NCBI GenBank assembly: GCA_030068145.1
Contig: JAPJBO010000497.1
Span: 103,081-167,080 of the forward strand
Reading direction: 5' to 3'
Length of the DNA: 64,000 nucleotides
Source: Diplonema papillatum
Lineage: Eukaryota > Euglenozoa > Diplonemea > Diplonemida > Diplonemidae
Below the pieces are notes generated by a model. The model was not told the origin of the DNA and searched no databases. It was given only the letters and a program-made list of their open reading frames with translations. Made by a program: the position numbers and the translations under genes. The first letter of the stretch is position 1. Every line of letters begins with the position of its first letter. Below, one piece after another: positions 1 to 64,000 of this stretch.

Positions 1-1397
1 TCACCCATGGAACCAACCGGCTCAGCACGACGGGACGCAAAAACAACAGCAGGGGTGAACGTCCACAATTGTGGCTGAGATCTTCCGCTGGCTTCCCGTC
101 ACGGGCTTGGCGATCAGGAAGGAGGGTGGGCAGGAGGGCGAAGAGGTGGAAGATTGCAGTCGCCGGTGGGCTGACTTTCGGCGAAACGGAATCCGTCTTG
201 GTCGCGCCACTTGTGCGTTCGAGGCTAGTGGTTCGAGGAGAGAGGATCGGTGAATTGCTCAGGTGCAGGATTAGGGAAATGCAACCCACGGCAGGTTTGG
301 CTTTACGGACCTATCTCAGAAAAGGCCGGAAAGACCCCACAACGGCTCACTGAGGCCCTGGATCCCAGACGCCAGGAGCCGTCAGCAAGTCTGGATGGTC
401 CCAGACAGCTACACACGTGTTCACCCCCGGTAAAGGCAGAGTGCCCATGCACCGGACTTTTGGCGTGCTTGTTGTCGGCTCATTTGCTTTGTTCGTTGTT
501 GCGTGTACGGGCGATCAACTAGAGCTGACTTGCCGGCCTGCTCCCGATTGCGCTTGCTTTTCTTTCTTTCATTTGTTTCATTTTTTCTGGTTGGCGTGGG
601 GGTCAGTGGCCGCAGTTTCGTGGAGCAAACGCTGCGTTTTCCTTTATTATTGTTGTAAACTGTTGTGTGAGGGGCCGTCTGGCCTTTGAAGTGCATGGAG
701 GCCATACTTTCACTAATATGCACCGTCCCGGGTGGTGGAAACACGGCCAAGGAAACGCATCATCAACAGGACTGGAAATCGGGGTCTGGACCCCTAGCCT
801 TACCCTAATCCGCGCGGTTGAACGAAGAAGGGGCACGTCTTGCGGAAACTCCGGCGTGCAATGTCGGAGAAAATGAGAAGCGGCGGTTTTGCTCGTGCCC
901 GGCGCTCTCCCCGCCCCCTCTCTCGCAAAAGTATCATCATCATCGCTAGGGTTGTATCAGCGCAGTTGTATTTTCGTTCAACCGCATATCCCGGGAGCCG
1001 TGGGCTTCGGGTGGCGATTGATCATCCTCAGAAGGTCTCACTTGGACGCTTCCGTGTCCTGCACACATTTCGCATGGCAGTGTCCCCGGAGTGCCACGAC
1101 AGTGAAGTCCGCCACCATGCAAACCCCCTTTTTTTTTTTTTTTTTTTTGGCTCGGACCAGGACGGCCAACGGCAGTCTAGAAGGGCGGCCATCACGTACT
1201 CGAGACCCGAAGGAACTGGCTGGTGCGAGTGCCACTCTGCGTTGTCACCCTCGGTTGCTTGCTGAAAGGATTAGCGGCGCAGCGAAATCGCCTCGACGCT
1301 GTCATGTTCAATAAAATTGATTGCTGGGCTGAGCGTGCGGGAGGGTGGATGGGGAAGGTAGATGAGGCGTCAGGTGGTATTTTGCCGTTTCCCCCTC
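1..1397. other. Gene-free left margin
   Basis: No convincing gene is seen on either strand. Short open frames occur in all frames but none resembles a known domain. A homopolymer T run lies near 1131-1148. Positions 840-1100 are moderately GC-rich without a coding signature I recognise. Confidence 0.5.
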
Positions 1398-1680
1398 TTT
1401 TTTTTACATATGCGCGGCTTGGAGGAAATGCTCGACAATAGCTGCCAGACAAAGAACCGAAGACTGTAACTACCACGTGTTGAACGGACGTGAGACCAAG
1501 CGGGTCTACCCCTACTCGACAAAACACACAAACACAACAGGTCAAAAGCCCTGAGTGAGTAAACAACACACGGTGGTGTAAGCGAAGAACAAACCAGTTT
1601 GTGTTTGTATTGTATTTTCCTACTACCTCTATATTTCCTCCCCTCCATTCGGAGTCGAAGCAGCTGCGTCGAGTATTTCC
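1398..1680 (-). repeat. Repeat family A, diverged copy
   Basis: Read on the minus strand this copy begins AAATACTCGA (1680) and ends in an A run (1398-1405). It keeps the family order: ACAATACAAACACAAACTGG, then CTTACACC, then GAGCATTTCC, then the 3' A tail. It is the only copy of family A found in this orientation. It is closest to the copy at 57118-57402, which ends in the same TATGTAAAAAAA. Confidence 0.8.
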
Positions 1681-1889
1681 CCCACAATACCTTTCTATCT
1701 CTGCTCGTCTTTTCATTGTTTTTCCTCGGCTTTGGCTTCCATTTAGTTTTAAAAGTGTTCCATTGTACGTTATTTTTTCCTCTGTCGAAAACCAGCGGGA
1801 AGCGTGACCATCTTCTATTGGTGGATTCTTTCTCCGCATACAGCTACCTGATTTGCCACGTATTGAAACGTTTGAAGTGAAGAAGAGAA

Positions 1890-1995
1890 GAAGTTCGCCA
1901 GGGCAAGAGCGAGCTGAAGCGAGTGCAACAACCCAGTCCACTCTGCCTAGCCGTCTCTACGAGCTTGCGTTCTCGGCGCAAGCTTGGCGTTCGAA
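1890..1995 (-). repeat. Repeat family B, fragment
   Basis: This piece matches the middle of the family B element (see 38100-38395), including the segment that reads GTCTCTACGAGCTTGCGTTC on the plus strand. It is diverged and truncated at both ends. Confidence 0.6.
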
Positions 1996-2204
1996 GTGAT
2001 AAGCAATCAAGAACCAGTGGTGCCGGTCGGCTAAAAATGGTTGTGCAGCTTTTGCTGTTCGGCCTTACGAGCACCTGCGAGTCGCTGATTTGATGCTACA
2101 TTCGGAACCATTGATTCTGTGCTTCCTTTTCCATCCGCATGTGCGGCTTTTTTGTTGCGGAAATGCTCCCTTCGACAACCGGACTACTCAGAGAAGACTC
2201 TGAA

Positions 2205-2395
2205 GAAGAAAACGCGCGGGGTTTTCAGAGTTAAAAGTTCGCTTGAAATTCCGGGGTTTTAGGGTCTCCGCGTGACCGTTCATGAATGGGTTCTCTTAGA
2301 GCAAGAAAGGGCTATGTGGTTACGGGTTGTATATTTAGTGCGCGCTTTCGTTATGGGTTATGGCTAGCCATGTCCGGGACTGTTTGTGACCGACA
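2205..2395 (+). repeat. Repeat family C
   Basis: About 185 bp that recur as a reverse complement at 48405-48575. Shared landmarks are AAGTTCGCTTGAAATTCCGG, GTGACCGTTCATGAATGGG and TGGCTAGCCATGTCCGGGAC. Shorter fragments lie at 9095-9155 and 48868-48920. No coding content is recognised. Confidence 0.8.
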
Positions 2396-2811
2396 CCAAG
2401 TACATTCCTTCTGGAGTGTAGTCTTGGGCCCCCCATGTTCTACAAGTTGAGCAGGGGTTGCCTTGTAGCCCGTACCGGTCTGTTGTCCGCGTTTATATGT
2501 ATTTTCCTTGGGGGTTTAGAGTAAAAGTTCGCTTGTTTTTTAAAAAGGAAAACGACGACGAAGTAAGAAATTCCGCTGACACTGTGGAGGGGGCCGGTCT
2601 CGCGAATCGCGAAGCTCGGCCCTTTGCGGCTGGCGACCCCAACAGGACTTCAATTAAAAGTAGAAACAGGCGACGTGGCTCTTCTACGCACAGCCGGTGA
2701 GGTCTATGTCCTGACGTGATTACTACAGCCGGCATACTTTTTGTTTGTGCATATGTGTTATCAGTAATTTCCACAGTACCCTGCCAACCGTCACCTTTAG
2801 ATAATGACAAC

Positions 2812-2970
2812 CGCGCTTGTGTTTGTGAACGCATACGCCCGCCACTGAACCCAGATTTACCTGTGTTTCGTGTGCCGGCATGCCGATGAGTACCACACTA
2901 TCTTTGATCTTTTGCAGCTGGCAGCCTCCTCAAGTATTTCCTACAAAGCAGGTGCTTATGCAAAAAAAAC
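2812..2970 (+). repeat. Repeat family A, 5'-truncated copy
   Basis: It starts inside the family at the AACGCATACGCCCGCC region and runs to CAAAGCAGGTGCTTATG followed by an A run. 5' truncation with a preserved A tail resembles retroposed elements. Confidence 0.8.
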
Positions 2971-5097
2971 AGGAATACGGACTCTTGACTACATAATCTG
3001 GCAAAAAGCCGAACGTGGCAAGAGCTGGCAAGAGCGTTGAAGTATGGCTAAAGATAAAGTGGTGTCACCTGAGGGGGTAATCTCAGGGCCGCCAATACGT
3101 TGTTTGTGCGATTTGACCTGTACGCAAACCGCTGCCAACGTTCCTTTTTAGCTGTAACAAGTATGCTCACTAAGGAGGTGGTTCTCGCGCCACCGAGTAC
3201 TGTTGATAGTCTAGTCGCCCGACAAAAGAAGGTTTGTGCCTGACATCAAGGAGGTCGAGCCCGCCTGGTGCATAAGAATGCCCCCCCGGCCCACCGGAGG
3301 TGATGGACTCCTTTTGGCAGGCTTACTCTTCGGCGGAAGTTGCTTGGGTTGACCTTTGTCTTTGCTTCGTTTTGTGTTTTTTTTTTTTTGCCTTTCTTTC
3401 CTTTCTGTCTTTTCCTCCAGTTGCTTCGGAATGTACTCTTTTCTTTCTTTCAGTGACAGATTGGTGCGCCGAGCTGAAGGGAAAGATGCGCAGCGCCTTT
3501 TGCCTTTTGAACTGCTTACAGCGACAAAGGCGCACAGCGCACGAAGGCGGTTTGCAGCAGTGGGTACCCCACGCTGTGTGAGTGTGTGTGTGTGTGTGAG
3601 TTGGAATCCCTCCTGTTTCTTCGCTATTCCTGGGAAGTCGATAGAACGCATGTGGCTCCGTTCTTGGCTGTTCCGCTATCTCCCAGCTGTTTACTGCAGC
3701 AGAGCAAAAGGAGAGGCATCCGTCGAAGTCACGGAGAGTAAAGGGGGAGTACAAAAAGGGGGCAAACGGTGGGACCTGCGTTTGGCACCCCTCCAACCTC
3801 ACTTTTGGCGAGTGGATTTGAGGAGTTTGTTCAGAAACGTAAGGATTCCAACTTGACGCGCCGAAGGCGCTCAAGCAAGCTTGTTATGTGTGTGTGTGTG
3901 TGTGAGTGTGTATGAGAGTGTGTGCTGTAACCCCTTTCCGTTTCTTCGCTATTCCTCGGCACGAGTACACACGAGGCTCCATTCTAGCATCGAATCGCCA
4001 GCGAAGGGAGACACGACATTCCGACATTCCTAATGGTACTCGGGGCAGACACGCACCATTAGGTATGCCCTCATGGCATGCACCACCTCGCACTACATCC
4101 ACGTGTCGTCTACGGTACAAATTACTGGTGGAAGGTGGATCCTGCGTTTTGTCAGGGGTTTGCTTGACCCATTCAACGTTGCTTAGCGAGTGGATGTGTC
4201 TTGATGCGTAACTGTCACGTCACCGTGAAGGGTGTGCACCATTCGGTACGTCTCTGGTCAGGCCTAGCCTGTGCATTGGGAAATATCCCCGGGCTTCGCT
4301 AGCCCGCGGAATTCAAACGATGTCTTTGACATCGTTTTCCCGTCCTCGTGAGTCTCCTATCCAGACCGATCAGGGGAAGGGCCCCTTTGTAGGTGTGAGT
4401 GATTAGTTCAGAAACGTGGCGATTTCAACTGGACGCGCCGAAGGCGCGCAAGCAAGTTTGCTAGGTGCGTGTGTGAGTGAGTGTGTCTGCGTGTGTATGT
4501 ATAGAAAAAGGGACATTTTTCTCTTTTTCGCGTCTTGTTTTTGACTGCTTTTCTTCTGAAGGTGGCCGCAGCAATGCAAGCGGTTCCTTTATTAGCAAAT
4601 GAGGTTCTTGCGGGGAAAGGGGAATCTTCGGGGCTCAGGCGGTATAGCTGTGGGTTTGGACAACTGCCCGGTCCCGTGAGCCTGCAAGTAGTTTTGGAGA
4701 GGCCCAAGGGTTCTTTCAAGCGTGGTTCACTCTTTGTTCGTTCCACCTGTCGACAGCTTGTGTCAGACTAGCTCACCCGGGGGGTAGTCGGTTCCTCCAG
4801 GCAGGGTCTCTACCGCCCGGACGTTGCATGGCTTTAAATGATGGGGCGTTCTTCTTTCGTTCCTTTTTTGTGCAGTCGACGATTTTACGTCGTTCTAATG
4901 CCTTGCGACGTTGCTCACTTTGCTTGCTTATTGTGTTACCGTCGATCCCGAGGGTCAATCTGTTTGGTGTCTTGCGACCTTTGTTTGTTTGGCAAGGGAT
5001 TTTGGTGGCGCGCTTCAGTTATTGCTCTTCTCTCGTGGACCTGTCTCTTTGGGGGTTCAAATTTTTACTCTCGGACCTTGTGGCAGGACTCAGCTGA
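2971..5097. repeat. Gene-free stretch with duplicated TG-flanked segments
   Basis: No gene is seen. Two copies of a roughly 55-bp segment (TTCAGAAACGT near 3830 and 4410, each followed by GACGCGCCGAAGGCGC and a (TG)n run) are about 570 bp apart. A third TG run with the following TTTCTTCGCTATTCC occurs near 3577-3630. This is a local tandem duplication decorated with TG microsatellites. Positions 4860-4985 resemble 34010-34090. Confidence 0.6.
4288..4338. other. Two adjacent short hairpins
   Basis: CGGGCT pairs with AGCCCG across a 5-nt loop near 4290-4306. Just after it, AAACGATGTC (4315-4324) pairs perfectly with GACATCGTTT (4328-4337) across TTT. They could be structured RNA or chance; nothing else identifies them. 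Confidence 0.4.
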
Positions 5098-5495
5098 CAA
5101 AATACTCGAGGGACTGCCTTGTGCTCATTTCTGGAGGCTGGAGGGGGAGAAAACAATTCAACTACAACTAAGTAGATCTTTTCTTGTTGAACGCTTACGC
5201 CCGCCAACTAAACCCGGCCATAGGGCTCAAACCCTCGGAACAACAAGGCTCCTCAGTGCGTTACGCCCGCCCGGGATCTGGATGTGAATCTGGAAGTTGC
5301 CGTTCGCCGAAGCTAGTCATGGCCCGATAAATCCGATGTGCCCTGAGTAACTCACTTTCGTGTGGGCTACAGCACTTTTACCTCCTTTGAGATTGGGAAT
5401 ACTTTTGCGATAGTGGGGAGATATGACCTTTGAGATTTTTAACTGGCAGTCTCCTCAAGTATTTCCTACGAAGCAGAGGTGCGTACACAAAGAAA
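5098..5495 (+). repeat. Repeat family A with internal insertion
   Basis: The 5' half starts AAAATACTCGAGGGACTGCC and proceeds to ACGCTTACGCCCGCC near 5205. About 140 bp of other sequence follow, then the family resumes at GTGTGGGCTACAGCAC (about 5361) and ends at TCCTACGAAGCAG and an A-rich tail. Confidence 0.75.
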
Positions 5496-5575
5496 TCCCC
5501 TACACACACAGCACTAAAACCGTGCAGTGGTCAAAAGCGGTCTTCTCGTGGTACCGCTTTCCTTTTTTTTTGTGA

Positions 5576-8225
5576 TCAAGCCTCTCCCTTCCGAGGGCTC
5601 GTGAAAATGCGGTGGTGCTTGCTCTGAACTTTTTGGTAGAAGCTGTCCCCGCGGGAGACGAGGTGGGACAGGGTGCTGCGGCCCAACGCGGCCTTCGGAG
5701 ACGACGGTTTGTGCGAGGACCGAAGCTTCGCGTCGGTGGCGGCGATGGAAGCGGCGCATTTGAGGAATTGCTGCTGGATCTCCAAGACGCGGGTGCAGTC
5801 GTTCGCGAGGTTATAGTAGTCCTTCCCGACGAGCGTCAGCACGAAGAGGTCCGCCGAGGCGCAGCCTTTGCAGATGACATCCGCCGTCGCGTCGCTGACG
5901 GCGCAAGACGCGTAGTTGAACTCCGAAGAATAGTACGTCACGAAGGTGCGGAGCACCTTCTCGGAGTTCAGCCCTCGCCGGGCCTTGAAGGCCTCCATCA
6001 TCTGGTCACGGTCGCCCTGCTCTCCCTTCACGAACGAGTCCAAAAAACAAGGAAGGACGACACCCCGCTGGATCACCCTGCAAACGTGCGCGATCATGAC
6101 CATCAACGCTTCGGCGGTCAACCCGCCCGTCCGGTCGTCCACCAGCTTCGCTCGCTTCAAGATGCAACGTAGCACCACGTATGCGGTTGCGGCGCCGGGC
6201 GCGAACTCATCGAGGAATTCGAGTATCTCGGCCGTGCATTTCCGCCCGAGGTCGTTGCGCCAGCCGAGCATGACGTCGACGGACAGGCCTTGGAAGACGC
6301 AGTGCAGCTGGCTGCTGCTGACACGTTCGACCTTCGTCGCGCCGCACGCCAGGGCCGCTTCGGTGGCCGCCGCAGCCTCGACGCCGCCGGCCCCGATCTG
6401 AAGTGCGTCGCCCTCCACGCAGAGGCCGAAGCCGCCAGGTCCCACCAACGCCGTCGACGCGTGCCGCGACGTCTTCCGAACCTGCGGGTGTTGGTTGCTG
6501 CGTTTCCGGCGGAAAATTGCTCGGTCGGGCGGTTCTTTCGAATTTCCGAGTCCAGGTGAGGCTTTTCGCTGAAGCTGCGCATGCCTCTGCACCCCCTTTG
6601 ACGATCTGGCCGCAGCCTCATCGTTTCCAGCCAGTACGTCCACCGATGAGTGCAGTTGATGCTCCCCTGGATTCAACCGCAGTCGAGGTGGCTTGAATCG
6701 GTTCGCAACGCACGCTCTTTGTTTCGCAAGAACTTGTCTAGAGACGACTGCATCATCCCGGGGTCTGTGGAGAAAGCGGCGGAAGTAACCCTCAGACAGA
6801 ACAGCTGTCTCTCGTGCATGGCGCTAGAATCAAGTACGTTTCGAAGAATTTGCAAAACAGAAAAACTGTGAGAGACATGAAAAAGGGGAGTGCAAGACCC
6901 GGCAAATAGGGAACGAGCCCATGAGCACTGGGGAGACGAGGAGCTTCTGTTGATTCGCTTACGCCGGCCACTAAACCGAGCTTTACTCGTGTTTCGTGCG
7001 AGGGTTACGGCAAATGGCACACGTTTGAGATTTCGCAACTGAAAGCCTCCTCAAAGGTTTGAACCAACTACCCTGCCCACCGGCCCCACGTTTCCCCACC
7101 AAGATCGGGCTGAGTATCAGGGGGTTTCGGGGAACTTACCAGGAGCCCGAACCAGGTGGAAGTTTCATGCAAAGCAGGTGTTTTTACAAAAGAGAAATAG
7201 GGGACCTCGTCGCCAAGTCGGGCGCAGAACGCGGCGCGAATCTCAGCTTCCTGGGGCGTGATGAGGACGAAAGACGCGAAGTCGGTGATCTCTTCCTCGA
7301 GGGACAGCAGCGCCGCGTCGACGCCCTTAGGACACCACGGCGCGGAGAAGAAGCTCGCCGGGCCGTCGGTGGACGACATCGAGTTGAGCGAGGCTTCGAG
7401 CACCCCCGCCGACGACGAAGACGACGTCGACGCCGACGGAGCCGAATACGACGGGCTCGACCCCGCTGCCTCTGCGCTGACTTCGGCCGCCAGGTCCGCA
7501 AGCGTCAGGTGGCGGCCGGGCGCAGCGGCCAGCGACAGCTCTTTGGAGAGCGCCTCGGCGTCCGCAACGCAGACGAGCGAATCGCGGGCCACGCCGCCTG
7601 CGTCTGCGAACGGGAGGACGTGGTTGACGTGCTGTTCCAGCCGTGGCGAGGCGGGGTGGACAACCACTTTGTGCACGCGGCCTGGGTAGTGCCATCCGAG
7701 CTGCAGGCTGAGCCTCTGCAGCAGGGCAGTGGGGGTTCTCGTCGCCCCGCTGACGTCGACCAGAATGATCGGGTCGTCGGGGTCTTCGCTGTTTTGGACC
7801 CTGCAAGCTTCTTCCCACACCCGGGCGAAGGCTGTGCACTGCTGCATGATGCCGGGCGTGCCGTAGCATCGAGGTCCCTTGCTGGACCAAGGCGCGGCGT
7901 CGGTGGATTGCAAGGCGGCGATCGAGCAGTGCACGATCTTCCTACCGCAGGTGTTGGCCTTCGACAGCAACCGAAACCCGCGGAACGAAGCGCCCACGTC
8001 CAACCCCAGCAACCGAGACCTCGACGGCGCCAGCGACGTCGCGCGGAACGCGATCGTCCGCCTCAACTTCCACGGGGCGCCGTTCCTGCCGTCGACCTTG
8101 TACCCGCTAGCCTGCAGAAACCGGAGCAGATCCCTGTTGCTGAAGTACTCGTCAATTCCCTCTACGAGCTTCACAGCCTCAAACGCCGCCCGCTGCTCGG
8201 CGAGGGAGAGGGTCTGTGCCGTCAT
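5576..8225 (-). CDS. CRAL-TRIO (Sec14)-nucleotidyltransferase (Trf4-like) fusion protein
   Basis: Two exons on the minus strand (8225-7206 and 6481-5576) join in phase 0 (GAG|GTCCCC donor, CCCGCAG|GTT acceptor) to give 641 residues. Residues 1-240 resemble a Sec14/CRAL-TRIO lipid-binding module: LLRFLQASGY at 33-42, then YPGRVHKVVVHPASP at 180-194 followed by the conserved helix NHVLPF. A Ser/Ala linker (250-300) leads to a noncanonical poly(A)/U polymerase region. Here ITPQEAEIRAAF (322) precedes the catalytic fold, GLSVDVMLG carries the third carboxylate (Asp409), TGGLTAEALMVMI (458) matches the central domain, and NLANDCTRVLEIQQQF (564) matches the PAP-associated domain. The usual GS and DxD signature is weak (GPGGFG, then GDALQIG at 364-370), so activity is doubtful. 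Family members add A or U tails to RNA. The fusion is inferred from one reading frame across one predicted intron. Confidence 0.75.
6482..7205 (-). other. Intron of the Sec14-nucleotidyltransferase gene
   Basis: This 724-bp intron is inferred from phase-0 joining and from protein similarity on both sides. The donor is GTCCCC rather than GTRAGT. Family A occupies its first quarter, with the element's A tail (T-rich in the gene sense) only a few bases inside the donor. Positions 6765-6880 resemble 24115-24195. Confidence 0.65.
6944..7200 (+). repeat. Repeat family A inside an intron
   Basis: A diverged copy, antisense to the host gene, running from GATTCGCTTACGCCGGCCAC to GCAAAGCAGGTG and an A-rich tail. 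It ends about 5 bp from the predicted exon 1 boundary at 7206. An insertion of about 90 bp separates CCTCAAAGG from CATGCAAAGCAGG. Confidence 0.75.
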
Positions 8226-9308
8226 CTTCCACCGGTCTTTAGTCAGTTGCGCGTTTCCTCCTTCTTCCTTTTTTTTTTTTTTTTGCTTGGATTCGAGCTT
8301 GGTTGTTAGGGGATGAGCTTCCTTTTTTTGTCTTTTTTGTGTTCGGAATTCTTCTCCTTATCTCTTTTTGCCAGAGACGAGGTTGGGGACTGTGGGTTGC
8401 GTATTTTACTTTTTCTCTATTTCAGTTTTGAATTGTGTTTCTGCTTTGTTTTCTTCTCTTTCTTTGTTTTTCGGTGTTTTTCGTTGTGTGATGCTCCTTT
8501 TTCCTTTTTTTCCTTCGTGGCAAGGCTCGCGCGTCTGTTAGTGTGGGTTTGCGTGCATGGCTTCGTGGATACCGGGGTGAGACCTTAGTTCAATTGTAGG
8601 CTATAGTGCACTGCATAGTTGACACTACTCCCTCTTTCTCGGCGAGCGTATGCAGCTTCTCGGGGGGACCAAGCGGGGGTCTTGTTGTCGGAGGACCCAC
8701 ACGGCGCACTAGCCAAGGGAGATCCTGACTTGCCAACACCAGCCAACTTTTTTTCACTAGTAAAATGACTAGTCGAAACACCTTTTTCGCTTTTACTTGC
8801 GCGCCGTGATACAGGGGTCACCTGGGGGGTGGTTCGGGGGCTTCTGGGGAACCCGTTCTCGAGGTCATGTGGGACGAAGTCTCCCGTGTTCTGCAGTTCA
8901 AATCCGAAACGCGCGAAAAGGAGGACACTGCATGATGCAGGGGGGTTTCTTTTTCTTTTCCTCGCCAAAGTTTAGGTGCAAGATAAAACACGGGCTGGCT
9001 TCTTTCAACGTGAACGGTGTGTCGTGAGTGGGGAATTAAAGTGAGACCGAATGTGTGTTGCCGTCGATCCCGAGGGACGATCCGCTTGGCAGGTCTTCTT
9101 AGAGTTTAAGTTCGCTTGAAACTCCGGGATTTTTGAGTTCTCCGTGTGACCGTTCTTTTGTTTGTTTGTGCGATTCGACCCGTTTGCGTCAAACCGCCCT
9201 TCCAACGCTTTTCTTTTCTAGCGGTATCAAAGTATGCTCAAAGGGGGAAACTTAGGCGCACTGGTTCTCGCTGAAATTTCTCGGAAGCGCCGCCCGGTGC
9301 ACAATTTG
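8226..9308. other. 5' flank of the Sec14-fusion gene, pyrimidine-rich
   Basis: No gene is seen. Positions 8260-8530 are very T-rich on the plus strand (A-rich in the gene sense), including about 17 T in a row at 8269-8284. Positions 9050-9160 hold a GTCGATCCCGAGGGAC segment also found near 4940, 22330 and 34935, followed by a family C fragment. Confidence 0.5.
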
Positions 9309-9510
9309 ACGGAGGCGAGAAGGCCTTTGTTGAACGCTTGCTCCCTCTGGCATTAAACCCAGATTCACCTGTGCTTCGTGTGAGTTACAGCACATTTCCT
9401 GCCGTGATTCGGGCCCTTGAGTTCGGGCCGTTGAGCCTGTCTGTTGCAAAATTCGAACCGGCGACCTCCTCGAGTATATCCTACGAAGCAGGTGATTATT
9501 CAGAAAAACG
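9309..9510 (+). repeat. Repeat family A, diverged copy
   Basis: Landmarks are TTGTTGAACGCTTGC, ACCCAGATTCACCTGTG, GTTACAGCACATTT, CTCCTCGAGTATATCCTACG and CAGGTGATTATTCAGAAAAA. It is 5'-truncated. Confidence 0.7.
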
Positions 9511-10196
9511 GTCAGCCGATGTGGCTGGGGGACTGGTTGGAAAATAAGCCACACAGGCTTATTTTCGTAGATGCGGGGTCAAAGACGGATGCCAAAGCGT
9601 TACAGGGAATGCAGAGAAGTAGGGAGAATGAAACAAACATCAAAGGGTCATTGCCCGAAAACACCAGAGGGTCGTTGCTGGCCCGAAAGTTGGGCTCGTG
9701 CCGCTAGTATCAGCTTGACAGGTTGCTGTTGAATTCGTGCCCGTGCACTAGCACTGGACAACTATCCTTGCTTCGTTTGACTCTGTAGCTGGCGCTCTTG
9801 ATCGTCAACACACACCAACCTCAATATTTGCTGCTGGACCGCTTGTACGTCGGAAGAAACGTGAAAACGGGTTTTTGCCTCGAGGCTTTTCGTGTTATTT
9901 TGCAAATGCTTTGAGCTATCTTTGTGTCTGTGCTTTCAGTCGTCTTCTTAACCATGGTTAAGTGCGCAAATGGTGTCAACCGAAGCTGGTAAAGCTTCGG
10001 CGCCGCCTTGATTAGCAGCGGCTGCCAAACATCCCGTGGCACCGCGCAAGGTGGTAAAACGCTCTTTTGTTTCCTTTTCGATTGCTTTTGATGGGGCATG
10101 CAGGCCTGATATGCAAGAATGGAAAAGAGACGGGGGGAAAAGGAAAAGGTTTTTGCCCTCGTAGCTCTCCGGGCCAGCGCTCCAGATAGGACTGGG
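9511..10196. other. Gene-free stretch
   Basis: No supported gene. An open minus frame at 9821-10270 has a basic composition but no recognisable domain. It could hold a further exon of the zinc-finger fragment next to it. Confidence 0.4.
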
Positions 10197-10460
10197 CTAG
10201 GTATTTTGGTGGCATGCGGGGGTTTTTGCACAGGTGCGCTCGTGGATTTCGACACCCCGTGCGTTGGCAAAAGATCCGCCGCTCAGTTTTTCGGTTGCCC
10301 CACAGTGGGAACATTCCAGTGGCTGAGCGTTACCTTGAGATGTGTTGTCAGCATCCTGGTCGGACCGTGTCTTCTTCGTGTCCGTTGGTGACTGGCTGGC
10401 TGTTGAACTGGCTGTCGGCATGCGTGGGCGTTTTCTGCGAGGTGGCGACTCGGGTTGCGA
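10197..10460 (-). CDS. Possible exon with a CCHC-type zinc finger
   Basis: A minus-strand open frame (extends to 10484) encodes a Ser/Thr/Lys-rich stretch and then CSHCG, followed 23 residues later by HERTC. The spacing C-x2-C-x17-H-x4-C with a central FANARGVEIH resembles single zinc fingers of the C2H2/CCHC class. A plausible acceptor (CTATCGCAG) sits at 10461, so the coding part probably starts at 10460. The 3' limit is unclear: a GTGCAA donor lies just after the last cysteine, otherwise the frame stops at 10197. Neighbouring exons were not found. It may be part of a host gene or a decayed retroelement protein. Confidence 0.35.
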   Translation of the reverse strand, partial: SQPESPPRRKRPRMPTASSTASQSPTDTKKTRSDQDADNTSQGNAQPLECSHCGATEKLSGGSFANARGVEIHERTCAKTPACHQNT

Positions 10461-10534
10461 CTGCGATAGACCTTCAGGAAACAATGTGTATGCTTGTGAC
10501 GCTGCCAGCGCCCTCTTTCGCGGCTCTCGCGGAA

Positions 10535-10626
10535 AGAATCTACTCGGGGGCTACCTTGGGCTTAATTCGACGGAGGCTAGAAACAACTACAAAGTGGGTC
10601 ATTTCTGTTAAACGCTTACGTAACAA
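10535..10626 (+). repeat. Repeat family A, 5' fragment
   Basis: It holds only the 5' third of the element: CTACTCGGGGGCTACC, ACGGAGGCTAGAAACAAC and TACAAAGTGGGTC, ending at CGCTTACG. The 3' part is missing. Confidence 0.65.
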
Positions 10627-10788
10627 CAAAAAGAAAAAGAACTTGCTCTCTAGAAGAGAGTTGAAGCATGGTTAAATAGAGACAATTCCCCTGACCTCTC
10701 AGCCGCAGCATATGCTGTGATCCACTTGGTTCTAGAATCTGCGCAATACGGGGGTTCGAGATTATCAGGCAGGGAGTAGCCGGTGTGG

Positions 10789-11062
10789 CAGGGCTTACGC
10801 TCCACGTGTGCAACGTGTGGATTTCCACACGTTAATTCTTTTTGGATTTTGTTCCCCCACATGTGGATCCACAGGTACCACATGTGGATTTTGATTTATT
10901 GGTCCACTTGCAGGGGAGTCTAGGCCCACTAGTGGTTAAGGCCGCACAGCCAGGTGTCGCCAAGTCCAGTAGCGACGCTATTTTTTTTGCCCTCGAACCA
11001 TAAGCGCCCACACGTGGACCACACGTATTTTCTCTGAGACCGAAAACGGAGCGTAAGCCCTG
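10789..11062. mobile_element. hAT-like MITE, copy 1 (274 bp)
   Basis: The element has perfect 15-bp terminal inverted repeats, CAGGGCTTACGCTCC at 10789-10803 and its complement at 11048-11062. An exact 8-bp target-site duplication CGGTGTGG flanks it (10781-10788 and 11063-11070). An 8-bp duplication with CAGGG-type termini is the hAT superfamily signature. The inside is dense in CACGTGTGG-type palindromes and has no transposase, so it is non-autonomous. A second copy lies at 23302-23643 in the other orientation. Confidence 0.92.
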
Positions 11063-11425
11063 CGGTGTGGTCAAGCTGCTGTTGGAGAAGCTCTGCGAAT
11101 CAAAAAACCGGGGTCATCCCAACCCCCAAACGAAGCCGGAGTAATTTGCGGGCGGGGAGAAGTGATTAATAACAATAATTAGAGAGCGCTTGTATTTCAG
11201 CCGCAGAGCAGAGCGGACGGGGTTGTGTGAACTTCGACTCAAGCTTTGCAATGCTGCGGCGCTTGATACGAAAGAAGTCGAACTTTCTATTTGTTGAACG
11301 TCGTGCCTAATTGCTTACGTAAAGCTGGATTCAGGACGCAAGCGAAAATGCCAAAGGATACTCCAACATTTCATACTTGGTAGAACTGAAATCCCTGGCT
11401 GGGTCAAACTCATGGTGCAGCTTTT
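11063..11425. repeat. Gene-free stretch with a family B fragment
   Basis: Positions 11195-11250 match family B (GCAGAGCGGACGGGGTTGTG, then ACTCAAGCTTTGCAA). Nothing else is recognised. Confidence 0.5.
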
Positions 11426-11590
11426 TAGTACTAACAATCTTGCGGGTTGCCCTTCAATGTATTGTGCAGGCTAAAAAGACGAAGGCAGTGTGTTTTGGTT
11501 TGGTGGTTGATCAGAATTACCTGAATGTACACAGGGTAAATACAAGTGGGAAAACGATCACCCGGCACGCACAAACAAAACGAAGCCCCT
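11426..11590 (-). repeat. Repeat family F
   Basis: About 160 bp also present at 56285-56455 and 62655-62815 (plus orientation) and partly at 59965-60035. In family orientation it runs from TTTGTTTGTGCGTGCCGG through CCCACTTGTAT, CGTCTTTTTAGCCTGCACAA and GGGCAACCCGCAAG to the palindrome TTAGTACTAA. No ORF is conserved between copies. Confidence 0.8.
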
Positions 11591-11795
11591 TTTCTTGACC
11601 CACGGGAGCTTTTACCTTCACCTGGACCCGGTGTCGTGTTGGAGAACTCAAAGCCCCGTCGTCGGGTCAACCACGGGCGTACTCCTTGCAGGATCCCCTT
11701 CCTCGTGCCCGGGCCCTCGCCGATGACTACGAGAATAGCTAAGGCGATGGACCCCTTGACCTCTAGGCATAGGAAGCAGAGGATCGTGGGATTGC

Positions 11796-11935
11796 AAGAA
11801 CGTGCTTGGAATGGGTATGTGCTCAACACCGCACTGGTCCCGTCTGCGCCGTGTTTCGGTCCTTTAAGCCACGGACACATAAGGCGGACCATCATCAGCG
11901 CGGAACCTGAGTGCCTGCAGACAGGACTGCGGTGT
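11796..11935 (+). repeat. Repeat family I
   Basis: About 135 bp beginning TGCAAGAACGTGCTTGGAAT, passing GTGTTTCGGTCC and ending near CTGCAGACAGGACTG. Further copies stand in tandem at 32575-32835 and a diverged one at 35470-35600. A related GCAGAGGATCGTGGGA segment occurs on both sides (11773 and 11947). Confidence 0.75.
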
Positions 11936-12378
11936 GAGTCTCGTGAAGCAGAGGATCGTGGGAGGGGCAGGTCCTGCTTCGTTTGGTTTTCCGGGGTTCT
12001 CGAGGTCGAGTCAACTACTACTAAACTATTCCCTGCGGCGTTTCGCATATTTAACGGCAGCAAAGGCGTTGGCGCCAGCGCTGAACAGAGCAAACACCAA
12101 TTGGCGACAGGATCGTAGTGGCGTTCCGCATTCTCGAGGGAGAGATGATGGCAATCATCGTGTGTCCTTCTCACAAGCTTCGGTCCAGCACGCTTGAGAC
12201 TGGTCTTTCTCTGGCCCCAGCAACGAACAGAGCCACTGACCACTGAGTAGCACGAAACCCGACTGGCTCGGCATGCCGTTGCGCCTTCGGATCAACTGCG
12301 TGCAGTACTATCATTCACGAAGGTCAGCAACGTATGCGGGGGAGCCGCTACCGGCGCTCGTCCGCCCGGAGAGTTTTC

Positions 12379-12800
12379 CACAACAGTGTACACAGTATCC
12401 TGGGATGCCTGTGTGCACTGTCTTCTACGAGGTGTCTGCACCGTATCCGAGGTCGCTTTCAACAGACGCTGTTTCAGAACCTTCGCTCAGAGAGTCTTCC
12501 ACAACAGTGTACACAGTATCCTGGGATGCCTGTGTGCACTGTCTTCTACGAGGTGTCTGCACCGTATCCGAGGTCGCTTTCAACAGACGCTGTTTCAGAA
12601 CCTTCGCTCAGAGAGTCTTCCACAACAGTGTACACAGTATCCTGGGATGCCTGTGTGCACTGTCTTCTACGAGGTGTCTGCACAACAGAGTACACAGTAT
12701 CCTGGGATGCCTGTGCGCACTGTCTTCTACGAGGTGTCTGCACCGTATCCGAGGTCGCTTTCAACAGACGCTGTTTCAGAACCTTCGCTCAGAGAGTCTT
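12379..12800. repeat. 121-bp tandem repeat, about 3.5 units
   Basis: Units start at 12379, 12500 and 12621 with CACAACAGTGTACACAGTAT, giving a strict 121-bp period. A partial unit is inserted at 12681 after 60 bp, and the array ends near 12800. The units are almost identical, so the expansion is recent. 121 is not a multiple of 3, yet all three plus frames stay open. On the minus strand each unit encodes an acidic Ser-rich peptide followed by a stop. Confidence 0.9.
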
Positions 12801-13017
12801 CCGCAGCGCACACGGCAGGATACGCGTCGACGACGTGCGGCGCTGTTGCGATGTGGCCCTCGTTGCTTTCTGCGACTAAAACGGCGGTCGGATCCTTGTG
12901 CGCCGTCTTCTTCTTCGACGGCGAAGATATCCACAGCGGCTTCTCAGCAGCATACTGTCGCGAACGCACCTGAACTCGCGGTTTCGGGCTGTGTGAGGTG
13001 CTCTTTGCGATAACCAA
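12727..13017 (-). CDS. Possible acidic Ser-rich exon at the tandem repeat edge
   Basis: This minus-strand frame has a basic part (PSKKKTAHKD) followed by a Ser/Glu-rich end (EDSLSEGSETASVES) that runs into the first unit of the 121-bp repeat and stops. A plausible acceptor (GGGAAGCAG) lies just upstream at about 13023, and a possible donor GTGCGT near 12965. No domain is recognised. It does not join in frame to the last exon of the USP7-like gene. It may be a separate small gene, a pseudo-exon or chance. Confidence 0.3.
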   Translation of the reverse strand: MVIAKSTSHSPKPRVQVRSRQYAAEKPLWISSPSKKKTAHKDPTAVLVAESNEGHIATAPHVVDAYPAVCAAEDSLSEGSETASVESDLGYGADTS

Positions 13018-13216
13018 TTCCTGCTTCCCTCGAGACAGTATTTGCTACAGCTAAAAAGAACGTTGGCAGCGGTTTAACCAAATCACATACAGGTTAAATC
13101 GCACAAACAAACGCCTCAAAAGGAGTATGTGCCGGTCGTATTAACGTTTCAATTGTCCCCTTGCGTAATTCCTACGTCACTTCGTTACTTCGGTTTTCGG
13201 GGGTACCATTAGTACG

Positions 13217-13405
13217 GAAATACTCGAGGGCTGCCTTGCTTACTTCGAAGGAGGCTAGAGGGGGAGAAACAATACGACTACAAAGTGGGCCTTTTTTTCT
13301 GAACGCTTACGCCGCCACTAAACCCGTGTTTCGTGTGGGCTACAGCACATTTACCTCCTTTCAAGTATTTCCTACAAAGCAGGTGCTTATACAAAAAACA
13401 AAACC
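13217..13405 (+). repeat. Repeat family A
   Basis: A near-complete copy from AAATACTCGAGGGCTGCC to GGTGCTTATACAAAAAA. A deletion of about 30 bp removes the ACTGGCAGTCTCC region. Confidence 0.85.
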
Positions 13406-13593
13406 TGTGATATTTTCATCATGAAGTCGAGTTGCCTTTTCACCGCTGTTATTGCTAGCATTGGTTCTTATTTCGGGAAATTGTATCCGCCTTGACCGAG
13501 CGGTTTAAGCCACGGGAGTTGAATCGAGCTGGCTTCTTCAGACACGTGGAGCAATGGAGTACCATCGGTATCCAACTGGCCCAAATAGGCACT

Positions 13594-16500
13594 TTACCGC
13601 GTATTTGTGAAGCATATACCACCGGACCGTGCAGGTTCTCGAAAGACATAAGGTTGTACACACCGCTTCAGGCCGATGACGGGCAAGTCATTTGCGTTCA
13701 GATCGTCGAGGGCGACGGCGTGCAGACTCACCGCCTCCAGCGCTTTCTCTGTGGCGATGTGCAGGGCAGGCGAACTGACGTCCTCCGTGGTGAGCTCGAG
13801 CAGCGCTAACATTCTGTCACAGGTGTGTAAAATTTTATGGGTTTCGAGTGGAAGGTTGACACGCCGGCTTTCGTCTGATTCATATGAAATGAAAGCACCC
13901 GTGTGTGTGTGGGTGATTGTGTGTTGAAGTTCATGGCTCAATGTGGGTAACGTCTGGTAAGGTAAGTATAGCCCCCCGTCACTTTCCTCCATTTTCTCAA
14001 CGCACTACACCGCCAGGCATGAACTGATGCAAACAGAAATCAAAACGCTAGCCAAGATCCTTGAAGTGTGGAAAAGGAGGTGTGCTAGGCGCATTGTCTG
14101 GATACCAGGCCAGGAGGGTCACCCCCAACAGACTAGCAATGAGAGGTGTTCCGCCTTGTGCGACAAGGTTTGCACGTCGATGCCGAAAGACAATGGCGGA
14201 CCTGTGCAGCACGGTACTCCACGTTTCGCCGGCGCCGACGCGGATCTGGAACGGGGACGAGTGGATCTCGAGGGAGTGCCCGCCCCGCTCGTGGAACTGC
14301 ACCACGTTGCATGTGGCGCACTCCAACCCAGCGCAACCGGGCGGGTCTTCCGGCACCAGTCTCAGCTCGAAGGACGAGGCGCTGTCCTCCGGTAGAGGGA
14401 AGACGTCGGTCGCCCTGTACTCCGCGCGAATGTGCCTGTCTCGGATCTCAAGCAGCACCAGCTGGTCCCCCGGCACGCCCTCGAAGCAGAACGCCTCGCC
14501 GTCCCTCAGCACGTCGATGATCACGCCGACGGTCGTCCTCGCCAGCAGCACGATGCCTTCGGTGCCGACGACCTTCCCGTTCGCACAGCCGAACGCCACT
14601 TCCACAGACGCCCGCTGCTCGAGCTCGTCGACCGTCAAATCGGGCAAAACGTCGTAGAACAGAGTCCTTGGCGACCACGTCTGGAACATCGTTATTTGGT
14701 CGAGCGTCCGATTGTCCGACTTCCGGACGAGCGACTCCCGCGTGCTGCCTTCCTGCGAAGAATCGGTCCACAACCGGATGTGACGAGGGTCCTCGTTGAT
14801 ACGAGCCGCGAGGAAGGTGGTTACTTCCGAGTACGTCATCGACTTCAACAGTTGGACCGTCACCGGTTCTCGTTCTTCGTCGAGCCTGTCGAAGGCGACG
14901 CGGACTTGGTCGTTGAGGAAGAGGTAGTAGTGCTCGACCGTGGGAAACCGCTTGTTGTGGTGTTCCGGCTTCATTTCGTGGAAGGTGAACACGAGGGTCG
15001 CCCCGGTGCTGTTGGCGAGTTGGTCGAAGGTTTGCTGGACGACGTTCGTCCCGGGCACGGACGACCAGACGTCGTGGACCCTGCCGGGATGCTCCTCGTG
15101 CCACATCCAAATTTCGTCTTCCTCCGGGATCGACGCCAGCTGCTTCGCCACCTCGCCTAGCGACTCTATCAACTCCTGACGGTGGACCACCGTCGACCCG
15201 ACATGCGAAACCCGCTCCGATACAGGATCGTACCTCTGCAGGAATACCAGCACGTGCGTCGCCTCCTCGCAGGCCTGCAGTTTTACGCCTCCTTCGTCGC
15301 ACGTCTCGGGCGGTGCCACCCACGCGCTGATGCCGGAGAGGCTTAGGCACCTTTCCACCACGCACGCGAAGCTGTCGTCCTCGTCGCCGTCTGCCGACGG
15401 CAGCAGCTCCAGCCCCGGCTGCGCCTCCGGCCCGCCCCGCGTCTCGACCGTCAGCGTCCGCTTCCCGCGGAGCCCCGAAGCGCCGCTTCCGCTGTCTTTC
15501 GACGCGCCCGTCGGCGAGACACCCGCTTGCGCCGGATCATCGTCCGCGGACGATGACGCCACCGGCGGGCCGTTGGCAGGGGTTGTGGAAGCGGGCGCAC
15601 TATCGACCGTCTCCTTCTCTGCCGGAAGACCCTCCGCGGGCGGAGCCGTTGCGGAAGCTGGCGCAGCGGCCGTCGCGTACGCTGGCAGACCCTTCGACGG
15701 CGAAGCCACGGGTGTCGGGCCTTTTTGAGGGGAAGCGGAAACCGTCGCGTCGACCGTTTCTTGTGTTGTTAAAGCCTCTGGCGGCAAAACCCTGGGCGCC
15801 GGGTTCGTTTGAGGAGCTGCGGAAGCCGGCGCGTTGGCCGTCTGTTGTGGTGTTAGACCTTCTGGAAGCGAAGCCACGGGCGTTGGCTCTGTTTGAGGGG
15901 TTGTAGAAGCTCGCGCTTGGACCTTCTCCCCGGGAGGCGTTGTAATCGGCTCTTCCCGAGGAGACGGAGAAACCGGCACTCGAACCTCCCCGCCCGCAGA
16001 CGATCCGAGCGCAGCCCTCGCCGAATGCGCCCCAGCAGCCACCTTCGGGGACAGCATGGCTCCCGTTTGGATCGCGTTCGTCGCCCCTTCCTTCCCCTTC
16101 CCCCCGGGTGAAGCCACGGCCGTCGGCTCCTTCCGAGGAGACGCCGAAACCTCCGCGCCCGCTGGCTCTCCGAGCGCAGCCCTCGCCGAATGCATCCCGG
16201 CAGCCACTTTTGGAGACAGCATGGCTCCCGCTTGGATCGCGTTCGTCGCCCTTTCCTTCCCCTTCCCCCCGGGCGACGCCACGGCCGTCGGCTCCTTCCG
16301 AGGAGACGCCGAAACCTCCGCGCCCGCTGGCTCTCCGAGCGCAGCCCTCGCCGAGTGCGGGCCGGCAGCCACCTTCGGCGACAGCATCGCCGCCGTCTGC
16401 ACCGCACCGCCGGTCACCCGCCCCCGCCGCGCGCTGCCGCTGGGCGACTTCCGCGCGGCGGCGCCGCCCGCCGGCGAAAGTGCCGCGGCCACGACCCTCT

Positions 16501-18637
16501 CGGCGAGCTTGGTGGCCGGCAAGCACGGGACCACCCGGGTGACCTCCAGCTCGTCGCCGCACACGGCCGCCGCCGCCCCGAAGCGGAGGTCGATCACCAG
16601 CTGCGGCAGCGCGGCCGCCGCCGGGTTGAACAGGGATCCGGTGGCTTCGCGGTGGTCGTACGTGACGGTGCCGTTGTGCAGGACGCGGATGTTGACGTCG
16701 CGGAAGGAGTCGACCGGCAGACCCGCATGCACCTGCACCCGAGTGAAGGCGTGGGGGGCCTCCCAGGTCAGGGTGTACGCGGGGCAGGAGTCGTTCGGGT
16801 GGGTCAAGGTGCACGTGGCGGACTTCCGCTTCGCGACGGTTTGCGCGGCTTTCGGCGCGGTCGCGTACGAGGTCTGCCGGGCTTTCGCCGCACAGGCGAC
16901 GTCGACGCCGGCGCCCGCGAACAGCGGGCGCCGCGGCACGCGGGCCCGGGGAACCTCCAAGTAGACGTGCAGCGCCTCGCTCGGCGCGGCCGGGCAGCAC
17001 CGCCGCCACGCCTCGCCGACGACTTCCCCTCCGGCCGTGCCGGGGCCGAACAACAGCCGCTTCCGCCGGTCGCGGGCGGCGACGTTCGACACGCGCCACA
17101 GCCGCGCCCCGCCGACGTCGACCCCGGGGAGGCGTTCTGCCAGCTGCGCCCGAAGGGCGCCGATCGTCGACTTCTTCGCGACGACAACCGGGCTGCCGTG
17201 CGGGCCTTGCGGCGGGTGCTCGCCGGGGGGCGGCGGCTGGGGGTTGGTGAGCGACGCGTCGGTGAGGACGTTCAGAGTCACGTACCTTTTCGCCTCCTCC
17301 CAGAGGTCGGCCGCGTGCTGCATGGACCGCAGGCGGGTCTCCTGCGCGAGCACGATCGCGCGCGGGACGTTGAACACCGGCGCGTCAAAAATCGCCGGTA
17401 TCGCGGTTTCCCGTATGTACATCAGCACGTACCCCGTCGCGCCAGCCATCGGCCCGAGCCCAAACGGGCGACCCCCGCTGGTCTGCGCGCTGCCGCCGAA
17501 GGACTGTTCGAACACGTCGCTTTGCGACACCGACCGGACGAGCTCGTCGTTGAACTCGAACCACGGCCCGCCCCGCGGGTCTGGGCGGATGCACGCGTAG
17601 TAGTGCCCGTTGCGGGCGCCGCCGCAGTGGACGATGACGCTTTGGACCTTGTAGACCGCCGGCGATGAAGGGTCGTACAGCGGGTTCTGCTGCTGCAGGG
17701 TCTCGTGCTCGGTTTTGAGGGTCTGCGGGTCGGCGGACGGGGATGGAAATCCGGCTTCGTAGGCGGAGAGGTCCAGTGTTTCCGGGTACTCGAACCTATC
17801 GAACAGCTTCGTCAGCGAAAGGTGCTCCGACGTGTAATCAATGTCGAACCGCTTCAGGTGGACGACGAGGCACGGCGGGAACATCCGGAACCGCACGAAC
17901 CTGTCCGCCGTCTTGTACACGGCCGCCTCCCCGGGGATCTCGACCTTGTACTTGTTGTTCCCGTCGAGCCTCTCCGGCTTGCAGAGGTCCCGCAGCGCTT
18001 CGTGCACGCCCTTCCGCCCTTTGATGTCGAGCTGGAGCTCGTAAAACGATTCCCTCCTCTCCGACTCGAAAGTGCCGTCCGCCGTGCGCACGACGTTGTC
18101 GATGACGCCCTGGAATAGATGGCGCACCCGTCCGTCGGAGGCCGTGCCTTTCATCTTGTCTTCCAGCTTCTCGCGGAGCTTGATGCACATCTCGTGTAAG
18201 TCGTGCTGCGTGACGAGCTCTTCCTTGTCCCATCCAAAAGAGTCGGTCAACTGCTTGGTGCTCGCGGGTTCCCGCTGGGAAGACATGGAGTGGAACAAGA
18301 ACTGCAACGCCGACGGCATGCTGTCGTCGACTTCTCTCCGCATGTCGAACACCGCACCCCGGAAGTAAGGGATGTGGTAAAAGCACTGGATCAGCGAGTT
18401 CAAGTAGCACGTCGACCCCAGGTTGACGAGCCCTGTGTGTGCGGTGGGCTGCCGGCGGGAGGGCGAGCTCAGCGCCGAGGTGCGGCCGGTGCTACACGTT
18501 TCGCCGTCGCTTTCGCTTTCGTCCGGCTCGCTGGAATCGAGATAGTAACTCGCGCTCGAGGCCCCTTCGCCCCGACTCGCATCGTCCGCCCACGGCCGCA
18601 GGAACGCGCTGAACAGCTTCAGGTCGGCTTCTTGCAT
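13594..18637 (-). CDS. USP7-type ubiquitin-specific protease
   Basis: Exons 18637-14202 and 13813-13594 join in phase (CTGCACAG|GTCCGC donor, CTGTGACAG|A acceptor) to 1551 residues. The peptidase domain covers about 65-415: Cys box GLVNLGSTCYLNSL with Cys77, the QHDLHEM helix, a KMKGT loop as in USP7, LKRFDI, and His box GARNGHYYACI with His345. Ubiquitin-like domains follow, with a clear match to the USP7 ICP0-binding region at about 1125-1315 (HVLVFLQRYDP, FPTVEHYYLFLNDQV, KSMTYSEV). The last ubiquitin-like fold is split by the intron: PFQIRVGAGETWSTVLHR continues as MLALLELTTEDV, which supports the join. The family removes ubiquitin from nuclear substrates. The N-terminal MATH/TRAF domain of USP7 is missing, and a 300-residue Ala/Pro/Ser-rich insert with three 55-residue repeats splits the C-terminal half. 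Start Met is the first in frame. Confidence 0.92.
13814..14201 (-). other. Intron of the USP7-like gene
   Basis: A 388-bp GT-AG intron inferred because it restores the ubiquitin-like fold across the join. The donor is GTCCGC, again GTCC-type. A TG run lies at 13900-13922 on the plus strand. It is the only intron in the window in which I see no dispersed repeat. Confidence 0.75.
15950..16430 (-). repeat. 165-bp in-frame tandem repeat in the USP7-like gene
   Basis: Three units with a 165-bp period (landmark ACAGCATGGC or ACAGCATCGC at 16051, 16216 and 16381) encode 55-residue repeats with LSPKVAAG, HSARAALGEPAG and SPRKEPTAVASPGG. The last two units are nearly identical at the DNA level. The period is a multiple of 3, as expected for selected coding sequence. 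Confidence 0.9.
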
Positions 18638-19229
18638 CGTGCTTCGTGAAGTTGCTGGCGAGCAACTCAGAGAGTTTCGGTTGCTGCTACCGTTTATCCC
18701 TCTCCCGGAAGTGACAATATCAGAGGCTACTCTGCGTCTCTACGATGCGTGATCTCCCGAAGAGCGAGTTGATTGATTGCGCGATTCGAGTGCTCTGGAG
18801 TCGCGACTAGACAAGACTCACTTTCACTTTCGTTCTCAACTCCACCGAAGCGGAAGGTGGGCCCTCTCTCGTTTTCCGGGGAAATCGAACTGCGATCAAC
18901 AATTCTTTCGCTGCCCGCTTTGGCTGTGTCGACCTTCTGCCCGTGCTGAGCACCTGCCCACTCAGCGGTGCACCTGTGGAGGACGATTTGCCCTCGTTTT
19001 CTGTGGGTTCTTGCTTGTTCTTTTTCTGGATTGTTATTTTTGCTCTGAAATTCTTTTTTGTTATTCTTTGTTTGTTTATTTGCACTCTTTCTCTCGGCGT
19101 GGGTGTGTAGTGTATAGAGGTGTAATGAAGAGGTGTAAATCCTGGATCGTTCGGTGTGTTGCAAGCACAGACGGGAGCAGCCTAATCCGCCGTGCCTTTC
19201 CAGGGTGATCTGGAACGATTAGGTCCTTC
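18638..19229. other. 5' flank of the USP7-like gene
   Basis: No gene is seen. Positions 19000-19090 are T-rich on the plus strand. The upstream exon that a MATH domain would need is not apparent here. Confidence 0.4.
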
Positions 19230-19610
19230 ACTCGTTTACCTACAAGGGCAACAACCAGGAACACACTGGTGAGCAGCGACACCTCCCGAACCCCACACGC
19301 AAAACGCGGGGAAGGGGAACGTGTTTTCCCAACTACTTTGAAGCCCGTACCATCCGAGGAAGGTGCAAACATGGAGGGTGCTACGGTAGCCGTGCACGGG
19401 GCTAGGGCGCGTGCCTCGTGCAGGGCGGGTGCTTTGTGATATGCCGCGAAGCTCTCTCCTGGTGCAATCCGAAGAGACCGGGCTGTCCGAAGAGACCGCG
19501 CCGAGTTTCAGCTCACAGCCGGTTCCCTCGGGCGGCAACCTTAAGGGAGAGAGAGCGCAGACACAATCCATCTTAAAAAGGACCACGCACTCGTATACGT
19601 ACAAAGCAAG
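19230..19610 (+). repeat. Repeat family G
   Basis: About 370 bp found again in reverse complement at 47858-48185. Landmarks are GAACGTGTTTTCCCAACTAC, GTAGCCGTGCACG, GAAGCTCTCTCCTGGTGCA and CACAATCCATCTTAAAAAGG. No coding similarity is recognised. Confidence 0.8.
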
Positions 19611-20210
19611 ATGCGTTTTCGAAACGGTCTACAGCCGTTCTGACTGAACCGGATCTGAATCACTGAGTGGCCAGGCTGTTACCGTGCAGAACTTGGGGGA
19701 ACCGTCGTCCCCGGCCACCTCCCTGTGCAACCTTGATGCTAAGTACGGCAAGGGTACAATAAAAGTCATTCCCCCAGAACTCGCCAGTGTGGAAGAAATG
19801 TGAAGACACGATCCGAACCCCGGACCCGTGGGCTGGGAACGTTATGCACTGACGACTCACGCAGTGCCAAATATGATCATCCGTTTTTCGTTTTCCTTTT
19901 TCGTTTTCATACGTCGGAACGTACTCTGCTCCTCCTACATACAGGGGTTCCTTGTGCCGCGTGTTTATTCCTGTGGTGTACCTGGTGGTGTGTTGGTGTG
20001 TTTCGAGAGTAAGCTTGTTTCACGACGGAGACCCCCGTTTCGGCCCCTGAGCTCGTGTCGCATCCAGATGCTCACAATGAAGGGTGTGGAAATGAACAGC
20101 CAATGGAAACGATGCGGAATTCACGGAAAGAGGGGGGAAATAGTTGAATCGCAGCTCTTGACTTGAAGAGGAAGGGACGATACTCTTCGCTTCTTGTCAC
20201 GAGGAAAGGG
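19611..20210. other. Gene-free stretch
   Basis: No gene, RNA gene or recognised repeat is seen here. Confidence 0.4.
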
Positions 20211-20350
20211 GGGATCATAGTTTAATGGTTAGGGGGCAGAAGAAGTCTGTCCTGTCTGGATTCGTTTGATCCCTACTCCCTCAGTCGTGAGCAGCACAAA
20301 GTCGAGAGGCCTAGTCGACTTCTCCTAGTTGCATACCTTCGAAGAAAAGA
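20211..20350 (+). repeat. tRNA-like headed repeat (family H)
   Basis: The head has a box A-like TAGTTTAATGGTTAG (about 20219) and, some 40 bp on, a box B-like GGATTCGTTTGATCC, so it resembles a decayed tRNA-derived SINE head. The following AAGTCGAGAGGCCTAGTCGA part recurs near 21660, 22590 and 41940. No complete tRNA fold can be drawn. Confidence 0.5.
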
Positions 20351-20367
20351 AGAAGAAAAAGAAAAAG

Positions 20368-20645
20368 GCCGCTCCTGGTCCAGGAACGTGACGCTCAACC
20401 ACAGCTTGCAAAGCTTGAGTCGGAGGCAGCACAGTGTCACAACCCCGTCCGCTCTGCCCTGCGGCTGCCCGTCTCGACGAGCTTGTGTTCAGCGCGAGCG
20501 CCAAGCCCCAAGGTGCACCACGCCTTGATGCTTTAGTTTGGGAAATCGGTAGCCACTTGACCCGTAGGCCCGTGGCTCTGCAGTACCGCCGAACACGTGA
20601 AGCTTGGCTCCCGTGTAGCAGGCTACACCTTCGGCATACCTTCGA
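20368..20645 (-). repeat. Repeat family B
   Basis: A near full-length copy, very similar to 22738-23028 and 38100-38395. In family orientation it starts near GCCTGCTACACGGGAGCC and ends CAGGAGCGGCCTTTTTC. Confidence 0.85.
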
Positions 20646-21639
20646 AAAGAATTAAAAAGGGTAGCTTTGCCCGGGCAAAGGAAAAAGACAAACGTGAGAA
20701 GGCTTCAAAAGGAGTGAAAAAAAAAAATGAACGAGAACTCCGCTGCGGAAAAGAGATAACTCAGCACAAAGGTCACGTGCAGAAACGGACACACAGCCCG
20801 GCAAAAGAAAAAAAGGAGTGAGGAAGCAAATGCTTAGCCTTGTCGTGTTCTTCTTCTTGTTCGTTGTGGACAATGCTAATACTACGCATAGTTGCACACA
20901 TAAAAGAGCGCCCCCCGCTTTTCTCACGAGAAGATGGGGATTCGAAGCGTCGATCCATTCTGTAGCTTCGCTCAATCCCGACTCCCGCAATATTCGTGAG
21001 CCAACCACGAGCTTAATAGCCAACGATTGCCGGGCCGCAGTTGCTGACTTACAGAAGAAGCCAAAAACAGGGCCTGCAAGAGGGGAGGAAGGGGTTCGAT
21101 TCGCAGGTGTGTGTTTTGGATAAAGTCGCGTGCCTCTTCGGTCGCAGCGGAGCTGGAAGTGACAACTGAAGCATTTCCACCGAAGACTGGCTCGTGATAC
21201 TTCCATGTGTCGACTCGGTCTAAAAAAGACACGCGGAACTGTCTACACGGTGCTCCAGCACTGGTTGGAGAAGTTAAAAAGGGCAAATCCATGTGTCCGT
21301 GTGATATCCGGTGCGACACCCGCAAGAATCCAGTGCGAATCCAGTGTGGTCACCTGTTTTTCTTTTGGAACAACGTACCGCGCTGGACATGTGTAATCTC
21401 GATTCCACGGAATCGCCGGTGTCGACACTGGATTTCACGCAGGGTGGACACGCTGGGTTTGCGGGTGTTCTCCCCCACTCAATCAAGAATAGTTGAGTTG
21501 CAGCTCTTGACAAAGATAGATGGAAAAAAGAAGGTGTTTTTAGCGTTATTTGTGGATTAGAAGGTCGTTTTTATTGTTCGCTTTTTCTCACGAACGGGGG
21601 GGTCGGTCCTGCTTTTTGGCTTAGTAGGTTCTCCCGACT
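20646..21639. other. Gene-free stretch
   Basis: No supported gene. Open frames here are short and lack a domain signature. Positions 20700-20860 are purine-rich. Confidence 0.4.
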
Positions 21640-22100
21640 CCTCAATTCGTGGTTAGCACAAACTCAAGAGGTCTAGTCAACTATTCCCTGCAGTATTAGC
21701 ATACTTTCAAAAGATAATCGGGAAGGTATGGCTGACATTCTTTACCGGCAGCCGGAGGCCAAGCGACAGCTGAACCGAAAGGAGGAAGACGTCATCAGAC
21801 CAGAGGGCAATGCAGTCTCGCAGATCAGCCCATTCTTGCATCCTCCACCCCGCGTCACAGAACAAGTTCTTCCTCCACGCCAATATCTTCTGCATTGCGA
21901 AAGTGCGGGACAGGTTCATAGCAGCGCAGCCTTTCCAGAGTGTGACCCGGTACCGGCAGCCGGAGGCCAAGCGACAGGTGAACCGAAACGAGGAAGACGT
22001 CATCAGACCAGAGGGCAATGCAGTCTCGCAGATCAGCCCATTCTCGCGCCACAGAACAACTTCTGCATTGCGAAAGTGCGGGACAGGTTCATAGCAGCTC
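21640..22100. repeat. Family H fragment and a local tandem duplication
   Basis: Family H is seen at 21640-21715 (CAAACTCAAGAGGTCTAGTC). A block at 21745-21840 (CGGCAGCCGGAGGCCAAGCG to GCAGATCAGCCCATTCT) is repeated at 21953-22045, and GCATTGCGAAAGTGCGGGAC occurs at 21892 and 22065. A plus frame remains open through both, but no domain is recognised. Confidence 0.7.
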
Positions 22101-22737
22101 TCCAGAATGTGGCACGGTTTACCGGCAAAAAGCACGAGCACGGGGCCCCATCAGTTAATGGGCGCTTGAAACTCCGAAATAAGTCTCCCGTCTCCCGGGG
22201 ACTCTCGGCAATTGGGATAGGCTGTTCCTTCTATCCGCAACGTGCTGTCGATGGTAATGCACATGGAGTGACCGTTGTTGTCGGCCGGTTGCGGTTGCGG
22301 CCATTATCCACATCGTAGTGTGTTACTGTCGATCCCGAGGGACGTTTCTGTGTTGCGGCCATTCTTTTTTGACCGACCCAAGAAGAACATCCATCCGCGA
22401 AACAAAGAAGAATAGGTGGGCTGCACAACCCTTGACAGCCAGAAGTAAAAGGTCATTTTTTAAAGTATTCTTTTCTTGAAGTTTTTTCGTAATATTTCTT
22501 CCCCGCTTTTTTCTCGAAAGTGGGAAGTGGGGATGGGATCGGTAGGGTTACGTTAGGGTGTCCGTCTCCCGCAAATGGTGGGAGCGCAAACTCAAGAGGT
22601 CAAGTCAACTGATCCTTGCAGTATTTGCACACAAGAAGGAAATGGCCAGGAACTGGTCCATGATGGCCGTGGACAACTTAGGCTGCGGTAGGCGAGAAGC
22701 GAAGGTGTACGAAACTAGCGGTTCGTGAAAGAAGAAA
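22101..22737. other. Gene-free stretch with small repeat pieces
   Basis: It contains the GTCGATCCCGAGGGAC segment (22327) and a family H fragment (22570-22640). No gene is seen. Confidence 0.5.
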
Positions 22738-23028
22738 GAAAAAGGCCGCTCCGGGTCCAGGAGCGTGACGGTCAACCACAGCTTGCAAGGCTTGAGTCGG
22801 AGGCAGCACAGTGCCACAACCCCGTCCGCTCTGCTCTGTGGCTGACCGTCTCGACGAGCTTGTGTTCAGCGCAAGCGCCAAGCCAAGGTGCGCCACGCCT
22901 TGATGCTTTAGTTTGGGAAATCGGTAGCCACTTGACCCGTAGGCCCGTGGCCCTGCAGTACCGCCGAACACGTGAAGCTTGGCTCCCGTGTAGCAGCCTT
23001 TCCCTGGTACCTGCGGTTCGTGAAACAA
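22738..23028 (-). repeat. Repeat family B
   Basis: A nearly full-length copy. It is highly similar to the copy at 20368-20645, and both lie in the same orientation 2.3 kb apart. Confidence 0.85.
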
Positions 23029-23301
23029 ATAAAAGAGAGACACGCGAGGTCAGCAGAAGGGCAAATGAGCCCGACGAGAGCACTTGTTTCTGGGGTGCGT
23101 GTGAGCTGCAATAATGTATGTATGTCGCGTTTCGAGTTCCAGAGTGTACGTATGCATGCGCATGCAGACGCATACAGCGTGCAACACATTGCAAACTGAA
23201 CTCCGGTAGTAGCCAGGGTCTTCGAGTCGGCTGTATTTTAGCCTTTTCGCTGCCTGATCTGGTCTGGAATGGCTGCTGGATTGGTGCAGTGGTGTGTGTG
23301 G

Positions 23302-23643
23302 CAGGGCTTACGCTCCGTTTTCGGTCTCTGAGAAAATACGTGGTCCACATGTGGGCGCTTGAGGCTCGAGGGAAAAAAACCTTTCCCCCTATGTGCGGCG
23401 GGCAAAAAAAATGGCGTCACTACTGGACTTGGCGACACCCGGCTGTCGGCCTTGGCAATTTGTGGGCATAGACTCCCCTGCATGTGAACCAACCTGTGGC
23501 AATCACAGTAAGGGGAAAAATAAATCGAAATCCACATGTGGTACCTGTGGATTGGACACGTGGAAGCACACGTGGGAGGGAAAAATCCAAAAAGAATTAA
23601 CGCGTGGAAATCCACACGTTCCACACGTGGAGCGTAAGCCCTG
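23302..23643. mobile_element. hAT-like MITE, copy 2 (342 bp)
   Basis: It starts CAGGGCTTACGCTCC and ends with the exact complement. It is flanked by a perfect 8-bp target duplication GTGTGTGG (23294-23301 and 23644-23651). It lies in the opposite orientation to copy 1 and has an extra ~70 bp internally. Both copies sit in near-identical targets ending GTGTGG. Confidence 0.92.
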
Positions 23644-23651
23644 GTGTGTGG

Positions 23652-24542
23652 GGCAGTGGGAACCTTTTCTCTGTCATCCGAGCACTCCAGCCGAAGCGCG
23701 GTCGATGCGTGAGAATCGTGTACGCAAGGGTGAACGTAGTAGTTGCAGCAGCAACTGGCAAGAAGAGTCAGAAGACCGGCGGAAAAGCTTTCGACAGCCC
23801 CCCAGCGTCGACACCGCGCAAACCGGAAGCCGAGAAAAGGTTTGTTGGTTGACGTTAGCGGCAAGGGGGCATGGCTGCTCCGGCCTCAGTTTTCACGTAA
23901 TTTCTCGGCCAGGGCGGGCGTGTGTGGGGTCCCCGACCTTGCAATGCATGGACTGCTAGGAGTCAGATCGGCGTTCTAGAAGCAGGAAGCACGCGTCGCC
24001 ACAAGTAAGCACGGAAACGGAAGTACGCAGCGACGGTAGTATTCATGCCCAAGACGCGTCACTCGTCGTTAAACCCTTTACGGGACAAAGGAAAATCTTA
24101 GTTTAATGCTTAGAGAGAACACTGCCTCTCATGCATGATTGGTGCCAGCATCAAGTCTTCTTCGAAGAATGGTGCATAGAAAATAAATGAAAAAATGAGG
24201 AAAGGGATGTAGGAACCTTTAGGGACCGGCCTGTATTCTTTGTTTCACCGCGGTGTAGTGCGCCCTCCTTCTTCGTCTCGGGTTTCGCTCTTGAACGCAG
24301 ACCAGTTAGAGCTCATCAGTGGGCTCTTCGGATGGGGATTTCAGTCCTGTTCCGGTGCGAGCACAAGTCTCATGGTTTCTTTGTGTTTCTTCTTCCTTCG
24401 CTTGTTTTAAAAAAGGGTTAGGCTAGGGTTGTGGCTCGCAACCCACCGCCGGAGCACTGCTTTCATAGATTGAAAGCGTTTTTGCGTTCTTAAGGAGGAA
24501 GGGAGATGTGTCCCGTGTCAACAACGAACAACGTGTGCCGCG
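23652..24542. other. Gene-free stretch
   Basis: No gene is recognised. Positions 24115-24195 (ACACTGCCTCTCATGCATG, then GCATCAAGTC and TTCGAAGAAT) match a piece of the Sec14-fusion intron at 6790-6860, so this is a low-copy repeat. Confidence 0.5.
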
Positions 24543-24770
24543 TAAAAACACTCGAGGGACTGCCTTGTGCTCATTTCGAAGGAGGCTAGAGGGGGAGAAA
24601 ACAATACAACTACAAGTGGGTCCTTTGTGTTGAACGCTTACGCCCGCCACTAAAACCAGAATTACCTGTGTTTCGCGTGGGCTACATCACATTCACCTCC
24701 TTCAATCTTTCGCAACTGGCAGTCTCCTCAAACATTTCCTACAAGGCGGGTGCTTATACAGTAATAAAAG
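24543..24770 (+). repeat. Repeat family A
   Basis: Near full length: ACACTCGAGGGACTGCC at the 5' end, GAACGCTTACGCCCGCC in the middle and GGTGCTTATACAGTAATAAA at the 3' end. It lies about 280 bp downstream of the stop codon of the RRM gene, antisense to it. Confidence 0.85.
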
Positions 24771-25047
24771 GCCCTCTCTTTTGATCACTTTCTGGCTTCG
24801 ACGGGCAAATACTGAGCAGTGCTCTGAACGTGCAAAAGCGCCCACTGGCGAGACTTCTTCAGCAGTCTGCCAACAGGGTGATGGTGTCGTTTGTCTCCCA
24901 CTGCGAATACGCGGGTGCATAAGCACCGTGCTGGTAGTTTGCATTTGGGGGACACGCTCGAGTCTCAGCTGCCTTGGGTAGATTGGGCGAGCCAGACTCG
25001 ATGCGCAGGTGGCCACAGCGGACGTAGGCCGATTGTCGCCGACCCTC

Positions 25048-25416
25048 CTACTGGCCTTGTGGGAAGTGTTGGTACAGCTGCGGATAAAAGTGTTGCGGCT
25101 GCTGCTGCAGGTGGACGGGAACCTGGGCCACGGCGGATGGGCTGTGCGTCGGCTGGCTCAAGGGTTGCACTTGCGCCACCGGATGCGGGAGCTGCGCGGT
25201 CAGAAGTTGGGCTCGCTCCATGCTCAGCGGGGACTGGATGAACGGCGTGCCAATGTACATGTGGAGAGATGCTTGCGTCAAAGGTTGCGCTTGCTGCTGG
25301 CGTTGATGCTGCTGCTGTTGCTGCTGGTGCTGTTGCGGCTGCTGTTGATGCGGGTGCTGCTGCTGCTGGTGCTGCTGCTGCGGCTGGTGCTGCTGCTGCT
25401 GTTGCTGCTGCTGTTG

Positions 25417-25499
<83 letters not shown>

Positions 25500-28400
25500 G
25501 CTGCTGCTGCTCTTGCTGCTGCTGCTGATGCATCCGCTCCCAGTTCGGCTGCTGCTGGCCGTGCGGCTGCGGCTGCCTGCTTTGCTCTTGCTGCTGCTGC
25601 TGCGGTTGCCGGTGCTCCTGCTCCTGCTGCCTGCCTTGTTCCTGCCGCTGCTGCTGCTGCTGCTGCGGCGGCGGCGGCTGGTAGTACGGCTGCGCGGTGT
25701 TGGAAGAGCTCGCCCCGTACGAAGCGTGCGACGCAGCGTCGTTGCGACCGTTACTGCCGTAGTAGCCCGAATTGGGCTGCCGCGGCGGCTGCTGCTGATC
25801 ATGCTGCTGCTGCTGCTGCTGCGGGGGTTCGTACGAGTTCCTCACCGCTGACGACCTGTCGCCACCTGCGACGCTCGCCGTCGGAGGGAAGCCACCGCCC
25901 TTTCGGTACGTGGTCGGCGGGGGCTGGTGCACAGGGGTCCTGACGACGGGCATGTGCTCGGGGATCTCGGACTGCCGGCGGAACGTGTAGATTTTGACGG
26001 TGTGGGCCGCATCCGGCAGCGCGCCGCCCCGCGACCGCTGCGAGACGTAGTTCATGAACGGGTTGACGTGCCGCTCGATCTTCACGCACGCGACGGTCGG
26101 GTTGCCCATCTCCTCGATCCTCCACTTTTTCATCGAGTGCTGGCTCGAGACGATGTGGATCTCCCCCCCGGGCTTCAGCACGTTCACCGCCGACCGCAAA
26201 AATGCCTCGAGAAGACATTGGTTGGACGCGACGTTTTCAGCCCCCGTAGGGTAGGCTCCGGAGTGCGGGTTGTTCCAGCGGACGAAATCGAAGAGCCCGC
26301 GGCCGAGGGTTTCCAGCTTCGTGGCGTCGACGTCGTGCAAGACGGTCGCGCCGCTCTGGTGGGCGGTCATCACGTTGATTTCGCCGTTGGGAAGCTTCAA
26401 GGCGTATTCCTTGGAGTCGTACCCGGTGGCGACGATGTTCGGCGCGTTGCCGAAGTGCGCGGTCAGCGCCGCGGCGTAGGCAAAGTTGCCCTCGCCGACC
26501 AGCAGGAGGCGGGTGCCGCGGACGTACTTGACGGGGTCCTTCTCGACGGGGACGTCGCTGTACTCGCCCTTCTGCATGATCGACCGGCCGATCTTCGCAA
26601 CGATGTCGCGCTGCCTCTGCGCGAGGTTGATGCGCCTGCCAACCAGGGGATGCAGCGGCGCGCTGTTCGCCTGCGGCGGGAGCCCGACGCGGGAGAGGAT
26701 CAGGTCGACCGTATTCGGAGACGGGTCGCACGAGAGCCCGCTGTCCGAGCAGCAGCGCATCCAGTCCTTCGACCAGTCCGACGTGGGCTCCGTCGTCAGG
26801 TACTCCCTGACCTGCTGCACGATCGGGTTCGGCGTGTACAGCACGTGCTCGAACTTCAGCGTGACCATGTCGGCGGTTGAATTGCGGGCCAGAGCCTTCG
26901 ACAGCTCGACGGCGGAGGTCACGTCGATGTCGTTCACCTTCCGGATGATCCTCTGCACGAACTGTTCACCGCCGTGCCGTGCCAGCGCCGACGAATCTGC
27001 GACTCCTGCCAGGGTCATGCCGTCAAGTTGACAGCCCAACACTTCGCCCGGGTGCTTTCGTTTGACGACAACTACTTCTTCATTGACGTAGTCGCCAGCC
27101 GCCCTCATGTCGGCATGAGTCGACCGAATGACGTCAATGCTGCGTCCTGTGTGCGACGCTTGCTGCGCGTAATTCTTGCACATCAAACGGCCCGTGCGTG
27201 AGAGTGCTTTGGTGAAAGAGTCGGCGGTGGAGAACTCGACGTAGGCTTGTCCGTGGGATCGGCCGTCGTCTTCGAGGACGAGGTGGACGCCCTGGGGGAT
27301 GATATCGAGATCCGGGAACAGCTGCTTGACGATGTCGACGCCCGTGACGGTGAATGGCAACCCGCGCAGCCACACGACGTACGGGCCGCTTGGTTCGGGT
27401 TCCTTCGGCGGAGGGTTCGCATCTGCCATCGCAGCCAGCGTGCTCCTGTGCACCTCGATGTATCGACTCCCCATTTGCCCCTTGTCTTTTTCCAGGGCCC
27501 GGTCCAAGTCAGCGGCGCCTTGCAGGTGAACGAAGCAAGTTCCATTCACCCGACCGTAGTCGTTGTCCACCATATGGATCCCCTTCGGCACGACGTTGAC
27601 GCCGGACATGAAATCGACCACGTCCAGTTCTGTCGAAGTCATCGGCAGGCCTCGCAGTTTCACCACGAAAGCCTCAGCGCTCGCACCGCCGTGGGTCTGC
27701 TGGACTTGCAGGGCATCTTGCTCGGTCGTGCGGAAGACTTCAACGTACCGCGAGCCGAAGCGGATTTGTCGGTGTAGTGACACGGCCAGGTCAGCGTCAC
27801 TGATAGAGAACAACTTCACGGTGGCGCACCCAGAGTGGCGGCCGTCTGCACCGAATTCGATGATGACCGAGCCTGGGACGGCGTTGACTCTGTGTTCTCC
27901 GAGGAACTCGACGATCTCTCCTTCTTTAGCAGAAAACGGGAGGCCACGGAGCCTGATATAGAGCGAATCCTTCGTCTGATCGACGGACGCAGCCTCCGCG
28001 CGGTCCGCCGAAGCTACGGTCTGCAGGTAGCACTCCACAAACCGGTGGCCCATGTACTGCCTGTCCTTGCTCAGCGCCTGCTTGGCCATCTCGTCCGACT
28101 CGAAGCGCACGAAGCACTCGCCTTTAGCTTTTCCCGTGCGGTCGAACAGGAACGCGACGCGTACGACGCGCAGCGGCTGGAAAAAGTCCTTCACCTGCAC
28201 TTCCGTGCTGGCCCAAGGCAGCCCCCGCATCCGGATGCAGACCGTGGTCGTCTCCTGCTGCTGGTCAGGCGGTTGCAAGGCACTTTGCGACGGCTGCTCT
28301 GGTTCTCGTTCCTGCTGCTGCTGGTGCTGCACTTGGTGCTGTTGCTGGTGATCTTGCGGGTGCTGCTGCTGCGGTTGCATGAGTTGCGGTTGTCGCAGCT

Positions 28401-28577
28401 GTTGATGTTGCTGCTGCTGTTGGTGTTGGTGATGCTGCTGCTGCTGTTGCTGCGGTTGCTGGTGTTGCTGGTGCTGTTGCCGCTGCTGCTGTTGCAGTTC
28501 TTGCAGTATTTGCTGCTGCTGCTGCAGTTGCTGCTGCTGCTGTAGTAGTTGCTGTTGCTGTTGCTGCTGTTGCTGCT

Positions 28578-28613
<36 letters not shown>

Positions 28614-29274
28614 CTTGTGGTTGTTGTGGTTGCCGCTGCTGATGTTCGTGCTGACGCTGCTGCTGCTGCTCTTGCGGCTGCTGCTGCTGGTGCTGGTGCA
28701 GCTGGAACATGGACTGCGCATTGACTCCAAGCTGCATCATGCGCATGTTGTTCTGGAGGTCCTGCATCCCCTGCTGCGCCGGCGCGTTCAAGGCGGGCAG
28801 TCCGACCATGTTGACGCCCCGCAGCACGTCCAGCCCCTGGTGGGACCCCGGGCCCGCGCCCACCGCACTCATCCCGGCCAACCCCCTCTCCAGCCCCTCC
28901 TGCCCCTGCCCGCTCCGCCCCGCGAGGCCCCAGTCGAGCGCCATCCCTCGCAGGGCGCGGTCGGTGTCGTTGGCGGCCGCCGCCCGCCCCTCGGCCGCCC
29001 CGTCGCCGCCGTTGCCGCGCGGCTTCTCGTCCGCTTTGTCGGCGGCCGCCTGCGGCGGCACCGGCCGCTGCGGCGGCACCGGCTGCACGGGCACCCCCGA
29101 AACCCCGTTGGGCGCCGGCGCCTCGCCTTGCGGCTGCGGGCGACCGAAGAACGCGGGGCCGCCGCCGCCGCCGCCGCCTCCGTCCTTCTTGCCGCCGCCC
29201 TTTCGGAAGCCCTTCTCGCCTTTGGACCCGCCCTTTTTCCCGCCGAACGGTGAACCTTTCCCGCCCTTCCCCAT
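25048..29274 (-). CDS. Four-qRRM, PDZ-like, BMT5-like methyltransferase and polyQ protein
   Basis: A single open frame of 1408 residues. The start is the first Met after a strong acceptor (TTTTTATGTTCAG, exon from 29314), 40 nt upstream. Order: Gly/Lys-rich N terminus; polyQ (about 200-330); four quasi-RRMs of the hnRNP F/H type starting near 339, 435, 531 and 631, each with a RGLP motif (IRMRGLPW, IRLRGLPF, VKLRGLPM, VWLRGLPF); a PDZ-like domain near 731-808 (EVLGCQLDGM, IRKVNDIDVTSAVEL); a DUF2431/BMT5-like Rossmann methyltransferase domain near 915-1096 (LLLVGEGNFAYAAAL, FDFVRWNNPHSG, LKPGGEIHIVSS); and a long Gln-rich C terminus. BMT5 methylates uridine in large-subunit rRNA, so an RNA-modifying or RNA-scaffold role is inferred. 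The combination is unusual and no intron is needed to obtain it. Confidence 0.9.
25290..25690 (-). repeat. CAG/CAA polyglutamine tract, C-terminal
   Basis: An imperfect CTG-rich array on the plus strand (CAG in the gene sense) encodes Gln runs broken by His, Arg and Pro. The long pure CAG stretch at about 25425-25500 suggests it can change in length. Confidence 0.95.
28300..28705 (-). repeat. CAG/CAA polyglutamine tract, N-terminal
   Basis: A mixed CAG/CAA array in front of the first RRM encodes Gln with His and Leu. It is less pure than the C-terminal array. Confidence 0.95.
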
Positions 29275-29309
29275 GGCCTCCTCCCCTTCACTCAATGCCG
29301 TGCCGAACC

Positions 29310-29340
29310 CGTCCCTGAACATAAAAAGGAGAAAGCACGA
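29310..29340 (-). promoter_or_regulatory. Splice acceptor upstream of the RRM gene start
   Basis: On the minus strand a pyrimidine tract and AG (TTTCTCCTTTTTATGTTCAG) end at 29315, 40 nt before the ATG, with no ATG between. It could accept a 5' leader exon in cis or a trans-spliced leader. No leader RNA gene was found in the window. Confidence 0.55.
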
Positions 29341-30913
29341 ACTCACGCGCACACACCCTACCTAACCCGCCAGAGTATGTCGGCAGCGACTCACCCCCAC
29401 CCACCCTCTCAGCGCCGGTCCGGCGAAAAGAGAGAGAAGAACCCGAAAAGAAAAAAAACGACGGGTGCCTTCGCCTTTAAATGCCGTGTGTCGCTAGCTT
29501 TTCGGTTAGTCGTCGTGACCGTTCGGCCCCGTCGGTGGCCGTCGACGCGAGAAGTCGGCTGGCCCTGGTTCGTTGGTCGCGCACCGTGCCAGTTTATACT
29601 TCGCCTCCCCCCGCTTTCCTTTGCTGCCCACGGCCCTCCGCCGGTGCGCTTTTTGCCCTGAAGTGTTTGCGATGGATTCTGCAACAGACAGCGATGAGCC
29701 TTAGTAGTCAAACGCGTGTACAAACTCGAAAAGAGCGGCGTCTTTCGAAGGCGCTAAAACCACAGGCGATCGGTAGCCTTTGGTCCTGCCTGGCCGTTTT
29801 CGCGGACAACGCAGGCAGTGTCATTTTATCCCTGGTCAAGACGTACGAAACCCTAGACACTGGAAGGAGAACGGATGCGCTAACGACAAAACATGAGTGC
29901 CTGAGCACCAGGTTTCAGGAGTCTCTGAAGCCGCCCAAGTCGCAGAGACTCTCCCAACATGGGTCCGTCCCGTTGAACTTCTCGACAACACGAGCGCGTT
30001 CGGTGGTCAGTTGTTTTGCGGGTGCGCAAAAGAAGGGGAGAGAGATGGAGACAGACGAGTTAGAGTGCAGGGACCATCTCTCCGGAGAGGTTCGGGTCTC
30101 CTCACTTACTCCGTACCGCTAGGGTGCATCGGGTTTCTTGCAGTGTGGTGTCTCTTCAAACATCAACTATGTAAACCCCTCATCGGACATCAACTTGCAG
30201 CCACCAACCAACGAACAGATCCTGCCCTGCCGAAGCGCGGGCAAGTAAGAAAGAAGGGAGAAAGGCAAGGCCCGCCGATTCTGACGACCTGGTACACAAC
30301 CTTACCCGATACACAAAAGGGTGCTTGATGGAAAAAGGGCGCGGAGAGAGGTGAACGCGGGGGGGCGGGTGGGGCGAACTTCCGCGCAAAGGGACGCAAC
30401 GGGAACAGAAAACCGCAGATGCCATGATGGGGGGGTTCTCCCTGCCGCGCGGGCACCGCAAGAACACACCCGACCTTTCCGAACCGGGGAGGAGCAGATA
30501 CTTTCTTGAGAGTCACAAGGCATCAGCCCAGGAGGCAGGTCAGAGCTAGTGGTATCCAGCACAGCTGACGAACTTGTTGGCCGCCTTCGCTCCTTCACCG
30601 CGAAAGTAGGCTGAGACAGCAACCTTCACAACTTCGAATATCTTGTTTTTGTAACGTGTTGATGAAGGTGGTAGACACAGAGAGTGTCAATCCACAGCAG
30701 TTCCACTTCAGCATGGCGGCGTACTACGTGACGAGCTCTCCATTCCAAAAAGAAAGGCAACGCGTCATTGAGAAAAATACCCCTGTTATCGGGGAGCCCA
30801 GTGCTGGCACTAAGCGGCCAGATTGCGGAGTCGTTGGCAGAATCTGCGTTTGGGTGGGAGGGGGCCACCCCACCCCCACCTTGCAAAGTCGTTAGGGTCT
30901 CTCAGGCTCACTG
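29341..30913. other. 5' flank of the RRM gene and gene-free DNA
   Basis: No gene is recognised. A family J fragment (GAGTTAGAGTGCAGGGACC) lies at 30057-30120. Confidence 0.5.
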
Positions 30914-31137
30914 TCATTGTCCGACACCATCCCCGTGTGTCATTGTCCGACACCATCCCCGTGTGTCATTGTCCGACACCATCCCCGTGTGTCATTGTCC
31001 GACACCATCCCCGTGTGCATTGTCCGACACCATCCCCGTGTGTCATTGTCCGACACCATCCCCGTGTGTCATTGTCCGACACCATCCCCGTGTGTCATTG
31101 TCCGACACCATCCCCGTGTGTCATTGTCCGACACGTG
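30914..31137 (+). repeat. 26-bp minisatellite, about 8-9 units
   Basis: The unit GTCCGACACCATCCCC plus GTGTGTCATT is repeated almost without change; one unit lacks a base (about 31017). The array ends at GTCCGACACGTGTAC. All three plus frames are open because 26 is not a multiple of 3, so the long ORFs here are artefacts. Confidence 0.95.
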
Positions 31138-32574
31138 TACAACGTGCAAAACGGTCGCAGAGTGCTGCGGGAACTCGCACCAAGAGCCCCTGTCAAACTG
31201 CAAGGGAACAACGGACGCAGTCGACGACCTGGCCAGCGTTCCAACCGTGGCCGCTGGGCCGCTGCCCCGCTGCCACCAGATATCGCAATAAGATCGAAGA
31301 AAGCGCGGGTACTCGCCTGCGGCCACAATGCTTCAAGACGAGTCGAAGGATGGCGAAGCAGCATCACCAGACGCCGCAGCAAAAGTGACGAGACTGGTAG
31401 CGGCCGCGCATAAATATTGCGCTCGTGGTTGGCAGTTCCTGACCTACTTCTCTCCGCCCCGGGGACGTATTCTGAGGGGAGGTACGGAGCTTTGGGACTG
31501 GACACGAAGTATGAATTCATTTTGAAACGGAATCGAAGAAAAAGGAAAAGGGAAGGGGCGGGGAGATTTCGGGACTCCTCCATTAATATAGATATATATT
31601 ATCCTTTTTTTCTGCGGGGTCTACGGCCTGCACGGGTCATGGCTTCGTCGGTGCTAAGTGACTACCAAATAATACGAAATTACCATGAATTACATAGTTG
31701 GCAAGCAAAGCAAATGTAAGCAAAGTTGGTGACTTCCACAAAAAGCAAAGTTGATTTGCTTCAGATTTGCTTAATTTCGCTTGATTTTGCTCAAGCGAAA
31801 TTGAAGCAAAGTTCGGCAGGAATGGGGGCAGAAGCAAACATCGAATGCTTGTTTGTCCAGAACCCTTTGTCCAGAGCTCAACACTCCCGCATTTGCACGG
31901 TGTGTGGGAGCGGCGTCAAAAAGACGATCGCGGAAGTTGCTTGGGATTGCTTTGCAAGGTGCGCCATTAGTGGCGCTTTGTAGCGTTTGTTGTGGCTTTG
32001 TGCGCACCAGCAGAACTCACCTGCTTTTGGTAAGCCTCGTGTAAGCCGCGTGTAATACGCAGCCAACTACTGATCTAGCGTTATTTATGGATTAGAAGGT
32101 CGGTACTTTAAAGTCTCCGGTTGACCGGAGAGGCTTGGTGCCGCTGGGGACCACTTCTGAAGGTTGGCAATCGCGGTGCTAGGAATACATCCTGAGCGGC
32201 TTTCCTGGAACCCGACTGCGCGTCGACAAGGAACAGCATGAGCTACCACAGAGGCAGGGAGATTCGAACAAGAGAAATTCTTCCAAGGAAAGAGAACCGG
32301 CGCGTTCCCTCTCATGGAGATTCTGAAAACGTGGAGGGAGGAAAGGAAAAACTAGAAAAAAGGAAGAAGAAAAAAAAAAAAAGAGCCCTTTTTAAATGTC
32401 TTCGTGCGTACATGGTCGCTCGCTGACCACGGCTCGACACGAAGAATGATAGCATCACGGAGACTAATTGCGAAGAGGGAGAGAAGTTCTTTTTTCGTTT
32501 TGGAACGCTATTCCCTGGGGGTCTGTTACGCATTTTTTTGTTCACCCAATACCAACTGGTGGGGGCGTCGAATG
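31138..32574. other. Gene-free stretch with a stable hairpin
   Basis: No gene is seen. TTGCTTAATTTCGCTTGA (31767-31784) pairs with TCAAGCGAAATT-G-AAGCAA (31791-31809) around a 6-nt loop: 18 bp with one bulge, in an AAGCAAA-rich stretch. Positions 31995-32070 (AACTCACCTGCTTTTGGTAA) resemble 62210-62265, another low-copy repeat. Confidence 0.55.
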
Positions 32575-32835
32575 GTTCTGTGGCCAACACCGCACTGGTC
32601 CTGTCTGCACCGTGTTTCGGTCCTTCAAGCCACGGGCACATGAGGCGGACCATCATCAGCGCGGAACCAGAGTGTCTGCAGACAGCAGTGTATGGGGGAA
32701 TTGCAAGAACGTGCTTGGAATGGGTATGTGCTCAACACCGCACTGGTCCCGTCTGCGCCGTGTTTCGGTCCTTCAAGCCACGGACACATAAGGCTGAACC
32801 TGAGTGTCTGCAGACAGGACTGACAGTGTATGGGG
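32575..32835 (+). repeat. Repeat family I, two tandem copies
   Basis: Two copies of the CACCGCACTGGTCC to CTGCAGACAG unit start near 32587 and 32733. Each shares the TGCAAGAACGTGCTTGGAAT junction also seen at 11796 and 35472. Confidence 0.8.
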
Positions 32836-33152
32836 GAGAGGGAGGATGAGGATACTTCGGGGTTCGCAGTTCCCCAATGAGGGAATTCGTGTACAGAGGA
32901 GGTGCGGAAGTGCACGTACGAACAACACAGGTAGTGGGCTTGTTTCTCCTCCGCCGACCGTCGGAAAAATGCTGAACACTTTCGATGTTCCACCCATTAA
33001 AAACCCTGCTCTTTCGTTCGCGGGAGAATTGTCTGTCCAAAGCCGCCCGAATCAGCAGATTAACCGCAGGACCACGTAGCCAAACACGGTAACCTGGTTT
33101 GCATTCTCGACGCCTTTGGGCAGAGCGGGTCGGGTAAAAGGGCTTCCGTGAA

Positions 33153-33323
33153 TAATACTCGAGGGTCTGCCTTGCGCTTACCCGAAGGAGGGCTAGAGGG
33201 GGAGAAACAATCCATCTACAAAGTGGGTCTTTTTCGTTAGCGCTGACGCCCGCCACTAAACCCAGATTTACCTGTGTTTCGTGTGGGCCACAGCGCATTT
33301 AGGTGCTGCTTACACAAGAAAAA
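33153..33323 (+). repeat. Repeat family A with internal deletion
   Basis: It starts AATACTCGAGGGTCTGCC and keeps CCCGCCACTAAACCCAG. After CAGCGCATTTA it jumps to GGTGCTGCTTACACAAG, losing about 60 bp. Confidence 0.8.
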
Positions 33324-33530
33324 GCTGCAGGGCATCTGTGGTGGTGCTCTGCAACTCCTCGTCTCCCTTTCTACACAAGTTTGTTGCGGGGCACGAGTGA
33401 ACGCCCTGTTGGCCTTCAACAATGTTGTTAGTGTGGGCATTGGGTGGGTTCAAATTATCAACTCAAAAACCGTACACCGCGAGAGCAGGAGAAAGGGAGA
33501 AACCGTACACCGCGAGAGTAGGAGAAAGTA

Positions 33531-33985
33531 GAAAGGGAAACTAGAGTTTTCGTTGACCGCACTATCCTGAGCCCAAATCCTGGACGTGGCTTCAGGTGGA
33601 AAATTTGGCAAATGATCATGATCAGAAGGTCCTACTCGGGCGGTTCAGTTTCCTCACACATTGCATGTGGCTAAAAAATAAGACGCGTCACTGGCTAACC
33701 ACGGTTGAAACCGGAAAATGATGAGGATTTCGTTGAACGCTTTGCCCTGGACGTTGGTACAGGGCGCAAGGAAGGCGTGAACGGCCTGTGACGCGTTCTT
33801 GTTTTCTTCAACATTGTCATTGCATGCTTGATAAAAAGAAAAGTAGAAAGGGAAACTAGAGTTTTCGTTGACCGCACTACCCTGAGCCCAAATCCTGGAC
33901 GTGGGTTCAGGTGGCAAATTGGCAAATGATCATGATCAGAAGGTCATACTTGGGCGGTTCAGTTTCCTCACATTGCATGTTGTTA
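33531..33985. repeat. Tandem direct duplication, about 312-bp period
   Basis: GAAAGGGAAACTAGAGTTTT to TTTCCTCACA occurs at 33532-33660 and again at 33843-33975 with few changes. Both contain ATGATCATGATCAGAAGGTC. The 180 bp between them is single copy. Confidence 0.85.
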
Positions 33986-34699
33986 AAACAAAAAAAAATG
34001 AAAGTGTTTTCGTGCGGTCGACGATACTTCGTTCTGGTGTCTGGCGACTTTGTTCATTTTGCTTGCTTGTTTTCCCTTGTGGACCTTTATTTTCTTTTCT
34101 TTTTTTACTGGGGTGGTTGGACACACGAGGTACCTTAAGTACAAGAGATACTTTTGGAATTTTGGATCCAAAAGTAGGATTTTTCAGTTTTTTCGTGGTC
34201 CATATAGCAGACCTTTTTTTTTTGACAAAATGTTTGATAGCGATTAGCTCCGATGAAGAAGAGAAGAATAGGGAGACCGTAAAGTATGTGCGTGGTTCGT
34301 GGGTCTTACAAGTTGCAGGGCATGTGGCAACCACCAGGTGTGCATTGGGAAGGACGGGAATCGATCGATCCCCTGTGACATTTCTCCGCTGGCCAGCGTA
34401 GCAGACCTTTTCGCCGAATTGTGCTCGCGTTCAAGAACCGTGAAAAATAGACCCGGGGACCACGAAGTATGCGCGTCTTCGCAAGATGCAGGGCGTTCCA
34501 GCGGGTTCCGGTCCTTTTTTCATTTCGGGGAAGTAGCAGGATCGGTGCGGCGAATACAGAAGTACCTCTTGTATTCGACACGCCCTCCCCCCAGTAACCA
34601 ACGACTTATTCCTCATTGGGACAATCCCCATTCACCGATCAACTCCCTTTTGCAGACAGACATTCAGCACCGAGCAGGATTATTCTTGTGTCGGTCCCC
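33986..34699. other. Gene-free stretch
   Basis: Positions 34010-34090 resemble 4865-4960. TTTTGGAATTTTGGATCCAAAAG near 34150 is a short palindrome. No gene is seen. Confidence 0.4.
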
Positions 34700-34925
34700 G
34701 GGTCCAGGAAGGCCTGCTACACGCGAGCCAAGCTTCATGTGTTCGACGGTACTGCAGAGCTACAGGTCTATGGGTCAAATGGCTACGATTTCCCGAACTA
34801 AAGCATCAAGGCGTGGCGCACCTTGGCTTGGCGCTTGCGCTGAACCCAAGCTCGTAGAGACTGTCAGCCACAGGGCAAGCTTTGCAAGCTGTGGTGGGAG
34901 ACCGCCACGTTCCTGGAAGGCCTTT
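34700..34925 (+). repeat. Repeat family B, shortened copy
   Basis: It runs from GGCCTGCTACACGCGAGCC to CCACGTTCCTGGAAGGCC followed by a T run, with an internal deletion relative to 38100-38395. A GTCGATCCCGAAGGAC segment follows at 34938. Confidence 0.8.
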
Positions 34926-35867
34926 TTTTGTGTTACCGTCGATCCCGAAGGACAATTTTTTCCCTTCTTTTTTCTGTTCTTCTTCTTTCTGTTGGTCACC
35001 CAGGAATGTTGCTCTACGCACGCCCCCCGTGGTTTCTTGTTCTTCTTTCGTTTTCCCATCAAAGGTAACGCCCGGTTTCATCCGTAAGGCCTACGAACGT
35101 TTCCACTTTTCCTGGTTCTGTCTCTATCGTTCGAATATTCGAATACACAGTGAGCTCCAGCTTCAGAAGTCGGAGTAAACCTTTTTGAACTGCCGCGTAT
35201 CGCGGGAAGCCAGAGGCTTTCGTGTCTCCGGGGTGGCAACTGGAGGCGAGGTGGGGTCGATGTTAGTGGGACCTGATTCTGGGAAGATAAAGAGGGCAAA
35301 AAGACGGGTTTGCAATGATTTTTCCGTCGGTTGGGGGCGGTCGTTGCCTTTTCCTGCTTTCTTTCCTTCTCGTTCACTTCCAGCATTCTTCCTTGGCGGT
35401 ATTTACAACGCAACCGCACAGTGGACTGGGGTTGCCGTGTGCATCACCAATGGTAGAAGTACCCGGCTGGAATGCAAGAACGTGCTTGGAATGGTGCGTG
35501 TTCAACACGGTGTTTTCTTCGCACCATGGTTCGGTCCCGGAAAGGTCACAATAGGCAGCGCATCGACATCGCTGAGCCTGAGTGTCTGCAGGCAGGGCAG
35601 CCGAGCTCGTCTGCACTGTGGGAACTGGCCTCAGAAGCTGGAGCCGGAGTAAAAACGGTGTGCAATTCCACCGACTCACACCTTCGTTCTGAGGCTGGAC
35701 TCCACCGCGCCGTGGTTTCGGCCGGGGCGGGAAGTCGTTGTTAAATGGTGCTGGTTTTGAGGAATCCGGGAAGGCAAGAAATTCTTTTTGGCGGGGGTGT
35801 TCGTCGGTTCGATAGTTTGCACTGTCACCGCTCTGCTGTACGTACTGTTTCACTCTTTTACTCACTG
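34926..35867. other. Gene-free stretch with a family I copy
   Basis: Family I (diverged) is at 35470-35600. AAGCTGGAGCCGGAGTAAAA (35634) and the following GAGGCTGGACTCCACCG resemble 49035-49060. No gene is seen. Confidence 0.5.
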
Positions 35868-35995
35868 GCCAGTGTGCCCGCGATCAGCCGGCTGGCTGAT
35901 TAATTTTCGAGCCCTTTTTTACCGGCAGACTCGCACAAAATCAGCCGATTTTCAACAGTTTACCGGCTGATTATCAGCCGGTCAGTTTTTTATGG
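35868..35995 (+). repeat. Palindromic repeat family D
   Basis: A 125-bp element built from copies of ATCAGCCGG in both orientations (GATCAGCCGGCTGG, AAATCAGCCGATTTT, GCTGATTATCAGCC). The same sequence occurs reversed at 56020-56275. Such ends suggest a foldback element or a small non-autonomous transposon. Confidence 0.75.
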
Positions 35996-36079
35996 TAACA
36001 AACGTGTTTGTCATTTTTAAAAAGAGACGGTTGGCAGCGTATCGTGTTGAACCTAAATAGGAACTACACACGTGCGCAC

Positions 36080-36267
36080 AAAATACTCGAGGGGGAGAAA
36101 CAATACAACTACAAAGTGGGTCTTTTTTGTTGAACGCTTACGCCCGCCACTAAACCCAGATTTACCTGTGTTTCGTGTGGGCTACAGCACATTTACCTCC
36201 TTTGATCAATCGCAACTGGCAGTCTCCTCAAGCATTTCCTACAAAGCAGGTGCTTATACAAAAAAAA
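36080..36267 (+). repeat. Repeat family A with short 5' deletion
   Basis: It starts AAATACTCGAGG and directly continues with GGGAGAAACAATAC, skipping 40 bp of the 5' part. The rest is close to consensus, ending GGTGCTTATACAAAAAAAA. Confidence 0.9.
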
Positions 36268-37817
36268 GCGTTCGCTCTGAGCCGTGGGCTGCTGTCCTGT
36301 TTCTACTCTCGTGTTATGTTGTTATGGTTTCCTGTTGGCATCGAGTGCCCTTTCACAGTTGGCCGATACTAACCTTTCACTAGATCTTTGATCTTTAAAA
36401 ATGGGGGTTTCTAGGGGGGCATTCACTCTCTATCAGAGCAAGGAAAGCCCTGGGTACAGTTGATCTTAACAACTGGGCAATCTTATCGAATACTGTGCAC
36501 TACTATCCAGATTAAGAACCGGGCACCCGTGTTCCTAACCATCGTTGCATCGTTGCACTGAGGTAAGGTAACGATGCAGGGAGGCAGCACTGGTCATTGG
36601 CACCGACTGGGACTGGTCTCCCGGTCTCTCGAGCTTTGGCTTCACAGTGGCTCAAAAGAGGAGATGAAAACTATCCGACAGGAAGACGTGTACTGTACGG
36701 TACCAATTCGTCATTGACCAGAATGCATAACTATTTTTACATCGTTGCAAGCGGGTTCCGGCTGCCGAATGTCAGGAACACGTGTGCGAACGGCAAAACT
36801 TATTGAACAGAGTTTATTGTTACCCAGGTACGGTAAATCCATTCAGGGTTCAACAGTTACGATCTGCCAACCGTTCGGGTTTTTGTATTTTGAGGTCCTT
36901 TTTCTTTCCGAAAACTTCGAAAAGGTGCTTGGAAGGGCGTTCCGTCGTCGGCCTCCAACGGAGGGTTTTCCTTTCTATTTCTTGTTGCATTCCATTCGAA
37001 AACTTCGAAAAGGGGTTTGCATCCGATGGCGAGCGCTTCGTTCTGTTTCTTTCTTTCGTTTCTTTCTCGAAAACTTCGAAAAAGGGTGCTCTAGAAGGCG
37101 CGTCTGTCGTCCTGTGCGCAAGTCATCAATCCCGAAGCAGGGTAGTAACCCCGATGATGTTAACCAACATATGTGCGAGTCTTTTATTACCTGATAATTT
37201 AGGCTTTCTTTTTGAAAATATTAACAATTAGTCCCCGCCCATTGGATCAACTAGCTAGAACCCCCCCACAACCGTGTTCTAGAGGTAGTTGCTTGCCCCA
37301 GACACCTGTGAGTGCAGCTAGAATGATGTGGCAGCAGATAAAACCCGGTTTCCCGAGTCAACCTGGCCTAGCCTGCATGTGTCAAGGTCCTGCAGACGTG
37401 TGCTTCCACTGCTGGAGATGTGCAGAAACTGCCAGAGGCAGCCAGAAGGCTGAAAATCTCCTCGGCAGCGTTGCGGGTCCTTCAGAGCGTGCCGTTTACG
37501 TTTTAGCATCCATTCCGTGCTTATTGGCCCATTCTAGCCTAACCCATTCTCTTCTGAAGCTGATCTGGCAGACCGTGGCAAAATAGTTAGCGCTGCCTGT
37601 TGTCGGCCCCCGTCGTTGCCCCTCCCTGGAAGGGTGGAAGGGCCCTCAAAATGTCAGAAATGGGATGCCGGGGGGTGTCTCCGAGGAGACCCCAAGGCCC
37701 AACTGTCGTGGAAACGAACCCACAAAACAGTTTCTGGGGTCGTTCTGCCCCCAGCTGGTCATATTCTGAAAAAAGCCTGAATTATCAGGTAATAAAAAGA
37801 CGCTCACATATAGAGAG
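36268..37817. other. Gene-free stretch
   Basis: No gene is recognised. CGAAAACTTCGAAAA occurs three times between 36908 and 37085 and once at 38971, which indicates small local duplications. Confidence 0.4.
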
Positions 37818-38037
37818 AGTCGAGTTAGAGTGCAGGGACCATCTCTCCGGGGAGTATCCGGTCGCCCCACTACTGTCCCGTACTACTACGGCGGGCGTAA
37901 GTCGTTACGTCCTAGGCGCGGTGCGAGCCTGTTATAGATGATGATTGCACCGATGGTGGCGCAGCCGGGCGTTCTGACCGATGGGCGAGACCACCTGGCA
38001 GGCGTGTGTTGACACGTTGTGTCGCGGGCTCTCTATA
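37818..38037 (+). repeat. Repeat family J
   Basis: A copy of about 215 bp starting GAGTTAGAGTGCAGGGACC and ending at GTGTTGACACGTTGTGTCGC plus GGGCTCTC. It is strongly similar to 39978-40200; 5' pieces occur at 30057-30120 and 51660-51717. Confidence 0.85.
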
Positions 38038-38099
38038 TAGATACTTTTGAGGGGCAGACAGGCGGGATGGGGTGCTTTCACCAGAGTATGGTCGTATCC

Positions 38100-38395
38100 T
38101 AACCAGTACCAGGGAAAGCCTTCTACACGGGAGCCAAGCTTCACGTGTTCGGCGGTACTGCAGAGCCACGGGCCCACGGGTCAAGTGGCTACCAATTTCC
38201 CAAACTATAGCATCAAGGCTTGGCGAACCTTGGGGCTTGGCGCTCGCGCTGAACACAAGCTCGTCGAGACGGTCAGCCACAGGGCAGAGCGGACGGGGTT
38301 GTGGCACTGTGTTGCCTCCGGCTCAAGCTTTGCAAGCTGTGGTTGGCCTTCACGTTCCTGGACCAGGAGCGGCCTTTTTCTTCTTTTTCTTGCAT
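38100..38395 (+). repeat. Repeat family B, full-length reference copy
   Basis: From GTACCAGGGAAAGCC through ACACGGGAGCCAAGCTTCAC, GGTCAAGTGGCTACC and AACACAAGCTCGTCGAGACG to GGAGCGGCCTTTTTC. It ends in a T run like a Pol III terminator, but I could not assign boxes A and B. Copies at 20368, 22738, 34700, 41538 and 41830 are alike over most of the length. No ORF is conserved. Confidence 0.85.
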
Positions 38396-39842
38396 GGTGG
38401 TGGTCGTTCGTGCTATGGTGGAGCGCCGTCAGGTCACTTCACGCCGTTCGACTCCCGTGTCCTATTACAAGAACCCAGCACTTTGGGCGCACCAGTAAGG
38501 CGGCCACAACAGGTAGACCTGTTGCCGAGTGGCCAAAGATGGCGGATGACGGCTCGCACAGAAAGAGTTGATGCGGATACTGAAAAAGGGATATCGACGG
38601 ACCTGGCATGGTCGTTTTTACAACACTCAGTGTCGCAACGACTCAAACCCCATGTTTCTGGAGTGACATTAAAACGTGTGCCGGTAATACCAGTAACAAG
38701 CCGCAGAATTATGAGCGGGATGACGGTCCTTTTCTCCGTTCGCGGCAGCTGTGCTTCTGATGGTTTCCGTCGTTGACAAGAAGTGGAATCACCATTCCAC
38801 GTGAGCCCGGTGTGGGCTGCGTTTCCGAAAATAATTCTGTTTCTACGAAAAACGGAGGTTATCTCAGTGCGGGCTACCTCTTCGAAGCAAAATCCATTTG
38901 CCGCCCTCTGTTCGGAAACGTACGCTGCAATTCTAGCCACCCCACGATGGTTCTTTCTGTTTCTTGACTCTTCGAAAACTTCGAAAAGGTTGCTTGAAGG
39001 GGAACAGCGTTCTTCCCTGGACTTCTCGTGCGCGCCCCAGATCATGAATTAGTTGCTCAGTGCCTCCGACACTTCTGGTATTAATAGACTATTTCTTTGT
39101 GTGTCTGTAAGAAGTCGGTTTGAGGGTTTCCTTTGTTTTTCACATGTTGTCAACACGGCATGTGGAACACTTGTATTATCTATAGGAAGTGGCTAGTGTA
39201 CCCTGTTCTACAATTTCTTACTGTCCCAGTTCCACAGCACAGTCATTTTCCAAGGGACTCTGTCCATTTCGCCTTAGAGAACGCGCCGCCCACTCCGCAA
39301 GGCAACTGTACTGAGGCTAGGACGGGGAGACGTTGGGGGGTTCGTTGCTGTGTGCCACCTAGGCCGAAACCTAGTCCCAACTGTGCCCCTCCCCCTGTTT
39401 AAAAAGGCGCACTCGTCATTCACACGACAAGTGCTTCGGGTGACTAGTCGCACTGAGCAAAAATGACAGTGTGTCGGATGATGAGTATACTCGAACACTG
39501 GTCATCTCTACCAGCGCGCTTCGTCAGTTGCAGGCAAGACATGGCAATGACTGGAGCACTTGCCGTCGTTATTCGTCAGAGAGCCCCTTCGAACACGGTT
39601 CCGTGCATTGTGTATTGTGTACCTAGTTTTCGTACCCAGTCGTCGTCATCGGCTTCGCGGTTCTTGACCGCGGCGAACTTCTGGGTACGATCGTCCGACT
39701 CAGATTAGGTGTGTATATATGTGGATGTAAGCTGGTCGGTCACCTCCTCCACCAGCGTAACGAGTACGGAGCTGGGACGCGCAGTGGGTTTTCGCGCTTA
39801 TTCGCCAGCCTCGCTCAGTTTCATCGCCGGTGCAAAAAAAAA
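38396..39842. other. Gene-free stretch
   Basis: No gene, RNA gene or dispersed repeat is recognised beyond one CGAAAACTTCGAAAA segment. Confidence 0.4.
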
Positions 39843-40200
<358 letters not shown>

Positions 40201-40317
40201 CTCCTTTTGGCAATAGCCCGCCCTATGGCGGCGGCTAGCATCTTGACGGAGAATCTCAACTCCCACTGAACATAGGGTACGTCGTGCGGATATTCAGGCA
40301 CGGCATCGTTCCAGCTG

Positions 40318-40674
40318 TTACGGGCGCAAATTGTTTCCAGCTTGCCCAACATCCACTCGGTCTTCCGTCCAGCCGCAAAGCGTGGGCGGTGGGTACAACC
40401 CGGCATAGCCGGCGCACCAAAACAGCGGATGGAACAGACCCCCTGAGTCGGCGCAGCACAGGTCGTTGATGGCTCGCATAAGGTACCCAATTTGCAGCCC
40501 CTTCTCGGCGAAAGTTCTCCCCAGGAGCTTCGAACGCGTAAATGCCTCAAAATCAAGCGCGAGTTCCACGCCTGTCGTCGGGAGAAGGTTGGAGCTGACC
40601 CACGATAGACTCCGCAGCCAGAAGATCAACACCGCTGCAAAGAAATAGTTGAACCGCAGCTCTCTCGGCAACAC
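40318..40674 (-). pseudogene. Possible decayed coding fragment
   Basis: This minus frame is open for 118 residues with a protein-like composition (LPTTGVELALDFEAFTRSKL, GLFHPLFWCAGYAG). A neighbouring frame continues the openness to 40044. I do not recognise a family. It may be a broken gene or transposon remnant, or a chance frame. Confidence 0.2.
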
Positions 40675-40940
40675 AGATCGAAAAATTGCTATTTATTCTT
40701 GAAAGAAGGGTAGTTTTCCACCCTGGCACGCGACTTTTCTGCACGCTCGGGGTGCATACTCTCCAGACCTACTTTTCTACACACCGGGCCGATGCTGTAT
40801 TCCAGTTCAATGCAGAACATGAACACGGGACCTCCAACGGAACGCAAGAGCAAAGGAGGGAATTTTTGCTGGCCCTAGGCCTTCGCTGCAAATGTGCCCC
40901 AACATGTTGCTTCAGGATGTCCTGACACAAGCATACTTCC

Positions 40941-41363
40941 AAAAATACTCGAGGGGCTGCTTGTGTGCTTATTCCGACGGAGGCTAGAATCGATAACTGT
41001 TGAAGGCTTGCGCCCGCCACTGAACCGAGCCCAAGCCCAGATTTTCCTGTGACTCGTGTGGGCTGCAGCATATGTTCCTCCTTTGAGATTCCACGACTGG
41101 CAGCTTCAGGTATTTCCTACAAGCAGGAGAGGATACAACAACAAAAATACTCGAGGGACTGCCTTGTGCTCATTTCGAAGGAGGCTAGAGGGGGGAGAAA
41201 ACAATCTACAAAGTGGGTCTTTTTTGTTGAACGCTTACGCCCGCCACGAAACCCAGGTTTACCTGTGTTTCGTGTGGGCTACAGCACATTTACCCTCCTT
41301 TGATCTATCGCAACTGGCAGTCTCCTCAAGCATTTCCTACAAAGCAGGTGCTTATACAAAAAA
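40941..41363 (+). repeat. Two tandem family A copies
   Basis: A diverged copy (40941-41140) ends in ATACAACAACA. A nearly consensus copy (41143-41363) begins there with AAAATACTCGAGGGACTGCC. The second has inserted at, or been joined to, the A-rich tail of the first. Confidence 0.85.
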
Positions 41364-41537
41364 GTGGTTCTTTCGGGGAGCTGCCGCACAGTACCGTGGC
41401 GGGTGCGGCCGGAAACAGCGCATTTCGCAGACTGGTGTTCGCACGCTCTTTAAGCTGCATACGGAGATTCGGTGCCTCAGCCTGTGCTGAGCTGTTCGTT
41501 CGGTTGTCGACCTATTTCTTCTTCGAAAGACCGGCGA

Positions 41538-41892
41538 AAGCCTGCTACACGGGAGCCAAAAAAGCTTCACGTGTTCGGCGGTACTGCTGAGCTACCAGGT
41601 AGCCTTCGGGTCAAAGTAAAGCATCCAGGCGCACCTTGGGCTGGCGCTTGCGCTGAACACAAGCTCGTAAAGACGGTCAGCCACAGGACAGAGCGGACGG
41701 GGTTGTGACACTGTGCTGCCTTCGACTCAAGCTTTGCAAGCTGTGGTTGACCGTCACGTTCCTGGACCCGAAGCGGCTTTTCTTTTCTTTTTTGTGTTTT
41801 TTCTTTTTCTTTCTTCGAACGACTGCGACACCAGGTACCAGGGAAAGCCTGCTACACGGGAGCCAAGCTTCATGTGTTCGGCGGTACTGCTA
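41538..41892 (+). repeat. Family B copy followed by a partial copy
   Basis: The first copy (41538-41790) ends TCCTGGACCCGAAGCGGC and a T-rich stretch. A second 5' piece (41830-41892: GGTACCAGGGAAAGCCTGCT to TTCGGCGGTACTGCT) follows and runs into a family H fragment. Confidence 0.8.
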
Positions 41893-41904
41893 TAGGCAAG
41901 GTTC

Positions 41905-42186
41905 GGTTCTCCCGACTCCCCAAATTGTGGTTATCACAAACTCAAGAAGTCTAGTCCACTATTCCCTGCAGTAGTAGCATACTTCAGAAATACTCGAGGG
42001 ACTGCCTTGTGCTGATTTCGAAGCAGGCTAGACGGGGAGGAAGCAATACAACTACAAAGTGGGTCTTTTTTGTTGAACGCTTACGCCCGCCGTTTCGTGT
42101 GGGCTACAGCACATTTACCTCCTTTGATCTATCAACAGCAATCTCCTCAAGCATTTCCTACAAAGCAGGTGCGACAAAAAAAAAAA
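41905..42186 (+). repeat. Family H fragment followed by family A
   Basis: H at 41905-41985 (GGTTCTCCCGACTCCCC to GTAGTAGCATACTTC) is followed at once by a family A copy at 41988-42186 that has lost about 30 bp in the middle and ends in 12 A. Confidence 0.85.
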
Positions 42187-42429
42187 GATGAAAGCGGTGG
42201 CCGCTTGCCCGTGACTACTTTCGTGGCGATATCCCGCCATGGCGGGAGATTTCCAAGCAAGTTCTTCAACAGTCTGGTCGTCCAGCCTGACAGGTCTGCG
42301 GGGCCAGCCTGCCGCTGAGTTTCGTTCGTTGTTCGGTTGGCAACTTCTCGAGTCGAAGTGCAAGGTGCGCGCAGCCGACGTCAGCTTAGGGCAAGAGTTG
42401 CACGTCTTATAACGACGTCGAGACGTCCC

Positions 42430-43640
42430 CATGGTTCACATCACCGACCCGGTTAGAAGGACGGTGGCTGCCAGCGACTGTCTGCTTGAGGTTGAGGGAT
42501 TGAGGCTGCTGCTGGTTGACAAGGTCCTGCGGCTGATGTCTGGTGCGGTGACCTCCGGCCTCCGTAGTTCTCGGACGCGGTGGACCCAGCCTGTCGCTGA
42601 GTTGTATGGTTAGTCTTTCAGTAGGTTCACATCACCGACCCGGAGGGCTCAGTGGACAGAAAACAAGATGGATGCACCTCTTGCCTCGCCAGCCGCACTC
42701 TCTACCAGGACGGTGGCTGCGCCCAGTGTCTGCCAGCTTGAGGTTGAGAATGGAGGCTGCTGCGGGTTGACGTGATGCTGCTGCGACTGGTGTCTGGTGC
42801 GGTGCACGCAGCCGACGTCAGCCTGGGTGGAGGTTGAACGGCTTACACGAAGATGTACATCATCAATCCCGAGGGCTGAGACCCTGGAACGAAACGAGAT
42901 GGGGCACCTTGCCTCGCCAGCTGCTCCTTGCAGTGGCATCGCCCAGTGACTGCCTACTTGAGGTTGAGAATGGAGGCTGCTGCTAGTTGACGTGATGCTG
43001 CTGCGGCGGTGCCCTTAGTCGCCGGACGCGGTCGACCCGGCGGGCTCCAGCCTGTCGCCGATGTTGTGTAGTTCGTCGTTCGATTGGCGAGGTGCAGCCT
43101 GGGCGGAGGTTGAACGGCTTACACGAAGGGTCGTATCATCAATCCGGAGGGCTGAGACCCTGGAAAGAAACGAGATGGGGCACCTTGCCTCTCGCCAGCA
43201 GCGCTCGCTAGCAGTGGCTGCGCGGGAAGTCGCTGGGCGGCTGCGCCCAGCGACTGCCCGTTTGCGTTTGAGGCGGCCGGCCCTGCGGGAACTGAAGCTG
43301 CTGCTGCTGCGGCGGCGGCAGCTGCTGCTGCTGCTGGAGCCTGGGGTGGTGGCCGCCGGCTGCCACACAGCCGCGCCGCCGTCTTGGTGGCTGCGCCCAG
43401 TGTCTGCCTGCTTGAGGTTGAGAATGGAGGCTGCTGCGGGTTGACGTGATGCTGCTGCGACTGGTGTCTGGTGCGGTGCTCTTAGTCGCCGGACGCGGTC
43501 GACCCGGCGGGCTCCAGCATGTCGCATGAGCTGTCTAGTTTGTCGTTCGGTTGCAACTGCTCGAGTCGGGTGAGGTGTACGCAGCCGACGTCAGCCTGGG
43601 CGGAACGGCTCACACGAAGATGTACATCATCAATCCGGAG
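42430..43640. repeat. Tandem partial copies of the helicase 3' end
   Basis: A block at 43630-43810 inside the helicase C terminus (CCGGAGGGCTGAGACCCTGG to GAACTGAAGCTGCTGCTG) is repeated almost exactly at 43140-43320. More decayed copies stand at about 42870-42960, 42640-42720 and 42430-42500. Linkers such as GAGGTTGAGAATGGAGGCTG recur too. The unit is 240-490 bp. None keeps a helicase motif, so they are non-functional 3' copies. Confidence 0.85.
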
Positions 43641-43698
43641 GGCTGAGACCCTGGAAAGAAACGAGATGGGGCACCTTGCCTCTCGCCAGCAGCGCTCG

Positions 43699-46600
43699 CT
43701 AGCAGTGGCTGCGCGGGAAGTCGCTGGGCGGCTGCGCCCAGCGACTGCCCGCTTGCGTTTGAGGCGGCCGGCCCTGCGGGAACTGAAGCTGCTGCTGGCG
43801 GCGGCGGCAGCTGCTGCTGCTGCTGCTGGAGCCTGGGGTGGTGTCCGCCAGGTTGGTGGCTCGCCCAGGCGGCGCGGCACCCCCCGCGTTCCACACCTGC
43901 GGAGCCCCGCCTTTGCGGCCCCACGAAGCGCTTGCCGGCATCCCGGCGGAGTACACGCCCTGCCGGCCGCCCCCCCCGTGCGGCGCTGCCGCTCCCCCCC
44001 CGTTGCCGAACCCGTTCGGGCCGCCGCTGCTGCTGCTGCTGTGGTCGCCGGCGCCGTTCTTCCACAGCGCCGCGCCGCCGCCGCCGACCGCGGCCGCGGG
44101 GTCGTGGCCCCAGCGGCAGGCGGCGCCGAACGAGGCACCCGCGCCGCCAGCATAGCCCTGCCCGCCTGTAGGTGCAGCCACGCTGTTGCCTGAGCTGGGC
44201 CCCCACCCAGACTGGGGGTGCGGCTGCAGTTGCGGCACGTGGAGACCGGCGGCAGGCTGCTGGACGAACGGCGAGGCGGCGGGCTGCATGAGTTGCTGTT
44301 GGTAGGGGCCGGGCCAGCCGGCCGAGACGTTCGGCACCAGGGCCGCGGGGGGGCGGGAGATCCGGACAGCGCCGGAAGCCGCGATCGACAAGGCCGCGGC
44401 CACCAGAAACGGGGCGATGAGGTTCTTCGGCAGCTTCTGCTCGCGCAGCTCGTGCATGACGGCCGGTGACAGCGTGCCGCTGACGTATCCCTTGGCCGCG
44501 ACGAACTCCAACCAGGGCCCCCAACACTCGACGTCCTTGCACAGCGTCGCCGGGTTGCCATACACGACGAGGCCCCTCTTCGCGCGGGTGAGCATCACGT
44601 TCATCCGCCTCGGATCCGCCAAAAACCCGACGGAGTTGTGCTGGTTCGCCCGCACAGCGCTCACCAGAATGACCTGTTTTTCCCTGCCTTGGAAGCCGTC
44701 GACGCTGTTGACTTCCAACCCGAGGGAGCCTTCTCCCTCCGCGTGTTGAAACACGCGCCCGCGGTTGCCGCCGCGCGGGAGGTTAAGCAGCTTGCGGATG
44801 AGTTTGACCTGCGAAGAGTACGGCGTGATGATGCCGATATCGGCCGGCTGGAGGCCGGACGACTGCAGCAGGCTGCGGACGGTCGCTGCGAGCTGCTCAG
44901 CCTCGAGCCGGTTGAGGTAGCTGCTGCCCTCCGAGGTCTCCGCGGAGTCGATCGGGACGAAGGCCAGCGGCGCGGCGGGGTTCGGCCACGGGATGCCGAA
45001 GACGGGCGGCCGGTCCGCCGCGGTGACGCCGGAGAGGAGCTTGTGCTGGTACACCATTATACTCGAGAACTCGGCGAGGGCTGGGTGCATGCGGTACTGG
45101 GTATCGAGGAGGCGGGGCTTGAGGCCCGCGTGCACCAAGCGATCGAACAGCGAGACGCCCAAACCGTTGAGTTCGGCGGTCCGGGAGAGGATGGTCGGAG
45201 GGAGCTGCTTGTGGTCGCCTACGAGCGCGACTTGAGAGGCGCCGTGGATGATGGGGATCAGCGTGCTGGGCTCCGTCGCTTGGCTCGCCTCGTCGATGAG
45301 CACCGAGAAAAACGGCACTTTTTCGAGCACCTCGCATCCAGCCCCGCTGCACGTCGCGCACACGACGTCGGCCCGCCGGAGGATTTGCTGCTGCACTTGG
45401 TAGTTGTCCCCCGGTGGACCCTTGTACATGGACTGGAGGTATTCGAGGGTGTGCTGGTTGAGGTCGGCCCGCGTTGCTTCGGGGCGCCCGATGCGCGCGA
45501 CCGATAAGCCGGCGGCCGAGAGGCCGGTGATTAAGTTGTCGACCGCGGTGTTGCTGTCGGATGTGGCGAGCACCGGGCCCATGTTGTTTCCGAGCCACGA
45601 CTTCACCAGCGCGACGGAAGTGTACGTCTTCCCGGTGCCCGGCGGCCCGTGGATGAGCGAGATGCGCTGCGTCAGCGCGTGGGCGACCGCGTCTCTCTGC
45701 GATGCGTTGAGCTCTTCCACGCCGCAGACCCGGCGGCGGGCATTGCCGGCGGGCTGCGCGCTGCACTGCGCGACGTACGCCTTGTTCTTCTCGTCGGCCG
45801 GCGTGAGCACCTCGTGGGGCAGAGGGGCGAAGAGCAAGGCGTCGTGGATGCCGGGGTCCGCGTACGTCGAGTTCCGCGCGTACTCCTTCACCTCGACGAG
45901 CTTCTTGACGGCTTCCAGCTGCCGGATGAGCGACGTTCGGTTGGCCATTTTATCGATCCTCCAGCTCCTCGAAGCGGAGAGGTTGACGGGGCTGTTCGTC
46001 CGCAGGGCGCACCTTGTCCCCGTGGAGTATACTTCAGCTTCGACGCCGTCTTCGACCGTCGCGTTCTGGGCGTAAGGCATGACCAGGACGGTGTCGCCTT
46101 TGACGAAGGGAAACGGGTACTGCATGCTGCCCATGAACACTTCGAGCTGCGTCGGCTTCGAGTTGTGCGAGAACTGGACGTTGAGCACGGCGGTGCCTTG
46201 GTCTTCAAGAGCCTTCGGGGGTGCTTGCGCGATGCGGGCGAGGGACTGCGTCGCGTCTTCGAGGAAGTCTTGCAGCAAAAGAGGGAGAAAGTGGCGGCAG
46301 TATTTCCGGCAGGCTTCCAGCCGCGAGTCGGGCTGCGGGCCGAAGTCGACGACGTCGACGATGGGGCGGACGAGGAGGGTCAGCACGTCTTCGGCGCAGC
46401 ACTTCTGCGACACCTGCGAGAAGGCGGTCACCATTGTTCGGAGGTTCGGCCACTGCTGGAGGGCGGCCATGAGCTGGCAGACCTTCGCCGCGCCGGTGAG
46501 GTTCGCTTTTTGCGCGCACTTGAGGAGGACTTCCTTCAGGATGTCGCTTTCGATGTTCCCCCTGGGGTCGGCGGCCGCCATGGCCAGGTGGTGCACCGCG

Positions 46601-46827
46601 TCTTCGATGTTGCCGCGCTCAAGGCTTTGCCGGACCTGCGCCTTGTGCCGGATGTTCGGCGCCATCCGGGACCGGTCGTCCCCGTAGTAGCCCGACGGGG
46701 CCCCCGGGCTCAGCCTCCTCCTGCGCTTCTCGCACGGGTTCACTGGCAGGCCCATCGCGATGCTTTCCGCGGCCCGCAGCTTTCTCCGCCGCTTCTCGCT
46801 CGCCTTCGCCGCCTCGGACCGCACCAT
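43699..46827 (-). CDS. UPF1-like superfamily 1 RNA/DNA helicase
   Basis: 1042 residues without a visible intron. The chosen start (VRSEAAKASEKRRRK follows Met) is the first Met after the CA-rich 5' flank; the frame is open further upstream through low-complexity sequence. Helicase motifs in order: Walker A HGPPGTGKT (about 395), motif II LIDEASQATEPS (about 515), GDHKQLPPT (about 540), QYRMHPALAEF (about 577), VDGFQGREKQ (about 711) and LTRAKRG (about 749). This order and wording fit the UPF1/SMUBP2/senataxin group, 5'-to-3' translocases acting in RNA decay or R-loop removal. No UPF1 CH zinc domain is seen in the N-terminal 350 residues. The last 250 residues are Gly/Pro/Gln/Ser-rich. The exact C terminus is uncertain because another frame stays open to 43482 through the duplicated block. 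Confidence 0.9.
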   Translation of the reverse strand: MVRSEAAKASEKRRRKLRAAESIAMGLPVNPCEKRRRRLSPGAPSGYYGDDRSRMAPNIRHKAQVRQSLERGNIEDAVHHLAMAAADPRGNIESDILKEVLLKCAQKANLTGAAKVCQLMAALQQWPNLRTMVTAFSQVSQKCCAEDVLTLLVRPIVDVVDFGPQPDSRLEACRKYCRHFLPLLLQDFLEDATQSLARIAQAPPKALEDQGTAVLNVQFSHNSKPTQLEVFMGSMQYPFPFVKGDTVLVMPYAQNATVEDGVEAEVYSTGTRCALRTNSPVNLSASRSWRIDKMANRTSLIRQLEAVKKLVEVKEYARNSTYADPGIHDALLFAPLPHEVLTPADEKNKAYVAQCSAQPAGNARRRVCGVEELNASQRDAVAHALTQRISLIHGPPGTGKTYTSVALVKSWLGNNMGPVLATSDSNTAVDNLITGLSAAGLSVARIGRPEATRADLNQHTLEYLQSMYKGPPGDNYQVQQQILRRADVVCATCSGAGCEVLEKVPFFSVLIDEASQATEPSTLIPIIHGASQVALVGDHKQLPPTILSRTAELNGLGVSLFDRLVHAGLKPRLLDTQYRMHPALAEFSSIMVYQHKLLSGVTAADRPPVFGIPWPNPAAPLAFVPIDSAETSEGSSYLNRLEAEQLAATVRSLLQSSGLQPADIGIITPYSSQVKLIRKLLNLPRGGNRGRVFQHAEGEGSLGLEVNSVDGFQGREKQVILVSAVRANQHNSVGFLADPRRMNVMLTRAKRGLVVYGNPATLCKDVECWGPWLEFVAAKGYVSGTLSPAVMHELREQKLPKNLIAPFLVAAALSIAASGAVRISRPPAALVPNVSAGWPGPYQQQLMQPAASPFVQQPAAGLHVPQLQPHPQSGWGPSSGNSVAAPTGGQGYAGGAGASFGAACRWGHDPAAAVGGGGAALWKNGAGDHSSSSSGGPNGFGNGGGAAAPHGGGGRQGVYSAGMPASASWGRKGGAPQVWNAGGAAPPGRATNLADTTPGSSSSSSSCRRRQQQLQFPQGRPPQTQAGSRWAQPPSDFPRSHC

Positions 46828-47400
46828 CGTGTGTGGACGTGCGTGTGTGTGTGGATGCGTGCGCGTGTGTTGCCCCCCTTTTTTCTCTTTCTGCTTTCTG
46901 TTCTCACTGCTACGCACGGGGTATGAAGGTGGGCATCCGGCCCTAATAACGAAGATATTGCGGAGGCTCGCCAAGACCCAAAGCACACAAATACACGAAT
47001 CTTAATAGCTTGTTCTGTAGGAAATACTTGAGGAGGGGTTCCTTCAGGATGTCACCCCTTCGATTGTTCCCCCTGGGGTCGGCGGCCGCCACGGCTGCAC
47101 CAAAGTGTGTGGACGTGCGTGTGTGTGGATGCGTGCGCGTGCGTTGCCCCTTTTTTCTCTTTCTGCTTTCTGTTCTCACTGCTACGCACGGGGTATGAAG
47201 GTGGGCATTTGGCCCCAACGAAGCAACTGTGCACTGCGACTCGCCAGGACCCAAAGCACACAAACACGCAAATCTTAATAGCTTGTTGAAGCTCTTGTTC
47301 AGTAGGAAATACTTGGGGAGGGCTTCCTTCAGGATGTCACCCCTTCGATGGTGCCCCGCTCGAGGCTTTGCCGGACCTGCGCCTTATGTTCGGCCCACCC
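46828..47400. repeat. Decayed duplications of the helicase 5' end
   Basis: Coding DNA at 46525-46655 (CTTCCTTCAGGATGTCGC, CCCTGGGGTCGGCGGCCGCC, GGCTTTGCCGGACCTGCGCC) reappears at 47035-47095 and 47325-47390. The 5' flank at 46830-47000 (GTGTGTGGACGTGCGTGTGT to CGAATCTTAATAGCTTGTT) reappears at 47107-47290. Both junctions read TAGGAAATACTTG, which matches the reversed 3' part of family A. Confidence 0.85.
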
Positions 47401-47857
47401 GTTCACTCACGCCATCCTGTCCAACAACGTTTTCACCTGCCCACCCAGCGGCTACTTGTTACCTTCGTGCACTTTGCCCAGAAGCCTTTGTGGCGGGTCG
47501 AACACACTGAAAACTCTTCACGTTGTACCGCCCCTTCTCCCTCCTTCTTCTCTGGCTGGCATTCGGGATTTTCCCCGTGATCTGCGCGGACGCGGAAAGG
47601 AAAGCATCGATAAAGTGAACATGTGCGCGATCGTTCGCAGATCTAGCAAAAGAAGAAAAACACAAACAGCAGAAACCTGACTTAAACAAAAAGTGGCGCG
47701 GGAAGCTGGGCAATTGGGAGAAGGGGAGAGCTTTAAAGATGCAGGAGAAGAAGCGGCAGACACCTTCGTTCTCGAAAAGGCTCTCGGGGCCTTTCCTTTG
47801 TCTTCTTGCTGTGCACACTGTGGCGGCTTGCGGCCCCCTGGAGTAGTAAATGTGTTG
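47401..47857. other. Gene-free stretch
   Basis: No gene or recognised repeat is seen. Confidence 0.4.
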
Positions 47858-48185
47858 CATTGGTCCTTTTTAAGATGGATTGTGTCTGGCGCTCTCTCTC
47901 CCTTCGGGTTGCCTCCCGAGGGAACGGGCTGTGAGCCGAAACTCGATGCCGGTCTCTCCGGACTGCACCAGGAGAGAACTTCGCGGCGGATCACAAAACA
48001 CCCGCCCTACTCGTGCACGGCTACCGTGTTTGCACCTTCCTCGGATGCTACGGTCGGGAGGGGGCTTGAATGTAGTTGGGAAAACACGTTCCCCTTCCCC
48101 GCGTTCTGCGTCCACCGGGCAACTGCCGCAGCAGCCGCAGAAACGTGGCTCACTTTCGGGAGGTGTCGCTGCTCACCTACCAATT
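47858..48185 (-). repeat. Repeat family G
   Basis: Reverse complement of 19230-19610, from CCTTTTTAAGATGGATTGTG to GTTGGGAAAACACGTTCC and CACTTTCGGGAGGTGTCG. Confidence 0.8.
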
Positions 48186-48404
48186 TGTTGCATTAGTGTG
48201 TGGGCCTTTGATGCCTCTCCCGCTGCTCCTCTTGAGGTTCCTGGCTCATGCCAAAGCCCCGCCGCCCGGGTTAAGGGGTTGCGGCATCAGGCGTGGGCCA
48301 GGGCCAGGGAGGCTGTCACCACCCAGAATTTGTTGCATCAGTGTGTTTGCCAGGTCTTCAACTACCCTGAGCAACGCACTTGCGGCCACCTGGAGTACTT
48401 TCCT
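48186..48404. other. Short gene-free interval
   Basis: TTGTTGCATTAGTGTGTG (48184) and TTGTTGCATCAGTGTGTT (48329) are a small direct repeat. Nothing else is seen. Confidence 0.4.
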
Positions 48405-48575
48405 ACAAACAGTCCCGGACATGGCTAGCCATAACCCAAAACGGAAGCGTGCACTAAATATACAACCCGTAACCACATAGCCCTTTCTTGCTCTAAGACA
48501 ACCCATTCATGAACGGTCACACGGAGACCCTAAACCCCCGGAATTTCAAGCGAACTTTAACTCTAAAAGCAGCCG
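48405..48575 (-). repeat. Repeat family C
   Basis: Reverse complement of 2205-2395, with the same CATGGCTAGCCATAACCC and CATTCATGAACGGTCAC landmarks. Confidence 0.8.
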
Positions 48576-49990
48576 CTCCCTCAAAAATGAAAGACGAGAG
48601 GGTGCGGGCCCCGCAAGGGGGTATTGCCCGAGCCACCAACCTTTCTCGATAAGACCACAGGGTTCTGAACCTCTCCGAATCACCAAAACGACCCAGGGAC
48701 CCGTAGCGGTCAGATCGGTACCCCTGCGACGCACCATGGTGTCTCTTTTGGAGCAAACGCTCGCTTTTTTGGTAGTAACAATGCATCGTAAATGCGAAAG
48801 AGAACGCTGGCAGCGTTTGGGAGAAGTTGACGGTTGTTTCTCGTTCTACTTCTTCGAAGAGCCGAAATCCTTGCTGTCAGAGTTAAACTCGCTTGAGAGT
48901 CCGGGATTATAAAGTCGCCGGATGGGGTCTTTTTCCGGCGTCAGAAGCTGAAGCTGAAGCTGGAGTTCAAAAGCGGGTGTCACGCAGCACGCTCGTTTTT
49001 CGGGTGTGCCATAGCACCCTCTTTACCCTCCAGCTTCTGAGGCTGGACTCCACCGTGTAAAGCAAACAAGAAATATGGGGAAATACTGTAGGTAGTCAAA
49101 TACCTATAACACTCAGTCCACGAAAAAGTGTCGCAGATTTTCCGTTTTGGGTCAAAATCTTGGAACTTTTGGTAAATTTCTTTTGGGATGGAGAGAGCTA
49201 TCCCTGGCAATGATGGGCAGACGGACGAAAGATCGGTTTTGGGGCTCGGGAGCGGGAGGTTGGTTCTTGGACATCGGAGGCAACACACGCCATCGGAATA
49301 TAGAATGGCATATCCGCTGCACAAGGCATGATCGCCCCCCCTGTGTGCAATCGTCCATTTCTTCTTGCCGATGTGAAAGATTGGGCTCTCTAAGGTTGAA
49401 GCCCTTGCTTGATCTAGAAGACGTTCGTGGACCCATCTTTATTCACACAACGAAAAAAAAAACAAAAAAAAAGGTAACATCACCACCCGCAAGGCTAGCC
49501 TGAGACGCATACGCGAGTCCCAGTTCGCAGTGCCGTCAGGGAACATGGATTTAGCCTTCGCTTTCTTCCCGGCTGGGTGGGGGGGGGTGGGGGTGCTCAC
49601 AAATATACACAACGCATAGCTTGTGCCGACCTTTCACCATGTAACCTACGTACTTTTATGCCCTCAAGGACAAGAAGGCTAGCGTACCGTCAACCGGTCC
49701 CTTCCCTCCGTTGCCGGTCGGAAACGTAAGGTACTAAGCACTAGCTATATATGTAGCCCGTTCGAAATCAAAGACTGGCAAATGAAAGAGACTGGGATTC
49801 ATAAGGCAAGAACGCTCATCACTGAGAGTGAGTCAATAACGTTGCGAATAGGAGCAGCACTGAGCAGGCGGCGTTCGCTACGCGGACCCCTGGCCCCTGA
49901 GAGGGGGATGGCCCCCGGTTTCGCGATTTCGTTTTGCAATGTTCGCGCCGAGGGGAGCCCCGCTGGGCAAAACGAACACCCGCCAGCATT
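48576..49990. other. Gene-free stretch
   Basis: No gene is seen. A short family C fragment lies at 48868-48920. A G-rich run at 49575-49595 and A runs near 49455-49470 are low complexity. Confidence 0.4.
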
Positions 49991-49994
49991 CCGG

Positions 49995-50225
49995 GCGAGG
50001 AGAATCCTTTCCCGCCCGCCCTCCCTGCTGGGGAGTGACCTTCTGGGATCAACGGGAGGCAGCCGGGAATCTCTCCGCCGGCTCCTCACTCCTGCACTCG
50101 CTGCTGCGAGCTACAGAGCTATAGTACACATAAGCGTTGAGATAGTCACGATGTGTGAGAGAATAAGCTATCCCAAGAGGTGACTCCTCAGCAGGGAGGG
50201 CGGGAGGGAAAGGATTCTCAGCCGT
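49995..50225. repeat. Inverted repeat with arms of about 50 bp
   Basis: GAGAATCCTTTCCCGCCCGC at about 49998, running on to GACCTTCTGGGATC (50050), is matched in reverse complement by CTATCCCAAGAGGTGACTCC to GGAAAGGATTCTC (50168-50220). The arms have only a few mismatches around a spacer of about 118 bp. Confidence 0.75.
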
Positions 50226-50879
50226 TGCAGGACGGCGCCGCCGATGGAACGACATTTCAGCAGACAGCCCTGGTTCGCTCTTCAGAGAGAGATGACTGAG
50301 TACTTAGTACCTACTAGTTTCGAACAAAGGAAACACGACTCAGACATCATCTGACATGTCCCAATGCAGGGTTCTTCAACGATTCGCATGAAGATGACAG
50401 CACCACACAACAATGAATCGTCGACTGGTCGGCATGACTGAAGATCAAAGCCTTTGGAAGCTGGAGCCGGAGAACCCTTCGGGGGTTTCACCTGTTGGAA
50501 CTGGCGGGCAAGTTCACTGCCACACAGCTCGTCTCGACGAGGCCGAAGAAGTTGAGGCGTGCAGCGGTACGTCTTGCTCTGCGGCTTGACCAGCGAGCGG
50601 CGAAGGGGGCCGCTGGTACAACGGTGCACCAGCGAGCCGGTCGACGACTTTCGGCTGCCCATGCGGCTGCCCCCCGTGGACGGAGCCGCCGATGGAACGA
50701 CATTTCGGCAGACAGCCCTGGTTTGCTCTTTCGAGAGAAAAGATGCCTTGCCTGAGTACTACAAGAACAAAGGAAACACGACTCGGACACCATCTGAAAT
50801 CTTCCAATGCAGGGTTCTTCAACAACCGCATGACGAAGATACCACCGCCCAACAATGAACCGTCGACTGGTTCACGGCA
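50217..50879 (-). pseudogene. Two partial copies of the last PDZ-protein exon
   Basis: 50500-50879 repeats 50880-51170 closely: TGCCACACAGCTCGTCTCGA, GCGGCTTGACCAGCGAGCGG, CACCAGCGAGCCGGTCGACG. It then continues into GACAGCCCTGGTTTGC, which matches the real exon at 51150. A second, shorter copy of the ending (CCGATGGAACGACATTTC to ATGAATCGTCGACTGG) lies at 50229-50440. The frame is broken and the PDZ core is missing, so these are 3'-exon duplicates. Confidence 0.8.
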
Positions 50880-53800
50880 TCACTGCCACACAGCTCGCCT
50901 CGACGAGGCCGAAGAAGTCGAGGCGTGCAGCTTGTGAGACGCGGTAGACGTCAACGTCTGGTAAGTCTTGCTTTGCGGCTTGACCAGCGAGCGGCGCAGG
51001 GGGCCACTGGTGCTCCGGTGCACCAGCGAGCCGGTTGACGACTTTCGACTGCCCATTCTGCTGCCCCCCGTTGACCCGAGTTTGACGTCTGTCGTGAAGT
51101 CCGTCGCGGAGCCACCCGTCTTCACCCGGACGAACGACATCTCGACGGACAGCCCCGGTTCGCACTTGGAAAGGATGCGCTCCACGTCGTCACCGTTTTT
51201 GACCGACTGCCTGTCGAAGTGCTTCAGGTAGTCACCTTTGCGCATGCCCGCCTGTTGTGTGTGGGGCATAGTACTCCCCGGCGTGAAACGTGTCTTTTTT
51301 TCGGGCCTGTTCCTCTTTTTTTCGGAATAGCAATTGATGGGAACATAACGTGATCGTCAGGCTAATCTCCTCCCAACAGGCTAACTTCCCCCGGCGCGTA
51401 CAAAAATTTGTAGCACCTGTAGCTGCCTCCTTACACAAGAAACAACCCCGCGTAGGTTTATCCTCGGAAACAAAATGAACCCGGGGCCAGAAGGCTACAG
51501 CAGCGTTGTACTGACGCTCCGGTCCGCCGATAGACTGTTATACACCGCGAAGAGACAGCGCCAGGCAAGGCCAGCCGATGGATACTCTTAGCGCCGTCGG
51601 GATGACCCTGAGACCCTATATCTCTGAACGACAAGGACGAAGAACGAGAGAGAGGGAGAGATGAGTTAAAGTGCAGGGACCACCCTCTGGGGAGTATCCG
51701 GTCGCCCCACTAGAATGAAACTGAAGCACACCTTGTACGCAGGACCACCGACCTTGACGTCAATGACACGAGGCATGCCGTCGTGTATTGTAGTTGCGTC
51801 GAGACGGAATCCGATTACTGGTTTAGACTCGTCGTCAGTCAGCTCGACACCGACAACCTCGCTAACAGCACTGTGGGCCCCCATGGACACGTGGCTCTGG
51901 CCGAGGTAACCGTGGGGCTCTTGGAGATGCTCCGGTACGGGACTCGACAGGCGGGAGCCCGCTGGCTGCGTGCTGCCTTCGTGGATCATGACCGACGCGA
52001 CCCTTTGGAAGGTGGAATCGAAGCGACTCGATGGTTCCAACACGTTCTGCTCGAATCCCGACGGAAGAGGCCCAGGCTGCAGTCCCCTGGGAGTCATCGG
52101 ACTGTTGTCAGGCGCCGGCATCGACAGGGAATGAGGCGCTGGAGCTGGCAGCGGCGACGGTGGCTGCTCCCCTCGGTCATCGTGCACCTGCTTGCGAAGC
52201 GAGCTCTGCAGACAGGGAGGGGTTAGTGGGAGTTGTACAGTAGCGGCGTAAAACATTGCAGTAGTTTGATGTATTATTACAGTCGCCAGGAGAGCACGGA
52301 TCTACTTGGAAAAGCGAGCCTCAAGGTTTTTCGGTTGTGACACGACGACGAATACTCAGCGGAGAGCCACAGCCAGGCCAAAGGGCGCGGGGGCCTTGCA
52401 GCAACGGCGTCTCGTCGGCTCGTCCGGGTTGTCTGCAAGAGCAACCCGCTTCTAGACTGTTTCGAGTTTTGAAGATTCGTGTTTTGGGTCTACGTTCGAC
52501 AGTCAAGGCGGGTCGGGGAGGTAAAATATTTGCCGACAATCAGCCGAGTTTGGTGTACTGCGTTTCGTGCTTTCAACGATGCCGTCTGGACGTACAGATT
52601 GGTGTCTTTGGACCTTTTGTTTGTTGTGAAGTTCAGGTTAGTGCGTGCTTGTGGTGATCGGTCGGGGTTTCCGGGGCTGCTTGTTTATCGTTTATCGTAT
52701 CTCTGGTCGTTCTATCTACACGTGACCGATTTGATACACGTGTTGTTGTGTTGCAGACAATCAACTTGATTGATGTGCAGGCTGGTCTTTCGACGTTTCT
52801 TGTTATCCTTCCTCTGGGTGGTGGTTGTGCTGGCAATCCGTTCTCTTTTTTTCCTTTTCCGGTCGCTGAACATTTTTTCTTGCTCTTATTTGATACTGAC
52901 GACGACGATGATGCTGATGGCGGATGACGAAATGTTTTCTAAAAGGTAAATTTCCCTTATATCCCGCCCCTAACAAATATGTGCCCTTATATCCCGGTTC
53001 AAAACAAATTTGGTGCCCTTATATCCCGGTTCAAAACAAATATGTGCCCTTATATCCCGAACCGGGATATAAGGGCACCAAATTTGTTTTGAACCGGGAT
53101 ATAAGGGCACCAAATTTGTTTTGGACCCAAGATACTGGGGCCAAAAAATTCGAAAAAAATCGAAAAAAAATTCGAAAAAAGTTCGAAAAAAGTTCGAAAA
53201 AAATTCGAAAAAAGTTCGAAAAAAGTTCGAAAAAAGTTCGAAAAAAGTTCGAAAAAAGTTCGAAAAAAGTTCGAAAAAAGTTCGAAAAAAGTTCGAAAAA
53301 AGTTCGAAAAAAGTTCGAAAAAAGTTCGAAAAAAGTTCGAAAAAAGTTCGAAAAAAGTTCGAATTTGGTCAATTCTTTGTCAGAATTTTGGTCCAGTTCA
53401 AAAATTGGGTCAAAATTTGGTCGGGTTTTTGGACAGTCTTGGGCGGTCCACCGAACCCACACAGAAGTATGTCGAAAGCCAACACTGATGCAGCCGAACT
53501 TAAGCCGGGGTACCTGGCTTTAGAAAACCCCCCAGGTGACAGCAAACCTGCCCCCAGAGCAAACTGGAACTGGTCTTAGTTTGTACTTTCTAGCTTTCAT
53601 TCGATACGTTTGCAGTAGTCCCGCAAATACACCCAGCAGATCAAAGAAAGGGGGAAAGGTGGAAAATGCAGATCAAACGGGAGTAGAATGTGCGCACGCT
53701 TATCCGTCTCTTGACTTACTATGCCGTGTTCTGAAAGCTGTCGAGGGGCCCCTCCATAGGTTCTCGCATGATTCGTTCGCCTTTGTAACACTATCCGTTT

Positions 53801-56800
53801 GTAGTAAGCTTCGCAATTGTGTTCTTGCAATATCTAACCGAATGGTGGGTGGCGGATTTCCGCGCTCGTGCGCAAGACACAATTATGCTGCTTTTGCAGT
53901 GCAAGCTGAACCCGGTTCGCGACTTCGGTCGCGGTAAAGTGTTACAAAGTCTTCAGCTTTCAGATCCGGATACGCGTATGCAACAGATAGTTAGAGGTCA
54001 CTTGAAGGATACCCGTGTGCAGCGTTCGAAAGAGTTTGCGTATCTGGAGTCTTTTTTTTGGGGGGGGGAAGGCCCTTTTGACCCTGTATTTTCGAGAAGA
54101 ATTTTGAAACAGCCCGAAGATATTCGTCGATTCCTGATATTCGTCCAGCGTAATGGTTGTCCAGATTACTGACCGTGAGAAAGGGTTCCAAGTACATGCT
54201 GTCAATTCTGTCTGAGTGCGCGACGCAGTTTCCCGATAGCCACCGCGTGCCTTCTGTGCCCTGTGGGCACAAAGACAGTTCAAAGACACTTCAGGAAGGA
54301 ATAAGCCATTCTTGCGTGATGTACTGAGGAGAGCTGCCACCTTGTTGTTAGCCTACCGTCCTGGGTTCGGTTCCGAGTTTGGAAGGTTCGGTTTTGGGTT
54401 CGGTTTCGGGTTCGGTTTCAAAACTGACCCCAAAACCGAACCCTTCCAGAATTTGGGACCCAAATTCTGGACCCAAATTTGGGACCCACATTTTGCCCCA
54501 AATTTTAGACCCAAATTTTGGGTCCAAAATTTGGACCCAATATTTGGACCCAATATTTGGACCCAATATTTGGACCCAAATTCTGGACCCAAATTTTGAA
54601 CCCAAATTTTGGACCCAAATTCTGGACCCAAATTCTGGACCCAAATTTTGGACCCAAATTTTGGACCCAAAATTTCAGACCCAAATTTTGAACCTGCCCT
54701 AAAAACCCGGTTCAAAACAAATTTGGTGCCCTTATATCCCGAACCGGGATATAAGGGCACAAATTTGTTTTGACCGGGATATAAGGGCATTACACCTTTC
54801 TAAAATGCTTTCGAATTCTTCAAACACACCTCCGTGCCCCGCGACCGCTGCGGCTCGTAGCGAGACTCGCCGAGGGTGCGCTGCGACAGCTGCCGGCCGT
54901 ACTCTCGTTCCTTGCGGTGGATGTCGTCCTCGAGGCGCGAGTGGTCGGCCAGCAGCTTGTCGTACGACGCCTGCAGCTGCTCTCGCTGGGCGCGCGTCCG
55001 CCCGCCGTCGGGCTGGTCCGACGGCTGGCTCTTTGCCTTGAGCACGCGCTCGCTGGGTTCAAGCCGAAGGGCCTCGGCTCCGGCCCGGCCCTGCCCCGGC
55101 TGCGCTTCTTCGGCAGCCCGCAGCCTCGCCCGCAGCTTTGTCACCTCGTCTGCGAGTCTGTCACGTTCCGCTCGCACCGCTCTCCCCTGCCCTGTTTCCG
55201 CGGTCGCGTTGAGTGCGCCGGCGGACCGGGCTTCGACCGCCATGCGCAGCTCGTCGTTCGCGCGCTTCAGCATCGCGCTCTCCTGCTCGCGTGCAGCGAC
55301 CTCCGACCGGACGTCGGCCACTTTTTTGATCGCCGCCTCGCGTTCCTCCCTCGCCTGCGCCGCTTCGTCGCTGAGCTCCTGCACCCTGTCGTGCAGCCAC
55401 GCGCGGAGCTCGTCCATGTTGGCGTTCGTTGCGTCGACTTCCCTGCTCTTCTCGTCCGCGACGAAGTCTTTGTGTTGGATCAAGGCCTGCAGGTGGTCGT
55501 TCCGGCGCAACGCCTCGCCGAGCTTGTCTTGAAGGCCGGCGCACTCTTCTCTCAGGAGCTGGTGGCCTTCTGCGATCTGCTCGCAGCCGCTGGTCAGCGC
55601 CTCGGCTTGTTCGCTGCGGTCGAGCTCCCGCTTGTCGAAAACGGCTTGCATCTCCTGCATCTTGGTCCGGGTGGCCTGGAGTTGGTTGCGGGTGCGGGCG
55701 AGGTCGCGCAGCTCTTCCTCAGCGGCTTGGAGCGTCGCGGCTTGCTTCATGCACTCGTCTTCCTTCTCGTCGTAGTCCTGCACGAGGACCTCGTACTCGC
55801 TGTCCTTCTGCTCGCAGAGCAGCCTCGCCTTCGCCAGGTCCTGCGACAAACTCTCGACCCGGTTGTCCTTCGCCACCAGCTGCGCCTTCACTTCTTCCAA
55901 CCGCGTGCTGTCCTCTCGGAGCGCGTCTGCGCTTCGCACTTGTCCCTGATGATGATCGTGATGAAGATGATGCAAATTGAGAGAAGGTAGGCAGTGTTTG
56001 CGCTAAGGAAAAAAGCGGCTGATTTCAGCCGGGAATTCTTTTTTTGAAAAACTGACCACCAGCTGATAATCAGCCGGCTGATTTTTGGAAGGTCTGCCGA
56101 TCAGAAGGGTTTTACGACAACATCTTGCCGGTATCAAGCTGATTCCGCTCCATGGGCGGCATAGCCTAAGCTTACACTGTTGAAAATCGGCTGATTGTGT
56201 GCGAGTCTGCCGGTAAAAAAATGCTCAAAATTTAATCAGCCGGCAAGCCGGCTGATCGCGCGCACACTGACGGTAGGATACAAAAAAGACAGGCGCTTCT
56301 TTTGTTTGTGCGTGCCGGTTGATCGTTTTTCCCACTTGTATTCACCCTGTGTATATTCAAGTAAGGAATTCGGATCAACCACCACAACACGCTGCCTACG
56401 TCTTTTTAGCCTGCACAATGCATTGAAGGGCAACCCGCAAGATTGTTAGTACTAAACAAAACGGATCTCGCGCTTACTTTGTTTGTGTGCACTTTCTTCT
56501 TCAAACCGGTTTTGTTCATCTCACGGGAGTGTAGGAAAGTACGCTGCCATCGATCGGCTTTTGTTCTTGACCAATTGCATTTGTTAGACGCAACAACACA
56601 CACGCTCGGACGCGATCTGTGCCGTGGAACATGGTTTCTCCAAATCTGAGGCCATACCCAGGCCTTGCGTTCCGCATGCGGAACGTACGGAATTCCGCAC
56701 GTGAATAAATTGTGACTTTCCGTACGTGCGGAATTCCGTACGTGTTTCCGCACGTGTTTTCCGCATATGTGATGCAGATGTGAGCCCGAATATGGCAAGT

Positions 56801-59800
56801 TGTGGCAGGCTCTCCCTAACTGGTGCACCCCGGACCCTCTAGAGCTTGTACCACTCCTGCATGAAACTCGGAAAAGTCTTTTTTCTCACCTCTTTGAACC
56901 TTTTCCGCACGTTCCGCGTGTGATTTAAATTTGAGCCTAAAAGCATCGGAAGACATGTCCATACCTGCAAAGACTTTATTTCGTCGGCTCGCTTCGCGAG
57001 TTCAGCCGTCGCCCGGTTCATCTCTTCACGACAAGCAAGCAGCTCGCGGTCCCGCGCTCTTCCATGCTCTTCCCGATCTCTGCAAGTGGGGTTTGACTGG
57101 CTACAGCAACGAACCAAAGGAAAATTCTGGACGAATCTGCTTTGACTCTGAACGGAAGGGAGAAAACATAGGGGGTAAGGGGCAATTGTTCTTAGCTTAC
57201 ACCATGGCGTGTTGTTTTTCTTCACTCGGGACTTCTTTCCCTGTTTTGTTTGTGTGTCTTGTCGTGTAGGGATGGACCCGCATGACCTCACGTCCGTTCA
57301 ACACGTGGTTCGGTAGTTACAGCACTTGGTGTGCCTTCGGTTCTTTGTCTGGCAGCTTCGTCGAGCATTTCCTTCCAAGCTGGCGCATATGTAAAAAAAG
57401 AATAGGCGTGTGTTTGTTTGTGCGTGCCGGGGGAGGATTAGCTTGCGGTGCGGTGGATGATAGTGAGTGAATATGCTCGGCCAATCTTCTCCGAAGCTAT
57501 TCGAACGAACGCTTTGCAACAGAATTGGCGTGGACTTCACCCACCCAGGCCACCCACGTGTACCTGGGGTAATGTGTGCGTATTTGGCCTCCGTTGCTGG
57601 CGACTATTCCCGTCGTAAACTGCTAGTGTGACTCGGGCACTCTTAGCGTTTTTTTCGTAGCTTCTTGGTTCGGTAGAAGCAAATCAGTGCAAGTGGTGCG
57701 GAAAAGTGCGTCTAAGTCGATCTTTGAGTGCGTGAGCCCCTCCGAAGTAAGGTCCATCACAATACGTGCGGAAAAGTGCGATGTGTGTACGCGACAAATC
57801 CCTAACTTCAACCCAAGCGCGTGTAAATGTACACCCGGAAAGCAGGTGTGACGCTCGCCTTAGCTCCAGCAAGGCTGGACTCCACGGTGCGCATAACGGA
57901 TATAGTAGGGGGGGGTGGTTGGGACCTTAGCGTGTCATTCTGCGCGCGCAGGGTTGCCAGCTCTTCTCTGAAGCCGGATTTGAGCTCGTCGAGCTTGCGG
58001 ATCTTGTCACTCGCGGCTTGCAGCTCGATGTCCCGCTGCCGCAGCCGAGACACCGCCTCCCGTTCACGCTCTTCAAGTGAGGCCGCGCGCACGTCCGCCG
58101 ATGATAGCTGGACGCGTAGCTCGTCGATAGCCTTGAGCCGCTGCTGTGTCGAGACCAAGTCCCTGTCCTTGTCGCTGACGGTCACCTGCAGCTGCCGGAT
58201 GGCCTCTTCCAGCGACAGGACCGCGACGTCGCGGGCGTGCAGCTTCGCCAGCAAATCGTCCATTTCGGCCGTCTTGTCGGCAAGCACGCCGAGCTCCCGC
58301 TCCTTCTCCCGCAGCCGCATCTCCAGCTCCGCCACCCGCTGCGTCTGCGCGGAGTGCGACACGACCGTCTGCTCGTGCTGTTCGAGCTGCGCTCGAAGGG
58401 CTTCGCCTCTGTTCTTCTCGTACGCTAAGGAGGAGGATGCGGTCTTCAACTCGTTCACAAGCTCCGTCCTCTGCGTGTCGTGCTTCGCGGTCAGTTCGCG
58501 TTCGAGTTGCTTGATCTGTCGTTCGAAGCGGGTCGTGGATTCTTGCAGCTTCGACTCGAGGGAGGCCGTTTCGATCTTCGCGCGAGACAGCTCGGACGCG
58601 CGGGAGTCGGCGCTGGCGGTGACGTCGACGAACTGCTTGCGGAGGGTGCTGAGCTCGTCTTGGGCTGCGGCGAGGGCGTCTTTTTTGCGGTCGGCGTCTT
58701 CCCTCGCCTGCCGCAGGACCGCCGACTGCTGGTCGAAGGACGCCTGCAGGCTGCCGTTTTCGTGCTCGAGCGCTGTTTTCGAGTCGCGGAGGTGCTCGTG
58801 GGCTTTGGCTACCCGCGCGGCCTCGGTCGCGAGGGTCTGGTGCTTCGTGTTGAGGACGTCGAGCGCGTGGCCAGCTTCGGTGTGCTGGTCTTTGAGGTCG
58901 CGGATCGCGTCGTTGGCGACGTCGAGTGAGCGCTCTTTGCGGCTGATTTCCAAATTCCGCTCTTCGACCTCAAGCCGCATCCGGTCGACTTCCATCCGGT
59001 ACGCAGCGAGCTGCGCGTCCCTCGCTTGCACCTCTTCATTCAACCGCAGCCTCGCGCTGTCCGACACGTCCCTCTCCGTCCGGTCGAGCTCCCTTCGGTG
59101 TTCTTGCTCCATGTTCAACGCCGCCTCGCGGAGCGAATCGAGCTCGCTCTGCAGCTCCATGACCCGCCGGTGCGCGTCCTCCCTCTGCCTAACCGACTCG
59201 TCCTTCAGCTCGTTGACCGTTTGGTTGTGCGCAGACATCCTGCTCATCACCTCCTGCTGCAGCCGCGCCTTGAACGCGGCTTCCGCCGCCTCGCCGGCCT
59301 GTATTCGGGGTGAAGGCTTCGTTCGCTTGAAAGCACCGGCGGCGTGGTCCGGTCGCCGTGCTTACTATTTGGCGGATGATGCAGTCGTCTCTTTTTTGAA
59401 AGAAGGGTTGACCCTTGAAACGCTTCGCGCGGGGACAGCGTGTCTTGTGGTTGCGCATGGAAAATACTCGAGGGACTGCCTTGTGCTCATTTCAAAGGAG
59501 GCTAGAGGGGGAGAAAACAATACAACTACAAAGTGGGCCTTTTTTGTTGAACGCTTACGCCCGCCACTGAACCGAGATTTACCTGCGTTTCGTGTGGGCT
59601 ACAGCATTACCTCCTTTGATCTAACGCAACTGGCAGTCTCCTCAAGCATTTCCTACAAAGCAGGTGCTTATACAAAAAAACAGGGAAGATCTCATTATCT
59701 TGCATCGGGCCGTACCGTTCACCGCAATAGGTCTCCTAGGCTAAAAGCCTCTGGCCGATAGAACAATGTAGGCAAGGGAAGTCGGCAAACTGGATCCGTA

Positions 59801-62800
59801 ACTTCGGGAAGGATTGGCTCCGGGGTTTTGTTCAAATTCAAATCAGACCCCCTACCCGCGATTCTATTCCAGTGCAGTGCGGTTGGCATACGGGCTGTAC
59901 GGGCGGAGACTCGAAGAGGAACAGGCCAAAAACTCTCTGGGAAAATTGTGGGACAAGAAGGCGGGCGCTTCGTTTTGCATGCCACAATACATTGAAGGGC
60001 AACGCCCAAGAAGCAGCGCGCAAAATTGTTAGTACTGAACTACATTCTCCCCCTGCGTTTACTGGCTCTGCTTCGTCTTCACGTCGCGCACAGTGTCGCG
60101 GCACACAAAGAAGATCTAAGGTAGAAAGGTCAAGCAGTGATTCTGGTGTGTTTGTCACAATCAGCTACGAGGGTATTAACCTTGTACAAAAGTGCCATCT
60201 TAGGAGGTTGATATATCCTATCCGACCCAGATGACAAAAGACAACACCGTAGTGCAGTTTGAGATTCCGGCTGTGGGGTGGGTCAACCAACTCAACACTA
60301 TAATGCATCAACAGTGTGTTCCACGTGTGTTGCGTGTGTGTGGTAGAATTCATGTATGGGTAACCCCTGTTGCAGAGTATGGCCCAGGCCGTTGGCTTCC
60401 TCACGTCACAGCTGACGCTCCTTCTTGCTGCTCGTGATGACCACGCGCTGTCCGGAACTGTAGCTTTGTTTGACAATGACTCCCCGCTTCGTGTCCCGTG
60501 TGCTGCTGGCTGCAACATGTTTCCGGGTGCGTGTGTGTGGGTGTGTTGTTACCTGTTTCAAGTGGTTCGTGTGGTCCTGCTGCATCTGCTTCAACCGCTC
60601 GTGGAGGAGGTGGATTTCAGCCGAGGCGTTTGCTGCGGGCCCAGCCGTGTAGGCTGATGGGATCGGAGACGGAACATGCCGGGCCGTGTCGGTGATGACG
60701 TGGGCTACAGGATACTCGAACGAGGTCGGGACGTGCATTGTGTGCCGGAGGATGTCCGATTCGACGGGGCCGAGCTCTCGGGCTTTGTGATCGAAAAGCG
60801 TCTCAAGGTTGTCGAAGAGCTGCTGGCTTTCTTTGAGCTTGTCGAGCAGCTTCGTGACGAGACGACCTTCGCCGGCGGATCCTATCGACGCGTCCAGCTG
60901 GCCGGAGGTGTTCCTGCCCGGGCTCACGTGTCGAATGCCGGAACTTGCGTCCCATGACCCGACCCTGTGCATGAGCCCGTGCCTGCGCTTGACGACGCCA
61001 GCTCAGCCACAGAAGCGGGAGAGACGGTATGGGGGGGCGGGGGCCTACCCCCGTGTCTATTCGCTTTTCGCTCCCCCACGGCCCTTCCCCTCTCCTCCGT
61101 CCCCACGCCCTCAATCCTGTTGAGCGGCCTTTGTTCATCGTGCGGCCACTCGTATCGACTATCTTTGGTGCTACCGTTGACCCAGATGTGGACGGCAGCT
61201 TTGATCTTTGCAACTTTGTTTAGACTGTTTCTTTTTGGTCGTTCGTGAGGCTGAAGACGGTACCCTTGGCGACGCTCTTGTCAGCCAGTTTTCCACTCGG
61301 CAGCTTTGCTGACCTTCTTGCACGTGTCTCCACACACGTGTGTACACACGCTCTTAGTAACTGCTATGTTGGACGGCGATATCAATCGTTCGTGCTGACA
61401 GCAAGAACGCTGGCAGCGTGTTTCGAATGAGGTTAGCTTACAGATCATAATCCTTCACCAACAGGCCAGTCCTCACAAACTAACATTGTGCGTAATATCT
61501 TTTCCGACTTTCGCTTTCCTGGCGCCAGACTGGCCCATCCAGGAGTGTCTCTGCCGGTCGGGGATAGTTGCATGAATTTGGAATGTTGACATCCCCCAAC
61601 GACAGCAACTGTCAACGACCGCGGTGGGTGAGTGTTATGGCAGGCCCATCTACCGACGGAAGCCGCTTGGGTGAGTTTTTGTGTTTCCGGCGGCTTTCTT
61701 TGTGTGTTTATTCGCACCTTTCGTGTACCAGAAAGCCGGTATGTTTTGAGTCTCTGATAGACCGTCGAGGCGAGGGTCTTCAGTGGCATTGACATCGGCT
61801 TGGTGGCTCGTGCTCTCATCTGCCATCTTCACACGTTTTCATGCCCCTCGTACCGTTTTTATTACTTCCAGATGCTGGCTGCCGAAGGAACAGACCCTTT
61901 CGGAGTCGTAAAACTCTTGAGCTTGACATGAGGTCTCCACCTAGAACTGGGAGGAAACTCAAACAGCAGGCACAGCAACATACACGGCGGAAAAAGAGAA
62001 GGGACAAAAGACAATCTCAAATATGCGGCCGTACAAAACACAATCAATCTCTAGACGTAGACAGCTCGGGGTTTGCGGAAGACAACATCGGAATTGCATG
62101 AGGGGAAGAATAACACGACAACAAGGAAGACGAGGAGGCAGTACAAAGAGGTGGAAAGAGGGGGCAAAAGAAGTAAGAACGGCGCTCTCTTTTGTTTGCA
62201 CGCACTAGCGGAACTCACCTACTTTGGTAAGCCTCATGTAGTATGCCTGCCAAATACTGATTCTTGGTACCAATGCATTGTTAACACAGAACCTTATGCT
62301 CGGTGGCTCGAGGAGGGAGAGCATCATACAACTACAAGATGGGGCTTTTTGTGTTTCCGACGATAAACGTTGTCTTTCGACCCGCACAAGACCCACAGTC
62401 ACCTGTGCTTCGTTGTGCAGGACAGTCCCTTTGCTGGCAGCCAACCTTCGAGTGTTGCCAACAAAGCAGGTGCTTGCTCGAAGAAAGGAAAAAAAGGAGA
62501 GAACTTGTACAACGAGGCCTCGCGAGTAATGCGGAGCGTGTCGCCTGCCCACTGGCGGCCCTGCAAACATAAAAGTGATGGGTTGTCCAAGCACGCCGGC
62601 ATGGGCCCACGTACAACCAACAAGGTTTTCGTACTTGGTTCGCAAGCTCTTTGTTTGTGCGTGCCGGGTGTATCGTTTTCCCACTTGTATTTACCCTGTG
62701 CATATGCAGGTAAGGAATTCTGATCAACCATCAAAACACGCTGCCTGCGTCTTTTTAGCCTGCACAATACACATCGAAGGGCAACCCGCAAGATTGTTAG

Positions 62801-63924
62801 TACTAATCGTACTAAAAAGAGGGTGCATTTCTTCTTTTCCGCTTGTCTCCCCAAAAGGTCCTGTCTTTTTGGGGTGCGTAGGATATACGACGCTGCCGTG
62901 GTGGTGATCTCAAGGGTTCTAGTAAAGTAATGCAAGTTCACGGCTACTACATGAACCGTTGACTGTGGCTTGCGACGCGCGCATCTTGCACTTGAACCTG
63001 CAGCAGCTCGATGCGTGCTTCGAGGGACGAGCGCTCGTGTTTGACGATGGCGTAGGCTTTCGAAAGGTCGTCCAGCTGCAGCTGCATCGCCTTCTTGTGC
63101 TTTTCGGCCGATTCGTAGGCGGACTTCCAATCCGCCGCGTTCTGCTGCAGCTGCACGACCTCGTCCCGCAGCCGCGCGACGGCGGCCTGGTGCTGCAGCT
63201 TGTCGAGGTTCCGCTGCTGCCGCATGTCGTGGAGCGCGTTCTCCAAGCCCGGCACCGCCACCGCGCGAGACGCGGCCCGCTGCTTCTCCATCGAGAGGAC
63301 GTGCAGATCGACTTCCATGCCTTGCATGACCTTGTCTCTGTCGGACAACTCCGTCTGCGCGGCGCTCTTCGCCCGCTCCGCTTCGTCTTCTGCTGCCCGC
63401 CGACCCCTCTCGTACGCCGACACCACGGACTCGCGCATTTCGCCGAGCTGGGACAGCTGCTGGAGCATGAGCGTCCGCTCCCTGGTCCAGACCGTTTCTT
63501 TGTCTTCGAACTCCCGCTGGCTCAGCTTCGCCAGCTCCTCGACTTCGAACAGCCGGTGCGCGATCTGCTCCTGCGCGCTCATGTCGGCGGCGCTTTGGCG
63601 GACCCGGTCTTGCAGGTCGCCGAGGGTCCTCTTCAGGGTCGCCGCCTCCGTCGCGGCGGCCAGAGCTTCCTCTTTGAACGAGTTTCGCTCCGACTTCGCC
63701 TCCTCGTAGAGCAAACGGATCTGCTCGTTCGTCTTTTTTTCGCCCTGCAGCAGCCTGATCATGTCGTTCGCAGCTTCGAGGTCTCTCTGCATCTGGAGCA
63801 TGACTTGCTCCTGCTCGTCGTACATTCGCTCCATGTTCCGGTGGATCATCGCGGCGTGGTCCTTTTCCGCGTCCAGCATCGCCTTGTCGCGCAAGAACGC
63901 CTCGACAGCGTGCGGTCGATCCAT
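50880..63924 (-). CDS. Seven-exon coiled-coil protein with C-terminal PDZ domain
   Basis: Predicted exons: 63924-62998, 60897-60553, 59298-57926, 57079-56965, 55945-54830, 52205-51732 and 51251-50880. They total 1573 residues. All joins keep phase and use GT-AG; the first join (exon 1 to 2) is the least certain. Residues 1-1290 are almost continuous heptad-rich coiled coil (Glu, Lys, Gln, Arg, Leu). A proline-rich linker follows. A PDZ domain at about 1409-1497 is split by the last intron: GGPAYK joins AGMRKGDYLKHFDRQSV, the usual PxxKAGLRxGD turn, which supports that junction. A Ser-rich basic tail ends the protein. The family is not recognised. Long coiled coils with PDZ domains often act in cytoskeletal or ciliary scaffolds, which is inference only. 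The start Met has an in-frame stop 40 nt upstream. Confidence 0.75.
51655..51717 (+). repeat. Family J 5' fragment next to a splice donor
   Basis: AGAGAGATGAGTTAAAGTGC to GGTCGCCCCACTA. It stops 15 bp from the exon 6 boundary at 51732, antisense to the gene. Confidence 0.75.
53140..53370 (+). repeat. 11-bp satellite GTTCGAAAAAA, about 20 units
   Basis: The period is exactly 11 bp with A-tracts of six in each unit. The long basic ORFs over it (KKFEKSSKKVR) are artefacts of the repeat. Confidence 0.95.
54360..54690. repeat. Hairpin plus GGACCCAAATTTT satellite
   Basis: GGAAGGTTCGGTTTTGGG (about 54379) pairs with the CCCCAAAACCGAACCCTTCC that starts near 54430. It is followed by about 16 imperfect 13- to 15-bp units of the type TTTGGACCCAAATT up to 54690. 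Confidence 0.85.
56020..56275 (-). repeat. Palindromic repeat family D, longer copy
   Basis: The reverse complement of 56165-56275 matches 35868-35950 (TACCGGCAGACTCGCACA, AATCAGCCGATTTTCAACAG). The part at 56020-56095 matches the element's other end (GATAATCAGCCGGCTGATTT). About 65 bp of other sequence separate the two. Confidence 0.75.
56285..56455 (+). repeat. Repeat family F in an intron
   Basis: Landmarks TTTTGTTTGTGCGTGCCGG to GCAAGATTGTTAGTACTAA. It directly abuts the family D copy. It matches 11426-11590 and 62655-62815. Confidence 0.8.
56659..56770. mobile_element. Possible diverged hAT-like MITE end with perfect inverted repeat
   Basis: CAGGCCTTGCGTTCC at 56659 resembles the MITE terminus CAGGGCTTACGCTCC. 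Inside, an 18-bp perfect inverted repeat (GTACGGAATTCCGCACGT, 56685-56702 and 56724-56741) is followed by more CGCACGTG-type palindromes, the same architecture as the two MITEs. The opposite terminus and a target duplication were not found. Confidence 0.4.
57118..57402 (+). repeat. Repeat family A, diverged subfamily, in an intron
   Basis: Closest to the copy at 1398-1680: TCACGTCCGTTCAACACGTG, CGGTTCTTTGTCTGGCAGC and GCGCATATGTAAAAAAA. It lies antisense in the intron between exons 3 and 4, starting about 40 bp from the exon 4 acceptor. Confidence 0.75.
57403..57925 (-). other. Remainder of intron 3
   Basis: GTGCGGAAAAGTGCG occurs twice (57697 and 57766). No other content is recognised. The donor at 57925 is GTCCCA. 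Confidence 0.5.
59461..59680 (+). repeat. Repeat family A, near-consensus copy in an intron
   Basis: Complete from AAAATACTCGAGGGACTGCC to CAGGTGCTTATACAAAAAAA, with hardly any change from the copy at 41143-41363. It lies about 160 bp upstream of the exon 3 acceptor, antisense to the gene. Confidence 0.95.
59681..60552 (-). other. Remainder of intron 2
   Basis: Positions 59965-60035 hold a family F fragment (ACAATACATTGAAGGGCAAC to AAATTGTTAGTACTGAA). The donor is GTAACA at 60552. Nothing else is recognised. Confidence 0.5.
60898..62305 (-). other. Predicted intron 1, part without strong repeats
   Basis: No certain gene. Positions 61710-61832 could encode a short acidic exon (ADESTSHQADVNATEDPRLD) followed by a GTGCGA donor, but nothing supports it further. 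Positions 62210-62265 resemble 31995-32070. Confidence 0.4.
62306..62495 (+). repeat. Repeat family A, diverged copy
   Basis: CGGTGGCTCGAGGAGGGAGA, ATACAACTACAAGATGGGGC, AGTCACCTGTGCTTCG and CCAACAAAGCAGGTGCTTGC in family order, with many substitutions and an A/G-rich tail. Confidence 0.7.
62655..62815 (+). repeat. Repeat family F
   Basis: TTTGTTTGTGCGTGCCGGGT to GCAAGATTGTTAGTACTAA. It lies in predicted intron 1, about 180 bp from exon 1. Confidence 0.8.
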
Positions 63925-64000
63925 CTCCAGATTCGACGCTATATTTCTCCTTTTGGAACCCTCGTCAAGCCCTCACCCCCAGCGCAAGGGATGGTCGCTG
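63925..64000. other. 5' flank of the coiled-coil gene
   Basis: The frame is open for 16 codons before the chosen Met and then closes with TGA. An upstream exon outside the window cannot be excluded. Confidence 0.4.

Follow-up and report, generated by a model that had tools for sequence, protein, structure and literature searches.

We describe a single reading frame of the diplonemid Diplonema papillatum, a unicellular marine flagellate, that is predicted to join four quasi-RNA recognition motifs (qRRMs) of the hnRNP F/H type, a PDZ-like domain and a BMT5-like methyltransferase domain in one protein, and a neighbouring UPF1-like helicase gene whose orthologue is fused to the same protein in two transcripts from relatives. 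The frame runs unbroken for 1408 codons on the minus strand of the window (the whole stretch of DNA analysed, 64,000 nucleotides), from the ATG at 29274 to the stop at 25048. The encoded protein comprises, from N to C terminus, a Gly/Lys-rich N terminus, a Q-rich stretch, the four qRRMs, the PDZ-like domain, a helical linker, the methyltransferase domain and a Q-rich C-terminal tail, with the following features:

43699..46827, minus: UPF1-like SF1 helicase, upstream neighbour, 1042 codons from the ATG at 46827 (Pfam AAA_11/AAA_12; UPF1 structures)
29315..29334, minus: pyrimidine-rich stretch with terminal AG, candidate spliced-leader (or cis) acceptor, from sequence reading
25048..29274, minus: whole ORF, 1408 codons plus stop, same gene as EukProt P0002
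28252..28707, minus: Gln-rich stretch (63% Q), residues 190-341, inside the segment 28252-28725 that is an intron in P0002
28024..28251, minus: qRRM1, residues 342-417, RGLPW ... HRFVE (Pfam RRM_1; 6dhs/5uzm by sequence; Foldseek)
27727..27969, minus: qRRM2, residues 436-516, RGLPF ... SRYVE (Pfam RRM_1; PDB sequence matches)
27442..27672, minus: qRRM3, residues 535-611, RGLPM ... SRYIE (Pfam RRM_1; PDB sequence matches)
27121..27381, minus: qRRM4, residues 632-718, RGLPF ... GRSID (Pfam RRM_1; PDB sequence matches)
26842..27084, minus: PDZ-like domain, residues 731-811 (hhalign with controls; below the Pfam threshold)
26554..26838, minus: helical linker, residues 813-907 (helices in AlphaFold2 models; RINLAQRQRD motif)
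26587-26634, minus: RINLAQRQRD motif in the linker (motif comparison)
25975..26514, minus: BMT5-like methyltransferase domain and C-terminal extension, residues 921-1100
within 26464-26499, minus: cofactor motif VGEGNF
26242-26277, minus: WNNPHSGAYPTG in the methyltransferase domain
25282..25827, minus: Gln-rich C-terminal tail (56% Q), residues 1150-1331, overlapping the segment 25222-25719 that is an intron in P0002

In the public gene model, P0002 (1099 aa), two CAG-rich segments with GT..AG ends are treated as introns, 158 and 166 codons long and both in frame; their removal leaves every folded domain intact. The unbroken frame of the original prediction stands with two corrections, namely the introns of P0002, which spare the domains, and the chance that the gene is part of a larger unit that includes the upstream helicase. 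The candidate acceptor sits 40 nt ahead of the ATG. Diplonemid mRNAs, like those of all Euglenozoa, gain a spliced leader by trans-splicing, according to the account in the genome paper (PMC10161547). The 3' end of the spliced leader occurs in 628 exact copies across the genome, which marks it as that of a diplonemid, most likely Paradiplonema papillatum.

The same domain order was found in five further sequences with 41-72% identity, comprising three EukProt transcripts, one ENA contig and one JGI contig, so that the search in related transcriptomes proposed with the original prediction returned the architecture. This recurrence argues that the fusion is not an accident of assembly. The homologue searches scored the candidates sharing most words (7992, 7997 and 7994), and one of them gave the best 120 of 633 matches. 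Within the genome, where 36 candidates were scored, the 12 matches comprised the gene itself, six with the qRRMs only on four contigs and five with the methyltransferase only, and no second copy of the full architecture was seen among them. The whole protein as query against 10 kb around the qRRM loci (C506, C278, C435, C319) matched the qRRM region only and revealed no PDZ or methyltransferase exons. Among the papers listed in the literature searches, no title dealt with such a fusion.

The four RRMs are, judged by sequence and modelled fold, hnRNP F/H-type qRRMs. Pfam RRM_1 matches four stretches of the protein (E 2.8e-23), RGLP[WFM] is present in all four, and the nearest solved structures by sequence are the qRRMs of hnRNP H, Glorund (AT27789p) and hnRNP F (6dhs, 5uzm and 2hgn; best E 1.8e-26), with 5uzm aligning to the qRRM model at a TMt of 0.88 in Foldseek. 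The motif, the PDB matches and the fold thus bear out the earlier reading of the RGLP motifs. Among the scored candidates, the named protein matches were ESRP and Fusilli, which cover 32-38% of the query at 27-29% identity and share qRRM sequence, fold and the RGLP motif with the protein, as do hnRNP F/H and Glorund. We know of no hnRNP F/H protein with a methyltransferase, and because the protein combines four qRRMs with PF10354, whereas hnRNP F/H combine three qRRMs with no enzyme domain, we do not class it in that family; nor do they share its PDZ-like domain. The count of three qRRMs in hnRNP F/H follows a description in PMC7244589.

The PDZ-like domain is missed by Pfam, and its assignment rests on a profile-profile test with controls. 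No Pfam PDZ model matched anywhere in the protein at E<=1, the window's PDZ-like piece, searched alone, drew a match in Pfam only from a phage capsid family, which is unrelated (E 0.01), and the protein is absent among the 99 matches listed in a genome search with PDZ_6; PDZ_Tricorn matched one of the five orthologous pieces (E 0.043). Because the Pfam PDZ models stay below their cut-off, we call the domain PDZ-like. AlphaFold2 modelled this region with low confidence in both runs, from 6 and from 10 rows (block-mean pLDDT 31-60), and the profile test was chosen for this reason; every row of the structure aligner falls on the methyltransferase (model residues 193-410) and has no bearing on the PDZ. 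An hhalign comparison of the region from five orthologues with 13 PDZ domains from this genome gave a probability of 96.5% and a score of 53.6, against at most 18.3 for 60 column shuffles. Slices from 13 other places in these proteins scored 9.0-12.4; 11 of them lie clear of the PDZ and two reach into it, by about 2 and 22 residues. Against PDB profiles (E<=10), five of the seven matches were PDZ domains. The helical linker that follows has zero Pfam matches, and its RINLAQRQRD motif is present in the window, P0003, P0004, P0005 and P0006 and absent from P0007. Altogether, the arrangement predicted for the ORF is confirmed by Pfam, by AlphaFold2 and Foldseek for the RRMs and the methyltransferase, and by the profile test for the PDZ-like domain; of the checks proposed at the outset, the HMM search recovered RRM and PF10354 and no Pfam PDZ model, and structure prediction supported the methyltransferase fold and left the PDZ region at low confidence.

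By sequence and predicted structure, the enzyme domain is a class I BMT5-like (PF10354) methyltransferase. The Pfam match to PF10354 covers residues 924-1059 and, at 102.5 bits (E 4.1e-29), lies above the curated cut-off of 24.7 bits, in agreement with the proposal that WNNPHSG marks DUF2431/BMT5, and both VGEGNF and WNNPHSG are found in the domain. Across 15 BMT5-like rows, G-[ED]-G and the Pro are present in 15, the His in 12 and the Asn in nine. In the tree, the clade of this protein has a long stem of 2.44 changes per column, apart from the other BMT5-like rows, hence the methylated base need not be m3U and the substrate may differ. The idea that BMT5-like enzymes are small and stand-alone was too strong: among the 20 genome matches to PF10354, which include this ORF and some exon pieces, there are two in long frames, of 4800 and 1420 codons, and an 882-aa ENA protein carries the domain at its C terminus.

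On the basis of the domains, their conservation, the intact motifs, the in-frame fusion in two transcripts and the gene neighbourhood, we propose, tentatively and with slightly less than an even chance of being right, a multi-domain RNA-modifying protein in which the qRRMs bring the methyltransferase to G-rich RNA and the UPF1-like helicase acts alongside it. The RNA class, base, catalytic activity and partners are those that we infer. Like those of hnRNP F/H, the four qRRMs would bind single-stranded RNA rich in G and would thereby position the C-terminal SAM-dependent domain on chosen transcripts, where it would methylate a base (uridine N3, if guessed from Bmt5); the PDZ-like domain and Q-rich ends may recruit partners or RNP granules, and the helicase, encoded by the neighbouring gene here and within the same chain in the relatives' transcripts, would open structured or protein-covered RNA.

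The protein might instead be a diplonemid Bmt5-type rRNA methyltransferase whose qRRMs do no more than help to grip G-rich pre-rRNA and whose helicase partner serves in ribosome assembly. Its domain belongs to the Bmt5 family, and the yeast namesake is assigned m3U2634 of 25S rRNA in a passage of PMC5199042; however, other BMT5-like genes among the 20 matches could do the rRNA job, and the hnRNP F/H-like qRRMs and the UPF1-like helicase are both of kinds typically found in mRNA proteins, which leaves this explanation unlikely. We consider it improbable that the methyltransferase fold has lost catalysis and serves only to bind RNA or protein in a regulator of splicing or mRNA stability. The long stem of the clade and the predominance of RNA-binding and peptide-binding-like domains would suit such a role, but [VI]GEG, DAT and N-x-P-H are kept in all five compared orthologues, the most distant of which is 41% identical to the window's protein, and the domain is conserved about as well as qRRM4. 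The intact cofactor motif and N-x-P-H argue for a working enzyme and against a bare scaffold, so that, of the targeted RNA modification and the scaffold first considered, modification appears the better option.

Upstream on this strand, the helicase is the first gene that Pfam recognises. Its best PDB matches are UPF1 chains (E 9.7e-86), and it is 50-51% identical to the N-terminal parts of P0003 and P0005 (1764 and 1899 aa), in which a helicase orthologue is fused in frame to the N terminus of the qRRM-PDZ-methyltransferase protein; their sources may be two species or paralogues of one. The second-best genome copy, C381, had the higher first local identity (59% versus 52%; 27 of 362 candidates scored), but its candidacy as the orthologue was overturned when the same helicase core was compared (62.7% for the neighbour versus 58.1%) and by the tree, which groups the neighbour with P0003 and P0005 apart from C381, P0024 and P0026, with support of 96/99 that covers this grouping and not the deeper order (the pair P0024 and C381 was left out of all helicase counts). 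The UPF1 CH domain (PF09416) was found neither in the whole helicase ORF (E<=0.01) nor in its N-terminal piece (E<=10), in searches whose filters may drop weak matches. An impression of PPR-like repeats in the N terminus was dropped, as Pfam returned no PPR. The N termini of P0006 and P0007 are without a helicase, the P0007 contig having only 3095 bases. The domain reading of the original prediction holds, targeted modification is the better of its two options, and its stand-alone premise goes too far; the upstream helicase and its fusion in relatives had gone unnoticed.

The fused P0003 and P0005 raise the question of one very long gene here too, with the helicase exon at 43.7-46.8 kb spliced over about 14 kb to the ORF and a short form made via the spliced leader at an internal acceptor. 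The frame is open through the candidate acceptor at 29315, and a 72-kb intron is known in Paradiplonema papillatum from the genome paper's account (PMC10161547). Against this, P0023 (the helicase) and P0002 are separate gene models, the helicase frame ends in its own stop, and the P0003/P0005 linker between helicase and qRRMs has no match in the window, which makes a single gene quite improbable. In P0005 this linker, of about 126 residues to qRRM1, has no Pfam match. All 19 stop-to-stop frames of at least 150 codons between the two genes, a length that small exons escape, were scanned, all without a Pfam match above the cut-off; sub-threshold matches occur in five of them, to TELO2_ARM (0.028), Tau95_N (0.06), DNAJC11 (0.043), DUF5504 (0.051) and, on an AG repeat, low-complexity PARP/PRP38 (best 0.0007). 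That the fusion is an artefact of assembly or annotation, or a chance frame, is hardly credible even in a genome whose gene models are described as disturbed by repeats (PMC10161547), since the domain order recurs in six other entries from EukProt, ENA and JGI, one of them (P0002) the same gene.

Returning to the proposed RNA-modifying protein, the genome paper ranks diplonemids with the most abundant microeukaryotes of the sea and raises the question of which RNA-binding proteins make use of the very long 3'-UTRs (PMC10161547), for which this conserved protein, helicase-fused in relatives' transcripts, is a ready candidate; through it, Bmt5-type chemistry could also reach RNAs other than rRNA. 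A bolder and rather unlikely version is an all-in-one diplonemid epitranscriptomic enzyme of UPF1-like helicase, four G-tract-reading qRRMs, PDZ-like adaptor and BMT5-like base methyltransferase, encoded as a single chain in some species and by a pair of adjacent genes in Paradiplonema, that would mark mRNAs, e.g., via long 3'-UTRs, by a type of base methylation so far unknown in mRNA.

With Bmt5 and BMT5-like proteins (PF10354, DUF2431) the protein shares a methyltransferase domain with VGEGNF and N-x-P-H, but here, in contrast to yeast Bmt5, this domain sits at the C terminus of a large RNA-binding protein and branches off separately on a long stem. In FDXACB1, a BMT5-like domain is fused to a tRNA-synthetase anticodon-binding domain, not to qRRMs. 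The neighbouring helicase resembles UPF1 (RENT1/NAM7) in its core and departs from it in the fusion of its orthologue and, as far as the searches reach, in the CH domain. TRMT2A joins an RRM to an RNA-modifying domain; in TRMT2A and ALKBH8 the RRMs are not qRRMs, the methyltransferases are of other families and the substrates are tRNAs, and to our knowledge neither has a PDZ domain or a helicase. RRM-bearing RNA-modification enzymes are thus already known, mammalian ALKBH8 (RRM, AlkB, Zn finger and methyltransferase, as outlined in PMC4051686) joining an RNA recognition motif to an RNA-modifying enzyme as in the present protein. New here is the upstream UPF1-like helicase, with its orthologue fused to the same protein in two transcripts of relatives, and together with the domain combination this fusion points to a targeted RNA-modifying machine.

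In keeping with the original prediction of quasi-RRMs (qRRMs) fused to a BMT5-like methyltransferase (PF10354) in one frame, we sought the same architecture in related sequences and found RRM and PF10354 together in P0003-P0007, besides P0002, the public EukProt gene model of the main gene itself (100% identity). The homologue search with the main-gene protein scored 7992 candidates and gave 14 proteins at E ≤ 0.001: RRM and PF10354 occur together in six of these, RRM alone in seven and PF10354 alone in one. The two genes discussed here are:

25048-29274, minus strand: main gene, an ORF of 1408 codons
43699-46986, minus strand: UPF1-like helicase ORF, ~14.4 kb upstream of the main gene (Pfam, PDB)

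Orthologues and their identity to the main-gene protein
P0003, P0004, P0005: EukProt transcripts, 71-72%
P0006: ENA, 815-kb contig, 61%
P0007: JGI, 41%

Between the main gene and P0003-P0005, identity is 83-85% in qRRM4, 73-78% in the PDZ-like region and 76-79% in the methyltransferase, with 49-54% in the linker. Searched against shorter proteins (7997 candidates scored), a PDZ-linker-methyltransferase profile had five matches, all of them PF10354 proteins between 208 and 260 aa long, and hence no pair of PDZ and methyltransferase without qRRMs was seen among these candidates. P0004 and P0005 are transcripts of one Trinity gene; they are 97-100% identical from qRRM2 to the methyltransferase and 70% identical in qRRM1, and their C-tails differ, that of P0005 resembling the window (50%) and that of P0004 resembling P0003 (69% over 16 columns). 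This mosaic could reflect alternative end exons, homogenisation between paralogues or chimaeric assembly.

The predicted PDZ-like domain was not recovered by Pfam but was supported by profile comparison. The full-length protein had no PDZ match in Pfam, the sole match of its PDZ-like piece, searched by itself, was at E 0.01 to an unrelated phage capsid family, and the gene is absent among the at least 99 PDZ_6 matches listed for the whole genome; one of the five orthologue pieces, searched alone, matched PDZ_Tricorn (E 0.043). A profile built from the five pieces gave seven PDB matches at E ≤ 10 (best 0.079), of which the top five are PDZ domains by molecule name (three scribble-type, two serine protease). 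Compared with 13 genomic PDZ_6 domains (15 loci, less two near-duplicates), the same profile scored 53.6 with a probability of 96.5%, against at most 18.3 for 60 column shuffles and 9.0-12.4 for 13 slices taken elsewhere in these proteins, 11 of them free of PDZ overlap and two overlapping by ~2 and 22 residues. An additional slice containing most of the region scored 44.1. These residues can thus be assigned with good confidence to a predicted PDZ-like domain. PDZ_6 is very common in this assembly at E ≤ 0.001 (150 of 253 candidates scored), and contig C50 holds 13 of the listed matches.

We aligned 15 BMT5-like domains (five orthologues, five other copies from this genome and five others). 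The cofactor motif G-[ED]-G is present in 15/15 and the Asp of the DAT motif in 14; within N-x-P-H, Pro is kept in 15, His in 12 and Asn in nine. All five orthologues share WN[NH]PHSGAYP[TS]G and form a single clade (support 99/99) on a long stem. The protein might be an rRNA enzyme, as the BMT5-like family named in the original prediction would suggest, and this is to be set beside the other BMT5-like genes of this genome and the attached qRRMs. A dead scaffold built on the methyltransferase fold is the next alternative, to be weighed against the intact motifs, by which the protein is probably catalytic. The assembly holds 20 BMT5-like matches, main gene and exon pieces counted: contig C949 carries four of them and C814 three, a 4800-codon frame on C105 contains another, and there are others on C142/C1026. 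P0015 (ENA, 882 aa) carries the domain in its C-terminal part, therefore it occurs in other long proteins too.

Two in-frame, CAG-rich segments of 158 and 166 codons with GT..AG boundaries are missing from P0002; P0003, P0004 and P0006 have Q-rich C-tails, and the genome paper warns that repeats give rise to spurious introns (PMC10161547). A pyrimidine-rich stretch ending in AG, 40 nt 5′ of the ATG at 29274, is a candidate acceptor that would fit spliced-leader addition and the ~70 bp 5′-UTRs reported there (PMC10161547); the P0002 start at 29322 would overlap it. Across 271,365,524 bases in 2910 contigs, the last 19 bases of the diplonemid spliced leader have 628 exact copies (329 forward, 299 reverse) and their reversed control none; the window holds none with two mismatches allowed. 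Also in the window are a 26-base tandem array upstream of the main ORF (30912-31134, 8.6 copies, 98% matches) and a USP7-like deubiquitinase in one 1529-codon frame (14048-18637, minus strand; UCH E 1.6e-44, USP7 ICP0-binding domain E 2e-27).

The helicase ORF matches AAA_12 (E 7.2e-56) and AAA_11 (E 2.3e-49), and UPF1 chains rank first in the PDB (E 9.7e-86). The same kind of helicase precedes the qRRMs in frame in P0003 (1764 aa) and P0005 (1899 aa), whose N-terminal parts are 50-51% identical to it over 767 and 808 columns; P0005 also shares the start MVRSEAAKASEKRRRK. The neighbour ORF was the best genomic match of the P0003 helicase part (27 of 362 candidates scored), and in a 14-row tree it groups with P0003 and P0005 (support 96/99), separately from contig C381, P0024 and P0026 (100/100). 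Between the two genes, all 19 stop-to-stop frames of at least 150 codons, a scan that could miss small exons, lacked a Pfam match above cut-off, therefore no Pfam-recognisable gene was found there. That both form a single gene of ~22 kb, as the fused transcripts might suggest, is the least probable of the three alternatives, set against separate gene models (P0002, and P0023, listed as window-encoded, for the helicase) and a P0003/P0005 linker that was not found in the window. We take them to be neighbouring but separate genes here; in relatives' transcripts the two products are joined in a single polypeptide, which hints at joint action of helicase and methyltransferase protein. The helicase gene ends recur as direct repeats beyond the gene (42712-43797 and 46602-47388): 195 nt at 96% from the 3′ end and, from the 5′ side, stretches of 105 nt (84%), 64 nt (92%) and, within the coding start, 46 nt (91%), resembling the repeat-bounded genes in section 7 of PMC10161547.

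The sequence comparisons establish which domains are present, that they are conserved and that the motifs are intact. As to RNA class, base, activity and partners, we infer that the qRRMs would bind G-rich RNA, the protein would hold a partner and the methyltransferase domain would methylate. The fusion is of interest chiefly because it is conserved, predicted to be catalytic and linked to a helicase. Our literature search, of limited reach and covering open papers, found no report of qRRMs joined to a BMT5-like or PDZ domain. The Diplonema paper PMC12699882 lacks the words hnRNP, RRM, BMT5, PDZ and UPF1 in its main text; that of PMC10161547, also on Diplonema, lacks RRM and has PDZ once, for another gene. 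hnRNP F/H are described with three qRRMs (PMC7244589). Mammalian ALKBH8 likewise joins an RRM to a modification enzyme, with RRM, AlkB, zinc finger and methyltransferase, and mutants of the human protein without the RRM are described as lacking oxygenase activity (PMC4051686). The pairing of RRM with a modification enzyme is thus already known, and the qRRM/PDZ-like/BMT5-like protein is a variant of it.
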